Positions 1-64,000 of a DNA stretch of 64,000 nucleotides are shown piece after piece. The position numbers and the translations under genes are program-made. The notes beneath the pieces were generated by a model. The model had not been told where the DNA came from. It did not search any database and saw only the letters and a program-made list of their open reading frames with translations. Numbering within the stretch: position 1 is the stretch's first letter; each line of letters starts with the position of its first letter. The stretch comes from Flavobacteriales bacterium (GTDB lineage: Bacteria; Bacteroidota; Bacteroidia; Flavobacteriales_G; Salibacteraceae), in NCBI GenBank assembly GCA_013204105.1, contig JABMOM010000023.1, positions 1-64,000 on the forward strand, written 5' to 3'.

Positions 1-2
1 AG

Positions 3-76
3 TGACCCCGACAGGATTCAAACCTGTAACCCTCAGAGCCGAAATCTGATATTCTATTCAGTTGAACTACGGGGCC
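3..76 (-). tRNA. tRNA-Arg (anticodon TCG)
   Basis: On the minus strand the 74 bases fold as a full cloverleaf. The acceptor arm is GGCCCCG pairing with CGGGGTC, with A as discriminator. The anticodon arm is TCAGA/TCTGA around the loop TTTCGGC, so the anticodon is TCG (codon CGA, arginine). The T arm contains GGTTTGAATCC. No CCA is encoded. A TATATTTG promoter element lies just upstream on the minus strand at 89-96. A partial copy of the 5' end and its upstream flank recurs at 323-400. Confidence 0.95.
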
Positions 77-88
77 AGAAAAGAGCGG

Positions 89-96
89 CAAATATA
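89..96 (-). promoter_or_regulatory. -7 promoter element of tRNA-Arg(TCG)
   Basis: TATATTTG on the minus strand fits the Bacteroidetes -7 consensus TAnnTTTG and lies 12 bases before the tRNA 5' end. No clear -33 TTTG is seen at the usual spacing. The same octamer precedes the other tRNA-Arg gene and the tRNA remnant. Confidence 0.7.
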
Positions 97-321
97 GGAA
101 GGCTTGAAGAGATCTGTGGGCAGGGAGTTGAAATTTTCGATGCGGGTAGAGTGGCTTGCGCAAACCGAAGGAGACGGTTTGGTTGAGGGGTAAGGTAAGT
201 GGGGAGAGTCCACGGATCCGATCCGCCAGCCGGCGGACTATTCAGCTCCGAAAAAGCAGAAATCTTTGATTTCATTCTTTTTAGAGAGTCCACGGAGCTG
301 CGCGCAGCGCAGCATCGGGAT

Positions 322-338
322 TGAACTACAGGGCCAGA
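322..338 (-). pseudogene. Remnant 5' end of a tRNA-Arg gene
   Basis: On the minus strand the bases read GGCCCTGTAGTTCAA, matching the first 15 bases of tRNA-Arg(TCG) except for one C-to-T change, and then diverge. The upstream flank, including TATATTTG at 348-355, is copied as well. The rest of the tRNA is not contiguous; a CTGAATAG like the tRNA D-loop appears about 80 bases further along, which suggests disruption by an insertion, but this part is weak. Confidence 0.6.
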
Positions 339-347
339 AAAGAGCGG

Positions 348-355
348 CAAATATA
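348..355 (-). promoter_or_regulatory. Orphan TATATTTG promoter element
   Basis: A duplicate of the tRNA-Arg(TCG) promoter region that now faces only the tRNA remnant and the structured interval down to position 77. If active it would transcribe a short non-coding RNA on the minus strand toward the intact tRNA-Arg gene. Confidence 0.45.
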
Positions 356-401
356 GGAAGGCTTGAAGAGATGTGTAGTTAGGGCGATGAAATTTTCGAT
401 T

Positions 402-623
402 GGATTACTTCGTGATCCTAGTGGTCCGAGAAGTGGGTCGATTCGGATGTCCGCTGACGCTTCATCCTTTATTTCGTGAGGCAATGAGGTGAATCTATTA
501 TTCCTTGGGACAGATGAGCTAATGAGCTAATGCGCCAATGAGCTGATGAAAACAGGATTACTACGTGATCCTTTCTTGTCCGAGCAGTGGATCAAACCCG
601 GTTATGTCCGCTTGCGCGTCCAT
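402..623. repeat. Imperfect direct repeat pair (402-464 and 555-623)
   Basis: Both copies run GGATTACTxCGTGATCC, then GTCCGAGxAGTGG, then ATGTCCGC, then a CAT end, with small insertions between the shared blocks. The order and spacing of shared blocks argue for a decayed duplication rather than chance. Confidence 0.6.
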
Positions 624-713
624 GTGTGTTTTTTCTTTTGCAAGCACTCGAGCTAGCTCGGCGCTTGGAAAAGAAAAAACCCGGTCTTCGCTTTAGCGAA
701 GCCGGGTTTGATC
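590..713. repeat. Nested palindromic element
   Basis: Three inverted pairs are nested or chained. An outer pair is GATCAAACCCGG (590-601) with CCGGGTTTGATC (702-713). An inner pair is GTTTTTTCTTTTGCAAGC (628-645) with GCTTGGAAAAGAAAAAAC (663-680). A hairpin is AACCCGG-CTTCGC (678-691) with GCGAAG-CCGGGTT (696-708), one base bulged. The outer left arm can pair with either side, so alternative folds exist. It lies seven bases from the end of tRNA-Arg(ACG) and may also stop that transcript. Confidence 0.65.
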
Positions 714-719
714 ATCTAG

Positions 720-793
720 TGACCTCGGCAGGATTCAAACCTGCAACCTCCACAGCCGTAATGTGGTGCACTATTCAGTTATGCTACGAGGCC
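720..793 (-). tRNA. tRNA-Arg (anticodon ACG)
   Basis: On the minus strand 74 bases fold as a cloverleaf. The acceptor arm is GGCCTCG pairing with CGAGGTC (one G-U), discriminator A. The anticodon arm is CCACA/TGTGG around TTACGGC, giving ACG, read as ICG for CGU/CGC/CGA after A34 deamination. The T arm contains GGTTTGAATCC. CCA is not encoded. Confidence 0.95.
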
Positions 794-804
794 TTTTGGG
801 GCGG

Positions 805-812
805 CAAATATA
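805..812 (-). promoter_or_regulatory. -7 promoter element of tRNA-Arg(ACG)
   Basis: TATATTTG on the minus strand, 11 bases before the tRNA 5' end, with an AT-rich stretch and a TTTA near the -33 position (spacing about 17, slightly short of the usual 19). Confidence 0.7.
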
Positions 813-874
813 ATTGTTATTCTTAAAATTAAAGCGAATGTTTGCTGTCTCATCCATCGCAAAGCGATCTAACC

Positions 875-1900
875 ATGCCTGCCAATAAATATGCCTTGCT
901 CCGATACCGCATCATCGATCGGCGGATTCGTAACCAACAGCGTCCTTATCCTTCTAAGGAGGATCTTCGGTATGCCTGTGAGGAGGCGCTCTACGGGAGT
1001 GATGGAGAACATATATCTATGTCTACCATCGACAAGGATATTTGGGCCATGCGCAACGAAGGGGAGTTGGGTTACTACGCTCCGATTAAGTTCAGTAAGG
1101 AGTATGGCGGATACGCCTATGAAGACTTGAACTATACGATTTCAGAACTGCCGCTGAACGATGACGACCTGGACGCTATCCAGACGGCCGCCCAGACGCT
1201 CTTTCAATTCAAGGATATTCCGCTCTTTAAAGAATTTGATGCGGCCATCGATAAGATCTTGGATCGGATGCGAATATCTGCCTTTGACGATAACAAAGCG
1301 GAACACGACGTGCTCAAGTTCGAGCGCGGGGTTTCTGATCGGGGTAGTGCGCATTTGGGAGATCTGTTCAAAGCGGCGAAGAATGACTTGACCGTCAAGA
1401 TGACCTACCGAAAGTTTGGTTCAGCTGAGGATCAGCTCGTGCAATTGGATCCGTACCTGTTAAAGGAGTACGGCGGTAGATGGTATGTCATCGGATTTGA
1501 GCATTCTAGGGAAGACATGCGGACCTATAGTTTGGATCGGGTTACCCAGGTGTATCCTTCTGAGTCTCGCTTTAAGCGGGTGGCCTCGTTTGACACACAA
1601 TCCTTCTTCAAACACGCCATGGGCATCACCGTCACGGCTGAAAATCCAATTGAAGTGCGCCTTCGATTTTCTAGTCGGCTTACACCTTATATAATGTCGA
1701 GTCCAATCCATGCCTCTCAAAGCATTATTGCGGAGCATTCGAATGGGGAGTGTGAGGTGGCGGTGCAGGTGCTCAAAACGATCGAACTGCTAACCCTCTT
1801 GCTCGGTTATGGGGAGGACGTCGAAGTGCTCGCTCCTGATTCGCTCAAAGAGGAAATCAAAGTGTCGTTAACAACATGTTTGAAAAAATATGATGAGTGA
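875..1900 (+). CDS. WYL-domain transcriptional regulator
   Basis: A 341-residue protein with an N-terminal helical region (about 1-60, containing ISMSTIDKDIWAMR, typical of the wing-helix part that precedes WYL domains) and a WYL-type ligand-binding fold in the middle (about 165-250: LDPYLLKEYGGRWYVIG), followed by a WCX-like C-terminal part. Family members bind DNA and sense ligands, often nucleotides or DNA ends; the target here is unknown. The track start at 842 is a TTG; the ATG at 875 gives MPANKYALLRYRIID, which matches where such proteins begin. It stands alone between tRNA-Arg and dnaA, so context does not identify its regulon. Confidence 0.85.
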   Translation: MPANKYALLRYRIIDRRIRNQQRPYPSKEDLRYACEEALYGSDGEHISMSTIDKDIWAMRNEGELGYYAPIKFSKEYGGYAYEDLNYTISELPLNDDDLDAIQTAAQTLFQFKDIPLFKEFDAAIDKILDRMRISAFDDNKAEHDVLKFERGVSDRGSAHLGDLFKAAKNDLTVKMTYRKFGSAEDQLVQLDPYLLKEYGGRWYVIGFEHSREDMRTYSLDRVTQVYPSESRFKRVASFDTQSFFKHAMGITVTAENPIEVRLRFSSRLTPYIMSSPIHASQSIIAEHSNGECEVAVQVLKTIELLTLLLGYGEDVEVLAPDSLKEEIKVSLTTCLKKYDE

Positions 1901-2222
1901 CGGTTATCAGCATTCGAAATCGTGCTACTAACGTGCAGTTCACAACATGGTGTTCATTTCTTTAACTTCAATTGGAAGGTGTCTAAAGGCTATCTTTCAA
2001 TCACTTATGAATAGTGCCTTTTAGGGGTTGCAACACGCAAGTTCTTAGATGTAAAACTTTTCACATAATCAAGACCCCGGCGGTTTTTTTATTCATTTTA
2101 TTTGGTCAATATTTGCTCAGTGAATCGCGAGATGACCCTCTCGTGAAACTATCGACCTTAATTCAACCTCAATAACCCGTTGCGCGACACTGCGAACGCG
2201 ACCCTTAAAGCGTTTTCCCATA
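1901..2222. other. Intergenic region upstream of dnaA
   Basis: About 320 bases, AT-rich in the centre (roughly 2045-2110), with no ORF of note. I find no run of DnaA boxes (TTATCCACA or close variants), so an origin here is not supported by eye. No confident promoter matching TTTG-N19-TAnnTTTG was found; an ATATTTG at about 2109 is only a partial match. No terminator hairpin is clear after the WYL gene. Confidence 0.5.
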
Positions 2223-3653
2223 ATGAGTAAAACACAAGAAGAAGTTTGGGACCAATGTCTGGAGGTGATCAGAGACAATGTCAGCCTTCAAAGCTTCAAG
2301 ACGTGGTTTGAGCCAATCAAAGCCGTCAAATTGCAAGATGACACTTTGACGATCCAGGTTCCAAGCCAATTTTTCTATGAATGGTTGGAAGAACATTACA
2401 TCAGTCTACTCAAAAAGACCGTCCAAAAGGAACTGGGTTCCGAAGGACGCCTTGAGTACAGCATTGTAATGGAAAACAACTACGCCAGTTCGAAGCCTTA
2501 CACGGTTCGAATTCCAACTTCGAATATCAGTACTGTGAAGAATCCTTCTGTATCCATGCCATTGGATATCGGAAGCAAGACCATCAAGAATCCCTTCATC
2601 ATCCCGGGACTCAAGAAGGTGGTTGTTGACTCACAACTGAATCCGAATTATTCTTTTGAAAACTTTGTAGAAGGCGATTGCAATCGCCTTGCACGCTCGG
2701 CTGGGTTTGCAGTAGCTCAAAAGCCTGGAGGAACGTCCTTCAACCCGCTTTTGATCTATGGCAATGTCGGTTTGGGTAAGACACACTTGGCGCACGCCAT
2801 TGGTATTGAAATCAAGAAGAACCATCCGAACAAGACCGTATTATATGTGTCTTCGGAGAAGTTCACGCACCAGTTCATCGATGCGGTTCGCAATTCAAAC
2901 ACCAATGACTTTGTCCATTTCTACCAGATGATTGATGTGCTCATCATTGATGATGTGCAATTCATGGCTGGTAAGGAGAAAACACAAGACGTATTCTTTA
3001 CGGTATTCAACCACTTGCACCAAACAGGCAAGCAGATCGTTCTCACCAGCGATAAGCCACCGGTGGAAATGCAAGGAATGGAACAACGTCTGCTGAGCCG
3101 CTTCAAGTGGGGATTGAGTGCAGACCTTCAGATCCCAGATCTCGAAGCGCGCATCGCCATCCTTGAAAAGAAGATGTACATCGAAGGCATCGAGCTTCCG
3201 AAAGAAGTGATCGAATACCTGGCATACAGCATCACGACCAACATTCGTGAATTGGAAGGCGCTTTGATCTCCTTGATCGCACAAGCTTCTCTGAACAAGA
3301 AGAACATTACCTTGGATCTCGCGAAGCAGATGATCGACAAATTCGTTCGCAATACGGCGCGTGAAGTATCGATTGACTACATCCAGAAAGTGGTTTGTGA
3401 TTACTTCGACCTGCCCATTGAATTGATGAAGTCGAAGACGCGTAAGCGCGAAGTGGTGCAAGCCCGTCAGATCGCGATGTACTTCGCTAAGCAAATGACC
3501 AAGGCCTCGCTCGCAAGCATCGGTGCACATTGCGGAGGTAAAGACCACGCAACTGTATTGCACGCTTGTAAGACCGTGAATAACCTGATGGAAACCGATA
3601 AGAATTTCCGCAGCTACATCACGGACCTTGAGAAGAAGATGTCAATTCAGTAA
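2223..3653 (+). CDS. dnaA: Chromosomal replication initiator protein DnaA
   Basis: A 476-residue AAA+ ATPase that binds DnaA boxes and opens the origin. Domain I is at the N-terminus (EEVWDQCLEVI, about 1-85). The AAA+ core follows, with Walker A GNVGLGKTH near residue 180 and Walker B VLIIDDVQF near 240. The C-terminal domain IV carries the signature GGKDHATVLHACKTV near 438, the helix-turn-helix that reads the DnaA box. Length is normal for the family. It is followed within 20 bases by a Rho-independent terminator. It lies 43 kb from parAB in this window. Confidence 0.98.
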   Translation: MSKTQEEVWDQCLEVIRDNVSLQSFKTWFEPIKAVKLQDDTLTIQVPSQFFYEWLEEHYISLLKKTVQKELGSEGRLEYSIVMENNYASSKPYTVRIPTSNISTVKNPSVSMPLDIGSKTIKNPFIIPGLKKVVVDSQLNPNYSFENFVEGDCNRLARSAGFAVAQKPGGTSFNPLLIYGNVGLGKTHLAHAIGIEIKKNHPNKTVLYVSSEKFTHQFIDAVRNSNTNDFVHFYQMIDVLIIDDVQFMAGKEKTQDVFFTVFNHLHQTGKQIVLTSDKPPVEMQGMEQRLLSRFKWGLSADLQIPDLEARIAILEKKMYIEGIELPKEVIEYLAYSITTNIRELEGALISLIAQASLNKKNITLDLAKQMIDKFVRNTAREVSIDYIQKVVCDYFDLPIELMKSKTRKREVVQARQIAMYFAKQMTKASLASIGAHCGGKDHATVLHACKTVNNLMETDKNFRSYITDLEKKMSIQ

Positions 3654-3672
3654 GCTTTTAGGTTAAACTTTG

Positions 3673-3705
3673 AAACCCAATCCGAACTTCGTGATTGGGT
3701 TTTTT
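3673..3705 (+). terminator. Rho-independent terminator after dnaA
   Basis: AAACCCAATC (3673-3682) pairs with GATTGGGTTT (3693-3702) around a 10-base loop and is followed by a run of T. It ends 12 bases before the phosphatase start, so dnaA is probably monocistronic. Confidence 0.85.
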
Positions 3706-3717
3706 GTTGGTACCCAG

Positions 3718-4173
3718 ATGGAAAACAAAAAGATACTCTTTGTATGCCTCGGCAACATCTGCCGTTCGCCCATGGCGGAAGGCGTGTTTCGTCAACGCGC
3801 CCAAGACCTCCATCTCGATGTAAGCTTTGACTCAGCAGGAACCGGTGGTTGGCACGCCGGGGAAGCTCCCGATAAGCGCATGCAAGAAACGGGGCAAGGT
3901 CACGGCGTTGACATCAGCGACCTCCGAGCGCGTCAGTTTTCCGTATCCGATTTCGATGCCTTTGACCAGATCTATGTCATGGATGATTCCAACCTAGAGA
4001 ATGTGCTCAAACTGGCCCGCGACGCCAACGATCGTGGAAAGGTGAAAATGCTGCTCAATGAGCTGTATCCCAGAGAAGATATGTCCGTCCCCGACCCTTA
4101 TTTCGGGGGGCAACAAGGCTTTGAACACGTATTCGACCTCTTACAACGGTCCGCAGAAAAAGTGCTAGGCTGA
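3718..4173 (+). CDS. Low-molecular-weight protein-tyrosine phosphatase
   Basis: A 151-residue cytoplasmic phosphatase. The P-loop CLGNICRS starts at residue 10, with the nucleophilic cysteine and arginine of the CX5R motif; the general acid aspartate lies in VPDPYF near residue 125. Substrate is unknown: family members dephosphorylate tyrosine kinases of capsule systems or arginine phosphate. The track start at 3670 lies inside the dnaA terminator; ATG 3718 (MENKKILFV) fits the family. The next gene starts one base after its stop, suggesting co-transcription. Confidence 0.93.
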   Translation: MENKKILFVCLGNICRSPMAEGVFRQRAQDLHLDVSFDSAGTGGWHAGEAPDKRMQETGQGHGVDISDLRARQFSVSDFDAFDQIYVMDDSNLENVLKLARDANDRGKVKMLLNELYPREDMSVPDPYFGGQQGFEHVFDLLQRSAEKVLG

Positions 4174-4174
4174 T

Positions 4175-4894
4175 ATGCAAAAGGGTCGACTGATATTGAT
4201 TCCTTCCTGGCTCCACGAGGCCAACTCGCAATCGCAATTTCCGGGTGATACCCTTGCCGTGGCGCATGGGCTCACCCATTTCATTGTTGAACGCGCGAAG
4301 ACAGCGCGCCACTTCCTGAAGAGCATTGCCTATCCACATCCCTTTGATGATACGCAAATGATCGAACTGGACAAGCACGCCATCGACGATACCGATCGAT
4401 TGCTTCAGTCTTGCATGGAAGGCCATGACACCGGACTTATCTCAGAGGCGGGGGTGCCCGGAGTAGCGGATCCTGGAGGCATGTTGGTGGATGCGGCACA
4501 TCGCAAAGGCATTCGCGTGGTTCCCTTGATCGGTCCTTCTTCGATCTTACTGGCCTTGATGGCCTCAGGCATGAACGGCCAACGTTTCACCTTTCATGGT
4601 TACCTCGAGCGCGATGAACGGGATTTGGCCGTTCAGCTGAAAGAGCTCGAGCAGGACTCGAGCAAAAATGATACTACCCACATCTTCATCGAGACACCCT
4701 ACCGCAATGATAAAATGCTCGCTGCCTTGATGAGGGTGCTCGCTCCTTCCACCCGCTTATGCGCGGCCATTGATCTCACGGCTCCTGACCAGCAGATCAT
4801 CAATATGTCGATAGAAGAGTGGAAGCGATCAAAAAAATTAATTGGCAAGAAACCCGCGGTATTCCTGCTTTTTAGTGGAAAATTATCGACCTAA
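4175..4894 (+). CDS. RsmI-like SAM-dependent methyltransferase
   Basis: A 239-residue protein of the tetrapyrrole methylase (SAM-dependent) fold, related to RsmI, which 2'-O-methylates C1402 of 16S rRNA. The conserved SEAGVPGVADPG block (about 90-101) and LIGPSSILLALMASG (about 115-129) are RsmI-type signatures, as is FIETPYRNDKM. It lacks the N-terminal start typical of canonical RsmI (GxLYIVATPIGN); here the start reads MQKGRLILIPSWL. Bacteroidetes commonly carry this second, divergent paralogue, so the exact target is uncertain. It is directly downstream of the phosphatase gene. Confidence 0.85.
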   Translation: MQKGRLILIPSWLHEANSQSQFPGDTLAVAHGLTHFIVERAKTARHFLKSIAYPHPFDDTQMIELDKHAIDDTDRLLQSCMEGHDTGLISEAGVPGVADPGGMLVDAAHRKGIRVVPLIGPSSILLALMASGMNGQRFTFHGYLERDERDLAVQLKELEQDSSKNDTTHIFIETPYRNDKMLAALMRVLAPSTRLCAAIDLTAPDQQIINMSIEEWKRSKKLIGKKPAVFLLFSGKLST

Positions 4895-4900
4895 TTTGAC

Positions 4901-4919
4901 AACGTAAATACATTACGTT
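4901..4919. promoter_or_regulatory. Inverted repeat AACGTAA-N5-TTACGTT
   Basis: A perfect 7-bp inverted repeat with a five-base spacer, 52 bases before the TPR gene start and seven bases after the methyltransferase stop. Its size and spacing suit a dimeric regulator operator; a weak terminator without a T tail is less likely. Confidence 0.45.
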
Positions 4920-4935
4920 CTCGGGTGGGAGCTTT

Positions 4936-4970
4936 GGTTTCAGATTGATAAACCATTAAAATCTGAAGCC
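4936..4970 (+). promoter_or_regulatory. Hairpin abutting the start codon of the TPR gene
   Basis: GGTTTCAGATT (4936-4946) can pair with AATCTGAAGCC (4960-4970) as an 11-bp stem (one G-U) with a 13-base loop. The 3' arm ends at the base just before ATG 4971. The left GGTTT can instead pair with AAACC (4950-4954), so two mutually exclusive folds exist. The position suggests control of translation initiation, but this is inference. Confidence 0.5.
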
Positions 4971-5675
4971 ATGAGTACCAACGAACTGAACATTTTTCTC
5001 AACTCTTTCGACCGACCCACGCACGTCTCTGATGTGGCTTGGCAACAAGTAATCCAACAGGCCAAGCGCGTGTGGGATGCCTACCTCAACGGCGAGGACT
5101 GGAACGACGTCCTAGACATCACCTGTAAAGAATCCTACCTCATGCTTGTTTCGCATGAGGGAAAGTTAATCGTGCAAGACGAATCGCTGTTGCGTTACGT
5201 AAAGAACGACCAGGTGAAAAGCTGGAGAAAGCACTTGGAAGAGATCGCATTCCGAGCCATTCGCGAAAAGCAATTTGACAAGGCCGATCGCTTTTTTACC
5301 AAGGCGCTGAAAGTGGATAATCAACATGCGATGAACTTCTACCGACGCGCGCTGCTTCGCATGAAAGCCCTGCGACACAAGGAGGCATTGGAGGATCTCA
5401 CCCGTGCCATCGAGCTGAATGACGGTGTCCCTGCCTTCTACCTGAAGCGATCGCACATTTTCCGTTTGTTGGATTTAGATTACAAGGCCATGAGCGACAT
5501 CAACAAAGCCATTAAAGTGGATCCTTCGCACTCTGAGGCCTTTGATCTCAGGGGTAAGTTTCGTCTTTCTTTAGGTGATCGTGCTGGGGCTCGTTTGGAC
5601 ATCCTTAAGGCCAAAGAGCTGCGGGATCATGGAAAAGTGGGTAGCAGCGAGGTATACGCCGCGAAAGCAGCCTGA
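4971..5675 (+). CDS. Tetratricopeptide repeat protein
   Basis: A 234-residue soluble protein without signal peptide. About residues 85-205 form three TPR units, seen in AIREKQFDKADRFFTKALKV, HKEALEDLTRAIELN and YKAMSDINKAIKVDP. The N-terminal 80 residues are not recognised. TPR arrays mediate protein-protein contacts, and no partner can be named from context. The leader contains an inverted repeat and a hairpin touching the start codon, so expression may be controlled. A second TPR protein of different layout occurs at 62106. Confidence 0.85.
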   Translation: MSTNELNIFLNSFDRPTHVSDVAWQQVIQQAKRVWDAYLNGEDWNDVLDITCKESYLMLVSHEGKLIVQDESLLRYVKNDQVKSWRKHLEEIAFRAIREKQFDKADRFFTKALKVDNQHAMNFYRRALLRMKALRHKEALEDLTRAIELNDGVPAFYLKRSHIFRLLDLDYKAMSDINKAIKVDPSHSEAFDLRGKFRLSLGDRAGARLDILKAKELRDHGKVGSSEVYAAKAA

Positions 5676-5806
5676 GTAGAAAGGCAGGAAACCGCCAGGC
5701 TTTGCTCACAGAAGGGCATCACAGCAATGGGCGCTGAGAATGTGGAAGTCAAAAATGGCATGCATTTATAGATCGGTGCTAACTGTGCTTGAACTATTTT
5801 AGAAGC

Positions 5807-7192
5807 GTGCTTTTCAGCTCCACCATATTCTTGGTTTGGTTTCTTCCAATCTTTTTGATCGCTTACTTGGCGGTCCCTAAAGGATTCAAGAATGCGACGG
5901 CTCTTCTTGGAAGCCTGGTGTTCTACGCATGGGGTGCGCCCATCTTTTGCGGAGTGCTGATCGCAAGTGCTGGGCTGGACTACATCATCTCCCTCCGCAT
6001 TGGAAAAGGCAAATCCAAGATGCTTTTGTTCACGGCGGTAGGTGTGAACGTGGCGACGCTGTTTGTGTTCAAGTACTTCAATTTCTTCATTGATAATGCG
6101 CAGGTCATTGCTTCGTCCATCGGATTTTCATTTCCGGCCTATATGGAGATTGCCTTGCCGCTGGGTATATCGTTCTTCACCTTTCAAAAGATCAGCTACC
6201 TGGTAGATGTCTACCGCGGCGATGCGGAAAAGGCGGATTCTTATTGGGACTACCTGCTCTACGTCGCTTTGTTTCCGCAATTGATCGCTGGACCGATTGT
6301 CCGGTTCAAGGAAATAGCCCATCAGATCAGGGACCGCTCTGAAAACGAGACTTGGGTACTGAAATTGGCCGGATTTCAACGCTTCGCGCTGGGCTTGGTC
6401 AAGAAGGTCTTGATTGCAGATGTCTTGGGACAGCTGGCAGATCACGCTTTTGCAGCTGAAGAGTTGGGCATGCTGAATGCCTTGGTGGGATTGCTCGGTT
6501 TCACGTTTCAGATCTACTTTGATTTCAGCGCCTATAGCGACATGGCTATTGGCTTGGGCTTGATGATGGGCTTCAAGCTGCCCGAAAACTTTGATTGGCC
6601 CTATGCCGCCTTTGGCTTCCGATCCTTTTGGCGGAAATGGCACATGACCTTGAGCGCTTGGATGCGTGATTACTTGTATTTCCCGCTGGGTGGCAACGTG
6701 GATGGAAAGGCCAAGACCATCCGCAACTTGTGGATTGTTTTCTTGCTTTCAGGCCTCTGGCATGGAGCGAGTTGGAATTTCGTGATCTGGGGCATCTGGC
6801 ATGGCTTCTTTATCACCTTGGACAAGTATACAAACTTTTTCAAGCGTCACAATCCATGGGTCGGTGGTCTCTTGACCTTTGGTCTGGTCATGTTGAGCTG
6901 GGTGTGGTTCCGCGCGGAAACCCTTGGTGACGCGCTCCACTACTTTGGAGAATTGCTGTCTTATGATCGAATGACAGATTTTGAGGTTTCATCGCGTCAG
7001 TGGTTCACTTTGGCCATCGCCATCACCTTTGCGTTCCTTCCGCCCACGCTGCACGATGCCGCACGTCACTACCACGGTGATGATGGTCGTCGATTGGCCA
7101 TGAAGACAATCGTGTCCTTCCTATTCATCCTTTTATGCTTGGGACAATTGGCCGTGAGCGATGGTCAGCCCTTTATTTATTTTAGGTTCTAG
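5807..7192 (+). CDS. MBOAT family O-acyltransferase (AlgI-like)
   Basis: A 461-residue multi-spanning membrane protein of the MBOAT family, like AlgI and DltB, which move acyl groups across the membrane onto extracellular glycans. The conserved histidine sits in SGLWHGASWNF near residue 318, and PLGISFFTFQKISYLVDVYRG and WHMTLSAWMRDYLYFPLGG are family hallmarks. The track starts at TTG 5789; the in-frame GTG 5807 (then LFSSTIFLVWF) fits the family better. The usual partner (an AlgJ/AlgX- or DHHW-type SGNH protein) is not adjacent, so the acceptor glycan is unknown. Confidence 0.88.
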   Translation: MLFSSTIFLVWFLPIFLIAYLAVPKGFKNATALLGSLVFYAWGAPIFCGVLIASAGLDYIISLRIGKGKSKMLLFTAVGVNVATLFVFKYFNFFIDNAQVIASSIGFSFPAYMEIALPLGISFFTFQKISYLVDVYRGDAEKADSYWDYLLYVALFPQLIAGPIVRFKEIAHQIRDRSENETWVLKLAGFQRFALGLVKKVLIADVLGQLADHAFAAEELGMLNALVGLLGFTFQIYFDFSAYSDMAIGLGLMMGFKLPENFDWPYAAFGFRSFWRKWHMTLSAWMRDYLYFPLGGNVDGKAKTIRNLWIVFLLSGLWHGASWNFVIWGIWHGFFITLDKYTNFFKRHNPWVGGLLTFGLVMLSWVWFRAETLGDALHYFGELLSYDRMTDFEVSSRQWFTLAIAITFAFLPPTLHDAARHYHGDDGRRLAMKTIVSFLFILLCLGQLAVSDGQPFIYFRF

Positions 7193-7212
7193 GTGAGCTG
7201 AAGCGCTTCTGC

Positions 7213-7220
7213 TACTTTTG
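7213..7220 (+). promoter_or_regulatory. -7 promoter element of ettA
   Basis: TACTTTTG fits TAnnTTTG, 20 bases before the ettA ATG. No clear -33 element was found. Confidence 0.5.
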
Positions 7221-7240
7221 GTCGTCCAAAAAATTGACCC

Positions 7241-8929
7241 ATGTCAGACGATAAAAAGATCATTTTCTCGCTTCAAGGAGTGAGTAAAGTATATCCTCCT
7301 CAAAAGCAAGTCCTCAAAAACATCTACCTCTCCTTTTTCTACGGAGCCAAGATCGGCATCATCGGTCTCAACGGTTCGGGTAAGTCTTCGTTGCTGAAGA
7401 TCATCGCTGGGGTGGAAAAGGACTTTCAAGGCGATTTGAGTTTCAGCGATGGTTATACCGTTGGGCACCTCGAGCAGGAACCGCAGCTCGACGACTCGAA
7501 GACGGTCATGGACATCGTGAAGGAAGGCGCTTCAGAGATCACATCCTTGCTAGAAGAGTACGAGAAGATCAACAATGATTTCGGATTGCCAGAAGTGTAT
7601 GAGGATGCCGATAAGATGGAGAAGCTCATGGCGCGACAAGGCGTCTTGCAAGACAAAATCGATGCAGTGGGTGCTTGGGAATTGGAATCGAAGCTGGAGC
7701 GTGCGATGGACGCTTTACGCACCCCAGAAGGCGACACGCCGATCAAGAACTTATCAGGAGGTGAACGCAGGCGCGTGGCACTCTGCCGTTTGTTGATCCA
7801 GCAACCGGATATCTTGCTCTTGGATGAGCCTACCAACCACCTGGACGCTGAATCGGTAGAATGGTTGGAGCATCACCTACAGGAGTACGCAGGTACGGTG
7901 ATCGCGATTACCCACGACCGGTACTTCTTGGACAACGTAGCCGGATGGATCTTGGAATTGGACCGTGGCGAAGGCATTCCATGGAAAGGAAACTACAGCT
8001 CTTGGTTGGATCAGAAGTCGAAGCGCATGGCGAAGGAAGAGAAGACAGCCAGCAAACGCAGAAAGACCCTCGAACGCGAATTGGAATGGGTGCGCATGTC
8101 TCCGAAAGGAAGGCACTCAAAGAGCAAGGCGCGTTTGACGAACTATGATAAAATGCTCGGCGAAGAGCAAAAGACCAAAGAAGAGAACCTCGAGATCTAC
8201 ATCCCGCCAGGGCCGCGCCTTGGTAACAATGTGATCGAGGCCATCGACGTGTCGAAGGGATTTGACGATCGCTTGTTGTATGAAGATTTGAACTTTAAGC
8301 TGCCACCTGCGGGCATCGTTGGAATCATTGGGCCGAACGGCGCCGGTAAGACGACGCTGTTTCGCATGATCATGGAGCAGCAGCAACCGGACAAGGGTGA
8401 ATTCAAAGTTGGAGAGACGGTGAAGGTGGCCTACGTAGATCAGGCGCACGAAGACGTGGATGAGAGCAAGACTGTCTATGAGGTAATCTCAGGAGGCAAT
8501 GAGCACATCGACCTCGGGGGCAGGGAGATGAATGCACGTGCCTACGTTTCTAAATTCAACTTTGCCGGCAACGACCAAGGCAAGAAGGTCGCTGTGCTAT
8601 CTGGTGGAGAGCGCAATCGATTGCATTTGGCGATGACCTTGAAAGAAGGTGCTAACGTGTTGTTACTCGATGAGCCGACCAACGACTTGGACATCAATAC
8701 GCTCCGCGCCTTGGAAGAGGCCTTGGACAATTTTGCCGGTTGCGCGGTGGTGATCAGTCACGACCGTTGGTTCCTCGATAGAATCTGTACCCACATCCTC
8801 GCATTTGAAGGTGACAGTCAGGTCTATTATTTCGAAGGCGGCTACAGCGATTACGAAGAGAACCGCAAGAAGCGATTGGGGGATGAGGCGCCGAAGCGTA
8901 TTCGGTATAAGAAGCTGGGGAAGGTTTAG
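7241..8929 (+). CDS. ettA: Energy-dependent translational throttle protein EttA (ABC-F)
   Basis: A 562-residue ABC-F ATPase that binds the ribosomal E site and gates early elongation according to ATP/ADP. Two ABC domains are present: the first with Walker A GLNGSGKSS and signature LSGGERRR, the second with GPNGAGKTT and LSGGERNR. Between them lies the ABC-F linker with the RRKTLERELEWVRMSPKGRH stretch characteristic of EttA rather than Uup or antibiotic-resistance ABC-F proteins. Length is normal. There are no membrane segments. It has its own promoter-like element and is followed by about 210 non-coding bases. Confidence 0.95.
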   Translation: MSDDKKIIFSLQGVSKVYPPQKQVLKNIYLSFFYGAKIGIIGLNGSGKSSLLKIIAGVEKDFQGDLSFSDGYTVGHLEQEPQLDDSKTVMDIVKEGASEITSLLEEYEKINNDFGLPEVYEDADKMEKLMARQGVLQDKIDAVGAWELESKLERAMDALRTPEGDTPIKNLSGGERRRVALCRLLIQQPDILLLDEPTNHLDAESVEWLEHHLQEYAGTVIAITHDRYFLDNVAGWILELDRGEGIPWKGNYSSWLDQKSKRMAKEEKTASKRRKTLERELEWVRMSPKGRHSKSKARLTNYDKMLGEEQKTKEENLEIYIPPGPRLGNNVIEAIDVSKGFDDRLLYEDLNFKLPPAGIVGIIGPNGAGKTTLFRMIMEQQQPDKGEFKVGETVKVAYVDQAHEDVDESKTVYEVISGGNEHIDLGGREMNARAYVSKFNFAGNDQGKKVAVLSGGERNRLHLAMTLKEGANVLLLDEPTNDLDINTLRALEEALDNFAGCAVVISHDRWFLDRICTHILAFEGDSQVYYFEGGYSDYEENRKKRLGDEAPKRIRYKKLGKV

Positions 8930-9126
8930 GTTTAACTTCAACTTCAATTTCAGGTGCAATTTCTTGCGTTAGCGATAGTAGTGGCACCCCGCAGTCCGCG
9001 CTTTTGCGTGGGCGAGGAGTAGAGCGAATAGCGCGGTCCGCCAAAGGCGGGAACGCCCAAAGCTCCTAACCTTTCACTAATCGTCTAATTATCTGATGAT
9101 CTAATTCTCTAATCGCCCCATCGTCC

Positions 9127-9134
9127 TACATTTG
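9127..9134 (+). promoter_or_regulatory. -7 promoter element of hisS
   Basis: TACATTTG, fitting TAnnTTTG, five bases before the hisS ATG; this predicts a very short or leaderless transcript. The preceding 60 bases contain a degenerate 'ctaat' repeat. Confidence 0.55.
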
Positions 9135-9139
9135 CGGTC

Positions 9140-10510
9140 ATGGCCACTAAACCTTCCATACCAAAAGGAACACGCGACTTTTTGCCCGAGCAGAGCCTGA
9201 AGCGTCAGTTTATCTTTGACACGGCGCGCCAGGTGTTTCAGAGCTACGGTTATGTGCCGATTGAGACACCCGCGATGGAGAACCTCGATACCCTTTTGGG
9301 AAAGTACGGGGAGGAAGGGGATAAGCTCATTTATAAGATCCTGAACAACGGGGATTATTTGAGCAAGGCCAGCGATGAAAAAATTGAAGCGCGCGATTCT
9401 CAAGCATTGAGCGTGGAGATCAGTGACCGAGCCTTGCGCTACGACCTGACCGTACCTTTTGCGCGCTTTGTGGTGCAGAACCAGAACGAACTCAGCTTCC
9501 CCTTTAAACGCTATCAGATCCAGCCGGTATGGCGTGCGGACCGTCCTCAGAAGGGGCGCTACCGTGAGTTTTATCAGTGCGACGTAGATGTGATCGGCAG
9601 CAATAGTCTGCTCAATGAGGCGGAATTGCTGTGCATCATTGACGATGTGTTTAACCAACTTGGACTCGGAGACGTTACCATTCGCATCAACAACCGAAAG
9701 ATTTTGAGTGGTATTGCTGAATCGGCCGGTTTGAGTGGGTATTTCCAAGAGATGACCGTGGCCATCGACAAGATTGATAAGATCGGCGTGGACGGTGTGA
9801 AGCAGGAGATGATCCGCAATGGATTGCCTGAAGCGGGGGTGAAGAAGGCGCTGAACTTGATCAAGCTGAAGGGTGAGCCTTTCGGTACCTTGAAAATGTT
9901 GGCCGGCGCGGTTACCGGTGCAGAGGAAGCGTACAAAGGCATGGAGGAAGTCCGGACTCTTTTAAAGGCGCTGCCTGAAGCGGTGCGGGAGAAGGTGGAA
10001 CTCGACTTGACTTTGGCGCGCGGACTGAATTATTATACAGGAGCGATCATCGAGGTTGGACATCCTGATTTCCCTTCGAGCATTTGCGGTGGGGGTCGCT
10101 ATGATGACCTGACCGGAATCTTTGGGTTGACGGGAATGAGCGGCGTGGGTGTAAGCTTGGGTGCTGATCGTATCTATGACCTGATGGAAGCGAAGGATTT
10201 GTTTCCTAAGAGCATCAAGGCCTCGAGCGAGGTGTTGTTTGTGAATTTTGGCGATGCGGAGGCCATGCAGTGCTTGAAGCTTGCGGCTGATCTGCGTAGC
10301 GAGGGTATTTCTGCCGAGGTTTATCCAGACGGGGCAAAGATGAAGAAGCAGATGAAGTACGCGGATGACAAAGGTGTTCGCGTGGTGATCATCGTGGGCG
10401 AGGAGGAGTTGAAAAACGGCATGACTGCGGTGAAGAACATGGCGTCGGGCGATCAGGAATTGGTGGCGCAGAAAGAATTGACTTCTTTTATCCTTCAAAC
10501 CCTGCGTTGA
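9140..10510 (+). CDS. hisS: Histidine--tRNA ligase
   Basis: A 456-residue class II aminoacyl-tRNA synthetase that charges tRNA-His. Motif 1 lies near the start (KGTRDFLPEQ), motif 2 is FKRYQIQPVWRADRPQKGRY, and the histidine-binding motif LARGLNYYTGAIIEV precedes motif 3 (GGGRYDDL). The C-terminal anticodon-binding domain spans about 360-456. The stop TGA overlaps the hutH ATG by one base, so the two are translationally coupled. Confidence 0.97.
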   Translation: MATKPSIPKGTRDFLPEQSLKRQFIFDTARQVFQSYGYVPIETPAMENLDTLLGKYGEEGDKLIYKILNNGDYLSKASDEKIEARDSQALSVEISDRALRYDLTVPFARFVVQNQNELSFPFKRYQIQPVWRADRPQKGRYREFYQCDVDVIGSNSLLNEAELLCIIDDVFNQLGLGDVTIRINNRKILSGIAESAGLSGYFQEMTVAIDKIDKIGVDGVKQEMIRNGLPEAGVKKALNLIKLKGEPFGTLKMLAGAVTGAEEAYKGMEEVRTLLKALPEAVREKVELDLTLARGLNYYTGAIIEVGHPDFPSSICGGGRYDDLTGIFGLTGMSGVGVSLGADRIYDLMEAKDLFPKSIKASSEVLFVNFGDAEAMQCLKLAADLRSEGISAEVYPDGAKMKKQMKYADDKGVRVVIIVGEEELKNGMTAVKNMASGDQELVAQKELTSFILQTLR

Positions 10511-11976
10511 TGATCCAACTTGACCACCGCCATTATTCCATCCAGGAAATCCGAGACATGGTTGCTTCGAAAGAAGAACTGGAACTTTCGGATGCCCTCA
10601 TCGAGCGGATCAAGCATGCACGTCAATTTTTAGAAGACTACATCGATCGGGCTGAAAAGCCGATTTACGGAATCAACACGGGCTTTGGAAGCTTGTGTGA
10701 TACCGAAATTGAGAAGAAGGACCTCGGAACGCTGCAGCGGAATTTGGTCATGTCTCACGCCTGTGGTGTTGGTGATCTGGTGGATCCGGAGATTGTGCGG
10801 TACATGATCGTGTTGAAAGTGCTCGGGTTGTCGAAAGGACATTCAGGTGTTCGTTTGCAGACCGTAGAAGGATTGCTCGACTTGTACAACCATGGGGTTA
10901 TTCCTGTTGTCTATGAGCAAGGTTCATTGGGAGCATCGGGAGACTTGTCGCCGCTGGCACACGTTTCATTGGCCCTGTTGGGATTGGGCGAAGTGCATTA
11001 CGGAGGAGAGATCGTTCCTGCGCGAGAAGCACTGACTGCAGAGGGCTTGCCTATTTTAGATCTAGGAGCAAAAGAAGGCCTTGCCCTATTGAATGGAACA
11101 CAATTCATGTCGGCCTACGCTACGTATATGCTTGGGCAGCTGGATTTGCACTTGGATAAACTGCATGCCATCGCGGCATTGTCGCTTGACGCATACGATG
11201 GGCGCATTGAGCCCTTTGACGACGCCGTGCATGCAGTGCGACCGCATCGGGGGCAGCGGAATGTTGCGGAGCGAATGCGCACACTCTTAGAAGGGAGCGA
11301 GTGGATTGCCCAGGAGAAGGAGCACGTGCAGGACCCGTATTCCTTCCGATGTATTCCTCAAGTGCATGGCGCGAGTTTGGATGCGATTGATTATGTGATG
11401 GGGGTAGTAGAGGTGGAGATCAATTCGGTGACGGACAATCCCACGCTGATACCAGACGAGGATAAGATCATTTCTGCCGGAAATTTCCACGGCCAACCCT
11501 TGGCGCTTGTCTTGGACCATTTGGCGATCGCCATGGCGGAGTTGGCGAGCATATCGGAACGCAGAACCTATAAACTGATCGGCGGTCAACGCGGTTTACC
11601 TGCGTACCTGGTGGCCAATCCAGGACTGAACAGTGGTTTGATGATCGCACAGTATACGGCTGCATCGATTGTGAGCCAAAACAAGCAATTGTGCACGCCT
11701 TCTTCGGTGGATACCATCGACTCGTCTAACGGTCAGGAGGATCATGTAAGCATGGGGGCCAACGGCGCGACCAAGGCCTTAAGGGTGTATAAGAACCTCG
11801 TAAAGGTGAATGCCATAGAATTACTTTCTGCTGCACAAGCGGCTGATTTTCGTGCGGGAAAATCTTCCCCTAAGCTGGAACAATTGCGCACGGATCTTAG
11901 GGAATACGTGCCTTTCATTGAAGACGATGTTGTTCTCAGTGAGCTGATCCACAAGGCTATCAAATTTCTGCAGTAA
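10510..11976 (+). CDS. hutH: Histidine ammonia-lyase
   Basis: A 488-residue enzyme removing ammonia from histidine to give urocanate, the first step of histidine breakdown. The self-forming MIO prosthetic group comes from A142-S143-G144 in GSLGASGDLSPLAH. YGINTGFGSLC and NPTLIPDEDKIISAGNFHG are further family motifs. The substrate-determining Ser-His pair (VMSHACG) is the histidine type, not the tyrosine or phenylalanine type. The start is ATG 10510, sharing its A with the hisS stop; TTG 10507 is less likely. No other hut genes are nearby, so pairing with hisS is the only histidine context. Confidence 0.9.
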   Translation: MIQLDHRHYSIQEIRDMVASKEELELSDALIERIKHARQFLEDYIDRAEKPIYGINTGFGSLCDTEIEKKDLGTLQRNLVMSHACGVGDLVDPEIVRYMIVLKVLGLSKGHSGVRLQTVEGLLDLYNHGVIPVVYEQGSLGASGDLSPLAHVSLALLGLGEVHYGGEIVPAREALTAEGLPILDLGAKEGLALLNGTQFMSAYATYMLGQLDLHLDKLHAIAALSLDAYDGRIEPFDDAVHAVRPHRGQRNVAERMRTLLEGSEWIAQEKEHVQDPYSFRCIPQVHGASLDAIDYVMGVVEVEINSVTDNPTLIPDEDKIISAGNFHGQPLALVLDHLAIAMAELASISERRTYKLIGGQRGLPAYLVANPGLNSGLMIAQYTAASIVSQNKQLCTPSSVDTIDSSNGQEDHVSMGANGATKALRVYKNLVKVNAIELLSAAQAADFRAGKSSPKLEQLRTDLREYVPFIEDDVVLSELIHKAIKFLQ

Positions 11977-12043
11977 TATATTTTTTCATAAAAAGGTTTA
12001 TAGTGTAAACTAATTTACATACGTTTGTTTCACCATCAAACAA

Positions 12044-12622
12044 ATGAACATGACAACACAAGATTCCATGACCAACGAGCAGCGACTCACATTGATCACA
12101 GACATGATCAACAAGGCTCGATTCAATTTCAGTCGCGGTAGCTTTTATTTCATCCTTTGGGGAGCGATTCTTTTTGGGGCAGCTGTTTACGAATACATCG
12201 CGGGTTCCGTATTTGATTTGGCCATGCCCTGGATTGGCTGGCCGATAGCCGGTATACTTGGTGGGGGTTTCAGTGCCGTGTATTCTCGAAAAGAATACAG
12301 CGATGGACCTTCCACCCATTTGGACAAGATCTATTCCTCGATTTGGATGGTCTACTTCGTCACCCTCATCATGCTTGTCGTTGCGTGGGTGTCTAATCAC
12401 ATCAGTCCAGGCAGTTACATCATGATCATAACGGGATTTCCAACCTTTCTTACCGGCTACATCCTAAAGTTCAAACCACTCCAGTGGGGTGGAATCGCAT
12501 TCTGGGTATTGGGATTGCTCAGCCTTTATTTCATGCATGACTACAGTTCATTGATCTTTGCACTTTCCATGGTATTGGGGTATGTGATTCCTGGTTTCAT
12601 GATGCGATCCATGCAATCGTGA
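12044..12622 (+). CDS. Conserved membrane protein of unknown function
   Basis: A 192-residue protein with a short hydrophilic N-terminus (about 25 residues) and about six transmembrane segments arranged as hairpins (FYFILWGAILFGAAVYEYI onward). I do not recognise a named function. ATG 12050 is an equally possible start. Its stop TGA overlaps the GTG start of the following winged-helix gene (GTGA), a layout in which the regulator and the membrane protein form one unit. The partner carries a premature stop here. Confidence 0.8.
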   Translation: MNMTTQDSMTNEQRLTLITDMINKARFNFSRGSFYFILWGAILFGAAVYEYIAGSVFDLAMPWIGWPIAGILGGGFSAVYSRKEYSDGPSTHLDKIYSSIWMVYFVTLIMLVVAWVSNHISPGSYIMIITGFPTFLTGYILKFKPLQWGGIAFWVLGLLSLYFMHDYSSLIFALSMVLGYVIPGFMMRSMQS

Positions 12623-12906
12623 GCTTCGGAACTCTAGATCCATTGTTGCATTCGCCCTTGCGTTTGGCGGTCATGTCCTTGTTGATGACCATCGACGAAG
12701 CCGAGTTTACCTACCTGAAGTAAAAGACCGAGTCGACGGCGGGGAACCTCAGCGTGCAGATCACGAAGTTGGAGGAAGCTGGGTACATCAAGGTGGAAAA
12801 AGGGTACAAGGGCAAGCGTCCACTTACCACTTGTTCGATCAGCAAGAAGGGGCGCACGGCGTTTGAAAACTATGTGAATACCTTGAAAGGATACATCAAG
12901 ACTTAG
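12619..12906 (+). pseudogene. Winged-helix (MarR/PadR-like) regulator with in-frame stop
   Basis: The ORF track misses this gene because codon 35 is TAA (12721-12723). Read through the stop, 95 residues form a compact winged helix: DPLLHSPLRLAVMSLL, then EAEFTYLK, the stop, KTESTAGNLSVQITKLEEAG and a basic wing ending PLTTCSISKKGRTAF. Relatives have Glu at the stop position (GAA to TAA is one change). The downstream part keeps good coding quality, so the lesion is recent, a sequencing error, or suppressed. It starts with GTG inside the stop of the membrane protein gene. Confidence 0.85.
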
Positions 12907-12932
12907 ATGCCTGCAATGGGCATCTTTGTTTT
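12905..12932 (+). terminator. Possible terminator after the winged-helix gene
   Basis: GATGCC and GGCATC flank a six- to seven-base loop and precede TTTGTTTT. The stem is short, so this is tentative; it overlaps the leader of the next gene. Confidence 0.4.
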
Positions 12933-13349
12933 ATGAAAGTATTTGAGACAAAGCTGCGGGTGCGCTACGCCGAAACCGATCGGATGGGATACTGCTACTA
13001 CGGGAATTTTGCTGCCTTCTTTGAAGTGGCCCGCGTAGAGGCGCTGCGCTCGCTAGGATTTACCTACAAAGTATTGGAGGATGAAGGCGTGGTTCTCCCC
13101 GTGCTTGAATATCAGATCAAGTATTTTAAACCTGCCTACTACGACGAAGAACTGCGCATTGAAACCAAGATCGAAGAGGTGAAGGGAGCTCGGATCTACT
13201 TCAGCTATACCACGTTCAATGAAGCCAATGAGGCCCTCAACAAGGCAACGACTACGCTGGTGTTTGTTGACTACGAGACCAAGCGCCCGATGAACCCGCC
13301 AAAGGATCTGTTGGAAGTATTGAGTCAAGCTGCTGACAACATATCCTGA
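12933..13349 (+). CDS. Acyl-CoA thioesterase, YbgC/4-hydroxybenzoyl-CoA thioesterase family
   Basis: A 138-residue hotdog-fold protein. The N-terminal motif VRYAETDRMGYCYYGNF carries the catalytic aspartate region (ETDxMG) of the YbgC type. Members hydrolyse short-chain or aromatic acyl-CoA esters in the cytoplasm; the substrate here cannot be read from sequence. Length is normal. The E. coli homologue neighbours tol-pal genes, which are not present here. Confidence 0.9.
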   Translation: MKVFETKLRVRYAETDRMGYCYYGNFAAFFEVARVEALRSLGFTYKVLEDEGVVLPVLEYQIKYFKPAYYDEELRIETKIEEVKGARIYFSYTTFNEANEALNKATTTLVFVDYETKRPMNPPKDLLEVLSQAADNIS

Positions 13350-13404
13350 ACATCTTCTGAAAGGGGCTTGCTTTTTCAATCGATCCTTTGAGGAGCTTTG
13401 TACC

Positions 13405-17239
<3,835 letters not shown>

Positions 17240-17305
17240 GGTGTGAAATTGATACGTGAAGTTACACATATAACTACGTGATTGCGGAGGGGATGGTTGG
17301 TACAA

Positions 17306-17341
17306 AAAAAAGAGGCTGACCCAAAGGCCAGCCTCTTTCTA
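17306..17341 (-). terminator. Rho-independent terminator between the two T9SS genes
   Basis: On the minus strand AAAGAGGCTGGCC, a short loop, then CAGCCTCTTTTTTTT. It follows the stop of the 17360-18460 gene by 19 bases, so the two paralogues are probably separate transcripts. Confidence 0.85.
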
Positions 17342-17359
17342 AGGATATTCCTAAATAGC

Positions 17360-18460
17360 TTACTGCTTAGAGAACTTCTTCACCTCCACGGCACCGTTGG
17401 TTTCGTCAGCAGCCTGGATAATGTATACACCACTCTTCTCATCGTTGAGTTGGATGTTTGCGTCTTCGGTAAGGTTCACGCTTCGAACAAGGCGTCCTTG
17501 CATGTCCATAACCGTAACTTCTGTTGGGTTTTCAACTCCTTCTACACGAATCGCGTCGATCATAGGAACCACCTTAAGCGTTGTTCCGTTGAACTCCTCT
17601 GTACCCAAAGGCCAGTTAGAAGGTTGGAAGGGGTCATAGCTGTCGATGATCGTGAAGGACTCACAGGTAACATCATTGGAATCTACATTGTCACCAACTT
17701 CATTTGCAATCACACAGAATGTATAGGTTCCTGAGTCTTGTGGAGTAGCAGGAATGATGCTTGCGTTGTTGACAATACGCGTGGTCTGCCCGCCAGGAGC
17801 AAGGTCACCGCTAAGAACACCTGAAACGTTCTGAGTATCACCATTCAAGGCGAGTTGGTAGTTCACTGCGTAGAAAGCAGGAAATGTGATGCTGCTGTTA
17901 TTTTGCAGGATCAGTACGACGCTATCGATATCAGGAACCGTGTTGGTCAAATTATCCAGGTCAAAACCATCCAAGTTGCTTGGGTTTGCGATGGCCATTG
18001 ACAATGCAGCCCAATCGTTGTGTACAGCTGAAGAAACTGTGTAATCATCACAGTTTAGGTTATTGGCGGGGTTTGATTCGAGTGCGGCATTGGTGAAGTA
18101 GGCACCTGCACAGATCTCATAGCTTGGCGTTGATGCCTCGAATGAGTATCCAGCTGTAGTGTATAGTGTGATTTCTCCTCCTGCGGGGAAGTCACCGTTG
18201 AATACCAAAGTGTCTGGTGCAATGAAGTAATTAGCATTCACTTGCACGGCGATCCAAATTTCAGATCCTGTAGGAATGATGTTGCTTCCATTATTCTTAA
18301 TGGTAAAAAAGATGGGGGCGACCATGCTAGGGGGAATCTGGTTACTGCTGTTTGCGGCAGTGCCCACCTCAGAAATAGCGAGGTCATAGGTCTGTGCACT
18401 ACTGATCCCTACGATCGAGCACATTACGATAAGTGAAAGAAGTCGAGTAAATATTCTCAT
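17360..18460 (-). CDS. T9SS type A sorting-domain protein (paralogue)
   Basis: A 366-residue secreted protein with signal peptide MRIFTRLLSLIVMCSIVGISSAQ and mature start TYDLAISEVGT. Two CARDB-like beta-sandwich segments are suggested by repeated FTIKNNGSNIIPTGSEI and VVLILQNNSSITFPA. The C-terminal sorting domain reads EVTVMDMQGRLVRSV and GVYIIQAAD and ends in KKFSKQ. It shares order, length and several short motifs (DWAALS, DGFDLDN, SYDPFQPSNWP) with the downstream gene, so the pair arose by tandem duplication. A TAACTTCG element at 18500-18507 may be its promoter. Confidence 0.85.
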   Translation of the reverse strand: MRIFTRLLSLIVMCSIVGISSAQTYDLAISEVGTAANSSNQIPPSMVAPIFFTIKNNGSNIIPTGSEIWIAVQVNANYFIAPDTLVFNGDFPAGGEITLYTTAGYSFEASTPSYEICAGAYFTNAALESNPANNLNCDDYTVSSAVHNDWAALSMAIANPSNLDGFDLDNLTNTVPDIDSVVLILQNNSSITFPAFYAVNYQLALNGDTQNVSGVLSGDLAPGGQTTRIVNNASIIPATPQDSGTYTFCVIANEVGDNVDSNDVTCESFTIIDSYDPFQPSNWPLGTEEFNGTTLKVVPMIDAIRVEGVENPTEVTVMDMQGRLVRSVNLTEDANIQLNDEKSGVYIIQAADETNGAVEVKKFSKQ

Positions 18461-18499
18461 GGTTTATGAATTTAAGGAACGTGCTTTTAAGACGAGGCG

Positions 18500-18507
18500 C
18501 GAAGTTA
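18500..18507 (-). promoter_or_regulatory. Possible -7 element of the T9SS gene
   Basis: TAACTTCG on the minus strand, a one-base variant of TAnnTTTG, 40 bases before ATG 18460. Confidence 0.4.
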
Positions 18508-18558
18508 AAGGTTAGGCTTTGATCTTTAATTATCTGGGATGAAAAGTTTGGATTGACA

Positions 18559-19386
18559 CTAGAGTGGAGAACCACAGTGACGACAGAACTTTGAGCCTTC
18601 TATGTGCCCCGTCAAGCCACAATTGTTGCAATGGGTGTTGCTCAGGTTGATGGATGCGCCTTCATTGCCCCGGATCATTTCCACGCCTACTATTCCCGTG
18701 GGAACGGCAATGATGCCATAACCTAGAATCATTAAGATGACTGAAAAAAACTGGCCGAGATCTGTATTGGGGTGGATGTCTCCGAATCCAACCGTGGTCA
18801 TCGTTACAATGGCCCAATAAACACTCCTTGGAATGCTGGTGAAGCCGTTCTCTCCTCCTTCTACGATGTACATGATCGTGCCCATGATTACGGCTACGTT
18901 CAGCACGGCAAACAGGAATACACCAATTTTAGCTCTGCTGGCCTTCAATGAATTCCATAATGCATCCGCCTCATTCATAAAGCGAGCGATCTTGAGCACC
19001 CTGAAAACCCGCATCAATCGGAAGATGCGAATGATCATCAGGTATTGGGAAGAGGTGATGACCAAGGCGAGGTAGGTAGGCAAAACCGACAACAAGTCAA
19101 TGACCCCATAAAAGCTCAGGGCATAGCCCAAAGGCTTTCTAGCCGTCCAGAGGCGTAAGCCATACTCTATACTGAAAACGAGGGTGAAGGCGTATTCTGC
19201 CCACATGAACCAAGGGCCGTAATCTTCTCGGAACGCGGTAATGCTTTCCAACATGACCACCACGGTGCTCAGCACGATGAGCCAAAGCAAGATGACATCA
19301 AAGTATTTTCCCGCAGGAGTATTCGTCCCGAAGATGATGACGTAGAGTTTGTTGCGAAGTAGTTTTTTATCCGGCTGGGTCTGCAT
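18559..19386 (-). CDS. Voltage-gated potassium-type ion channel with zinc-ribbon tail
   Basis: A 275-residue inner-membrane protein with six transmembrane helices. S4 carries spaced arginines (IIRIFRLMRVFRVLKIARF) as in voltage sensors. The pore loop has the potassium filter TVGFGD in VTMTTVGFGDIHP. The C-terminus is a small zinc ribbon, CNNCG ... CRHCG, which is unusual compared with standard Kv-like channels. The track start at 19503 lies inside the upstream gene; ATG 19386 (MQTQPDKKLL) overlaps the DUF4159 stop by 20 bases, implying coupling. Confidence 0.88.
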   Translation of the reverse strand: MQTQPDKKLLRNKLYVIIFGTNTPAGKYFDVILLWLIVLSTVVVMLESITAFREDYGPWFMWAEYAFTLVFSIEYGLRLWTARKPLGYALSFYGVIDLLSVLPTYLALVITSSQYLMIIRIFRLMRVFRVLKIARFMNEADALWNSLKASRAKIGVFLFAVLNVAVIMGTIMYIVEGGENGFTSIPRSVYWAIVTMTTVGFGDIHPNTDLGQFFSVILMILGYGIIAVPTGIVGVEMIRGNEGASINLSNTHCNNCGLTGHIEGSKFCRHCGSPL

Positions 19387-20047
19387 CGTTCGTAAATACG
19401 TATTGGATGATATTTGCGCCCATTTGAAGCGCTTCCCTGTGGTTTTCGCGGGTATCGTTATGGATCCTTGGATCTTCCCATCCGTCGCCGAGGTCGCATT
19501 CAAATGTGTAGAGACAAAGCAGTCGGCCTTCGTAGATTAGGCCAAATGCTTGTGGTCGCATATCCTCGTGCTCATGGATTTTCGGAAGTCCTTTTGCGAA
19601 TTCGAATTGCTGATGAAAGATCGGATGCGAAGCGGGGAGTTCCATGAACTCAAGCTCTGGAAACACCTTTTTCATTTGAGGACGGATGTACGGGTCGATG
19701 CCGTAATTGTCATCGATGTGCAGAAATCCGCCGGCGATCAAATACTTCCGCAGGTTCTGAACCTCCTTATCTGAAAAGATCACGTTGCCGTGCCCAGTCA
19801 AGTGTACAAAAGGATAATTGAAAAGACTGCGATCTCCTACTTCCACGACCGCTTGCTCTGGGTCAATATTGGTCCCGAGTTCTGCGTTGCAAAATTCGAC
19901 CAAGTTCGGCAGTGACGTCTCGATGTTGGCATACCAATCGCCTCCTCCGCCGTATTTGAGCAGCCCAATGCGATAGCCGTACTGCCCTTGAGCGACCGTC
20001 GCCAGCGACGTCAAAAGGATGGTCAGGAGCAGAAGGATTTGCTTCAT
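19367..20047 (-). CDS. DUF4159 domain-containing exported protein
   Basis: A 226-residue protein with a signal peptide (MKQILLLLTILLTSLATVAQ). The DUF4159 core has a class-I glutamine-amidotransferase-like fold, seen in VHLTGHGNVIFSDKEV and GGFLHIDDNYGIDP. Function is unknown; no catalytic triad is evident. The track start at 20155 runs into rsmE; ATG 20047 gives the signal peptide. It lies 17 bases after rsmE and overlaps the ion channel gene, so the three form an operon. rsmE next to a DUF4159 gene recurs in Bacteroidetes as far as I recall. Confidence 0.82.
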   Translation of the reverse strand: MKQILLLLTILLTSLATVAQGQYGYRIGLLKYGGGGDWYANIETSLPNLVEFCNAELGTNIDPEQAVVEVGDRSLFNYPFVHLTGHGNVIFSDKEVQNLRKYLIAGGFLHIDDNYGIDPYIRPQMKKVFPELEFMELPASHPIFHQQFEFAKGLPKIHEHEDMRPQAFGLIYEGRLLCLYTFECDLGDGWEDPRIHNDTRENHREALQMGANIIQYVFTNDADPAG

Positions 20048-20064
20048 GTGTCGAAAATAAGGTT

Positions 20065-20784
20065 TTAACCCCGCATCAATGCAGCGGCGATGACTACTGC
20101 AATTGCCGCGGTTTCCGTTCGCAGGCGTTTTTGTCCAAGGTCTAAACCATGACAACCAAGCGCATAGGCTCGGTTTACCTCTTCGGGACTGAAGTCTCCT
20201 TCGGGACCAATAAGAAGTTGCATTGCTTCACCTGCGGGTACGGCAATCAAGTCGGTAATCGGACGCCGGGTGATCGCATCATGACAGTGAGCAATCCATG
20301 TGTTAGCTCCTGCATTTTGGATGAAAGCATCAAAGCGCTGGGGTTCTTCGATTACAGGAACCCACAGTGCCTTGCTCTGTTTCGCGGCACTCAATGCAAT
20401 GCGATCGAGTCGGTCCAAGCGCAATTTGGAACGTTCGGAGTGTTCAGAAAAGATTGGAACGATGCGGTCTACACCCACTTCAACGGCTTTTTCAATCACC
20501 CATTCGAAGCGCGCGATGTTTTTCGTTGGCGCAACGGCCAGGGTCAAGGAAGTGACAGGTGCCTCTGTGCGCTTGACCAGCTGTAGGTCACTTACCTCAA
20601 AGCGTTTCTTAGAAGGAAGTGCCTTCCCTTCGTAAAGGCCGCCTTTTCCGTCGACAACGTGCACGGGGTCTCCCAGTTGAATGCGAAGTACGCGTGCATG
20701 CTTCCCCTCTTCGCTGTCGAGCTCCACCGTGTTTCCTTCGGATGCGGAAGAAGAATAAAAGCGAGGTAAGTCCTGAATGCTCAT
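20065..20784 (-). CDS. rsmE: 16S rRNA (uracil-1498-N3)-methyltransferase RsmE
   Basis: A 239-residue SPOUT methyltransferase modifying U1498 of 16S rRNA. The N-terminal PUA-like domain includes EGKHARVLRIQLGD. The SPOUT knot carries LLIGPEGDFSPEEV and LGQKRLRTETAAIAV, which bind SAM. ATG 20784 (MSIQDLPRFYS) is preferred to the track start at 20808, which falls in the promoter/terminator region. TACCTTCG at 20789-20796 (minus) lies just upstream. Confidence 0.93.
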   Translation of the reverse strand: MSIQDLPRFYSSSASEGNTVELDSEEGKHARVLRIQLGDPVHVVDGKGGLYEGKALPSKKRFEVSDLQLVKRTEAPVTSLTLAVAPTKNIARFEWVIEKAVEVGVDRIVPIFSEHSERSKLRLDRLDRIALSAAKQSKALWVPVIEEPQRFDAFIQNAGANTWIAHCHDAITRRPITDLIAVPAGEAMQLLIGPEGDFSPEEVNRAYALGCHGLDLGQKRLRTETAAIAVVIAAALMRG

Positions 20785-20805
20785 AGGCCGAAGGTAGTGC
20801 GGAAA

Positions 20806-20833
20806 CAAAAAAGCCCCGCCATGCGGGGCTTTA
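20806..20833 (-). terminator. Rho-independent terminator after pckA
   Basis: On the minus strand AGCCCCGC, a three-base loop, GCGGGGCT, then a run of T. It lies 19 bases beyond the pckA stop. Confidence 0.9.
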
Positions 20834-20851
20834 ATCTTTCATTGCTTTGGA

Positions 20852-22468
20852 TCAGGCTGTCTGTGCAATGTTGGGTGCAGCTGCCATGATCTCATCGCTT
20901 GCGTCAGAGGCAAATATTTCGAAATTCTTCACGAATGCGTTTGCCAATGTATTCGCCTTCTTATCGTAGGCGGATTGATCTGTCCAGGTGTTTCGGGGAT
21001 CCAAGATCGCCGCAGGTACGTCAGGGCAAGAAGTCGGCATGTTCAATCCGAATACTTCGTGTTCTTTGTAATCTACGTCGTTCAATTGTCCCGTCAATGC
21101 TGCTGTGATCATGGCACGCGTATACTTGAGTTTGATGCGTGATCCAACGCCATATTCACCGCCACTCCAGCCAGTATTGATCAGCCAGATGTTTACGTTG
21201 TGCGCCTTCATTTTTTCGCCCAACATCTCCGCATACTTGGTAGGGTGCAGTGGTAGGAATGGGGCGCCGAAGCATGCTGAGAAGGTGGTTTGTGGCTCAG
21301 TTACTCCCTCCTCGGTTCCAGCAACTTTAGCGGTGTAACCAGAAATGAAGTGATACATCGCTTGACCAGGCGTCAACTTGGAAACGGGAGGTAGCACACC
21401 AAAGGCATCAGCCGTAAGGAAGAAGATGTTTTGAGGAATACCGCCGGATGAAGGCACTGCGATTCCTTCGATGTGATCGATGGGATAGCTTACTCTTGTG
21501 TTCTCGGTTTTCGAGCTGTTTTCGAAATCTACCTTGGTCGTTCCTTCAAACACTTCGATGTTTTCTAACAGGGCGCCAAACTTGATGGCCTTCCAAATCT
21601 CCGGTTCTTTCTCCTCTGTAAGGTCGATGCATTTCGCGTAACACCCGCCTTCAAAATTGAAGATGCCATTTTCGGTCCAGCCATGCTCATCGTCTCCGAT
21701 CAACGCGCGATTTGGATCTGCGGAGAGGGTCGTTTTTCCAGTACCAGACAAGCCAAAGAAAACGGCTGTATCACCATCCTTGCCCGTGTTGGCAGAGCAG
21801 TGCATGCTGAGCACGCCTTTGTCTTGCGGAAGCACATAGTTGAGAACGGTGAAGATGCCTTTCTTGATCTCGCCGGTATACCCAGAACCACCGATCAATG
21901 CGATTTTACGCGTGAAGTCGAGGATGGAGAAATTGTGCTGGCGTGTCCCGTCGATCTCTGGAACGCCATGGAAATTGGGGAGACACAAGACGGTCCATTC
22001 CGGTTCGAACGTTTCGATCTCTTCGCCGGTAGGACGAATGAACATGTTGCTTGCGAAAATGCTGCTCCATGCAAATTCCGTGATGACGCGGATGTTCAAC
22101 TTGTGTGCAGGGTCAGCACAAGCGATGCAATCGCGCACATATATGTCTCTGTTTTGTGTGTAAGCCTTCATGCGATTCATGAGGGGCTCAATGTGAGCGG
22201 GGTCGAAGGGAGTATTGAAGCTTCCTTCCCACCAAACAGTGTTTTCAGTGTTGGCGTCTTTCACGATGAACCTATCCTTGGGAGATCTTCCCGTAAATTC
22301 TCCAGTGTCAATCGCCAAAGCACCTGTTTCAGTGAGAAATCCTTCTCCTTGGAGGATCACATCTTCCACAAGTTCTGCGGGATCCACATTCCAGTATGCG
22401 TTGCGTACGTTCCCTAAGCCGAAATCGGCAACTGAGGCGTTCTTAGCCTTTCTTCCGTATTCGTTCAT
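20852..22468 (-). CDS. pckA: Phosphoenolpyruvate carboxykinase (ATP)
   Basis: A 538-residue enzyme converting oxaloacetate and ATP to phosphoenolpyruvate and CO2, the entry to gluconeogenesis. The kinase-1a loop is GLSGTGKTTLSADPNR, the metal site includes the following IGDDEHGW, and FTGRSPKDRF is the substrate-binding arginine loop. Length is normal for ATP-type enzymes. Its leader carries a 20-bp tandem repeat and an inverted repeat, which suggests metabolic regulation. A strong terminator follows. Confidence 0.97.
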   Translation of the reverse strand: MNEYGRKAKNASVADFGLGNVRNAYWNVDPAELVEDVILQGEGFLTETGALAIDTGEFTGRSPKDRFIVKDANTENTVWWEGSFNTPFDPAHIEPLMNRMKAYTQNRDIYVRDCIACADPAHKLNIRVITEFAWSSIFASNMFIRPTGEEIETFEPEWTVLCLPNFHGVPEIDGTRQHNFSILDFTRKIALIGGSGYTGEIKKGIFTVLNYVLPQDKGVLSMHCSANTGKDGDTAVFFGLSGTGKTTLSADPNRALIGDDEHGWTENGIFNFEGGCYAKCIDLTEEKEPEIWKAIKFGALLENIEVFEGTTKVDFENSSKTENTRVSYPIDHIEGIAVPSSGGIPQNIFFLTADAFGVLPPVSKLTPGQAMYHFISGYTAKVAGTEEGVTEPQTTFSACFGAPFLPLHPTKYAEMLGEKMKAHNVNIWLINTGWSGGEYGVGSRIKLKYTRAMITAALTGQLNDVDYKEHEVFGLNMPTSCPDVPAAILDPRNTWTDQSAYDKKANTLANAFVKNFEIFASDASDEIMAAAPNIAQTA

Positions 22469-22500
22469 ATTTGTGATTTGTGATTAACTTAATATCGTGT

Positions 22501-22540
22501 GTTAAGCATTTGTGAACTGCGTTAACCGTTTGTGAACTGC
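22501..22540 (-). promoter_or_regulatory. 20-bp tandem repeat upstream of pckA
   Basis: On the plus strand GTTAAGCATTTGTGAACTGC (22501-22520) is followed directly by GTTAACCGTTTGTGAACTGC (22521-22540), 18 of 20 bases identical. Two more TTGTGA words lie at 22472-22477 and 22479-22484. A 20-bp period keeps both copies on about the same face of the helix, as expected for two bound regulator dimers; TTGTGA resembles CRP-family half-sites. Confidence 0.6.
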
Positions 22541-22543
22541 AAA

Positions 22544-22568
22544 GTTTGGCAATGATTTCTCGCCAAAC
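22544..22568 (-). promoter_or_regulatory. Inverted repeat GTTTGGC-N11-GCCAAAC upstream of pckA
   Basis: A perfect 7-bp inverted repeat with an 11-base spacer, next to the tandem repeat. It may be an operator. Its minus-strand TTTGG also fits a -33 element with CAAACTTTG as a poor -7, so it could overlap the promoter. Confidence 0.5.
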
Positions 22569-22600
22569 CTTGATTTTCCTCAGATTTTATACACAAAAAC

Positions 22601-23008
22601 TCACTTCTTTTTGTGAAGAATGAGTCGAGCTGCGTCGGCAAAGAGAAGGCTCCAGCCGCTTATCAAGAATAATCCGCCAATTGGCGTGATCGGGCCCAAC
22701 CATGAAATGTGGACGCCGAGTACCTCCTGGAGGTTGAGTAGATAGATCGAAAAGGAGAACAGCACGATCCCGATTCCAAACAAAGTGGTGATCCACTTTT
22801 CAAACTTGAGATGAAACGTGTGTCCTTTCATTGCGATGACGATAAGCGCCAGCGCATGGTACATCTGATAGCGCACGCCGGTTTCGAAGGATTGCAATTG
22901 TTCAGGAGAGAGGAGTCCCTTCAAACCATGGGCGCCAAAAGCACCGATGATTACCGCCGTGAGGGCAAAAAAGGAACCGAAAAGTAGATGATAGGGCTTC
23001 ACCTTCAT
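22601..23008 (-). CDS. DUF423 family membrane protein
   Basis: A 135-residue protein with four predicted transmembrane helices. FGAHGLKGLLSPEQLQSFETGVRYQMYHALAL is the DUF423 hallmark (quoted in part: GAFGAHGL, RYQMYHALAL). The family is small, widespread (E. coli YgdD) and uncharacterised. It ends in LILHKKK. TACCTTCG at 23028-23035 on the minus strand may be its -7 element. Confidence 0.88.
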   Translation of the reverse strand: MKVKPYHLLFGSFFALTAVIIGAFGAHGLKGLLSPEQLQSFETGVRYQMYHALALIVIAMKGHTFHLKFEKWITTLFGIGIVLFSFSIYLLNLQEVLGVHISWLGPITPIGGLFLISGWSLLFADAARLILHKKK

Positions 23009-23068
23009 GCGCTTTCGTTTGTGGATGCGAAGGTAAAAACGATACGAATAAGCAGGGCACTGTCTTTT

Positions 23069-24757
23069 CTATCGAAACGTCACCCCCAAGGATTTGATCA
23101 CCTCGCTGGAAGGAATGCCAAAGCCGATGCCTTCCACGCCACCTCCGATGATCTTGGAAGTCACAATGCCAACCACTTGTCCGTACATGTCAAACATTGG
23201 CCCCCCGCTGTTGCCGGGACTAATGCCCGCATCCGTTTGGATCATTTTTCGTCCGTCGATCAATCGGATGCCAGATACTACGCCTCGCGAAACCGATTGC
23301 GAGAGGTCTTCTTGCGCCGGTGTGCCAATCACAAGGATCTCTTCGCCCAAGTCGGGTTGGGTAGTGGTCATGGTCAAGTAAGGATATCCATCGCCGGGGA
23401 CCTTCAATAAGGCAACATCGACGTCCACATCAATGCTTACCACCTCTGGCGTAAAGGAAAATCCATTCGCGAATTTGACTTTTAAGTCATTGAAACCATC
23501 TACCACGTGTGCGTTGGTCATGATGTATCCATCTTCCGTCACGACGAACCCGCTGCCGTGTCCGGCATTGTTGAGGATGGTAACCACGGCATCCTTATGC
23601 TCCGCCGCAATCTCTGAAATGCCGTATAGCTTCTCTCTACTGTTCGATGACAATGCGACGCCGCTGGATCCGCTGCCTTCGCCTTCCTGATTCGCGGCAA
23701 TCGGTGTAGAACCATCCTTTTTCATCAATTCTCTGAAGGCTGGATCCATACCCAAAGAATAAATGCTGTGTCGCAAGGCCCGATAGACTGGTGTAGCTCC
23801 CCCATCGGCTTGTGCGCTTCCTTTGGATTTGATCGTTGTGAAGTATTCGATCTTCTTCGTCTTTGGGTGCAGCACCCGCCAAGTAGTTTCCAGTTCACAA
23901 TCTGTATGGTACGAAGAGATCGTTTCCATGTAGATGTCATAATCGAGTCGTTTGATCTCTGCCTCAATGAGGTAAGATTCACGACCGGATTGAGGCATCT
24001 CTTCGTTGAGGTTTCTCAGTCCTGGAATGTTCAGTCCAAGGTCGTTCATATCGTTATTGGCTTGTACTTGCAGATCTTCAAAGGACACATTCACTGATTG
24101 TTCCCAATTGATATCCGAGAATACGGTTCCCCGCTTGTTGTGCATGCCTCCGATCTTTGTGCCCGGATCTATCTTGATGTTTACCCGATTTACCTGCGTG
24201 GTGATCACTTCATCGGGATTGAAAGGTGCTGGCAATTTGTAGAGCTCGACATTGACCTCTTTGTCGATACGATACATAGCACCTGTCAAGGCGTCCACGC
24301 CGAAAGGAATAGCTGGTATAAGCCAAGAGAAGCTGGCGGTCAAGAGTCCAATTGTAAATTGGGGTTCTTTATATTCTTCATACTCGATTGGATCGCCAGG
24401 AATGGAATTATCGATATAAGTGGTTTTCTGTGAAGCCAGGACGATTCCGGTTAACATCGCAACAGGAAAAAGCACCATGTTGCCCCACACAAGAGGGTTG
24501 ATACGGCGGGTGAAATCATACTCCACTTTCTCATATCCTTCCATCGCTACTTCTAAAGCGTGCCGTTTTTTACGTGAAAGTTTTACCGTTTCTCCGCTTT
24601 GCACTTCCATTTCATCGTCGATCAACAGCACTGCTTCGGGAACGTTGGTGTTGATACGTACACCTTGTTTTGATCCACTGATCAGGGTCGCACAAGAAGT
24701 AAGCAGGAAAGAGGTCATTAGAATCAATGCAGACAAAGCGAGGAATGGTAGTCTCAT
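23069..24757 (-). CDS. Lipoprotein with PEGA-like N-terminus fused to an S1C (trypsin-like) protease
   Basis: A 562-residue protein. The signal ends in the lipobox LTSC at about residue 22. Residues about 30-180 resemble PEGA-containing lipoproteins with glycine-rich hydrophobic stretches (PLVWGNMVLFPVAMLTGIV, IPFGVDALTGAMY). A middle region (about 190-370) is unrecognised. Residues about 385-562 are an HtrA-type protease with His in TNAHVV, Asp in DVDVALL and Ser in GNSGGP. There is no PDZ domain. Envelope attachment is inferred; the substrate is unknown. It is divergent from the saccharopine dehydrogenase gene. Confidence 0.82.
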   Translation of the reverse strand: MRLPFLALSALILMTSFLLTSCATLISGSKQGVRINTNVPEAVLLIDDEMEVQSGETVKLSRKKRHALEVAMEGYEKVEYDFTRRINPLVWGNMVLFPVAMLTGIVLASQKTTYIDNSIPGDPIEYEEYKEPQFTIGLLTASFSWLIPAIPFGVDALTGAMYRIDKEVNVELYKLPAPFNPDEVITTQVNRVNIKIDPGTKIGGMHNKRGTVFSDINWEQSVNVSFEDLQVQANNDMNDLGLNIPGLRNLNEEMPQSGRESYLIEAEIKRLDYDIYMETISSYHTDCELETTWRVLHPKTKKIEYFTTIKSKGSAQADGGATPVYRALRHSIYSLGMDPAFRELMKKDGSTPIAANQEGEGSGSSGVALSSNSREKLYGISEIAAEHKDAVVTILNNAGHGSGFVVTEDGYIMTNAHVVDGFNDLKVKFANGFSFTPEVVSIDVDVDVALLKVPGDGYPYLTMTTTQPDLGEEILVIGTPAQEDLSQSVSRGVVSGIRLIDGRKMIQTDAGISPGNSGGPMFDMYGQVVGIVTSKIIGGGVEGIGFGIPSSEVIKSLGVTFR

Positions 24758-24840
24758 AAAACAATGTTTGTACGAAGATGCTGAATACGATCCTTTTGGA
24801 GATGTGGATAAGTCTGTTTATCTAGCTGGTCTACATCATT

Positions 24841-24848
24841 TACATTCG
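24841..24848 (+). promoter_or_regulatory. -7 promoter element of the saccharopine dehydrogenase gene
   Basis: TACATTCG, a one-base variant of TAnnTTTG, 18 bases before ATG 24867, with TTTA at 24817-24820 (spacing 20) near the -33 site. Confidence 0.5.
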
Positions 24849-24866
24849 CTTCAAACGACAAGTAAA

Positions 24867-26213
24867 ATGCGAACCATCGTAGTATTTGGTGCCGGAATGA
24901 GCGCCTCGGTTTTGATCGACTACCTTCTTGAGAACGCGGAGAAAGAAGATTGGAAAGTCAGGGTTGGAGATCACAAGCTGGAAAATGCAACGGCGAAAGT
25001 GCGAGGACGCAATCGAGGAGAAGCCTTTGCTTTTGATGTGAAGAATGAATTTCAGCGGCTCAACGAAATTTCAGAAGCAGACCTTGTTATTTCCATGCTT
25101 CCGGCGCACATGCACGAAGACGTCGCACGGCAATGCATAGCATTGCACACACCCATGGTCACAGCATCTTATGTATCTGAAAGCATGCAGAGCTTTGATG
25201 AAGAAGCGAAAGAAGCGGGGGTGATTATCATGAACGAGATTGGTGTGGACCCGGGTATCGACCACATGAGCGCCATGCGCGTAATCGACCGCATCCATGC
25301 GCAAGGCGGAAAAATGATCCAGTTCGAGAGCTTTACCGGCGGACTTGTCGCTCCGGAATCTGACGATAATCCATGGAATTACAAGTTTGCTTGGAACCCG
25401 CGCAACGTCGTTTTGGCAGGCGCAGGTGGATCCGTGAAATTCAAGCAGGAAGGACGCTATAAATACATTCCATACCACCAGCTCTTTCGTCGAACCGAAG
25501 TGATTGAGCTTCCTGGATTTGGACGGTTTGAAGGCTACGCGAACAGAGATTCACTGAAATACCGCGAGGCCTATGGGTTGAAAGACATCCCTACGATTTA
25601 CCGCGGAACCTTCCGCCGACCTGGTTTCTGCCGTGCCTGGGATGTGTTTGTAAAACTCGGCGCCACTGACGATAGCTATGTGATCGAAGATTCTGAGAAT
25701 ATGACTTACCGTCAATTCTTGAATTCTTTTCTAGCCTACAATCCGGATGATTCTGTGGAACTCAAATTGATGCACTACCTTAAGATCGACCAGGACAGCG
25801 AAATCATACATAAACTGGAGTGGTTGGACCTCTTCAAGGAGATCAAGATTGGCATCCCACGCGCCACACCAGCACAGGTATTGCAGCATATCCTTGAACG
25901 GAAATGGACGATGACCGATACAGACTTGGACATGATCGTTATGTACCACCTTTTTGGTTATGAGCTGGATGGCGAGCGCCATGCGCTTGAATCGTACATG
26001 GTCATCAAAGGAGAAGATCGGGTGCGCACGGCAATGGCGAAGACCGTGGGTCTGCCAGTCGGGATCGCAGCGAAAATGATTTTGAATGGTAAGATATCTA
26101 CCCCTGGTATTCACATTCCCATCAACAGAGAGATCTACGAACCGGTGCTGGAGGAATTAGAAGCCTACGGAATTGAGTTCGCAGAAAGGGAAGTTTCCTA
26201 TAACGGTTATTGA
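24867..26213 (+). CDS. Saccharopine dehydrogenase family protein
   Basis: A 448-residue NAD(P)-binding oxidoreductase. The Rossmann motif VVFGAGMSASVLIDYL is at the N-terminus, and VGVDPGIDHMSAM-type sequence (IGVDPGIDHM) and the glycine-rich FTGGLVAPESDDNPW are saccharopine reductase features. It probably acts in lysine breakdown or an alternative lysine step, but relatives include carboxynorspermidine dehydrogenases. The track start at 24420 overlaps the divergent lipoprotein gene; ATG 24867 is directly before the Rossmann strand. The 3' end overlaps lptD by seven bases. Confidence 0.88.
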   Translation: MRTIVVFGAGMSASVLIDYLLENAEKEDWKVRVGDHKLENATAKVRGRNRGEAFAFDVKNEFQRLNEISEADLVISMLPAHMHEDVARQCIALHTPMVTASYVSESMQSFDEEAKEAGVIIMNEIGVDPGIDHMSAMRVIDRIHAQGGKMIQFESFTGGLVAPESDDNPWNYKFAWNPRNVVLAGAGGSVKFKQEGRYKYIPYHQLFRRTEVIELPGFGRFEGYANRDSLKYREAYGLKDIPTIYRGTFRRPGFCRAWDVFVKLGATDDSYVIEDSENMTYRQFLNSFLAYNPDDSVELKLMHYLKIDQDSEIIHKLEWLDLFKEIKIGIPRATPAQVLQHILERKWTMTDTDLDMIVMYHLFGYELDGERHALESYMVIKGEDRVRTAMAKTVGLPVGIAAKMILNGKISTPGIHIPINREIYEPVLEELEAYGIEFAEREVSYNGY

Positions 26214-28819
26214 TCCCTGTCGGGACGATTGTATTCCCACTTACGTGGAATCTTCAGCGCATCGAGCATGCCGGGTTTTACGTTGATCTGAAAGGTGTAG
26301 CGCTCGCGTATTCCGAAAGGTACAACGCCTAAACTAAACTCCCAGCAGTGTAAATCGCGGTAGATGTCGATCGACGTTTGGGTTACATCGAGCTTGGTTA
26401 TGTCAATACCCGTTCTATATCCGATCTGCCAATTCCTGGTCAGCTGCACCTGGCCTTGCAGGTCAAGGACCTGCCGGAAGTTTTCAGTCGTACCGTCGTT
26501 TGAGTATTGAATGTTGTAGCGTACGTTCATATTCCAAGGCAGAGAATAATCGATGAAATCTGTAAAGTAGCCGGCTGTAACAGCAGGGTCTTTCTCTTCC
26601 TTCTTGGGCAATTGGCCCTTCTTCTTCTTATTGTTCTTTGGTCGGATGTCATAGGTAAAGCGTACGACGGCGTTTGTCCATGTTCCAGCGCTCCCATTCT
26701 TATTATATTGAAACTGGTTAATGCGCGTTCCGTCTGCCGATCGGGCATAGGGATCCAACGTCGCATTGGCATCAATGCTCAAGCCGGGGACCACCTTGGT
26801 TCGGAAGGCAACGCGCAGCGGATTCCACTTTAGGCTATCTGCCGCCATCACATAAGAGGTGTTAAGGTTGAATGCATCGATCAAGCGCACTTTTTTCTCT
26901 TGTTGTTCATCGGTACTATCGCTGCGGTCACGGACTTTTAACTCCAATGTATTGATGAGGTTAAAGGTCACGACACCATTGCCTTGGGCCGCTGGTCGAT
27001 CCGAAAAGGCGCCCTGATCAAAATAGCTGTACTGCTCTGTTCTACCAAGGGTGTCTTTTTGCACTTCATCGTAGTATCCCCAGAATTCCTTGGTGTAATC
27101 TGGTCGGTAGCTGATGGAGGTCGACGGTGTGATCTGATGTCGCATGGCTTTGATCACCTCATTGCGAAAGATGTACGTGCCATAAATGTTGGTGTTCAAA
27201 CTCGCCGAAGCCGAACCGTCATAAAACCCATCCAATCCGTCCTGGTAATAAGCGCGAAGTTGAGCAGAGTCGGCGTCCCATTCTTTGCGCAAGGTTTTGC
27301 GATAGCCAACCAATCGGTGCGTTGTGGAAGGGGTGAGAGTGATGTACTTGAGGAGGGTGATGTTGGTGTTCATCGTGCTGTTCACCTTCACGCCATTTTG
27401 CATGGATCGGAGCATGCGATTTTTGTAATTGCTGAACACGGTATCCTCTTTTCCCTCCAGGCGATTGATGAGGTCGGCGCTACCTTGAACACCTATCCCT
27501 TCGAGACCTGATTTTTTCATGAAGCTGTTGGATGGACGAGGGCTGTCTCCTTTAAAAGGATAGATCCGAGCCATGTTCAAACTCGCCTGGGGTGCCCGAA
27601 TGGAGATGAATTGACGCTGCGTGTTCTGACTGCTCGACGCGGACATGATCAAGCTGAACGGTGAATTCTGGAAAGACTTCGAATACTTGATACTCGAGTT
27701 CATCTGACTTTTTAAGAAATCTTCCTGGGACGAGTTGAAGTCATTTCGATAGCCTTTACTCGATCCTACATCTACCGAAGCGCTGAACGATGTTCCTGGG
27801 CGGGCCTTGCTGTCCTGAGAGTGTGACCAACGCACGTTGAAGGTTCCTGTATTGCTGTAATCAGGATAGCCTTTTTCCGCAAACACCGTTTGGTTGTATC
27901 GAAGCGTATAGCCTCCTCGGAATTTATAGCGCTTGACATAGTTGCTGTTGATACTTGCGGCATAACCACCCCGCGTGTAAACGTCTCCTGTAATTGAAAA
28001 GTCCATGATCTCACCGACGCCAAAGTAGTAACCGCCGTTCATGATGCCGAAACCTTGATTGCTGGTATTGGTCCAAGTCGGCAATAGGATGCCGTTCGCC
28101 CTGCGATCGCTGTTGGGAAAGAATCCAAATGGAAGCACCAAGGGTGTGGGAATGTCTGCGATCGACAGGTATGCCGGCCCGGTGATGATCTTGTCCTTGG
28201 GGATGACCTTTAGCTTGCTCGCGTGGATATGGAAGTGAGGCTCGTCGTATTCGCACGTGGTGTACTTACCGTCTTGGATGTAGATGACCTCTCCGGTGTC
28301 GCGCTTCACGGTTTCTCCATGCAGGTAGCCGCCACTTTCCTGTGTCTTCACGTGCTTACTCAGGCCACGCTTGGTCTTAAAGTTATAGCGCATCTCACCT
28401 GCGTCAAACAACTGATCCCCTTGTGCGAAGACTGGTTCGCCAATCAGGTTGCCGTTGCTGTCGGGCAGCCCTGTAGCCCTAAGTTCGTTCTGCTGAAGGG
28501 AAATTTCAATGTATGCCGCCTTGAGTTCGATATCTCCATAAGTGGCCACTGCATTTCCGTAGAGGTATACCTTTTGGGCGTCCAGATCCACTTCCATGGA
28601 ATCGTCGCTCTGGTAGTTTACCTCGTAGTCAAGGCTGGACTTGCGCTTCGGTTTTCCTAGGGCCGAATCTCCCACAGCGACCAAACTGTCCAAATCGTCT
28701 TGATTTAGGCTCAACGTGTCCGATGAGATCGAGACCGAATCTGAATCGATGCTTTGCCCCATGGTAACCTCTGTGATGAGGAGAATGATAAGGCACACGA
28801 AGGGGATGATTCGCTTCAA
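26207..28819 (-). CDS. lptD: LPS-assembly outer membrane protein LptD
   Basis: An 870-residue outer-membrane protein that inserts lipopolysaccharide into the outer leaflet. The N-terminal LptA/OstA-like beta-jellyroll spans about 60-200 (DLDAQKVYLYGNAVATYGDIEL), followed by a large beta-barrel with many alternating aromatic strands. The track ATG at 28939 gives no signal peptide. TTG 28819 gives KRIIPFVCLIILLITEVTMGQ, a good signal peptide, and TAGATTTG lies 38 bases upstream. The disulphide pattern of E. coli LptD is not apparent. Confidence 0.88.
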   Translation of the reverse strand: MKRIIPFVCLIILLITEVTMGQSIDSDSVSISSDTLSLNQDDLDSLVAVGDSALGKPKRKSSLDYEVNYQSDDSMEVDLDAQKVYLYGNAVATYGDIELKAAYIEISLQQNELRATGLPDSNGNLIGEPVFAQGDQLFDAGEMRYNFKTKRGLSKHVKTQESGGYLHGETVKRDTGEVIYIQDGKYTTCEYDEPHFHIHASKLKVIPKDKIITGPAYLSIADIPTPLVLPFGFFPNSDRRANGILLPTWTNTSNQGFGIMNGGYYFGVGEIMDFSITGDVYTRGGYAASINSNYVKRYKFRGGYTLRYNQTVFAEKGYPDYSNTGTFNVRWSHSQDSKARPGTSFSASVDVGSSKGYRNDFNSSQEDFLKSQMNSSIKYSKSFQNSPFSLIMSASSSQNTQRQFISIRAPQASLNMARIYPFKGDSPRPSNSFMKKSGLEGIGVQGSADLINRLEGKEDTVFSNYKNRMLRSMQNGVKVNSTMNTNITLLKYITLTPSTTHRLVGYRKTLRKEWDADSAQLRAYYQDGLDGFYDGSASASLNTNIYGTYIFRNEVIKAMRHQITPSTSISYRPDYTKEFWGYYDEVQKDTLGRTEQYSYFDQGAFSDRPAAQGNGVVTFNLINTLELKVRDRSDSTDEQQEKKVRLIDAFNLNTSYVMAADSLKWNPLRVAFRTKVVPGLSIDANATLDPYARSADGTRINQFQYNKNGSAGTWTNAVVRFTYDIRPKNNKKKKGQLPKKEEKDPAVTAGYFTDFIDYSLPWNMNVRYNIQYSNDGTTENFRQVLDLQGQVQLTRNWQIGYRTGIDITKLDVTQTSIDIYRDLHCWEFSLGVVPFGIRERYTFQINVKPGMLDALKIPRKWEYNRPDRDQ

Positions 28820-28857
28820 GATTTGGGGGCTTGATCGAGGTTGAATTTTCGCGATTG

Positions 28858-28865
28858 CAAATCTA
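28858..28865 (-). promoter_or_regulatory. -7 promoter element of lptD
   Basis: TAGATTTG on the minus strand matches TAnnTTTG. It lies inside the long track ORF but upstream of the proposed TTG start, supporting the shorter gene. Confidence 0.5.
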
Positions 28866-29010
28866 AACGCTTCCTGGGGCGAAAATGGTCTCCTCTCACC
28901 TTCAAAAGTTGTTAATCCTAGGCTTCGCAAGTGGAGCACCCAATATCTCTATTAACATGCGCGGGTGAAATACTATCCAAACGTGCGATGTTCAGGCATG
29001 ACAGTGCATC

Positions 29011-29018
29011 TACATTTG
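29011..29018 (+). promoter_or_regulatory. -7 promoter element of the amidase operon
   Basis: TACATTTG matches TAnnTTTG and lies 31 bases before ATG 29050. Confidence 0.5.
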
Positions 29019-29049
29019 TTATCGGCAAGGTTTCTGCCCTGTTGTGAAC

Positions 29050-30342
29050 ATGAACATCAACTACGCGCATTTTAGGTCACTCACACATCGGCTCTCAGGA
29101 CTGGCAGCTGGGGTATTCGTGATCATGGTATTCACCTCATTTGTGTCCAACCATCGGGGGCCAAAGATTGCCGAATTAGGCGTGCTCAAAGTGGTGCTCG
29201 ACGCTGGGCACGGTGGACACGACCCTGGAAATCTCGGAACAGGGCGTTACAAATCAACTGAGAAGGACATCGCATTGGAGGTTGCACTGCAAGTAGGTGA
29301 ATACATTGAACGAGCCTACGAGAACGTCGACGTGATTTACACGCGGAAAGACGACACCTTCGTTACGCTGAAGGACCGTACGAACATCGCCAATAAGGCT
29401 CAAGCAGATGTGTTTCTCTCGGTTCATTGCAATTCAGCGGCGAATACGGATGCTCAAGGAACGGAAACCTTCGTGATGAGCATGACCAAGGTACAAGCCA
29501 ACCTAGAATTGGCTAAGCGAGAAAATTCATCGATTTTATTGGAGGAGAACTACGAACAAGTCTACGAAGGTTTCGATCCAAAGTCACCTGAATCGCTGAT
29601 CGCGCGTTCCATTGCGCAGTCGGTTTTCCTCGATCAAAGCCTTACGCTCAGCGCAAACATTCAAACCCAATACCGCGATCGGGTAAGTCGCCGCGATCGT
29701 GGCGTGAAGCAAGCTCCTTATTGGGTCATCAGTTTCACTACCATGCCGAGCGTTTTGACGGAACTGGGATTCCTTACCAACAAGGCTGAAGAGGATTTTC
29801 TCAACAGTGAGAATGGTAAAGTATACATGGCTAGCGCTATTTATAGGGCTTTCAAGCAATACAAGGCGGACGTCGAAGGGGTAGAGATAAGCACGCCAGA
29901 TTTTGAAAAGGAGCTGCCAACGGCAGAGGAGATCAAGGCACAGACGCAACCAACCCCACCTAAACCTGAGGCCCAGCCCAAAGAGGTAACTGCGAAAGCC
30001 GATGCTACGAAGCAGGATGAAAAGTCGCCTGCTTCCACGACAACTCCTGCTGCACCGGCCAATGCCGAGCCTGTCCTTTACAAGATCCAGCTAATGGCAT
30101 CTTCGCAGCCGATCGACCTTAAACCAGAGAATTTCAACGGGTTAGAAAACGTAGAGAGCTATGAGATTGATGGGCTGCACAAGTACACCATTGGCGAAGT
30201 GACCGATTATAAAAAAGCTGTTTCTTTGCAACGTACCGTACGAGAAAACGCCTATCCCAAAGCATTCATCACGGCTTTCTACAAAGGAGAGCGGATAGGG
30301 ATCTCAAAGGCATTGGAGATATCACGAGCGCTTAATCAATGA
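29050..30342 (+). CDS. N-acetylmuramoyl-L-alanine amidase
   Basis: A 430-residue peptidoglycan amidase of the Amidase_3 (zinc) type. A signal anchor lies at about 15-35 (GLAAGVFVIMVFTSF). The catalytic domain has VVLDAGHGGHDPG, SVHCNSA and TELGFLTNKAEE, including zinc ligands His and Glu. The region about 285-345 is Pro/Ala/Thr-rich and the last 80 residues resemble a SPOR-type domain. ATG 29050 is preferred to GTG 29044. It leads an operon with mlaD and the iron-sulphur genes. Confidence 0.93.
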   Translation: MNINYAHFRSLTHRLSGLAAGVFVIMVFTSFVSNHRGPKIAELGVLKVVLDAGHGGHDPGNLGTGRYKSTEKDIALEVALQVGEYIERAYENVDVIYTRKDDTFVTLKDRTNIANKAQADVFLSVHCNSAANTDAQGTETFVMSMTKVQANLELAKRENSSILLEENYEQVYEGFDPKSPESLIARSIAQSVFLDQSLTLSANIQTQYRDRVSRRDRGVKQAPYWVISFTTMPSVLTELGFLTNKAEEDFLNSENGKVYMASAIYRAFKQYKADVEGVEISTPDFEKELPTAEEIKAQTQPTPPKPEAQPKEVTAKADATKQDEKSPASTTTPAAPANAEPVLYKIQLMASSQPIDLKPENFNGLENVESYEIDGLHKYTIGEVTDYKKAVSLQRTVRENAYPKAFITAFYKGERIGISKALEISRALNQ

Positions 30343-30346
30343 TGGA

Positions 30347-31363
30347 TTGAAGATTGGAAATGAAATAAAAGTCGGAGGCGTTATCATCTTAGCGCTAGGC
30401 CTGCTGTATTTCGGCGTCAACTACCTCAAAGGATCAGATATTTTCAGCAAGGCGCGGATGTACGTGGCGATCTACGATGACATCGCCGACCTCAGTACCG
30501 ACAACAAGGTCATCATCAATGGATACAAGGTTGGGCGTGTAGTAGATATTCGACTGCTTTCAGAAGAAAACAATAGAATACTTGTCCTTTTTGAGGTCTC
30601 GGAAACCGAATTGACGATCCCAATTGGTACAACCGCAAGGATCATTTCGACGGATTTACTGGATTCAAAAGCAATTCGGCTTGAGCTGGGCGATGGGCCG
30701 GAGCTGCATGAGAACGGCGATACCTTGATATCTGGAACCGAAGAAGAATTAAAGGCTGTAATCGAACAGCGATTGGCGCCATTGCAAAGCAAGATCGAAC
30801 GGGTGATTGATGATTCTCGGAAGATGATTGAATCCACGAAGTTGCTGATCGACAACACGACCATCCAGGTCAAGAAAGCCGAGACGAGCTTGGACATCAT
30901 CAACAAGACTACCGCCGATATTGATAAGTTAGTAATCGAACAGAACGGCAATCTCACACGCGTTTTAGGTGACATCACCGCCATTGCGAGCAATATCCGC
31001 AACAACAGCAAGCAAATCAATACGATTATCCAGAATGTTGCAACGATCAGTGATTCACTGACCAGGGCCAACTATGCATCTGCCATTCAGAATGCCAGCA
31101 ATGCGTTGTTACAGCTGGATTCCTTAGTCACCATGATCAACTCTGGACAAGGATCTTTAGGTATGTTGCTCAATGACGACAAACTTTACAACAACCTGGA
31201 GGAAGCCTCACTGGAAATTGATAAACTTGCGGAGGACTTGCGGGTGAATCCGGGGCGTTACGTTCACTTCTCCGTATTCGGCAAACGGGAGAAATCCGAT
31301 GAGAAGCCGAAGAAGAAGGATCGAAGTGAGGATTCCTCAGAGGATCCCAAACAGACCCCTTAA
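30347..31363 (+). CDS. MlaD/MCE family lipid-transport protein
   Basis: A 338-residue protein with one N-terminal membrane anchor (EIKVGGVIILALGLLYFGVN) and an MCE domain (about 35-120). The remainder is predicted alpha-helical with many polar repeats (VIDDSRKMIESTKLLIDN), and the tail is Lys/Glu/Asp-rich. MCE proteins form hexameric tunnels for lipids between the membranes. The start is TTG 30347, four bases after the amidase stop; an overlapping ATG at 30342 hits a stop after two codons. The permease and ATPase partners are not adjacent. Confidence 0.88.
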   Translation: MKIGNEIKVGGVIILALGLLYFGVNYLKGSDIFSKARMYVAIYDDIADLSTDNKVIINGYKVGRVVDIRLLSEENNRILVLFEVSETELTIPIGTTARIISTDLLDSKAIRLELGDGPELHENGDTLISGTEEELKAVIEQRLAPLQSKIERVIDDSRKMIESTKLLIDNTTIQVKKAETSLDIINKTTADIDKLVIEQNGNLTRVLGDITAIASNIRNNSKQINTIIQNVATISDSLTRANYASAIQNASNALLQLDSLVTMINSGQGSLGMLLNDDKLYNNLEEASLEIDKLAEDLRVNPGRYVHFSVFGKREKSDEKPKKKDRSEDSSEDPKQTP

Positions 31364-31375
31364 GAAAGGCAATCT

Positions 31376-32731
31376 ATGATTTCAAGCATCATTTTCTCGG
31401 TACTTATTCTAGCTACCGCGGCTATTTTCATTGTGCGCATTCGTCAGATCAAAGCCAACATACACCTCGGACGAGACATTGATCTTTCTGATCGGCCCGC
31501 CGAGCGTTGGAAGACCATGGCAAGAGTAGCCCTCGGACAAAGCAAGATGGTCGCTCGACCGTTTGCTGGAATCATGCACATCTTCATCTACGTCGGTTTC
31601 ATTTTGATCAATCTTGAAGTGCTCGAGATTCTCATCGATGGAGCGTTCGGAAGCCACCGCATTTTCTACCAATTCTTGGGGTCAGATACCTACCACACCT
31701 TTATTGGTTTTTTTGAATTGCTCGCGTTTCTGGTGCTCTTTGCGTGTGTGGCGTTTTTAGTCCGCAGGAACATCGGAAGGCTGAAGCGATTTTCGGGAAC
31801 CGAGATGACCACATGGCCGAAGTCGGATGCCAACATCATCCTGATCGTTGAAAGCTTACTCATGATTGCAGTGCTTACGATGAATGCCGCAGACAGTGTT
31901 CTCTTTGCATTGCCAGATGCAGTTGTAATGACCGCGGGTCTATCCCATTATACTGGCATCGAATTCGAGTCTTGGTTTTGGTTCAGCGGCTACCTGACAG
32001 GAATGCTCCCCAACGACCCAACAACATTGTTTTATATCGAACGGGCTTGCTGGTGGTTTCACATCGTTGGCATTTTTGGATTCCTCATTTACATTCCTTA
32101 CTCCAAGCATTTCCACATTTTCCTGGCATTTCCTAATACGTACTATTCTAAGTTGGATCCGGCAGGGGAATTGACCAACCTTGAAAGCGTAAAGAAGGAA
32201 GTGGAGTTGATGATGGATCCGAACCAAGACCCATTTGCTGCTCCAGCAGCCGATGCAGCGACAGCGGAACCCCAGCGCTTCGGAGCAAAAGACGTGACCG
32301 ATCTGAGCTGGAAGAACTTGATGGACGCATACAGTTGTACCGAATGTGGTCGCTGTACTTCCGAGTGTCCAGCAAGTCAAACAGGTAAATTATTGTCGCC
32401 TAGGAAGATCATGATGGATACGCGGGACAGGGCAGAGGAACTGGGAGCGCACAGAAGAAAGAACGGCGCCGAAGCAGATGACGGTAAAAGCTTGCTCGGG
32501 GATTATATCACTAAAGAAGAACTTTGGGCCTGTACCACGTGCAACGCTTGCACGGATGCGTGTCCAGTAAACATCAATCCGCTCAACATCATCGTTGACT
32601 TACGACGCTTCCTGGTCATGGAGGAGTCCGCAGCGCCGAATGAGCTCAATACAATGTTTACCAACATAGAAAACAACGGCGCGCCTTGGCAATTCGCCAT
32701 GGCAGATCGGGCGAATTGGAGGGACGAATAA
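31376..32731 (+). CDS. Membrane-bound 4Fe-4S electron-transfer protein
   Basis: A 451-residue protein. The first about 240 residues contain about six transmembrane helices with histidines (IMHIFIYVGF, YHTFIGFFELL), like the cytochrome-b-type subunits of Hdr/NarI-like enzymes. The C-terminal part has two ferredoxin clusters, CTECGRCTSECP and CTTCNACTDACP. It likely passes electrons between the quinone pool and the downstream CCG-domain protein. The exact reaction is unknown. It sits 12 bases after mlaD. Confidence 0.88.
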   Translation: MISSIIFSVLILATAAIFIVRIRQIKANIHLGRDIDLSDRPAERWKTMARVALGQSKMVARPFAGIMHIFIYVGFILINLEVLEILIDGAFGSHRIFYQFLGSDTYHTFIGFFELLAFLVLFACVAFLVRRNIGRLKRFSGTEMTTWPKSDANIILIVESLLMIAVLTMNAADSVLFALPDAVVMTAGLSHYTGIEFESWFWFSGYLTGMLPNDPTTLFYIERACWWFHIVGIFGFLIYIPYSKHFHIFLAFPNTYYSKLDPAGELTNLESVKKEVELMMDPNQDPFAAPAADAATAEPQRFGAKDVTDLSWKNLMDAYSCTECGRCTSECPASQTGKLLSPRKIMMDTRDRAEELGAHRRKNGAEADDGKSLLGDYITKEELWACTTCNACTDACPVNINPLNIIVDLRRFLVMEESAAPNELNTMFTNIENNGAPWQFAMADRANWRDE

Positions 32732-32812
32732 TGACTGCTGGCATTTGGCTTCTTGCTGCTAGCTCAATATAAGCGGTGCCAGAAGCCAGAAGCGAGAAGC
32801 AACACGAATAAG

Positions 32813-33604
32813 ATGAGTGATAACCTTAAAATAAGAACAATGGCCGAAATGGCCGCCGCAGGTGAATCCCCCGAGGTGCTCTTTTGGGTTGGGTGCATGG
32901 GGAGCTTTGATGATCGCGCCAAGAAGATCACGAAGGCTTTTGCGAAATTGCTGAATCGAGCGAACGTGAAGTTTGCGGTACTAGGTACCGAAGAGTCTTG
33001 TTCGGGTGATCCTGCAAAGCGGGCAGGAAATGAGTTCTTGTTCCAGATGCAAGCATTTGCGAACATTCAAGTGCTGAATGCCTATGAGGTGAAGCGCATC
33101 GTCACGGCGTGTCCTCATTGTTTCAACACCCTTAAAAACGAATACCCTGAGCTCGGTGGAAACTATGAAGTGATCCACCACACCCAATTCATCAATACCT
33201 TGTTCAAGGAAGGGAGGCTCAACGTAGAGGGAGGTTCCTTCAAAGGCAAGCGCATCACCTTCCATGACCCATGCTACTTGGGTCGAGCAAATGATGTCTA
33301 CGAAGCACCCAGAGAAGTGCTGCAGAAGTTGGACGCGGAGCTAGTGGAAATGAAGCGATGCAAGCAACGCGGACTCTGCTGTGGAGCAGGTGGTGCGCAA
33401 ATGTTCAAGGAAGCCGAGAAGGGCGACAAAGAAGTAAACGTCGAGCGCACGGAAGATGTGATCGCATCGAAGGCCGACATTGTCGCCGCCGGATGTCCTT
33501 TTTGCAACACGATGATGACAGATGGTGTGAAACACTTCAACAAAGAAGATGAGATCAGCGTTAAAGACATTGCAGAACTGATTGCCGAAGCAGGAGACCT
33601 ATGA
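32813..33604 (+). CDS. CCG-domain iron-sulphur protein (HdrB/GlcF-like)
   Basis: A 263-residue soluble protein with two CCG-like cysteine modules: CPHCFNTLKNEYP and CCGAGGAQMF, plus WVGCMG and AAGCPFCNTMM. Such modules bind non-canonical iron-sulphur clusters in heterodisulphide reductase and glycolate oxidase. The track start at 32753 is in the leader; ATG 32813 (MSDNLKIRTM) fits. The upstream 80 bases contain an imperfect palindrome. It pairs with the preceding membrane protein and overlaps the next gene by four bases. Confidence 0.88.
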   Translation: MSDNLKIRTMAEMAAAGESPEVLFWVGCMGSFDDRAKKITKAFAKLLNRANVKFAVLGTEESCSGDPAKRAGNEFLFQMQAFANIQVLNAYEVKRIVTACPHCFNTLKNEYPELGGNYEVIHHTQFINTLFKEGRLNVEGGSFKGKRITFHDPCYLGRANDVYEAPREVLQKLDAELVEMKRCKQRGLCCGAGGAQMFKEAEKGDKEVNVERTEDVIASKADIVAAGCPFCNTMMTDGVKHFNKEDEISVKDIAELIAEAGDL

Positions 33605-34104
33605 TAGAAAGCCCACAGACCGTTACAGATTTAAACTCGTTATCCGAGGGAGCTCGGGTATGGATATTTCAATCTTCCAAGCCATTGGTAGGGGATATGC
33701 GCACGCAGATCGCTTCGTCGCTGATTGCCTTTCTCAAGGACTGGGCTGCTCATGGAAAGAGCCTTTTCGCTGCCTTTGAGATTCGCTACGATCGATTCAT
33801 CGTTATAGGTGTAGATGAGGCTATGGCGCAGGCAACGGGCTGCTCTATCGATAAACTTATTAAGACCATTCAGGCCATCGACTCAAGCTATGGACTGGAT
33901 CTGTTGGAGCGGATGAAAGTTGCGTACCGTGACGGTGAGGACATAAAGGAAGTGGATGCAAATGCATTCGCCAAAATGCTAGCCGACGGTCAAGCCGATC
34001 AAGACACGCCAGTCTTCAATAACGTCGTAGAGTCGATCGGAGAACTTAAGACCTCATGGGAAACAACCGTGAAAGAGAGCTGGCATCGGAATCTGCTTCC
34101 GTAA
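33601..34104 (+). CDS. Conserved protein of unknown function ('ABC transporter ATPase' by annotation tradition)
   Basis: A 167-residue soluble protein; ATG overlaps the preceding stop (ATGA). Similar Bacteroidetes proteins are commonly labelled ABC transporter ATPase, but I see no Walker motifs or signature, so that name is unsupported. VWIFQSSKPL and WAAHGKSLFAAFEIRYDRFIV are the most conserved-looking parts. The tight coupling to the CCG-domain protein suggests a role with the iron-sulphur proteins. Confidence 0.75.
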   Translation: MIESPQTVTDLNSLSEGARVWIFQSSKPLVGDMRTQIASSLIAFLKDWAAHGKSLFAAFEIRYDRFIVIGVDEAMAQATGCSIDKLIKTIQAIDSSYGLDLLERMKVAYRDGEDIKEVDANAFAKMLADGQADQDTPVFNNVVESIGELKTSWETTVKESWHRNLLP

Positions 34105-34230
34105 GCTTTCAGCGATCTCACCACTAACTGTCCGTTCGAGTTCGTTGTGCCGAAGGTGTAACAGGTGTCAACAGCGACATGCATTACTCACCCATAATTA
34201 GAATTGTCCCACCCTCGCTGCGGCATAAGT

Positions 34231-34338
34231 CTTTGCGTCCTCTGCGCCCAGGCGAAGCGCCTTTGCGAGCTTTGCGTGAACGGAAGGGACTTGAGGTGCA
34301 CGCAAAGTCCGCAAAGAATAGGCGCGGAGTGCGCAAGG
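34231..34338. repeat. TTTGCG-rich imperfect palindromic element
   Basis: Left arms CTTTGCGTCCTCTGCGCC (34231-34248) and CTTTGCGAGCTTTGCGTG (34261-34278) pair with the right arms CACGCAAAGTCCGCAAAG (34299-34316) and GGCGCGGAGTGCGCAAGG (34321-34338). Inner arms match at most positions and outer arms at about 14 of 18. It lies between the convergent unknown gene and ostA, ending two bases before the ostA stop. The TTTGCG repetition resembles a REP-like element seen in many genomes. Confidence 0.65.
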
Positions 34339-34340
34339 GT

Positions 34341-35903
34341 TCACTTCTCCATTTTCTCCCTAGCCAACAATCGCTTGGTCCGGAGGTCTGCAGGCGACGT
34401 AGGCCGCTCCCCAATACGGTAGATAAATCCTTCCAACTTAACGCCCCCGGCGGGCATTTCGTCCGATGGGGTAAGCTTCGCCACAGGCTTCTCAAAAAAG
34501 GTAATTTTCTCAATCCGGTTGCTGTCGATACGGATCGTCATGTTCATGCATTCCGTTTCGTTCACACCGATCAAGGTGCTGTCTTCCTCTAGAGGGAAAT
34601 AGACCGTTTGCCCATTTCCGAACACGTCAACTTTAAACAATTCTTGGTCTTTAAAATACCCCACCATGCGCCGACCTGTGATCTGATTGAACAGGACCTC
34701 GTCTTCTTTCGAGATGATGAAGGCATTTTCATTCATGAACATCTTGTCCAGTACGCCATTCTTCATCGTCATGTGGATGCTGTCGGCCGTCAGTTGATTC
34801 TCATCAGACCAGAGAATAGGATCCTTGAACATATAGATGACGCTGTCCTTCGTGTAGTACATCAATGAATCGCAAGCGCCTTGCATATCGCTTTTGTAAA
34901 AGACGGTAGTGTGATACGTCTTGAGGATGCGTTTCCCAGAAGTGTCCGGATAAGTGAATAAGGTATCTGCAGTGAGAAAAAAGGTATCACCATCCATGTC
35001 TTGTTTGAGCATCATATTGATGGTAACGAAGCTCGTGCTGTCTTTCTCTTCGTACCGAGCGTATTCACCGATCACTTCAAATTTCTCATTGGTATCAATC
35101 ATGACGACGTTGCACTTCAATATACCGATCTTCTTCGCTTGGTCATATTCGATCGTATCGCCCATCATGATCTGCGACTCGGTTTCAATACGGGCGTTGT
35201 CGATGAAGACGGCTTCGTCGGCCAGTTGATCGAACCATCCGAATTCGCAATAGATTTTTCGGTCTTCGGAAGTGATGGTCGTAGGTCCAAAGAACCATGT
35301 CTTCTCCAAGTTGGGCGCGTATTGCATCGTGTCGGTTACGATGATGTAATCGGGATGTGTCATCACCACATTTCGCTTGTAGTGAAATACCTTGGATCGG
35401 CTGTAGTAGTAGCCGACGTCGCTGGTGAGGTGGATCTTTTCCTTTTTACTATCGATCTCTCCACCACCGTAGTAATGGCCCATTTCGGTATCTCGGTAAT
35501 AGTCAAGAAAGTGGGTCGTGAGCACCGATGCACCGTTGTCGATGCGCACCTTTCCTCTGATCCTAGCAATGCGTGTATTGCCGTCGTAAAAAAGGGAATC
35601 TCCAGATAGGTTCAAGGAATCACCTTCTACGATGCGCACATGTCCAAAGGCGTCCAGGTTGTTGTCTTTTTCATACAAAAAGGCACTGTCACAATACATC
35701 ATTGCATCTTGATGCCGCAACTGCACATCGCCTTTCAGCTTAGTCGCTCCTTTAGGTGTAGTCTTGTCAACGGTGAATCTATCGGCGTGGATCAGCTCAA
35801 TCTCAGCGCGATTTTTTTTGGCCTTTTCCTCCTTTTGTTGTCCTAGGGCAAAGAAGAAACTCAGGCTCAATACAAGCGTGATCGACAAGCGCACGCCCCG
35901 CAT
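34341..35903 (-). CDS. OstA-like protein (LPS transport, LptA/OstA domain)
   Basis: A 520-residue protein with signal peptide MRGVRLSITLVLSLSFFFALGQ. Several OstA repeats follow, each with a beta-strand pattern such as DAFGHVRIVEGDSLNLSGDSLFYDG, and DTIEYDQAKKIGILKCNVVM. Such proteins are expected in the periplasm, bridging LPS to LptD. The track start at 36176 runs through purA; ATG 35903 is preferred and leaves one base after the purA stop, so it is the last gene of the relA-fur-purA run. It is 5.5 kb from lptD. Confidence 0.88.
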   Translation of the reverse strand: MRGVRLSITLVLSLSFFFALGQQKEEKAKKNRAEIELIHADRFTVDKTTPKGATKLKGDVQLRHQDAMMYCDSAFLYEKDNNLDAFGHVRIVEGDSLNLSGDSLFYDGNTRIARIRGKVRIDNGASVLTTHFLDYYRDTEMGHYYGGGEIDSKKEKIHLTSDVGYYYSRSKVFHYKRNVVMTHPDYIIVTDTMQYAPNLEKTWFFGPTTITSEDRKIYCEFGWFDQLADEAVFIDNARIETESQIMMGDTIEYDQAKKIGILKCNVVMIDTNEKFEVIGEYARYEEKDSTSFVTINMMLKQDMDGDTFFLTADTLFTYPDTSGKRILKTYHTTVFYKSDMQGACDSLMYYTKDSVIYMFKDPILWSDENQLTADSIHMTMKNGVLDKMFMNENAFIISKEDEVLFNQITGRRMVGYFKDQELFKVDVFGNGQTVYFPLEEDSTLIGVNETECMNMTIRIDSNRIEKITFFEKPVAKLTPSDEMPAGGVKLEGFIYRIGERPTSPADLRTKRLLAREKMEK

Positions 35904-35904
35904 A

Positions 35905-37658
<1,754 letters not shown>

Positions 37659-37673
37659 GAAGGGGCAAAAGTA

Positions 37674-39905
37674 TCAATTCGAGTCGGTTATGGTAGGCTC
37701 TGAGGCCTCTCCTTTTATGCGACTCACATTGGTAACTCCATCTATGTTCTTCAGCTTCCGCATAAGTTCAGTCAAGTGGGTAGTATCGTTCACGTACACG
37801 CGCACGGTTCCTTCAAAAATGCCATCGTCTGTGTCGAAGGAAATACTGCGCATGTTTACATGGTATTCATTTGAGATCACCTTGGTTACCTCACTCACCA
37901 AGCCTACTTGATCAATGCCAGTAATGCGGATTGCGGCGAGGAATGAAATCACCTCGGTATTGGTCCATTTCGCCTTCATGATGCGGTAGGCGTAGTTGGA
38001 CATCAACTGGATGGCATTCGGACAGTTCTGCCGATGGATCTTGATGCCATCATTCACTGTAATGAATCCGAAGATGTTGTCGCCAGGAATCGGGTTGCAG
38101 CAGTGCGCGATCTTGTAATCCAGATTCTCCATGCTATCCCCGATCACCAGGTTGGTGTTCTTCGTGTCGATCTTGGTGACAATCTCTTGAAGTGTTGCTG
38201 ACTTCGGTCGTTTAGTCGCACGGTATTTCAGCCTTCCCTTCTCTTTCTTGAGGGTGGAAAGACGAGAGAGGTCTAATTTCTCTTTTCCGATTTGATAGAA
38301 TAATTCCAGGCTTGAATTGAGGCGAAAAAAACTTTGAATCTTTTGAATGTTGGCCTCGCTGTTTTCGAGCTTTAGGTTGCGCATTTTACGCGACAGTATC
38401 TCTCGACCATCCATCGCAACGCGTTTGCGTTCTTCCTTGAGTAAGCCTTTAATGTTGGACTTCGCCTTAGCAGTCACCACGAATCGCAGCCAATCTTCTT
38501 TTGGCTTTTGCTTGGCACTGGTGAGGATTTCTACCTGGTCTCCGCTCTTGAGTTGTGTGCTCAATGGAACGAGCTTATGGTTCAACTTTGCTCCAATGCA
38601 CTTAGCGCCTACTTGTGTATGGATCTCAAAGGCAAAATCAAGTGCGGTAGCACTGTGAGGTAGATTTTTGATTTCTCCTTTCGGCGTAAAAACGAAAATC
38701 TCTTTGGAAAATAGGTTGAGCTTGAAATCATCGATGAAGTCAAGGGCGCTGGGATTCGGGTTCTGAAGGGTCTCACGAATACGCGAGATCCACTCGTCTA
38801 ACGCGTGTTCGCTCGCAGATTCTTTGTACTTCCAGTGCGCAGCATAACCCATCTCCGCAATCTCATCCATCCGTCGCGTCCGTATCTGAACTTCTACCCA
38901 CTTGCCCGTTGGGCTCATTACCGTTGTGTGCAAGGATTCATAGCCATTGCTCTTGGGGGTGCTGATCCAGTCGCGGAGTCGGTCGGGATTGGGTTTGTAG
39001 AAATCTGTGACAATTGAATAGGCCTTCCAACAGTCAGATTTTTCTTGGTCCAATTCTGATTCGATGATGATCCTAATCGCGAATACGTCGTAAATCTCTT
39101 CGAGGGGAATGCTCTTAGTGAGCATCTTATTGTAGATGCTATAGATTGATTTTGTCCTGGATTTGATCTCGAATTGAAAACCAGACTTCTCTAGTTGACG
39201 CTTGATCGGTAAGGTTATCTGATTGATAAAGCGCGTACGAACGGCCTTGGTCTTGGTCAGTGAAAGCTCAATTTCGCCATAGACTTCGGGCTCCTTATAC
39301 TTCAAGCAAAGGTCTTCCAACTCACTCTTGATGTTGTAGAGGCCTAGGCGGTGGGCAAGGGGAGAGTAGAGGTAAAGCGTCTCTGAAGTGATCTTTTGCT
39401 GCTTGTCGTCGCGCATGGATTCCAAGGTTCGCATGTTGTGCAAGCGGTCAGCGAGCTTTATCAGGATAACGCGTACGTCTTCTGAGAGCGTGAGCAACAT
39501 TTTGCGAAAATTCTCCGCCTGTATGGAGACGTTCTCCGTGAATTGAGCTCCTTTTATCTTCGTCAACCCATCGATGATTGAGCGCACGCGCTCACCAAAC
39601 AGGCTTTCGATGTCGTCTAAGCTGATCTCGGTATCCTCTACCACGTCGTGCAACAATGCACAAACGATGGAAGTGGTGCCAAGTCCGATCTCTTCAGATA
39701 CGATGCGCGCTACGGCGACAGGATGAAAGATATACGCTTCCCCAGATTTACGACGTGTATCTCGATGGGCATCCACCGCTAGGTCGAAGGCTTTTCGCAC
39801 GAGCACCTTGTCGACGGCCGTTGTCACGCGCGGTGAATTTTTCAACAGCGCCCGATATTCTCGCGCGATCGCCTTGCGTTCGGTAGCCAGTTCTTCTTCC
39901 GTCAT
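37674..39905 (-). CDS. Bifunctional (p)ppGpp synthetase/hydrolase (RelA/SpoT)
   Basis: A 743-residue Rsh enzyme making and destroying (p)ppGpp. The HD hydrolase has FHPVAVA and HDVVED near 65-90. The synthetase has GYESLHTTV. TGS (FVFTPKGEIKNLPHSATALDFAF) and C-terminal ACT (RITGIDQVGLVSEVTKVI) domains follow. As both catalytic parts look intact, both activities are likely. Starts at ATG 39905, leads the relA-fur-purA-ostA run. Confidence 0.96.
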   Translation of the reverse strand: MTEEELATERKAIAREYRALLKNSPRVTTAVDKVLVRKAFDLAVDAHRDTRRKSGEAYIFHPVAVARIVSEEIGLGTTSIVCALLHDVVEDTEISLDDIESLFGERVRSIIDGLTKIKGAQFTENVSIQAENFRKMLLTLSEDVRVILIKLADRLHNMRTLESMRDDKQQKITSETLYLYSPLAHRLGLYNIKSELEDLCLKYKEPEVYGEIELSLTKTKAVRTRFINQITLPIKRQLEKSGFQFEIKSRTKSIYSIYNKMLTKSIPLEEIYDVFAIRIIIESELDQEKSDCWKAYSIVTDFYKPNPDRLRDWISTPKSNGYESLHTTVMSPTGKWVEVQIRTRRMDEIAEMGYAAHWKYKESASEHALDEWISRIRETLQNPNPSALDFIDDFKLNLFSKEIFVFTPKGEIKNLPHSATALDFAFEIHTQVGAKCIGAKLNHKLVPLSTQLKSGDQVEILTSAKQKPKEDWLRFVVTAKAKSNIKGLLKEERKRVAMDGREILSRKMRNLKLENSEANIQKIQSFFRLNSSLELFYQIGKEKLDLSRLSTLKKEKGRLKYRATKRPKSATLQEIVTKIDTKNTNLVIGDSMENLDYKIAHCCNPIPGDNIFGFITVNDGIKIHRQNCPNAIQLMSNYAYRIMKAKWTNTEVISFLAAIRITGIDQVGLVSEVTKVISNEYHVNMRSISFDTDDGIFEGTVRVYVNDTTHLTELMRKLKNIDGVTNVSRIKGEASEPTITDSN

Positions 39906-39955
39906 GCTTCCTTCGTTCTCAGTGGGGCCAATGTTCGGGAATCACTTAAAGATAA

Positions 39956-41224
39956 TCATTTGGAGGGGAGCACTTTGGTGCTCACTTCCCCGAAGCCGAT
40001 GCGTACACCATCCTTTTCACAATAACCACGCATGATGACCGTATCACCGTCTTGGATGAATTTGCGTTCAGAACTATCCTTCAACTTCAAGGGCTTTGTG
40101 CCCCTCCAACTCAATTCTAACATCGAACCGTAACTCGAAGGATCCGGACCGCTAATGGTTCCGGAGGCGAGCATGTCACCGCCATTCATGTTGCAGCCGT
40201 TTACTGTATGGTGCGCGAGTTGTTGCACCATGTTCCAGTACATATGCTTGTAGTTGCTCTGGCTTACGATCGTTTCCTCCCCACCATCTGGCTTAATAAT
40301 CACATCCAATTTGATGTCGTAGTGGTGGTCTCCAGTGTATTCGAGGTAGGGAAGCACCTTCGGATCTTGTTGCGGACCTTTCACTTTGAACGGCTCCAAT
40401 GCGTCTAACGTCACCAACCAAGGTGAGATTGAGGATGCGAAGTTCTTGGACAGGAAAGGACCGAGTGGGACGTATTCCCAGGTCTGCATATCGCGCGCAC
40501 TCCAGTCGTTGAATATGCACATGCCGAAGATGTAATCCTTCGCCTCAGTAGTTGAAATGCGGTCTCCCATTGGTTTTCCCGGATAGGTCACAAAGGCCAT
40601 TTCCAATTCAAAGTCGAGCAACTTGGAAGGGCCATATACGGGAACCTCAGCATCTTGCGGCTTCTGCTGTCCAGCAGGACGGTGAATCGCTTCTCCACTC
40701 ATGACGATGGAAGAGGATCGTCCGTGATAGCCAACCGGGATGTGTTTCCAATTCGGAAGCAAGGCATTGTCGGGATCCCGAAACATAGTACCTACGTTTC
40801 TAGCGTGGTCCTCACTCGAATAAAAATCAGTGTAGTCGCCCACCTTCACAGGCATGTGCATGTCGAGCTCGTCAATCTTGACGAGGAAGAGCTCACGCTT
40901 TGTCTGGCTCTTTAGGTCATCCGACTCTGTGCTGAGTAAGTAGGAAACGCGCTCGCGCAGTTGACGGATCTTCTCATGTCCTAGGTTGAGCAAGTCGTTC
41001 ATGTGCGTGTTCTCAAAATGATGATGTGAGAACGTCTTAAGGTCGAGGAATCCAAAGTCATAGAGGGCAGATAGGTCAAGGGCATATTCTCCGATCGCAA
41101 CCCCTACTTTCTTTTCCCCCCCCTTTTTGGAGAGGATGCCAAACGGCAGATTTTGAATAGGGAAATCAGAGCCTTCGGGTATGTCTACCCAGCTTTCTCT
41201 TCTAGGATCATTGGATGGTAGCAT
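39956..41224 (-). CDS. fahA: Fumarylacetoacetase
   Basis: A 422-residue hydrolase splitting fumarylacetoacetate, the last step of tyrosine breakdown. The N-terminal part has VDIPEGSDFPIQNLPFG; the C-terminal catalytic fold has FYSSEDHARNVGTMFR and FGMCIFNDWSARDMQ, metal and substrate residues. ATG 41224 lies two bases after the glyA stop; the track TTG at 41230 is less likely. No other homogentisate-pathway gene is adjacent. Likely co-transcribed with glyA. Confidence 0.93.
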   Translation of the reverse strand: MLPSNDPRRESWVDIPEGSDFPIQNLPFGILSKKGGEKKVGVAIGEYALDLSALYDFGFLDLKTFSHHHFENTHMNDLLNLGHEKIRQLRERVSYLLSTESDDLKSQTKRELFLVKIDELDMHMPVKVGDYTDFYSSEDHARNVGTMFRDPDNALLPNWKHIPVGYHGRSSSIVMSGEAIHRPAGQQKPQDAEVPVYGPSKLLDFELEMAFVTYPGKPMGDRISTTEAKDYIFGMCIFNDWSARDMQTWEYVPLGPFLSKNFASSISPWLVTLDALEPFKVKGPQQDPKVLPYLEYTGDHHYDIKLDVIIKPDGGEETIVSQSNYKHMYWNMVQQLAHHTVNGCNMNGGDMLASGTISGPDPSSYGSMLELSWRGTKPLKLKDSSERKFIQDGDTVIMRGYCEKDGVRIGFGEVSTKVLPSK

Positions 41225-41226
41225 AA

Positions 41227-42510
41227 TCAATTCGTTTTGTGAGCGAAGAGCGGATACTTGCTCATTTCTTCATTTACTTCAGTGCGAACAGCGTCAATGA
41301 CGTCGGCATCTCCTTTGCTCGCAATCACGCGGTCGACGAGGTCAACAATCCAAGGAATCTGCTCCTCCGTAAGACCGCGCGTCGTCACAGCAGCGGTACC
41401 AACGCGGATACCTGAAGTGACGAATGGACTTTTGTCGTCAAAAGGTACCATATTCTTGTTCACCGTAATGTCTGCAGCAACCAATGCCGCTTCTGCTTCT
41501 TTACCGGTCACCCCTTTGTTCCGGAGGTCGATCAGCATCATGTGGTTATCTGTTCCTCCAGAAATCACTTTGTAGTCCTTGCTTACAAACGCTTCTGCCA
41601 TCACTTTGGCGTTCTTTACCACTTGTAGGCAGTAGTCCATATATTCATCGGTAAGCGCTTCACCATAGGCGACAGCCTTAGCTGCGATCACGTGCTCAAG
41701 CGGCCCGCCTTGGGTGCCTGGGAATACGCCACTGTCAAGGATGGAGCTCATCTTGCGAACCACACCCTTGGGCGTAGTCAGCCCCCATGGATTGTCAAAG
41801 TCTTTGCCCATCATGATCATGCCGCCACGTGGACCTCTCAAGGTCTTGTGCGTAGTGGTGGTCACCACATGGCAATGCGGCATCGGATCCGTCAAGATGC
41901 CCTTGGCGATCAATCCAGACGGGTGGGAAATATCAGCGAGCAATAAGGCGCCAACCGAATCGGCGATTTCACGCAAGCGCACATAATTCCAATCGCGGCT
42001 GTAGGCCGATGCACCGCAGATGATCATCTTGGGATTCACCTCCTTCGCTGTGGATGCTACCTTGTCGTAATCGACTACCCCAGTAGCTTCTTCCACACCG
42101 TAGAAATGACTCTTGTAGAGTTTTCCACTGAAATTTACCGGACTTCCGTGGGTCAAGTGACCACCATGCGAAAGGTCAAAACCGAGAATGGCATCTCCAG
42201 TGTTTAAGCAGGCAAGAAAGACCGCTGCATTGGCTTGTGCACCACTGTGTGGTTGTACGTTGACGTATTCCGCGTTGAACAAAGCCTTCGCTCGATCGAT
42301 CGCGATCTGCTCGGTTTGGTCCACTACTTCGCATCCGCCGTAATAGCGTTTGCCAGGATAGCCTTCAGCGTACTTGTTGGTCAGCACGGATCCCATCGCT
42401 TCCATTACCTGGTCGCTGACGAAATTCTCAGAGGCGATCAATTCGATGCCGTGTTCTTGTCGTTCTCGTTCTAATTGAATGAGGTCAAATACCTGCTGAT
42501 CACGCTTCAT
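41227..42510 (-). CDS. glyA: Serine hydroxymethyltransferase
   Basis: A 427-residue PLP enzyme interconverting serine and glycine with one-carbon transfer to tetrahydrofolate. The PLP lysine is in [13 protein letters not shown]. The start [30 protein letters not shown] is typical. A TACATTTG element lies upstream at 42555-42562 (minus). It leads into fahA. FolD, another tetrahydrofolate enzyme, is at 58135. Confidence 0.97.
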
Positions 42511-42554
42511 AAAGTGTAAATTAGTCCATTGTGAATTCCCGATTTCGGAAGGGA

Positions 42555-42562
42555 CAAATGTA
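42555..42562 (-). promoter_or_regulatory. -7 promoter element of glyA
   Basis: TACATTTG on the minus strand fits TAnnTTTG, 44 bases before ATG 42510. It faces the divergent gene at 42573 with a short shared region. Confidence 0.55.
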
Positions 42563-42572
42563 GTGAAACCCT

Positions 42573-43166
42573 ATGCAAAATAGCAGAAAACAGACGCTTC
42601 CTTCTTGGCTTTCTTGGCTGTTTGTAGTCATCTTTCTGGCGCATTTCACGGCCATCGTCATTCATCAATTCGGAAAGAGTACACTTCCTGGCCGCATCGT
42701 GGAAGTTGCCGATCGCTACGCATCCCCATGGTTCTTTCAGAATTATGAGATGTTTGCCCCGGAACCCCATACCCAGATCAACAAGTTTGTATACCGCGCA
42801 AAAAGCCACGGTGAATGGTCCACGTGGAAGGATCCTGTCTACCCCCACCTGCAAGATCTTTGGTCGAATCGATTTGGACACGGCGGAGATATGTACCGCA
42901 TCATCGGAGGCATCGCTGATAAGCTATACGAGGGTCAGCATTTCATAGGATTTTTGGAAGCACCGACACCAGAACAATGCTTTGGTCTTCCTGGCTTCCA
43001 GGTAGCCGAACGCTATGTGTTGCGGCAATCGGAATACGCGGATGATCCTGGACTAGAGGGCTTTCAGGTGGGCGTATTGACAGAAGTGCATCACATGACC
43101 GAAGCAGGTGAAGTACGCGTTTTATACCTATTCCAACCTTACCCAGAAAAGACGGTAGAGCGATGA
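42573..43166 (+). CDS. Membrane-anchored protein, DUF5819-like
   Basis: A 197-residue protein with one N-terminal membrane helix (WLSWLFVVIFLAHFTAIVI). The FFQNYEMFAPEPH region resembles the aromatic-proline motif of DUF5819-type proteins that accompany HTTM domains. No enzyme motif is visible. Its stop overlaps the ATG of the next gene (ATGA). The pair is likely one functional unit; the role is unknown. Confidence 0.7.
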   Translation: MQNSRKQTLPSWLSWLFVVIFLAHFTAIVIHQFGKSTLPGRIVEVADRYASPWFFQNYEMFAPEPHTQINKFVYRAKSHGEWSTWKDPVYPHLQDLWSNRFGHGGDMYRIIGGIADKLYEGQHFIGFLEAPTPEQCFGLPGFQVAERYVLRQSEYADDPGLEGFQVGVLTEVHHMTEAGEVRVLYLFQPYPEKTVER

Positions 43167-44047
43167 GGCGCCTGAACGATACATGGGTGCGTTGGCAGAG
43201 TAAATTGGAGATCCTTCCAGTGTCCGAAGTCTTCATTCGCGCCATCTACCTCACTTTGATCTGGAGCACCATCAAGCTGCTCCTCATTGGTGATGTCGTT
43301 TGGGGAGAGGAATGGTTGCATGTGCTCTACACCCCTTTCGGAAACATCGATCGCTTTGCGATGATCTTAAATGAAACAGCGGTCAGGCCGTATTACTTGT
43401 GGTTTGTTGTTCCCTTTCTCGCATTGCTGATCGGTGGATTGTTGGGCCTCCACAATTTCTTCACACGTGCTGTTGTATGGTACCTCTACGTAGCCTTGCA
43501 CTTTGGCAATGTCGAGATAAGCACAGGTGGTCACCACTTGTACCAGCAATTGCTCTTCTTCCACATCTTATTTTTCCGAGTGAGCGATCGTGCAGGTGGA
43601 ATCTGGGCCGCCACAAGAAGACTGCTACACCACCTTGGGTTTTACGCTATTTGGGTCAACATCGCCCTCCTTTACTTTGCATCTGCTTATTGGAAGACCT
43701 TCGGAGAAATGTGGTTCAGCGGACAAGCCATGCTGATGTCCATATCCTTCGAGGCCTATAGTTTTCCAGGCATCCTGGCGCTCCTTCCTTCTAACACCTG
43801 GTACCTGCTTATAGGTACTTACGCCGTGTTTGCCTACCAACTCCTTTTTGCGATAGCCATTTGGATAAAACCCGTTCGCAAACCTTTCTTACTCTTTGGA
43901 TTGCTCTTCCACCTTTCCATCGTGTTCATCGTGGGCCTGGCTGATTTTGGGGTATTCATGATAGCGAGCTACAGCATCTTTCTCGCGCCTTCCGACGCCC
44001 GCATGCTTATGGAGCGCTTATCCGTAATCCGACTGAGTCGAAAGTGA
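43163..44047 (+). CDS. HTTM-like multi-pass membrane protein
   Basis: A 294-residue protein with six or more transmembrane segments. HFGNVEISTGGHHLYQQLLFF and YWKTFGEMWFSGQAMLMSI recall the HTTM domain, a bacterial relative of vitamin-K-dependent gamma-carboxylase membrane parts. The catalytic lysine of the carboxylase cannot be assigned. It overlaps the preceding gene by four bases. Function is unknown. Confidence 0.7.
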   Translation: MRRLNDTWVRWQSKLEILPVSEVFIRAIYLTLIWSTIKLLLIGDVVWGEEWLHVLYTPFGNIDRFAMILNETAVRPYYLWFVVPFLALLIGGLLGLHNFFTRAVVWYLYVALHFGNVEISTGGHHLYQQLLFFHILFFRVSDRAGGIWAATRRLLHHLGFYAIWVNIALLYFASAYWKTFGEMWFSGQAMLMSISFEAYSFPGILALLPSNTWYLLIGTYAVFAYQLLFAIAIWIKPVRKPFLLFGLLFHLSIVFIVGLADFGVFMIASYSIFLAPSDARMLMERLSVIRLSRK

Positions 44048-44085
44048 TAGGCAGAGGAATTGAAGGGCGTGCCCACGCACTTGCA

Positions 44086-44152
44086 GCGCGCGGTCGGGCT
44101 ATCTGCTATAGTCTCGCCTTCGGCGAGAGCTGCCGCTCCTATCCCTCACGCG
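44086..44152. repeat. Bacteroidetes-type intergenic element with variable hairpin
   Basis: Conserved-looking edges GCGCGGTCGGGCTATCTGCT and GCCGCTCCTATCCCTCACG frame a hairpin TCTCGCC-TTC-GGCGAGA (44112-44128). The same frame (GGGCTxTCxGCT ... CCTATCCCTxACGCG) occurs, as I recall, in many Bacteroidetes genomes. It lies between the convergent HTTM-like and dapB genes, seven bases from the dapB stop, and may act as a bidirectional terminator. Confidence 0.6.
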
Positions 44153-44158
44153 TTGGGA

Positions 44159-44872
44159 TTAGCCCAACATATCTTCCATGGTAAAAAATCCGTGCTGTCC
44201 TTGCAGAAATTCAGCAGCGAGCACGGCGCCAAGTGCAAAGCCTTTTCTCGACTTCGCGGCATGTTTGATCTCAATCCTATCGATGTCGCTATCATAGCGC
44301 ACCACGTGGGTGCCCTTGACATCCTTTTCGCGCAATGCTTCGATCTCAATCTCATCATTTCCAGGATTGTCTTCCTTCAGCTTCCATCCACTCAAGTCAG
44401 GAATCGCCTTGAGGATTTGATCGGCCGTGGTAATGGCCGTGCCACTCGGAGCATCCTTTTTTTCCGTGTGATGCACTTCTTGGATCGAAACCTTGTAATC
44501 GGGCTGATCGTTCATCAATTCCGCTAGGCGTCGGTTGATTTGCCAAAACAGATGGACACCCACGCTGAAGTTGGATGCCCAGAAAAAGCTGCCGTGGTAT
44601 TTTTCTTGCCAACGCTCCACTTTATCCATGTAATCGTACCAGCCAGTAGTTCCTGTAACCAGCGAGAAACCGTTTTCCATGCAGTACTTGAAGTTCTCCA
44701 AAGCCGAAGCGGGGTTGGTGAATTCGATGCACACGTCAGCTTCGTTCAGTTGATCCCAATCTTTATCGGGAGACGAAGATGTGAGCCTTGCTATGATGGT
44801 ATGACCGCGCGCAACTGCGATTTCTTCGATGGTTGCGCCCATTTTGCCATAGCCAATGATCCCAATGTTCAT
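44159..44872 (-). CDS. dapB: 4-Hydroxy-tetrahydrodipicolinate reductase
   Basis: A 237-residue enzyme of the diaminopimelate/lysine pathway. The N-terminal Rossmann GIIGYGKMGATIEE binds NAD(P)H, and the catalytic block is HHTEKKDAPSGTA. It lies downstream of the DUF5683 and parAB genes. In many Bacteroidetes lepB follows dapB; here the run ends in a palindromic element. Confidence 0.95.
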   Translation of the reverse strand: MNIGIIGYGKMGATIEEIAVARGHTIIARLTSSSPDKDWDQLNEADVCIEFTNPASALENFKYCMENGFSLVTGTTGWYDYMDKVERWQEKYHGSFFWASNFSVGVHLFWQINRRLAELMNDQPDYKVSIQEVHHTEKKDAPSGTAITTADQILKAIPDLSGWKLKEDNPGNDEIEIEALREKDVKGTHVVRYDSDIDRIEIKHAAKSRKGFALGAVLAAEFLQGQHGFFTMEDMLG

Positions 44873-44920
44873 GATCGTAGAATAGGTGTTCGGTGTAGTG
44901 TTATCTCTAAAGAATTTCTA

Positions 44921-45511
44921 CTAAAATCGGAAATTCAGGGTTAATCCACTCATTATTTGTTGATTGGCGCCCCGTTGGAGCGTCGGTTGCCACTCCATGC
45001 TCAGGTCATCACCCACATCAAAAGACGACAAGTGCGCATCTACCGTAGCATCGATAATTTGCAGACCGTAGATGGCAAGGAAGCCGATGACGGAGTACTC
45101 CATGTTTTGACGACTTTGATCAGAAGCTGCGCGCAATTGAGAAGTGCTGACTCCTTGAATGGCGTAGTTAGAGGGCACATAGTCTGGATCGTCTTGATTC
45201 AACTCATTCAGGTAGGCATCCCGATAGTCGACATAATACCGTCGGTTGTCAAAATACAAGTAGACAGCGGTCGCCATAGCTCCGTATACGATGGGAAGCT
45301 TCCAATACTTTCGATTGTAGATCTGCCCTGCTCCAGGCAACACTGCGGAATACAAAGAGGCCTTTTTGGGATTGCGAATGGGCTTTTCCTTTTTCGCGCT
45401 TTTCTCCTGTGTTTCGGATCTTGTGGAGTCAGGGGCTTGCGCATGCACCGTGCATGTACAGGCAAGCAAGGCCAATGAGAAAATCAGTTGGTATATGTGC
45501 GCGGACCGCAT
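44921..45511 (-). CDS. DUF5683 domain-containing protein
   Basis: A 196-residue exported protein. The signal peptide is MRSAHIYQLIFSLALLACTCTVHAQ. The KKASLYSAVLPGAGQIYNRKYWKLP region is the DUF5683 hallmark, followed by membrane-prone segments. ATG 45511 is preferred to 45535. It sits between parB and dapB, a fixed Bacteroidetes neighbourhood, but its function is unknown. Confidence 0.88.
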   Translation of the reverse strand: MRSAHIYQLIFSLALLACTCTVHAQAPDSTRSETQEKSAKKEKPIRNPKKASLYSAVLPGAGQIYNRKYWKLPIVYGAMATAVYLYFDNRRYYVDYRDAYLNELNQDDPDYVPSNYAIQGVSTSQLRAASDQSRQNMEYSVIGFLAIYGLQIIDATVDAHLSSFDVGDDLSMEWQPTLQRGANQQIMSGLTLNFRF

Positions 45512-45553
45512 ACGTCTCGTGCAAAGTAACGCCAATTCGGACGGCGTATTCTG

Positions 45554-46459
45554 CTAATAATTGTAATTCTGACCGGAGCTTTGAAGCAACAGGATGAGTC
45601 GGTTCAAGTCGTGTTCATTGACGAAGTCGATCACGATTTTTCCGTTCCCATTTGGAAGGAATTTCATATCCACTTTGGCATTGAGCAGTTGACTGATGCT
45701 GTATTTAGCGTCTCGGTAGTACTCCTTTTTCTGCTCAGATTCCGTGGCGTCCAACTTAGGGCGCTTGGCTTTTCGGGCAAGGTTTTCGACGTCACGCACG
45801 CTCAATACTTCATCGATGATTCGTTCGAAGATCTCTATCTGTTTGGCCTGATCATCCACATTGATCAGCGCACGCGCGTGCCCCATGCTGATGACTCCCT
45901 TGGTCAAGGCCATCTGAATGTCAACAGGTAACTTGAGTAGGCGAAGGAAGTTGGTGATGTTTGAACGACTCTTGCTGATCTTTTCGCTGAGGCCTTCATG
46001 GGTTAGGTCACACTCATCGATCAAACGCTTGTAGCTGATCGCTACCTCAATGGGGTTTAGGTCTTCGCGTTGAATGTTCTCTACCAAAGCCAATTCAAGC
46101 ATCGCTTGATCATTCGCAACCCGTACATAGGCAGGAATGGAAACCAGTCCCGCTAGTTGAGAAGCGCGAAAACGGCGCTCACCACTGATGAGTTGGTACT
46201 TGTCGTTGCCGACCTTTCGCACGGTCACGGGCTGAATAACGCCATGCAATCGAATGCTTTCTGCGAGCTCCTCTAATGCGTTGCTTTCAAACCTTGTTCG
46301 AGGTTGAAAAGGGTTCGCTTCAATCTGGGAAATGCTGATCTCAGTCGTGCTGCCTACGCTAGCACCTGAAATGCCAGCAGATTGCGTGATGTCTGTCTCT
46401 TCGTGTTCAAGGAGGGCGCTGAGGCCACGCCCGAGAGCACTCTTCTTAGGATTCGCCAT
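45554..46459 (-). CDS. parB: Chromosome partitioning protein ParB
   Basis: A 301-residue CTP-dependent clamp protein that loads at parS sites and spreads. The N-terminus is ALGRGLSALL, the CTPase motif is GERRFRASQLAG, and the helix-turn-helix spans about 150-185. A C-terminal dimerisation domain follows. Its ATG overlaps the parA stop by 14 bases. No parS palindrome (TGTTTCACGTGAAACA) was seen by eye in the surrounding bases. Confidence 0.95.
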   Translation of the reverse strand: MANPKKSALGRGLSALLEHEETDITQSAGISGASVGSTTEISISQIEANPFQPRTRFESNALEELAESIRLHGVIQPVTVRKVGNDKYQLISGERRFRASQLAGLVSIPAYVRVANDQAMLELALVENIQREDLNPIEVAISYKRLIDECDLTHEGLSEKISKSRSNITNFLRLLKLPVDIQMALTKGVISMGHARALINVDDQAKQIEIFERIIDEVLSVRDVENLARKAKRPKLDATESEQKKEYYRDAKYSISQLLNAKVDMKFLPNGNGKIVIDFVNEHDLNRLILLLQSSGQNYNY

Positions 46460-47264
46460 TGTATTCCTCCACTATTTTATCCTTCTCACTGATGCGTGTC
46501 ATGTCATTCTTCTGAAGGATTTCTCGCGCCAAATTTAGATAATTGACAGAGCCTGAACTGGATGCGTCATGCGAAATGATCGTTTCACCGTGCGACGGAG
46601 CTTCGCCCAAACGCGTGTTGCGGTGAATGATGGTATCGAAGACCAATTGCTGAAAGTGCATCTTGACTTCTTCCACCACTTGATTGGCCAATCGAAGGCG
46701 CTGATCGTACATCGTTAGCAACAAGCCTTCGATGTCGAGATCTTGGTTCAAGCGGCTCTGGACGATCTTGATGGTGTTCAACAGCTTGCCCAATCCTTCC
46801 AAAGCAAAGTATTCACACTGCACGGGAACGATCACGCTGTCTGCTGCGGTCAAGGCATTGACCGTGATGAGGCCGAGGGAAGGGGAGCAGTCCACGATGA
46901 TGAAGTCGTAGTCGTCCTTGATCTTGTTCAAGGCCATGCGCATCATGCGCTCACGGTTGGGAAGGTTGATCATTTCAATCTCTGCACCGACCAAGTCAAT
47001 GTGTGCCGGAAGAATATCGAGGTTGGGGCTCTGCGTATGCAGTACAATGTCCTTTGGCTCCACTTGGTTGATGATGCACTCATAGATGCTGGTGCGCACG
47101 TTGCGTGGATCGAAACCTACCCCTGACGTAGCATTTGCCTGTGGATCGGCGTCTACGATGAGGGTCTTCTTCTCCAGTACACCCAAGGCGGCCGCAAGGT
47201 TGATGCTGGTGGTAGTCTTACCGACACCGCCTTTCTGATTCGCGATTGCAATGATCTTTCCCAT
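46446..47264 (-). CDS. parA: Chromosome partitioning ATPase ParA
   Basis: A 272-residue deviant-Walker ATPase that drives origin segregation with ParB. The P-loop NQKGGVGKTT is at residues about 9-18; the downstream DADPQ and DCSPSLGLIT are ParA features. It is 3 bases from the metal-dependent hydrolase stop and overlaps parB. Confidence 0.96.
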   Translation of the reverse strand: MGKIIAIANQKGGVGKTTTSINLAAALGVLEKKTLIVDADPQANATSGVGFDPRNVRTSIYECIINQVEPKDIVLHTQSPNLDILPAHIDLVGAEIEMINLPNRERMMRMALNKIKDDYDFIIVDCSPSLGLITVNALTAADSVIVPVQCEYFALEGLGKLLNTIKIVQSRLNQDLDIEGLLLTMYDQRLRLANQVVEEVKMHFQQLVFDTIIHRNTRLGEAPSHGETIISHDASSSGSVNYLNLAREILQKNDMTRISEKDKIVEEYNGES

Positions 47265-47267
47265 GTC

Positions 47268-47948
47268 TTACAATTCTTTGGTAGCGCCAATTTCCATCAG
47301 CGTGAGGTTCTTACGGGTCTTGGCGAAAAGATCTTTCACGCTTTCGTGATCGATCTGTATGTATCCAAACGTGTCGAAATGCATTCCGATAATGTCCGGG
47401 CAGTTCAAAAAGTCTGAGGCCTTGGTCGCGTCGACCGGCCCCATGGTAAAGTTGTCTCCGATCGGCAGTATCGCCCAATCGATTGCATAGCGTTCCCCCA
47501 GCAAGCGCATTTCAGTATTCAATCCCGTGTCACCAGCGTAGTAAATGACCTTGTTGTCTACCTCCAGCATCCATCCTCCAGGGTTCCCACCGTATGTGCC
47601 ATCAGGCATCACGCTAGAGTGCGAAGCATATACATACTTGGCCCAGCCAAAGTCGAATTTCCAAGCACCACCAATGTTCATCGGATGGGTGTTCTTAATC
47701 CCTTTACCCTCATACCAAGAAACAATCTCAAAATTGCTGACCAAGGTGGCATGCGTGCGCTTCAAAATAGACTCTGCATCGGCGATGTGGTCTTCATGAC
47801 CGTGAGACAATAGAACGTAATCGCACTCGATCGCTTCCACATCGATTTCCTTCGCCAATTCATTCGGTGAAATGAACGGATCGAACAGAATCTTTGCCTT
47901 GGAGGTCTCCAAGAGAAAACAGGCATGTCCGAAGTAGGTAATGTTCAT
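47268..47948 (-). CDS. UPF0173 metal-dependent hydrolase
   Basis: A 226-residue metallo-beta-lactamase-fold protein. The HGHEDH motif supplies metal ligands, with further histidines in YASHSSV and GMHFDTFG. ATG 47948 (MNITYFGHACF) is preferred to 47975. It is upstream of parA in the same run. Substrate is unknown; the E. coli-like family name is UPF0173. Confidence 0.9.
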   Translation of the reverse strand: MNITYFGHACFLLETSKAKILFDPFISPNELAKEIDVEAIECDYVLLSHGHEDHIADAESILKRTHATLVSNFEIVSWYEGKGIKNTHPMNIGGAWKFDFGWAKYVYASHSSVMPDGTYGGNPGGWMLEVDNKVIYYAGDTGLNTEMRLLGERYAIDWAILPIGDNFTMGPVDATKASDFLNCPDIIGMHFDTFGYIQIDHESVKDLFAKTRKNLTLMEIGATKEL

Positions 47949-48059
47949 CAAGAAAGCTTTCTTTGCTGCACTCAAAGGTCTGCATAAATCTATTGAGAAA
48001 AGGTCCCGGGAACCTTGAGTTTATCCCGACTTTTTGAACAAAAATCTGTGAACTAGACT

Positions 48060-48584
48060 GTGATCACGATCATTAGTGGGACCAATCGTCCTGAGAACGT
48101 TAGCCTGCGTGTAGCGGGCGCAATACAGGAGTTATTAACAAGCATGGACATCGAGGTGCAACTCCTTGACCTGCAAAAGCTGCCGCGCGACTTTGCCTTT
48201 CGCAACGATGTATTCGGCAATCCTGATCCTGGATTTACAGCGATTGCAGAACAGTTCATTGCCAATGCGGAGAAGTTCATCTTCGTTGTGCCGGAATACA
48301 ATGGAAGCTTTCCCGGAGTATGCAAAACGTTCATCGATGCCATATGGCCAGAAGCGTTCAGAGGGAAAAAGGCAGCTTTGGTAGGACTGTCCTCTGGGAG
48401 GGCGGGTAACCTGCGTGGATTGGACCACCTGACCGGCATCTTGCATTACCTCAACATTGCTGTGCTTCCTTCAAAGGTCACCATCATGCACATTGATGAT
48501 CAGCTTGGGGATGAAGGTCACTTGACCGACGAAAAAACCTTGATGCAGCTTCAGCGACTCAGCGAAGCATTTGAAGCTTTTTAA
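48060..48584 (+). CDS. NAD(P)H-dependent FMN reductase family protein
   Basis: A 174-residue flavodoxin-fold protein. The phosphate-binding loop SGTNRPENVSLRV and the flavin motif PEYNGSFPGVCKTFID are typical of NADPH-dependent FMN reductases and azoreductase-like enzymes. Start is GTG 48060. Divergent from the hydrolase gene; its stop overlaps the glycosyltransferase stop by four bases. Substrate is unknown. Confidence 0.9.
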   Translation: MITIISGTNRPENVSLRVAGAIQELLTSMDIEVQLLDLQKLPRDFAFRNDVFGNPDPGFTAIAEQFIANAEKFIFVVPEYNGSFPGVCKTFIDAIWPEAFRGKKAALVGLSSGRAGNLRGLDHLTGILHYLNIAVLPSKVTIMHIDDQLGDEGHLTDEKTLMQLQRLSEAFEAF

Positions 48585-49390
48585 CGCAGCTTCAAGCGCA
48601 GCGCATCATTCACATGCCCTTCTTTCAAGTAGCTTTTGATCATGATCGTGCGCCACTTTCGGTGGAACGCTTTGGTCTGCGCCATGCTCACCTTGGGCCA
48701 AGACTTGATCTCCTTTTCAACCGCCGCATATCCCTTTTCTAAGCCCAGTAAATCGCTCATAGCAGAACCCTTGCGCGCGCGGTATTCGTAGATGACGTCC
48801 GAGACGTGGGTGTAGATGCCTTCATCTGCGATCGACAGAAAGAACAACAGGTCCTCGGCGTGTCGGATGGACGGATTGAATTGATAAATGACACCTTCTT
48901 TCCTTCGGATCATCCAAGTGATGCCAATGAAGCATTTCCCGCTGAGCGACAAGAGTTCTTCGAATACCCGGCCTTCGAATTCAGGTTGCTGCATGCCAAG
49001 CTCATTTCCAATGACGTCGATTCTTTGTACTGCTCCATCCACAAAGTCAACCTCCGGACGTTCTTGCATCACCTGAAGACGCCTGGAGATGCTGTCTTTC
49101 GGCAAGCGATCGTCGGCGTCTACGAAACATATGAATTCTCCGTTGGATGCAGCTAGGCCTGCGTTGCGCCCACCGCTAACGCCAAGGTTCTCTTCGAGAT
49201 GAATCACCTTAACTCGCCCATGGTTTTGGAGTTGAGACAAGATTTCATCGGTGCCGTCGGTGCTTCCATTGTCTACCACGATCCATTCCCACCGCTCATG
49301 CGTTTGAGCTAGGATAGAATCAGCGGTTTCCTTAAGAGTGGTCGCGCTGTTGTAAGCAGGGGTGATGATGGATACTAAAGGTGCATGCAT
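48581..49390 (-). CDS. Glycosyltransferase family 2
   Basis: A 269-residue GT-A glycosyltransferase. The nucleotide-sugar motif is VSIITPAYNSATTLKETADSI, and FVDADDRLP supplies the DxD-type metal site. No membrane helices, so probably cytoplasmic or peripheral. ATG 49390 (MHAPLVSII) is preferred to 49408. It is isolated, with no other glycan genes; acceptor unknown. Confidence 0.9.
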   Translation of the reverse strand: MHAPLVSIITPAYNSATTLKETADSILAQTHERWEWIVVDNGSTDGTDEILSQLQNHGRVKVIHLEENLGVSGGRNAGLAASNGEFICFVDADDRLPKDSISRRLQVMQERPEVDFVDGAVQRIDVIGNELGMQQPEFEGRVFEELLSLSGKCFIGITWMIRRKEGVIYQFNPSIRHAEDLLFFLSIADEGIYTHVSDVIYEYRARKGSAMSDLLGLEKGYAAVEKEIKSWPKVSMAQTKAFHRKWRTIMIKSYLKEGHVNDALRLKLR

Positions 49391-49436
49391 GGGGAAGCGT
49401 CCTCTCAAAAATACAGCATAGCCAACTTGCCTTAGC

Positions 49437-49470
49437 CAAAAAGAAAAAGCGCCCGATTACTCGGACGCCC
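49437..49470 (-). terminator. Rho-independent terminator after lolA
   Basis: On the minus strand GCGTCCGA, GTAA loop, TCGGGCGC (8 bp with one G-U), then TTTTTCTTTTT. It follows the lolA stop. Confidence 0.8.
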
Positions 49471-49495
49471 TTCTAACTTAGGTGAGTCAATGTTA

Positions 49496-50182
49496 TCAGC
49501 GAAGATCGATGACGTCCTCTACGCCCTCCCGCTCTTCATCAAATTCAAAGTCCGCATCCGTGAGTGGAACGTCGGCCTTGAAATTTTTCAATCGGTAGGT
49601 ATAGATGTCTCCGTTTTTATACTTCACTTCCATGCTGATCAATTCAAGCTTCGTTTTGTCAATGTTGACGATAACGGTGTGAAAGGGCTTTTTCCCTGGG
49701 TCCATAGGAAACATGCGCACGACATCGGCTTCTTTGCCATCCACGGTCTCCTTTCCTGCATATTGATACTTGAATCCTTGCTTGTACATATGAAAAGCAT
49801 TCGCGGGGTTCATAATGTTCCCATCGTCTTCATCCTCTTCCGGCATTTCGGAAATCTGGAGTTCGCCAACGTCCTTTAGAAACGTCCAGACAGATTCTCC
49901 GTCACTCACAATCTCTCTTCCAGCCACGTCAAGCTTGTACTTCTTCTGGCCTTTCATCTGCACTTTCCCACTTTGCTTCTCATTGATGCCTGCCTCCTTA
50001 TTGACCATGACATACTCAAAGTCAGCCGTAAAGGATTTGAACTCCTTGGCTTTATCACTCAGTGCATCGAGAATTTCTTGTGCTTTCGGGTCCTGAGGGG
50101 TTAATTCCTCCTCAGAACGCTGGGCGAATAGGGCAGTGGTCAGCACCATCATTGCCATTACCATCCATGTAATTTTCTTCAT
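49496..50182 (-). CDS. lolA: Outer-membrane lipoprotein carrier protein LolA
   Basis: A 228-residue periplasmic chaperone carrying lipoproteins to the outer membrane. Signal peptide MKKITWMVMAMMVLTTALFAQ. The half-open barrel is seen in FTADFEYVMVNKE, KYKLDVAGREIVSDGESVW, VVRMFPMDPGKKPFHTVIV. It follows ftsK by one base, as is common in Bacteroidetes, and is followed by a terminator. Confidence 0.92.
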   Translation of the reverse strand: MKKITWMVMAMMVLTTALFAQRSEEELTPQDPKAQEILDALSDKAKEFKSFTADFEYVMVNKEAGINEKQSGKVQMKGQKKYKLDVAGREIVSDGESVWTFLKDVGELQISEMPEEDEDDGNIMNPANAFHMYKQGFKYQYAGKETVDGKEADVVRMFPMDPGKKPFHTVIVNIDKTKLELISMEVKYKNGDIYTYRLKNFKADVPLTDADFEFDEEREGVEDVIDLR

Positions 50183-50183
50183 G

Positions 50184-52748
50184 TTATTCTGACTTATTCT
50201 TCAGGTTATTCAAATGCTGTTCCAAACTCATCTCATCTGGAATTAAAACTTGTCGAGCCTTACTTCCTTCGAACGGACCTATGATGCCGGCGGCTTCGAG
50301 TTGGTCCACGATCCTGCCTGCTCGGTTATAACCCAACTTTAGTTTTCGCTGCAGCAAAGATGCACTTCCTTGTTGATGGATGACCACCACTTGGGCGGCG
50401 TCTTCGAAGAGGTCATCCCGGTCCAATTCATTGTATCCACTAAGGCCGCCTTCAGATCCTTCAGGGACGTATTCTGGCAAGTGGTGTGCGTCTGGATAGC
50501 CTTGTTGGCTTCCGATGAATTCGGTGATCGCTTCAACCTCAGGAGTGTCCACAAAGGCACATTGCAAACGGATCAAGTCATTTCCGTTGCTGTAGAGCAT
50601 GTCTCCACGGCCGATAAGTTGCTCCGCTCCTCCGGTATCTAAGATCGTTCGCGAGTCGATCTTAGAAGTCACGCGGAATGCAATGCGACTCGGGAAGTTC
50701 GCCTTGATCGTACCCGTAATAATGTTGACCGAAGGGCGTTGGGTAGCGATGATCAAATGGATGCCAATGGCGCGCGCCAACTGTGCCAGTCGTGCGATCG
50801 GAGTTTCTATTTCCTTACCCGCGGTCATTATCAGGTCGGCAAATTCATCTACTACCAGCACGATGTACGGCAAGTAGCTGTGGCCGTCGTTCGGATTTAA
50901 TTTTCGCTTGACGAACTTGGCGTTGTATTCCTTGATGTTTCGGCACTGTGCATTCTTCAACAGCTCGTAGCGATTGTCCATTTCAATACACAGCGAATTG
51001 AGCGTGTGAACTACCTTGCTCGTATCTGTGATGATCGCCTCCTCCTCATCCGGAAGCTTTGCCAAGAAGTGGCGCTCGATCTTGTTGAAGAGGGTTAATT
51101 CTACCTTCTTAGGATCTACAAGGACGAACTTAACTTGAGCTGGATGCTTCTTGTAGAGCAGAGAGGCCAGAATACAATTCAAGCCTACGGATTTACCTTG
51201 ACCGGTAGCACCTGCCATCAACAAGTGAGGCATCTTGGCCAAGTCCACCACAAAGGTTTCGTTAGAAATGGTCTTGCCCAAAGCAATTGGCAGTTCCATT
51301 TTGGCGTGCTCGAATTTCTCCGATTTGATGACGGTGCGCATGGACACCACGTCAGGTGTCTGGTTCGGCACCTCGATACCAATGGTTCCTTTTCCGGGAA
51401 TGGGAGCAATGATACGAATGCCCAAGGCCGATAAACTCAAAGCAATGTCGTCTTCCAGGTTCTTGATTTTGGAGATTCGTACCCCAGCTTCAGGAATGAT
51501 CTCGTACAAGGTCACAGTCGGACCTATCGTCGCTTTGATTTTCGAAATCCCAATGTTGTAGTTATTGAGCGTGGTAACAATGTTGTTCTTGTTCCGTTCT
51601 AGTTCATCGCGTTCCACCTGGATGTTGCCATCGCCGTGGTCTTGGAGCATGTCGATGGTCGGGTATTGATAGCGACTGAGATCGAGCAATGGATCGTAAT
51701 CCGCCAATTCTTGGTTGGGTTGTTTTTCTTCCTCACTCAGTTCTTGGTCACCGGTGGCCTCTTCCACGGCGAAGTCAACATCATCTACAATTTCTTCTTC
51801 AGCTGCCTTATTCGCTTCCGGAGTCTCTGTGCTCAAAGGATGCTCATCGGCCGTTTCTTCCGGGTCGAGTGCTGGATCTTCGACCTGTTCAACTTCCATC
51901 TCCAATCCGGGTTGATCTTCTTGTGGCGCTTCTTCAACGGCATCTTCTTCTGCTCCCTCCGCATTAAAGGCATCGTCGAGAACGATTTCGTTGGGCACCT
52001 CATCGAAGGATTCATCCGTGGACGCTACATCCGCATCAGTCGGCATCTCAGCCAAAGCTGCCTCGTCATCGCCCTTGTTAAATCCAAAAGCCGAGATGAA
52101 GTTGGTAAGGGACAAATTGAGGAATACGATGGCGTAAACCACTAAAGAGAAAAAGATGATGCCAAAGGCACCTACCCTTCCGAAGAGTCCGCTCAGCCAT
52201 ACGTTCGTATTGTAACCAAAGGCGCCACCGAGGAAAAGGAAATCCTCGGTAAACAATGCGCCCAAGAATATGCTTACCCAAACGAGAAAGAAGCTAGAGT
52301 GACCCACCGTCTTCCAAAAAGGGAGAAGTTCTACCTTGAAAAGGACGCGAAAACCGATGAGGAAACTGATCAAGACCAGGGCAAAGGAGGAAACGCCAAA
52401 GCCGTTGTTGATGAGCTGGTGACTGAGGAGCGCACCGAAGGTGCCCAGCCAATTCTCGGTTCGGATTTCCGCATTCTGCCAGAGATTCCACCAAGAAAGA
52501 TCGAACAATTCATCTTGGTCGATCCGCCAAGTGAATAGGTAAGAAGTGAGGGAGAGCAACAAAAGCCCACTGAGTAGGATGAAGAACAATCCCATCACAT
52601 TTTGGGTGCGTTCATCGCTGAAGAAGCTGCGCAAGCCATCAAAGAAGCCGCCAGAAAGCTTGAGCCCTTTACGTTCTTTCTTCTGCTTGTCCTTCTTTGT
52701 ACTGCGGGACTCCTCTACCTTGCTCTTGTAATGGTTCGAATAACTCAA
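50184..52748 (-). CDS. ftsK: DNA translocase FtsK
   Basis: An 854-residue division-site DNA pump. The N-terminal about 45-215 holds four to five transmembrane helices. An acidic linker follows (about 235-370). The motor has Walker A GATGQGKSVGLN, and the C-terminal gamma domain (ASLLQRKLKLGYNRAGRIVD) would read polar DNA motifs. The start must be TTG 52748, as the next Met is in the first helix; TAACTTTG at 52768-52775 (minus) lies 20 bases upstream and supports it. Confidence 0.95.
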   Translation of the reverse strand: MSYSNHYKSKVEESRSTKKDKQKKERKGLKLSGGFFDGLRSFFSDERTQNVMGLFFILLSGLLLLSLTSYLFTWRIDQDELFDLSWWNLWQNAEIRTENWLGTFGALLSHQLINNGFGVSSFALVLISFLIGFRVLFKVELLPFWKTVGHSSFFLVWVSIFLGALFTEDFLFLGGAFGYNTNVWLSGLFGRVGAFGIIFFSLVVYAIVFLNLSLTNFISAFGFNKGDDEAALAEMPTDADVASTDESFDEVPNEIVLDDAFNAEGAEEDAVEEAPQEDQPGLEMEVEQVEDPALDPEETADEHPLSTETPEANKAAEEEIVDDVDFAVEEATGDQELSEEEKQPNQELADYDPLLDLSRYQYPTIDMLQDHGDGNIQVERDELERNKNNIVTTLNNYNIGISKIKATIGPTVTLYEIIPEAGVRISKIKNLEDDIALSLSALGIRIIAPIPGKGTIGIEVPNQTPDVVSMRTVIKSEKFEHAKMELPIALGKTISNETFVVDLAKMPHLLMAGATGQGKSVGLNCILASLLYKKHPAQVKFVLVDPKKVELTLFNKIERHFLAKLPDEEEAIITDTSKVVHTLNSLCIEMDNRYELLKNAQCRNIKEYNAKFVKRKLNPNDGHSYLPYIVLVVDEFADLIMTAGKEIETPIARLAQLARAIGIHLIIATQRPSVNIITGTIKANFPSRIAFRVTSKIDSRTILDTGGAEQLIGRGDMLYSNGNDLIRLQCAFVDTPEVEAITEFIGSQQGYPDAHHLPEYVPEGSEGGLSGYNELDRDDLFEDAAQVVVIHQQGSASLLQRKLKLGYNRAGRIVDQLEAAGIIGPFEGSKARQVLIPDEMSLEQHLNNLKNKSE

Positions 52749-52767
52749 ATTCTTGGGCTTTACCGGC

Positions 52768-52775
52768 CAAAGTTA
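52768..52775 (-). promoter_or_regulatory. -7 promoter element of ftsK
   Basis: TAACTTTG on the minus strand matches TAnnTTTG and leaves a leader of about a dozen bases before the TTG start. Confidence 0.55.
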
Positions 52776-52845
52776 GGTGGGACATAGGGGGCTATAAGCC
52801 AGAGACCGTAGAGTTATCAAATGATTTTTGAACAGACAATCAGTC

Positions 52846-53550
52846 TTATTCCATGAAGATTTTCATGTTCTTGACCACCAAATCGTCGAATTCTTGACGG
52901 GTCAAAGGCTCGTATTTCTCATCCACTTCAAAAATGGCGTCTTCCACGGGCGAAGGAATGATCTGGCGAGCAACCAGGTGCATGATCATGCCGTAATTCT
53001 CAATGCGGTAATCCAGCAGTACGCCTTGGATTTCGTGATATGGCGTACACCAATTTGGATTTTGGATGTCAATTTCATCGGTATAGGCAAATTCATAGCT
53101 TTCGCCTTTTGCCGCACCAAAATCGATGAGTACGTGTTTGCAAACGGCACCCGCGAGTGTGTCCTTTACTTCAAGTTCTTTGATCTGGAACGGAGGAAGT
53201 ACGTCGGTCATCATCAGAGCGCCTTGGTGGTTGAGCGATAAAACATAGCGGTCGCTGAACAGCTTGACCATGTTGTGCAGCTTCTTATTCTCTCCATCCG
53301 CAATTACCGACATTTCAACTATGCCTGCTCCAGTCCGTAAATCTGAACGCCATTTATTCCCTTTGAAGGTCATTACCATCTCATCAGGAAGCATTTCCAG
53401 CATAAGATTGTTCGAATCGAGGTCAGGGTAATAGACGTCGTATAAGATCACACCTTCGGTAATGTGCTTTTCGAAAGCCGCGTCAGGGCCGCATCCGTAC
53501 ACAAAAAGTGACAGGCTCAGCCAACATAATATGCGGAATAGTGGTTTCAA
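52846..53550 (-). CDS. Predicted lipoprotein of unknown function
   Basis: A 234-residue protein with a lipoprotein signal (LFRILCWLSLSLFVYGC, lipobox VYGC, cysteine about residue 20). The mature part is beta-rich (DEMVMTFKGNKWRSDLRTGAGIVE) and resembles the DUF4412-type fold that tests hydrophobic surfaces, but I cannot name the family with confidence. It lies upstream of ftsK with about 100 bases between them. Confidence 0.72.
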   Translation of the reverse strand: MKPLFRILCWLSLSLFVYGCGPDAAFEKHITEGVILYDVYYPDLDSNNLMLEMLPDEMVMTFKGNKWRSDLRTGAGIVEMSVIADGENKKLHNMVKLFSDRYVLSLNHQGALMMTDVLPPFQIKELEVKDTLAGAVCKHVLIDFGAAKGESYEFAYTDEIDIQNPNWCTPYHEIQGVLLDYRIENYGMIMHLVARQIIPSPVEDAIFEVDEKYEPLTRQEFDDLVVKNMKIFME

Positions 53551-53613
53551 AGGATAGTTTAAAGAGCGTCACAAAAATATACATGGGATTGGAACTCAAA
53601 AGCCTGATGGACG

Positions 53614-53644
53614 TTTCGCTGATTAAATAACGAAACTACCTTTG
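53614..53644 (+). promoter_or_regulatory. Promoter of the arginase-argS operon
   Basis: TTTC (53614-53617), 19 bases, then TACCTTTG (53637-53644): the best match in the window to the Bacteroidetes promoter TTTG-N19-TAnnTTTG. It is 18 bases before the arginase ATG. Confidence 0.75.
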
Positions 53645-53661
53645 CAGCATATTCGAATTTT

Positions 53662-54609
53662 ATGCTGAAATATCTCGTACAATGCTCTGAAATAGGGGCG
53701 GGAACGCGTGGCAGTAGCCTAGGACCCGATGCCATCATGTTGGCGTCATTAAATTCTGAAAGCGAATTATTTAATCGATATCCCTTCGAGCAGATCCCTG
53801 ATTTGAACGATTCGTTGTTTGAACCTACGTCTACACCGAACGCTTTGCGCATTAAACAAATGCACGGGACCTGGTCTGCACAGGCCGAATCGGTGATGCG
53901 AAATATGAAGCTTGGAAAGGTGCCCATCGTGATCTCCGGCGACCACGCTTCGGCTGGTGGAACCATCGCAGGAATAAAAATGGCGCACCCTGATAAGCGA
54001 CTGGGCGTAGTTTGGATTGACGCGCACGCGGACCTGCACTCTCCCTATACTACCCCTTCTGGCAACATCCATGGCATGCCACTAGCGGCTAGCATCGGCG
54101 ACGACAACCTGGACATGAAGCGCAATGATCCGAACGAAGAGACCGTGGATTTTTGGGAGCGGATGAAGGTCATGGGTGGAATATCACCTAAGATCCTCCC
54201 GCAAGATTTGATTTTCGTCGGTGTACGCGACACCGAGAAAGAAGAGATCCATCTCCTCGAAAAGCACAACATCATCAACTATGAAGTAGCGGAGGTCGAC
54301 GACATGGGAATGCACAAAATCGGCAAAGAGATTCTAGAAGAATTGAAGGACTGCGAAATCATCTACGTTTCGTTTGACGTGGATAGTATGGACCCAGATG
54401 AGGTCTCTTACGGGACGGGTACGCCTGTTCCAAATGGCATTGCTCCTGAGCAAGCAAAGAATTTGCTCAGCGTGCTGCTCGCCGATCCAAAAGTGTGTTG
54501 CTTTGAGATGGTGGAAGTGAATCCACTGCTGGATAAGAAAGGAAATAAAATGGCCACTACCGCCCTCTCCATCTTGGAGAAAGCTGTAGAAATAATGGAA
54601 AACCGATGA
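53662..54609 (+). CDS. Arginase family hydrolase
   Basis: A 315-residue manganese ureohydrolase. Metal ligands are in SGDHASAGG, DAHADLHSP and SFDVDSMDP, and the substrate loop includes EVNPLLD. It most likely cleaves arginine to ornithine and urea, though agmatinase or formiminoglutamase cannot be excluded by eye. The stop overlaps the argS ATG (ATGA), so catabolism and charging of arginine share a transcript. Confidence 0.9.
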   Translation: MLKYLVQCSEIGAGTRGSSLGPDAIMLASLNSESELFNRYPFEQIPDLNDSLFEPTSTPNALRIKQMHGTWSAQAESVMRNMKLGKVPIVISGDHASAGGTIAGIKMAHPDKRLGVVWIDAHADLHSPYTTPSGNIHGMPLAASIGDDNLDMKRNDPNEETVDFWERMKVMGGISPKILPQDLIFVGVRDTEKEEIHLLEKHNIINYEVAEVDDMGMHKIGKEILEELKDCEIIYVSFDVDSMDPDEVSYGTGTPVPNGIAPEQAKNLLSVLLADPKVCCFEMVEVNPLLDKKGNKMATTALSILEKAVEIMENR

Positions 54610-56651
54610 TGGACATCACCCAAAAGATTGCAATTGCAACGGCCGATATCCTGAAGATGTCGTACGACCATGCAGTGGAAACTCACGACGTGCAGATAGA
54701 CGCAACGCGAAAAGAGTTTGAAGGCGACTATACCGTGGTCATCTTTCCCTACCTGCGTGCCTTGAAGATGAAGCCAGAGGAAGCAGGCGATGCACTTGGT
54801 GATCAACTCCTAGCTGCCGTACCTGAAATTGAGTCCTTTAACGTCATCAAGGGTTTCCTGAATCTTTCGCTCAGTGCTGCCTATTGGAGCGAAGCACTTG
54901 CTTCGATCTCCTCAGATGGGCAATGGTTGACGCGGGGCAAAAGTGGAGGCTTGTCCTTGGTGGAGTACAGCTCGCCGAATACGAATAAGCCGCTTCACTT
55001 GGGGCACCTGCGTAACAATTTCCTCGGCCACTCTGTGAGCCTGATCAAGGAATTCACGGGAAATGAGGTGATTAAAACACAGATCATCAACGATCGCGGC
55101 GTACACATTTGTAAAAGCATGCTCGCTTGGAAAGAACTTGGTAACGGAGAGACTCCTGATACTAGCGGATTGAAGGGTGATAAACTAGTTGGTAAATATT
55201 ATGTGAAATTCGATCAAGCATTTAAGAAAGAACAGGAGAAGATAGAATTGAACCGTCTTCAATTGTCGGATTCAAATTGGAGTGATTCTGAGAACCTCTT
55301 TATTTCAGGAAGTGCCGCCTCTGCAGACACCATTTCAAGTGATGAATGGCACATAGGTTCTATGGACTTACAGAACACCCTAAAGCAAGTTTACGATGGG
55401 GACGAATCCGCTCTTGACGGGCTTACCCTTAAAGGAAAACCGTTAACGACTGGATTCAAGGATAGTCTTCTAAGCTATGCTGAATTTATTAAAGATTCAG
55501 AAACCGAAACCTACGAACAAGAAGCGTCGAGAAGAGAAGCTATAAAGAATAACAGTCCACTTTATCAGAGAGTACGAAAGATGCTGATTAAGTGGGAGCA
55601 AGGTGATCCGGAAACCATTGCCCTCTGGAAGATGATGAACAGTTGGGTCTACGAAGGGTTTGACGAGACCTATGCCCGCATGGGTGTCAGCTTTGACAAG
55701 CTCTACCACGAGTCTGAGACCTACCTGAAAGGAAAGGATATCGTGAAGGTCGGACTCGAAAAAGGAATCTTTTTCACGAAAGACGACGGTTCGGTTTGGG
55801 TGAATTTAGAAGCGGATGGCCTCGATCAAAAGCTATTGCTACGCGCTGATGGTACCACGGTGTACATGACCCAAGACATCGGTACCGCGGCTCAACGTCA
55901 AGAGGATTACCCTTCTCTTCAACAAATCATCTATACCGTAGGCGATGAGCAGGATTACCACTTCAAGGTGCTCTTCTTGATCCTTGAAAAATTGGGGTAC
56001 GATTGGGCACCTGCGTGTCGACACTTGAGCTACGGGATGGTAGATCTGCCTTCGGGTAAGATGAAGTCTCGCGAAGGAACGGTGGTAGACGCGGATGACC
56101 TGATGGCGGAAGTGGTAGACGCAGCCAAGATTTCATCAGAAGAAAAGGGCAAGCTGGATGAGATGGAACAAGAGGAGCAAGAGCAGCTCTTCGAAATGCT
56201 CGGGATAGGCGCTTTGAAATTCTATTTGCTGCGCGTTGACCCACGCAAGCGCATGATGTTTGATCCGGAAGAATCTGTTTCTCTCAACGGAGATACGGGC
56301 CCCTTCGTTCAATATACCCACGCACGCTGTAAAGCGGTGCTGAGAAAGGCCGGGGAATTCCAACCGGGAGCTCCCGAACGCCTGTCTGAAAAAGAACGCC
56401 AACTCCTGCGGGCATTGATGCAATTTAGAACCGTCATGAACGGCGCCGCTGAAGACATGAATCCAAGCGCGGTGGCAAGCTATTGCATCGACCTGGCGAA
56501 GATGTACAACCAATTTTACCACGACCTCCCCATTCTCAAAGCAGAGGATGAAGAGGTGAAGGGATTCCGATTGGCGCTGACGAAGCTCACTGCTGAGACC
56601 ATTGCTACTTCAATGGGGTTGCTGGGTATCCGGGTGCCAGAGCGGATGTGA
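54606..56651 (+). CDS. argS: Arginine--tRNA ligase with a large internal insertion
   Basis: A 681-residue class I synthetase that charges tRNA-Arg. HIGH motif is HLGHLR (about 131-136) and the KMSKS-like loop is GKMKSREGT. The C-terminal anticodon domain (TGPFVQYTHARC onward) is intact. Usual bacterial length is about 580-600; here residues about 212-300, between FKKEQE and the LIKWEQGDPE block, are extra, Ser/Asp-rich, and about 42% GC (counted by hand over 300 bases at 55261-55560) against about 53% in the next line. It is not an intein. Start may be ATG 54606 or 54609. Confidence 0.95.
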   Translation: MMDITQKIAIATADILKMSYDHAVETHDVQIDATRKEFEGDYTVVIFPYLRALKMKPEEAGDALGDQLLAAVPEIESFNVIKGFLNLSLSAAYWSEALASISSDGQWLTRGKSGGLSLVEYSSPNTNKPLHLGHLRNNFLGHSVSLIKEFTGNEVIKTQIINDRGVHICKSMLAWKELGNGETPDTSGLKGDKLVGKYYVKFDQAFKKEQEKIELNRLQLSDSNWSDSENLFISGSAASADTISSDEWHIGSMDLQNTLKQVYDGDESALDGLTLKGKPLTTGFKDSLLSYAEFIKDSETETYEQEASRREAIKNNSPLYQRVRKMLIKWEQGDPETIALWKMMNSWVYEGFDETYARMGVSFDKLYHESETYLKGKDIVKVGLEKGIFFTKDDGSVWVNLEADGLDQKLLLRADGTTVYMTQDIGTAAQRQEDYPSLQQIIYTVGDEQDYHFKVLFLILEKLGYDWAPACRHLSYGMVDLPSGKMKSREGTVVDADDLMAEVVDAAKISSEEKGKLDEMEQEEQEQLFEMLGIGALKFYLLRVDPRKRMMFDPEESVSLNGDTGPFVQYTHARCKAVLRKAGEFQPGAPERLSEKERQLLRALMQFRTVMNGAAEDMNPSAVASYCIDLAKMYNQFYHDLPILKAEDEEVKGFRLALTKLTAETIATSMGLLGIRVPERM

Positions 56652-56671
56652 TTTCTTATGAGGGGCTAGGA

Positions 56672-56700
56672 GCTAGGTGGGCATTGCACCTCATTTTTTA
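56672..56700 (+). terminator. Weak terminator after argS
   Basis: AGGTG pairs with CACCT around a short loop, followed by CATTTTTT. The stem is only five base pairs, so this is tentative. Confidence 0.35.
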
Positions 56701-56744
56701 GAAATCTCAAGCCCAGCAATCACTCATCTCGAATGACGATTTAC

Positions 56745-56752
56745 TACCTTCG
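56745..56752 (+). promoter_or_regulatory. -7 promoter element of ffh
   Basis: TACCTTCG, a one-base variant of TAnnTTTG, 28 bases before ATG 56781. Confidence 0.45.
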
Positions 56753-56780
56753 CCCCCTTTCACAAAAAAGCGCGTAAAGC

Positions 56781-58127
56781 ATGTTTGAAAGTTTATCAGA
56801 GAAGCTGGAGAAATCCTTTAAAATGCTCAAAGGCCAGGGGCAGATCACCGAGATCAACGTGGCCGAGACGATGAAGGAAATCAGGCGGTCGTTGCTCGAC
56901 GCCGACGTGAACTATAAGATCGCTAAAGACTTTACGGATACCGTAAAGGAAACTGCATTAGGACAGAACGTGCTGACGGCATTGTCTCCTGGTCAATTGC
57001 TCGTGAAGATTACCCGTGACGAGCTGGCGAAACTCATGGGAGGTGAAGCAGAAGACATTGACCTGAGCGGAAAGCCTGCGGTTATCCTCATGGCAGGTCT
57101 TCAAGGTTCTGGAAAGACCACCCACACAGGTAAGTTGGCTCAATTCCTCAAGAACAAACGCGGTCGGCAAGTGATGGTCATTGCCTGCGACGTTTATCGT
57201 CCTGCTGCAATCGATCAGCTGGAAGTGGTGGCTGGGCAAGTAGGCGTGGAAGTTTACGCTGAGCGCGAGAATAAAAACCCCGTTGAGATCGCCAAGAACG
57301 GGATCAAGCTAGCGCAGAGCAAAGGCATCAATACCGTCATTGTGGATACCGCTGGTCGATTGGCCGTGGACGAGCAGATGATGGACGAGATTGAAGCCAT
57401 CAAAAAAGCCATCAATCCCTCCGAAACGCTCTTTGTAGTCGATTCGATGACGGGTCAGGATGCAGTGAATACCGCAAAGGCGTTCAACGAACGCATCAAC
57501 TTCAACGGCGTCATCCTTACCAAACTAGATGGCGATACGCGCGGTGGTGCAGCGCTGTCGATCCGCACGATAGTTGACAAACCGATCAAGTTCGTCGGAC
57601 TCGGAGAAAAAATGGATGCCTTGGATGTGTTCCACCCAGACCGAATGGCAGACCGAATCCTGGGGATGGGCGACATCGTTTCCTTGGTTGAGAAGGCACA
57701 AGAGCAGTACGACGAGGAGGAAGCGAAGCGCCTTCAAAAGAAGATCGCCAAGAATAAATTTGACTTCAACGACTTCCTAGGTCAGATCCAGCAGATCAAG
57801 AAGATGGGTAACATCAAAGATCTCGCAGGTATGATCCCTGGAATGGGCAAGGCGATGAAGGACGTAGACATTGACGACGACGCGTTCAAAGGAATCGAAG
57901 CGATCATTCGTTCGATGACCAATGAGGAGCGCGAAAACCCGCACGTCATTAAGGGAAGTCGTCGCCAGAGGATAGCTTCGGGCAGTGGAACTACCGTGAA
58001 CGATGTGAACAAGCTTTTGAAGCAATTTGAAGACATGCGCAAGATGATGCGCATCATGAACGATAAATCGAAGATGAGCCAAATGATGCGGGCCATGAAG
58101 AACACGCCTGGCGCGCCAAGAGGATAA
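56781..58127 (+). CDS. ffh: Signal recognition particle protein Ffh
   Basis: A 448-residue SRP GTPase that binds signal sequences on the ribosome. N domain (about 1-85), then the G domain with [27 protein letters not shown] and [14 protein letters not shown], then the methionine-rich M domain (about 300-448: [19 protein letters not shown]). The stop is seven bases before folD. Confidence 0.97.
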
Positions 58128-58134
58128 AGCATAC

Positions 58135-59010
58135 ATGGAATTACTGGACGGAAAAGCGATATCAAAACAGCTCCGCGAAGAGCTGAAGGAAGAAGTAGAA
58201 CAAATGGTGGCAGAAGGCCATCGTCCCCCTCATTTGGCGGTGATCCTGGTGGGGAGCAATCCGGCCAGTGAGACCTATGTCAACGCCAAGGTCAAGGCTT
58301 GTAAAGACGTCGGCTACGAGTCTTCGCTCCTTCATTTTCCTCCAGAGATTTCTCAAGAGATACTGCTCAATACCATTGATGAGCTCAATGAGAACGAAGA
58401 CCTCGACGGCTTCATCGTACAACTTCCACTGCCGAGTCATATCGACGATCGTACGGTCATCGAACGCGTCCTTCCTGGAAAAGACGTGGATGGCTTCCAC
58501 CCAATAAACGTGGGAAGGATGGCGTTGGGCTTGGATGCGTTCGTCTCAGCTACACCTGGCGGGATCGTTGAGCTGATCAAGCGCTACGAAATTGAAACCG
58601 AAGGCAAGCACTGCGTCGTGCTAGGAAGAAGCAACATCGTTGGTGGACCGATGAGCATTTTGATGCGTCGTAATACTTATCCCGGGAACTGCACCGTCAC
58701 CATCGCCCACTCCCGTACAAAAAACATCAAGGAGGTATGCGCCTCTGCGGATATCCTGATAGCGGCCATCGGAAAGCCGGAATTCGTGACAGCCGATATG
58801 GTCAAAGAAGGCGCCGTGGTAATCGACGTAGGCATCAATCGCATGGACGATGCCACGCGCGAACGAGGTTACCGATTGGTTGGCGATGTAGCATTCGCCG
58901 AAGTTTCTCCTAAATGCAGCTACATCACTCCAGTACCTGGAGGTGTGGGCCCCATGACCATCGCGTATTTGCTGAACAATACGATGATCGCAGCGCGGAA
59001 GCGGAAGTGA
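58135..59010 (+). CDS. folD: Bifunctional methylenetetrahydrofolate dehydrogenase/cyclohydrolase FolD
   Basis: A 291-residue enzyme of one-carbon metabolism, interconverting methylene-, methenyl- and formyl-tetrahydrofolate. [20 protein letters not shown] carries the catalytic Lys/Tyr, [10 protein letters not shown] and [11 protein letters not shown] are substrate/cofactor motifs. Normal length. Co-transcribed with ffh. Confidence 0.97.
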
Positions 59011-59152
59011 TTTTTTGGCTCTTGGCTATTTACCGTCGGTGACTTAACTTCCTAGTTGAAATGGAGGCTGGCCTTAGCCTTCGAAGTTATCTAGCTAAAG
59101 AATTTCGGGCAGATAGAACGACGCGTACTGAAAACTTGGAGCTAGCTTTGCG

Positions 59153-59160
59153 CCCCTATT
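59153..59160 (+). promoter_or_regulatory. -7 promoter element of the MATE gene
   Basis: TAGCTTTG matches TAnnTTTG, ten bases before the TTG start at 59171; supports that unusual start. Confidence 0.55.
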
Positions 59161-59170
59161 CCTCAACCGC

Positions 59171-60505
59171 TTGACGCACAAATTCCTCACCTACAAGCAC
59201 ATCTTCAAGGTCTCGATTCCCATTATCATCAGTGGGCTATCGGTGAACATCGTGAACATCACGGACACGATCTTTCTAAGCCATATTGGTGAGATTGCCC
59301 TTGGAGCCGCAGGCAATGCAGGTATCCTGTACTACATTTTCGTGTTGCTGGGAATGGGCTTTTCGTCGGGAGCGCAGATCATCATGGGGCGTAGAAATGG
59401 GGCGAAGGAATACGATAAGATCGGCAGCCTGCATTTGCAGACAATCTACTTTTTATTCTTTGCGTCGATCTTGTTCATAGGGCTGATCAAGCTATCCGCA
59501 CTTCATTTTCTTCCTGTCATCGTTTCTTCGGGAGACGTCCTTGAACAGATTCAGCTCTACTTGAGCATTCGATCTTGGGGCATTGTTTTCACCTTGGGAA
59601 ACCTTGCCTTTATTGCATTCTACATCGGCACAACGCGCACAAGGATTTTAGGCATCATTACTCCAGCCATGGCGGGCTTGAACATTGTATTGGACTACCT
59701 GCTGATCTTCGGCGAGTACGGCATGCCTGAAATGGGGGTGGAAGGAGCCGCTTTGGCGTCGAATATCTCAGAAGGATGCGGATTGCTCGCGATGTTTTTG
59801 TACACCTTATTCCTAAAGGGAAAAGAAGAGTATCGCCTCTTCGAATGGGAGCTCCCAGATTTTAAAAAGATCCAGCGAATGCTAGTGACAGCGGGACCCA
59901 TCATGGTCCAAAATTTTGTCACCTTGACGTCGTGGTTCGCCTTTTTCAGCATCATTGAGAACTTGGGTGAACGTTCATTGGCCGTTTCCCATATCGTGCG
60001 CAGTCTGTACATGTTTGTCATGATTCCGGTATTTGGATTCGGAGATGCCACCAATACATTGGTCAGTAACCTCATGGGCGAGCACCGCAGCGACTTGATT
60101 TTTTCTTTACTCAAGCGGATGGGAATCATCGCGCTATTAGCCAATGTGGCGATGCTGCCTTTTTTGGTAGTGTTTGCCGATACAACCTTACTGGTATTTA
60201 CGCAAGACCCTGAACTCATCGCTGCTACCATTCCGTCGCTTCGCGTGGTCGCAGGTTCCATGTTTGTCTTCTCATTGGCATTGATCCTATTTCGCGCAAT
60301 CACTGGGATTGGGCGCACGCGCGAAGCGCTGTACATCGAGGTCATCAGCATAGCGGTCTACATGACGTATATCTATTATGTGGGAGTGATCTTGCGTGCT
60401 TCGCTTCCTGTGGTTTGGGCATCCGAATATGTCTACTTCGGACTGATGTTGTTGATGGCATTTTTGTTTTTGCGCTTTGCGAAGTGGCAGGAGACGAAGC
60501 TTTGA
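59171..60505 (+). CDS. MATE family efflux transporter
   Basis: A 444-residue inner-membrane antiporter with about twelve transmembrane helices in two MatE halves; the first carries VNIVNITDTIFLSHIGEIALGA, typical of the NorM/DinF group. It expels drugs or metabolites using sodium or proton gradients; the substrate is unknown. The start is TTG 59171 (THKFLTYKHIF); no ATG is available upstream. Confidence 0.92.
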   Translation: MTHKFLTYKHIFKVSIPIIISGLSVNIVNITDTIFLSHIGEIALGAAGNAGILYYIFVLLGMGFSSGAQIIMGRRNGAKEYDKIGSLHLQTIYFLFFASILFIGLIKLSALHFLPVIVSSGDVLEQIQLYLSIRSWGIVFTLGNLAFIAFYIGTTRTRILGIITPAMAGLNIVLDYLLIFGEYGMPEMGVEGAALASNISEGCGLLAMFLYTLFLKGKEEYRLFEWELPDFKKIQRMLVTAGPIMVQNFVTLTSWFAFFSIIENLGERSLAVSHIVRSLYMFVMIPVFGFGDATNTLVSNLMGEHRSDLIFSLLKRMGIIALLANVAMLPFLVVFADTTLLVFTQDPELIAATIPSLRVVAGSMFVFSLALILFRAITGIGRTREALYIEVISIAVYMTYIYYVGVILRASLPVVWASEYVYFGLMLLMAFLFLRFAKWQETKL

Positions 60506-60627
60506 TGCAATCAGCTGTCAGCTTTACGTGAGCCTGAATTCATCTTGCGCAGTTTTGAACACTTCCATCCGTTAAACTTTTGCCTGTAGCAAGGTGGAGT
60601 AGTGGAAGCTCTTCCGTTCTTTGTTCC

Positions 60628-61638
60628 GTGCGCATTGAACACCATATTGACTTACAGCCCTTCAACACTTTTGGCTTTTCCAGTATTGCGGAGCGCTTGG
60701 TGCATGTGGGTAGTCCTGAGGATGTGGTGGAATATTTTACGTCGAACCAACCAGCCCCGTCGCTAGTGCTAGGTGGTGGCAGCAACTTGTTGCTCACGCG
60801 CGATCTTCCTGGCACCACCTTGAAGGTTGAATTGCCTGGCATCGAATTGGTCGAGGAGGATACCGATCATGTCTACGTCAAAGTGGGGGCTGGGGAAGTG
60901 TGGCACGATTTCGTGCTGCATGCCATCTCTCAAGGATGGGCAGGCGTCGAGAACCTTTCCTTGATTCCAGGCAATGTGGGGGCCGCACCCATGCAGAACA
61001 TCGGTGCTTATGGCGTCGAGATCAAGGATGTATTCCACCAATTGGAGGCCTTTGTGACCGACGATAAGTCCTACGAGTCATTCAATTTGGCCGACTGCGC
61101 CTTTGGGTACAGAGAAAGCGTTTTCAAACGCGGATTGAAGCACAAGGCCATCATCACTTCTGTTACGTTTAAGTTGAACAAAAGACCCAGCTTCAATACC
61201 AGCTACGGCGCCATCAACCAGCAACTGGAAGCGATGGGTATTCAAAACCTAAGCATCAAAGCGGTTAGTGATGCCGTCATCTCCATTCGTCAGAGCAAGT
61301 TGCCAGACCCAAAGAAAATCGGCAACTCGGGTTCTTTTTTCAAGAATCCCGTCGTTGAACAGTTGCACTTTGAACAATTGCAGGATCGCTATGCCGGCAT
61401 TGTGGGCTATCCCGCTGGCGAAGGCAAGGTTAAGGTAGCGGCCGGCTGGCTCATTGAGAACGCAGGCTTTAAAGGGAAGCGCATAGGGAATTATGGAGTG
61501 CACGCAAAGCAAGCCTTAGTGCTCGTGAACTACGGTGGAGCTGCTGGCAAAGACCTCTTTCAGCTATCGGAAGAGATCATAAGCACGGTGAATGAAATGT
61601 ACGAGATCACCTTGGAGCGAGAGGTTAATGTGATCTGA
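60628..61638 (+). CDS. murB: UDP-N-acetylenolpyruvoylglucosamine reductase
   Basis: A 336-residue FAD enzyme making UDP-N-acetylmuramate for peptidoglycan. FAD motif LGGGSNLLL, GNVGAAPMQNIGAYG, and the catalytic serine loop NSGSFFKNP are present; type I layout. The track start at 60580 is too early; GTG 60628 gives RIEHHIDLQPFNTFG, where family members start. It stands alone. Confidence 0.94.
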   Translation: MRIEHHIDLQPFNTFGFSSIAERLVHVGSPEDVVEYFTSNQPAPSLVLGGGSNLLLTRDLPGTTLKVELPGIELVEEDTDHVYVKVGAGEVWHDFVLHAISQGWAGVENLSLIPGNVGAAPMQNIGAYGVEIKDVFHQLEAFVTDDKSYESFNLADCAFGYRESVFKRGLKHKAIITSVTFKLNKRPSFNTSYGAINQQLEAMGIQNLSIKAVSDAVISIRQSKLPDPKKIGNSGSFFKNPVVEQLHFEQLQDRYAGIVGYPAGEGKVKVAAGWLIENAGFKGKRIGNYGVHAKQALVLVNYGGAAGKDLFQLSEEIISTVNEMYEITLEREVNVI

Positions 61639-61720
61639 GTAGTCCCCGAAAAAGCCTTGTTCAAGTTGATTCTTCCCTGATGTTAGGAGGTGTTGGAGGT
61701 ATGACAATACAGCTTCCTCG

Positions 61721-61960
61721 TCAGTTTCCCTGAGCAGCAGCAAGGTGCAGACTGAATTCTTCTGGGCTGCTTTCTACCCAGAAACCTCCTTCCATGTTGA
61801 GCATGTCTTGGATGAAATTCCGATCGGGTAAGATTTTGGCTTCGAAATGATGCACATCTGCGCTCTTTCCGGTTCGCTTCACTTCGATAAAATGGCTGTC
61901 GTCCAGGATCTTGAAGAAGCTCAAATCATTGGGGTATTTACGGTACAACGGAAAGCGCAT
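61721..61960 (-). CDS. Small conserved protein of unknown function
   Basis: A 79-residue soluble protein starting RFPLYRKYPNDLSFFKILDD. The sequence is charged and compact, with FEAKILPDRNFIQDML in the middle. I do not recognise a function, though similar small Bacteroidetes proteins exist to my memory. ATG 61960 is preferred to the track start, which adds an unlikely N-terminus. It converges on murB. Confidence 0.65.
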   Translation of the reverse strand: MRFPLYRKYPNDLSFFKILDDSHFIEVKRTGKSADVHHFEAKILPDRNFIQDMLNMEGGFWVESSPEEFSLHLAAAQGN

Positions 61961-62092
61961 TCCGCGAAAGTACACAACGCATTGCGCCGCGTTGCGCCAA
62001 GAACATTGCGTATAATTTGTGGTTAAGTAGATAAGCATCTCAAGGTGTGAAATCTCCGGTTCGAACTGCGGACGCTTCTTCTTCTAACACAC

Positions 62093-62100
62093 TATTTTCG
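62093..62100 (+). promoter_or_regulatory. Possible -7 element of the TPR gene
   Basis: TATTTTCG, one base from TAnnTTTG, five bases before ATG 62106. Confidence 0.4.
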
Positions 62101-62105
62101 TTCTT

Positions 62106-62717
62106 ATGATTTCCTCTAATCCACATTATATTTCAGGTCGAAAGAAATTCGAAGTCCAAGACTATGCGGGAGCTTTGAGCGATTACAACCTGTCGCTTGA
62201 GGCAGAAGAGAATCCAAATGTCTACAGCGAGAGAGCTGTGGTCTACTACTTCCTCAAGCAACTCGACAATAGCCTGGCGGATATGGATCATGCTGCTGAA
62301 CTCGAACCTGAGAACCCTTACCGGTATTCCAGTCGTGCCTACATCAGGGATGCCATGGGCGATACGGAAGGAGCGATCATCGACTATCAAAAGGCCATCC
62401 ACCTGGATCCAGAAGACAGCATCGCCCACAATAACCTTGGCTTGCTGCAAGAAAAATTGGGCTATAAAGAGAAGGCCAAAAAGAACTACGAGCGGGCGGA
62501 TCAATTGGCCGATGTAGATAAGCTCCTCAATAAGATCCACACAGAGCAGCGCAACGAGAGCATAGAACGTGAGCAGCAAAGGGAACAACCTAAAGAAGCT
62601 AGCCGCGAAGAGCGAGAAGAGTTGAGCATCGTGGCTATCTTGCGCAATACCTTTTTGACCAAAACGGGATTCAAGGAATACCTCGCTTTCATTCGCAATG
62701 GCTTCAAACGACAGTAG
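62106..62717 (+). CDS. Tetratricopeptide repeat protein
   Basis: A 203-residue protein with three to four TPR units (about 10-135), for example YAGALSDYNLSLEAEENP and TEGAIIDYQKAIHLDP, then a charged helix rich in Glu/Arg/Gln (about 145-175) and a short hydrophobic tail (SIVAILRNTFLTKTGF). Its end overlaps the AddB-like gene start by 20 bases, so the two are coupled. Partner unknown. Confidence 0.85.
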   Translation: MISSNPHYISGRKKFEVQDYAGALSDYNLSLEAEENPNVYSERAVVYYFLKQLDNSLADMDHAAELEPENPYRYSSRAYIRDAMGDTEGAIIDYQKAIHLDPEDSIAHNNLGLLQEKLGYKEKAKKNYERADQLADVDKLLNKIHTEQRNESIEREQQREQPKEASREEREELSIVAILRNTFLTKTGFKEYLAFIRNGFKRQ

Positions 62718-64000
62718 CACACCCTTCTTACACAGATTGGCCGATTCCATAAAGGAACAGTCAGGGCCGCATCTCATTGTGCTCCCTAATCGACGTTCTC
62801 TTTTTGTGCTGAAAGACCTGCTCGCGGATCAAGCGGAGGTCGAGACGACTACCATCGACGACCTCATGCAACGCATCAGTGGATTGCAATTGATCGAACC
62901 AGAAGAACTACAGGTATCCTTCTACGGTGCATACTGCAAGCAAGAGAAACAGCCTCAGTCCTTCGATGTCTTTTCTTCCTGGGCAGTGACCTTCCTCGGT
63001 GACGTCAACGATGTAGACCTCCACCTCGGTGACATAGATGCGCTCTACCAACACATCCACGAATTTCATCAGACGGGTGCGTATTTCACAGCAGAAGAAG
63101 CCGGACCCATCGAGCATGGCTTCTTAAGTTTTTGGGAGCGACTGCCAGGATATTACCACACCCTCCGCGAAGAATTGGATCGCTTAAAATTGGGCTACCG
63201 AGGCCTAATCTATCGGGAAGTGGCCGAAATGGTGGGTGACAAACAGGGAGCATTGCTGGAGCCCTTCACCGGTAAACACGTCCATTGGGTGGGCATCGTA
63301 CCAGGCAATCCGAGCGAACGCACCTTATTGGAGCACTTGGAAAATGCCAAGGTCAAACTGGATATCTACGCGGACATCGATAAGTACTACAGTCGTTCAC
63401 CCCACCACGAAGCGGGAAGGTTGTTTCGTGAATATCCATTGACAACCGACGTCTCTTGGGAAATTGACCTGTTGGGCCATGCTGCCAAAAGCATTGCTAT
63501 CCATCCACTGCCCGGGACCATTGTGCAGGTGAGCAGGGCGAAAGCATTGTTGGAACAAATCGGACGAGACAATTGGTCTAAAACCGTGGTGGTTGTGCCA
63601 GACAGCAAATTTGTGACGCCCTTCATCAAGTTGTTTGAAGACGATAAAGACCGTATCAACATCACCAGTGGTTTTCCGATGCGTAACACCATGATCCATC
63701 GCTTTGTCATGAGCTGGATGAACCTGCACGCCAATGCAAATGCAAAGGGTGGAGAGCGCTTCTTTTACCACAAATATTTGGAAGAATTTCTCAGTTACAG
63801 TGTTGTTAAAACATGGTTGTCTGGCTCCATTGATTGGGAGGGCATGCGTCAGGAATTGATCCAGGACAATGCGCGTTTTGTGCCTTCGTCCAAGTTGAAA
63901 GCCCAAATGCAAGGCGATATTTTCGGTCAACAGGCTTTTGAATTGTTCTTTCAATGGGACAATGACGCAGGGCAGATCTTTCAGAAGATCAGTACCGTGC
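62698..64000 (+). CDS. AddB-like PD-(D/E)XK nuclease family protein (partial, 5' part)
   Basis: Not in the ORF track because it runs off the window; 434 codons are open from ATG 62698. The start has HLIVLPNRRSLFVLKDLL and TIDDLMQRISGL, typical of the Bacteroidetes AddB-like proteins that act with helicases in recombination repair. The later INITSGFPMRNTMIHRF block is shared with that family. The C-terminal nuclease domain lies beyond the window. The start overlaps the TPR gene by 20 bases. Confidence 0.8.
   Translation, partial: MASNDSSTPFLHRLADSIKEQSGPHLIVLPNRRSLFVLKDLLADQAEVETTTIDDLMQRISGLQLIEPEELQVSFYGAYCKQEKQPQSFDVFSSWAVTFLGDVNDVDLHLGDIDALYQHIHEFHQTGAYFTAEEAGPIEHGFLSFWERLPGYYHTLREELDRLKLGYRGLIYREVAEMVGDKQGALLEPFTGKHVHWVGIVPGNPSERTLLEHLENAKVKLDIYADIDKYYSRSPHHEAGRLFREYPLTTDVSWEIDLLGHAAKSIAIHPLPGTIVQVSRAKALLEQIGRDNWSKTVVVVPDSKFVTPFIKLFEDDKDRINITSGFPMRNTMIHRFVMSWMNLHANANAKGGERFFYHKYLEEFLSYSVVKTWLSGSIDWEGMRQELIQDNARFVPSSKLKAQMQGDIFGQQAFELFFQWDNDAGQIFQKISTV

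Follow-up and report, generated by a model that had tools for sequence, protein, structure and literature searches.

A probable mosaic argS gene carrying an orphan insert of about 90 residues in a Flavobacteriales bacterium

The arginine--tRNA ligase gene (argS) of a Flavobacteriales bacterium, encoded within a 64,000-nucleotide stretch of DNA (hereafter the window), is likely a mosaic in which a tract of ~465 nt (codons ~174-328) was imported by recombination from the argS of a bacterium with lower GC content. The likeliest donor would be a congener beyond the sampled ones, related to G008 and G012 among these, and its ArgS would have borne, on the tip of one helical hairpin of the catalytic half, an extra segment of ~90 residues. 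The crossovers may have occurred where the sequence is conserved (around HICKSMLAW and around KWEQGDPE), and such a placement would account for the retention of both the reading frame and the catalytic motifs.

The open reading frame is translated into 681 residues with zero internal stops and belongs to the class I ArgS family, as evidenced by a TIGR00456 match of 393.9 bits (cut-off 261.65), PF00750 and PF05746 matches above their cut-offs, a HIGH motif and a C-terminal DALR domain. The HLGH signature and the further invariant columns of the alignment are intact. A sequence-only reading of the window had described an internal Ser/Asp-rich, low-GC insertion in this protein, and the comparison with relatives bears it out. 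ArgS of the nearest relative, G009, has 591 residues and is 86% identical over residues 1-213 and 92% identical over residues 309-681 of the window protein, and in the G009 gene just 15 nt separate the two matched flanks. Codons 214-303 have a GC content of 0.42 (0.39 at third positions, GC3), and Ser, Thr, Asp and Asn together make up 36% of the insert vs 20% of the remaining ArgS. Read in the other frames, the insert is filled with stops. We examined 60 relatives and found ArgS in 54 of them; the insert is missing from G009 and from every other ArgS of the genus or family that covers the site. The same reading had also proposed that the insertion is lineage-specific and tolerated, which agrees with its absence from the congeners and with the intact motifs. 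Relatives of equal ArgS length, which would have marked an old ordinary domain, were not encountered, yet the site varies in length in several Bacteroidia families.

Table 1. Coordinates of argS and of the features in and around its divergent tract, numbered from the first position of the window.
Feature	Position	Strand	Evidence
argS, arginine--tRNA ligase, 681 aa	54606..56651	+	translation, TIGR00456 equivalog, Pfam tRNA-synt_1d/DALR_1, AlphaFold2 (AF2) model vs PDB
Left junction block, likely crossover zone	55104..55132	+	29 nt identical to G008, exact-match scan
Divergent tract, read as recombinant, approximate boundaries	55125..55590	+	nt identity to G009, GC3 drop, informative sites
Left arm, homologous ArgS (KELGNGETPDTSGLKGDKLVGKYYVKFDQAFKKEQ), nearer G008/G012 than G009	55133..55235	+	nt identity
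Orphan insert, ~90 residues beyond short ArgS, residues ~212-310	55239..55532	+	absent from all relatives compared
Predicted disordered linker in insert, residues 228-249	55287..55352	+	AF2, pLDDT <50
Predicted small helical cap in insert, residues 252-300	55359..55505	+	AF2 models
Right arm, second hairpin helix (REAIKNNSPLYQRVRKMLI)	55533..55590	+	0.38-0.57 nt identity to all congeners

As a correction to the earlier description, which dealt with the added residues, the anomaly extends beyond them: the low-identity tract runs from ~55125 to ~55590 and takes in homologous ArgS codons, ~38 upstream and ~18 downstream of the insert. In a codon alignment with G009, nucleotide identity is 78-97% outside the tract and falls to 37-75% at the homologous codons inside it, where GC3 is 0.17-0.4 vs 0.67-0.83 in G009. 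Overall GC is 0.37-0.46 across ~55100-55600, with surroundings at ~0.50. This holds even at KLVGKYYV, where the protein is conserved but most codons are changed (36-nt windows, nucleotide identity 0.64, GC3 0.17 vs 0.83). Since the anomaly reaches the homologous ArgS flanks, replacement of a whole tract is favoured over a plain insertion.

Almost the entire length of the 64 kb is syntenic with G009, which allowed a sliding comparison of 3680 windows of 30 codons from 63 syntenic orthologous ORFs. The argS tract holds the eight windows of lowest nucleotide identity as well as the seven with the largest GC3 drops, the extremes of both falling in windows over 55131-55265; the anomaly exceeds chance. 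Among the next most divergent places is the ORF at 33601-34101, whose 3' end (33931-34101) has a nucleotide identity to G009 of 0.64-0.68 and a GC3 that is not shifted downward.

The two arms of the tract differ in their affinities. At the left junction the exact match extends over 29 nt with the low-GC congener G008 and over 17 nt with G009. Over 123 nt, the left arm (about 55100-55240) shares 82% of its nucleotides with G008; the figure is 79% for G012 and 71% (over 100 nt) for G009. Control stretches of argS flanking the tract, by contrast, have G009 as their top match, and codons 1-150, which precede the left arm, reach 77-95% identity with G009 but 35-75% with G008. Informative sites that distinguish G008 from G009 take the G008 state in the left arm, and the best segment reached z=10.2, where 2000 permutations gave no more than 5.9. 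The left arm thus combines a contiguous tract, an affinity to a different lineage and a signal beyond chance, the marks of a mosaic gene, whereas the right arm is unlike every sampled congener. The right arm is no nearer to G008 and G012 than to G009, which tells somewhat against a single donor of the whole tract.

Under the name of intragenic microdiversity, short variable stretches of 20-500 bp inside genes are described for E. coli, S. aureus and S. pyogenes at the species level; most of them are replacements, neither insertions nor deletions (PMC2884548). The argS tract resembles these cases in being a short, in-frame and probably replaced segment of matching size inside a conserved gene (PMC2884548), and differs from them in that the exchange would be between species, would affect an essential aminoacyl-tRNA synthetase and would have brought in an orphan segment. 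If the recombination account is right, argS would offer a clean and recent case of a short segment replaced from another species inside an aminoacyl-tRNA synthetase that is essential and single-copy, with ~90 residues added and the motifs kept. It would also mark an ArgS loop that accepts large additions, which would be useful for protein engineering, and would advise caution with ArgS-based gene trees and signature indels. The mosaic ArgS is a real, though probably minor, curiosity.

An artefact of assembly could in principle produce the same picture. If co-occurring congeners share exact words flanking the hairpin, the assembler may have followed the path of a congener, and the insert would then be real but belong to the ArgS of another organism. 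The 29-nt block identical to G008 at the left junction would suit such a switch, and the source genome, in 46 contigs, looks like a draft. Nevertheless, both joins preserve the frame and the motifs, the assembly holds one argS only with a listed contamination of 0.18%, and exact matches of the window to sampled congeners besides G009 do not exceed 17 nt near the right join. We regard a chimera as unlikely.

Two helices of the catalytic half flank the insertion point, which follows GKYYV, precedes the KWE motif and has long been variable in length in several Bacteroidia families. Although 74 of 80 ArgS loci in a species collection have essentially standard length here, several Bacteroidia lineages carry 20-63 extra residues at the same protein position, the KGD...WE hairpin: 36-37 in the G059 and G043 families, 41 in G023, 44 at locus L049, 57 in G114 (locus L152) and 63 in G712 (locus L142). 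Inserts of several lineages look unrelated, among them those of G114 and G712. With +90 residues the window insert is the longest seen, and a sequence relation to the others is not demonstrable; an insert-only HMM of the G059/G043-type inserts scored the window insert no higher than shuffled sequences, even though the position is the same. Such a hot spot of length change, where the inserts of several lineages look unrelated, would also suit an insertion of ~270 nt at the hairpin tip within the lineage itself, after which the flanking helices, not imported, evolved fast to fit; the right arm without a congener match points the same way. Adaptation at the protein level, however, fails to explain the synonymous and GC3 changes in conserved upstream codons and the affinity to G008, and we hold this course of events to be quite improbable.

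Structure prediction with AF2, run on 48 ArgS sequences, gave a model of the window protein with a mean pLDDT of 89.9 and a normal ArgRS fold (TM normalized to the target 0.76-0.85 for the top hits among PDB ArgRS structures). In the model the insert extends the first hairpin helix and continues into a linker and then a cap. The cap is predicted with moderate confidence; its pLDDT is ~67-83 in the full model and mostly 69-80 when the insert is folded alone, and a fold search with the insert alone returned no PDB or viral match. The insert probably sits on the protein surface at the hairpin tip. Judging from the secondary structure of the model and the intact motifs, it may be tolerated rather than required, with a near-neutral effect.

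Compatible with a mosaic origin, the insert may alternatively be an adaptive domain that contacts tRNA, binds a partner or alters sensitivity to ArgRS inhibitors and so drove the fixation of the recombinant. Repeated gains of length at the hairpin and the small part of the insert that is predicted to fold would fit a function of this kind, but the insert is species-unique, partly disordered by prediction and without signs of function from family, fold or conservation, which makes adaptation very unlikely. Equally doubtful is the broader proposal that selection favours diversification at the hairpin tip of Bacteroidia ArgS, with the orphan cap as a functional module (an interface for a partner, tRNA or inhibitor) spread between congeners by recombination.

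The insert has no demonstrable relative in Pfam, NCBIfam or the PDB, and its best match in PHROGs has E=0.27. Searching the insert protein against 396 genomes of the phylum gave two matches at chance level (E 0.002-0.007 per genome), and viral contigs, plasmids and phages gave zero. The G059, G043 and G114 families gave three weak matches (E 0.0045-0.009) and nothing more. A pattern scan of 85,462 species, a kind of search that detects close relatives only, did not recover the insert, and the same type of scan with the flanks included, limited in the same way, found only ArgS loci without it. An intein was considered and rejected, as the insert is not matched by the splicing-domain HMM or by any Pfam or NCBIfam family.

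The sequence-only reading had further likened the insert to the palindromic in-gene elements of Rickettsia (RPE), which measure 105-146 bp (PMC2229807). Like an RPE, the insert is an in-frame addition to a conserved gene; unlike one, it is longer (~270 nt) and unrepeated, and the flanks are replaced too. No inverted repeats were found in 55050-55650, where the sole repeat around the insert is one pair of direct repeats at chance level, and the proposed check for mobility turned up no second copy in its own genome. A mobile palindromic or MITE-like element, despite the in-frame position inside a conserved housekeeping gene, is scarcely credible given the missing inverted repeats, copies and relatives and an anomaly wider than the insert.

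An argS bearing the insert was found neither in the phylum genomes, viral contigs, plasmids and phages nor in the 85,462-species scan or the families with long inserts. The split argS of G008 was considered as an insert-bearing donor and ruled out, the interruption being a gap of Ns and the hairpin ordinary. This run of Ns (L008, G008:C221, ~1400-1500) has duplicated ends and is a scaffolding artefact; it involves no frameshift. The congener G011 carries, beside an ArgS of the genus type, a second and more divergent one (C22:2066-3754) that is 56-59% identical to that of the window; the listed contamination of this genome is 4%.

At the start of the window (2-793) lie two tRNA-Arg genes (TCG and ACG) ~0.7 kb apart. 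A link between this locus and the insert had been raised as speculation but is not supported, as G009 has the same TCG/ACG pair together with an ordinary ArgS; the pair is ordinary. In G009 the two genes are ~3.4 kb apart, so the intervening DNA differs between both species.
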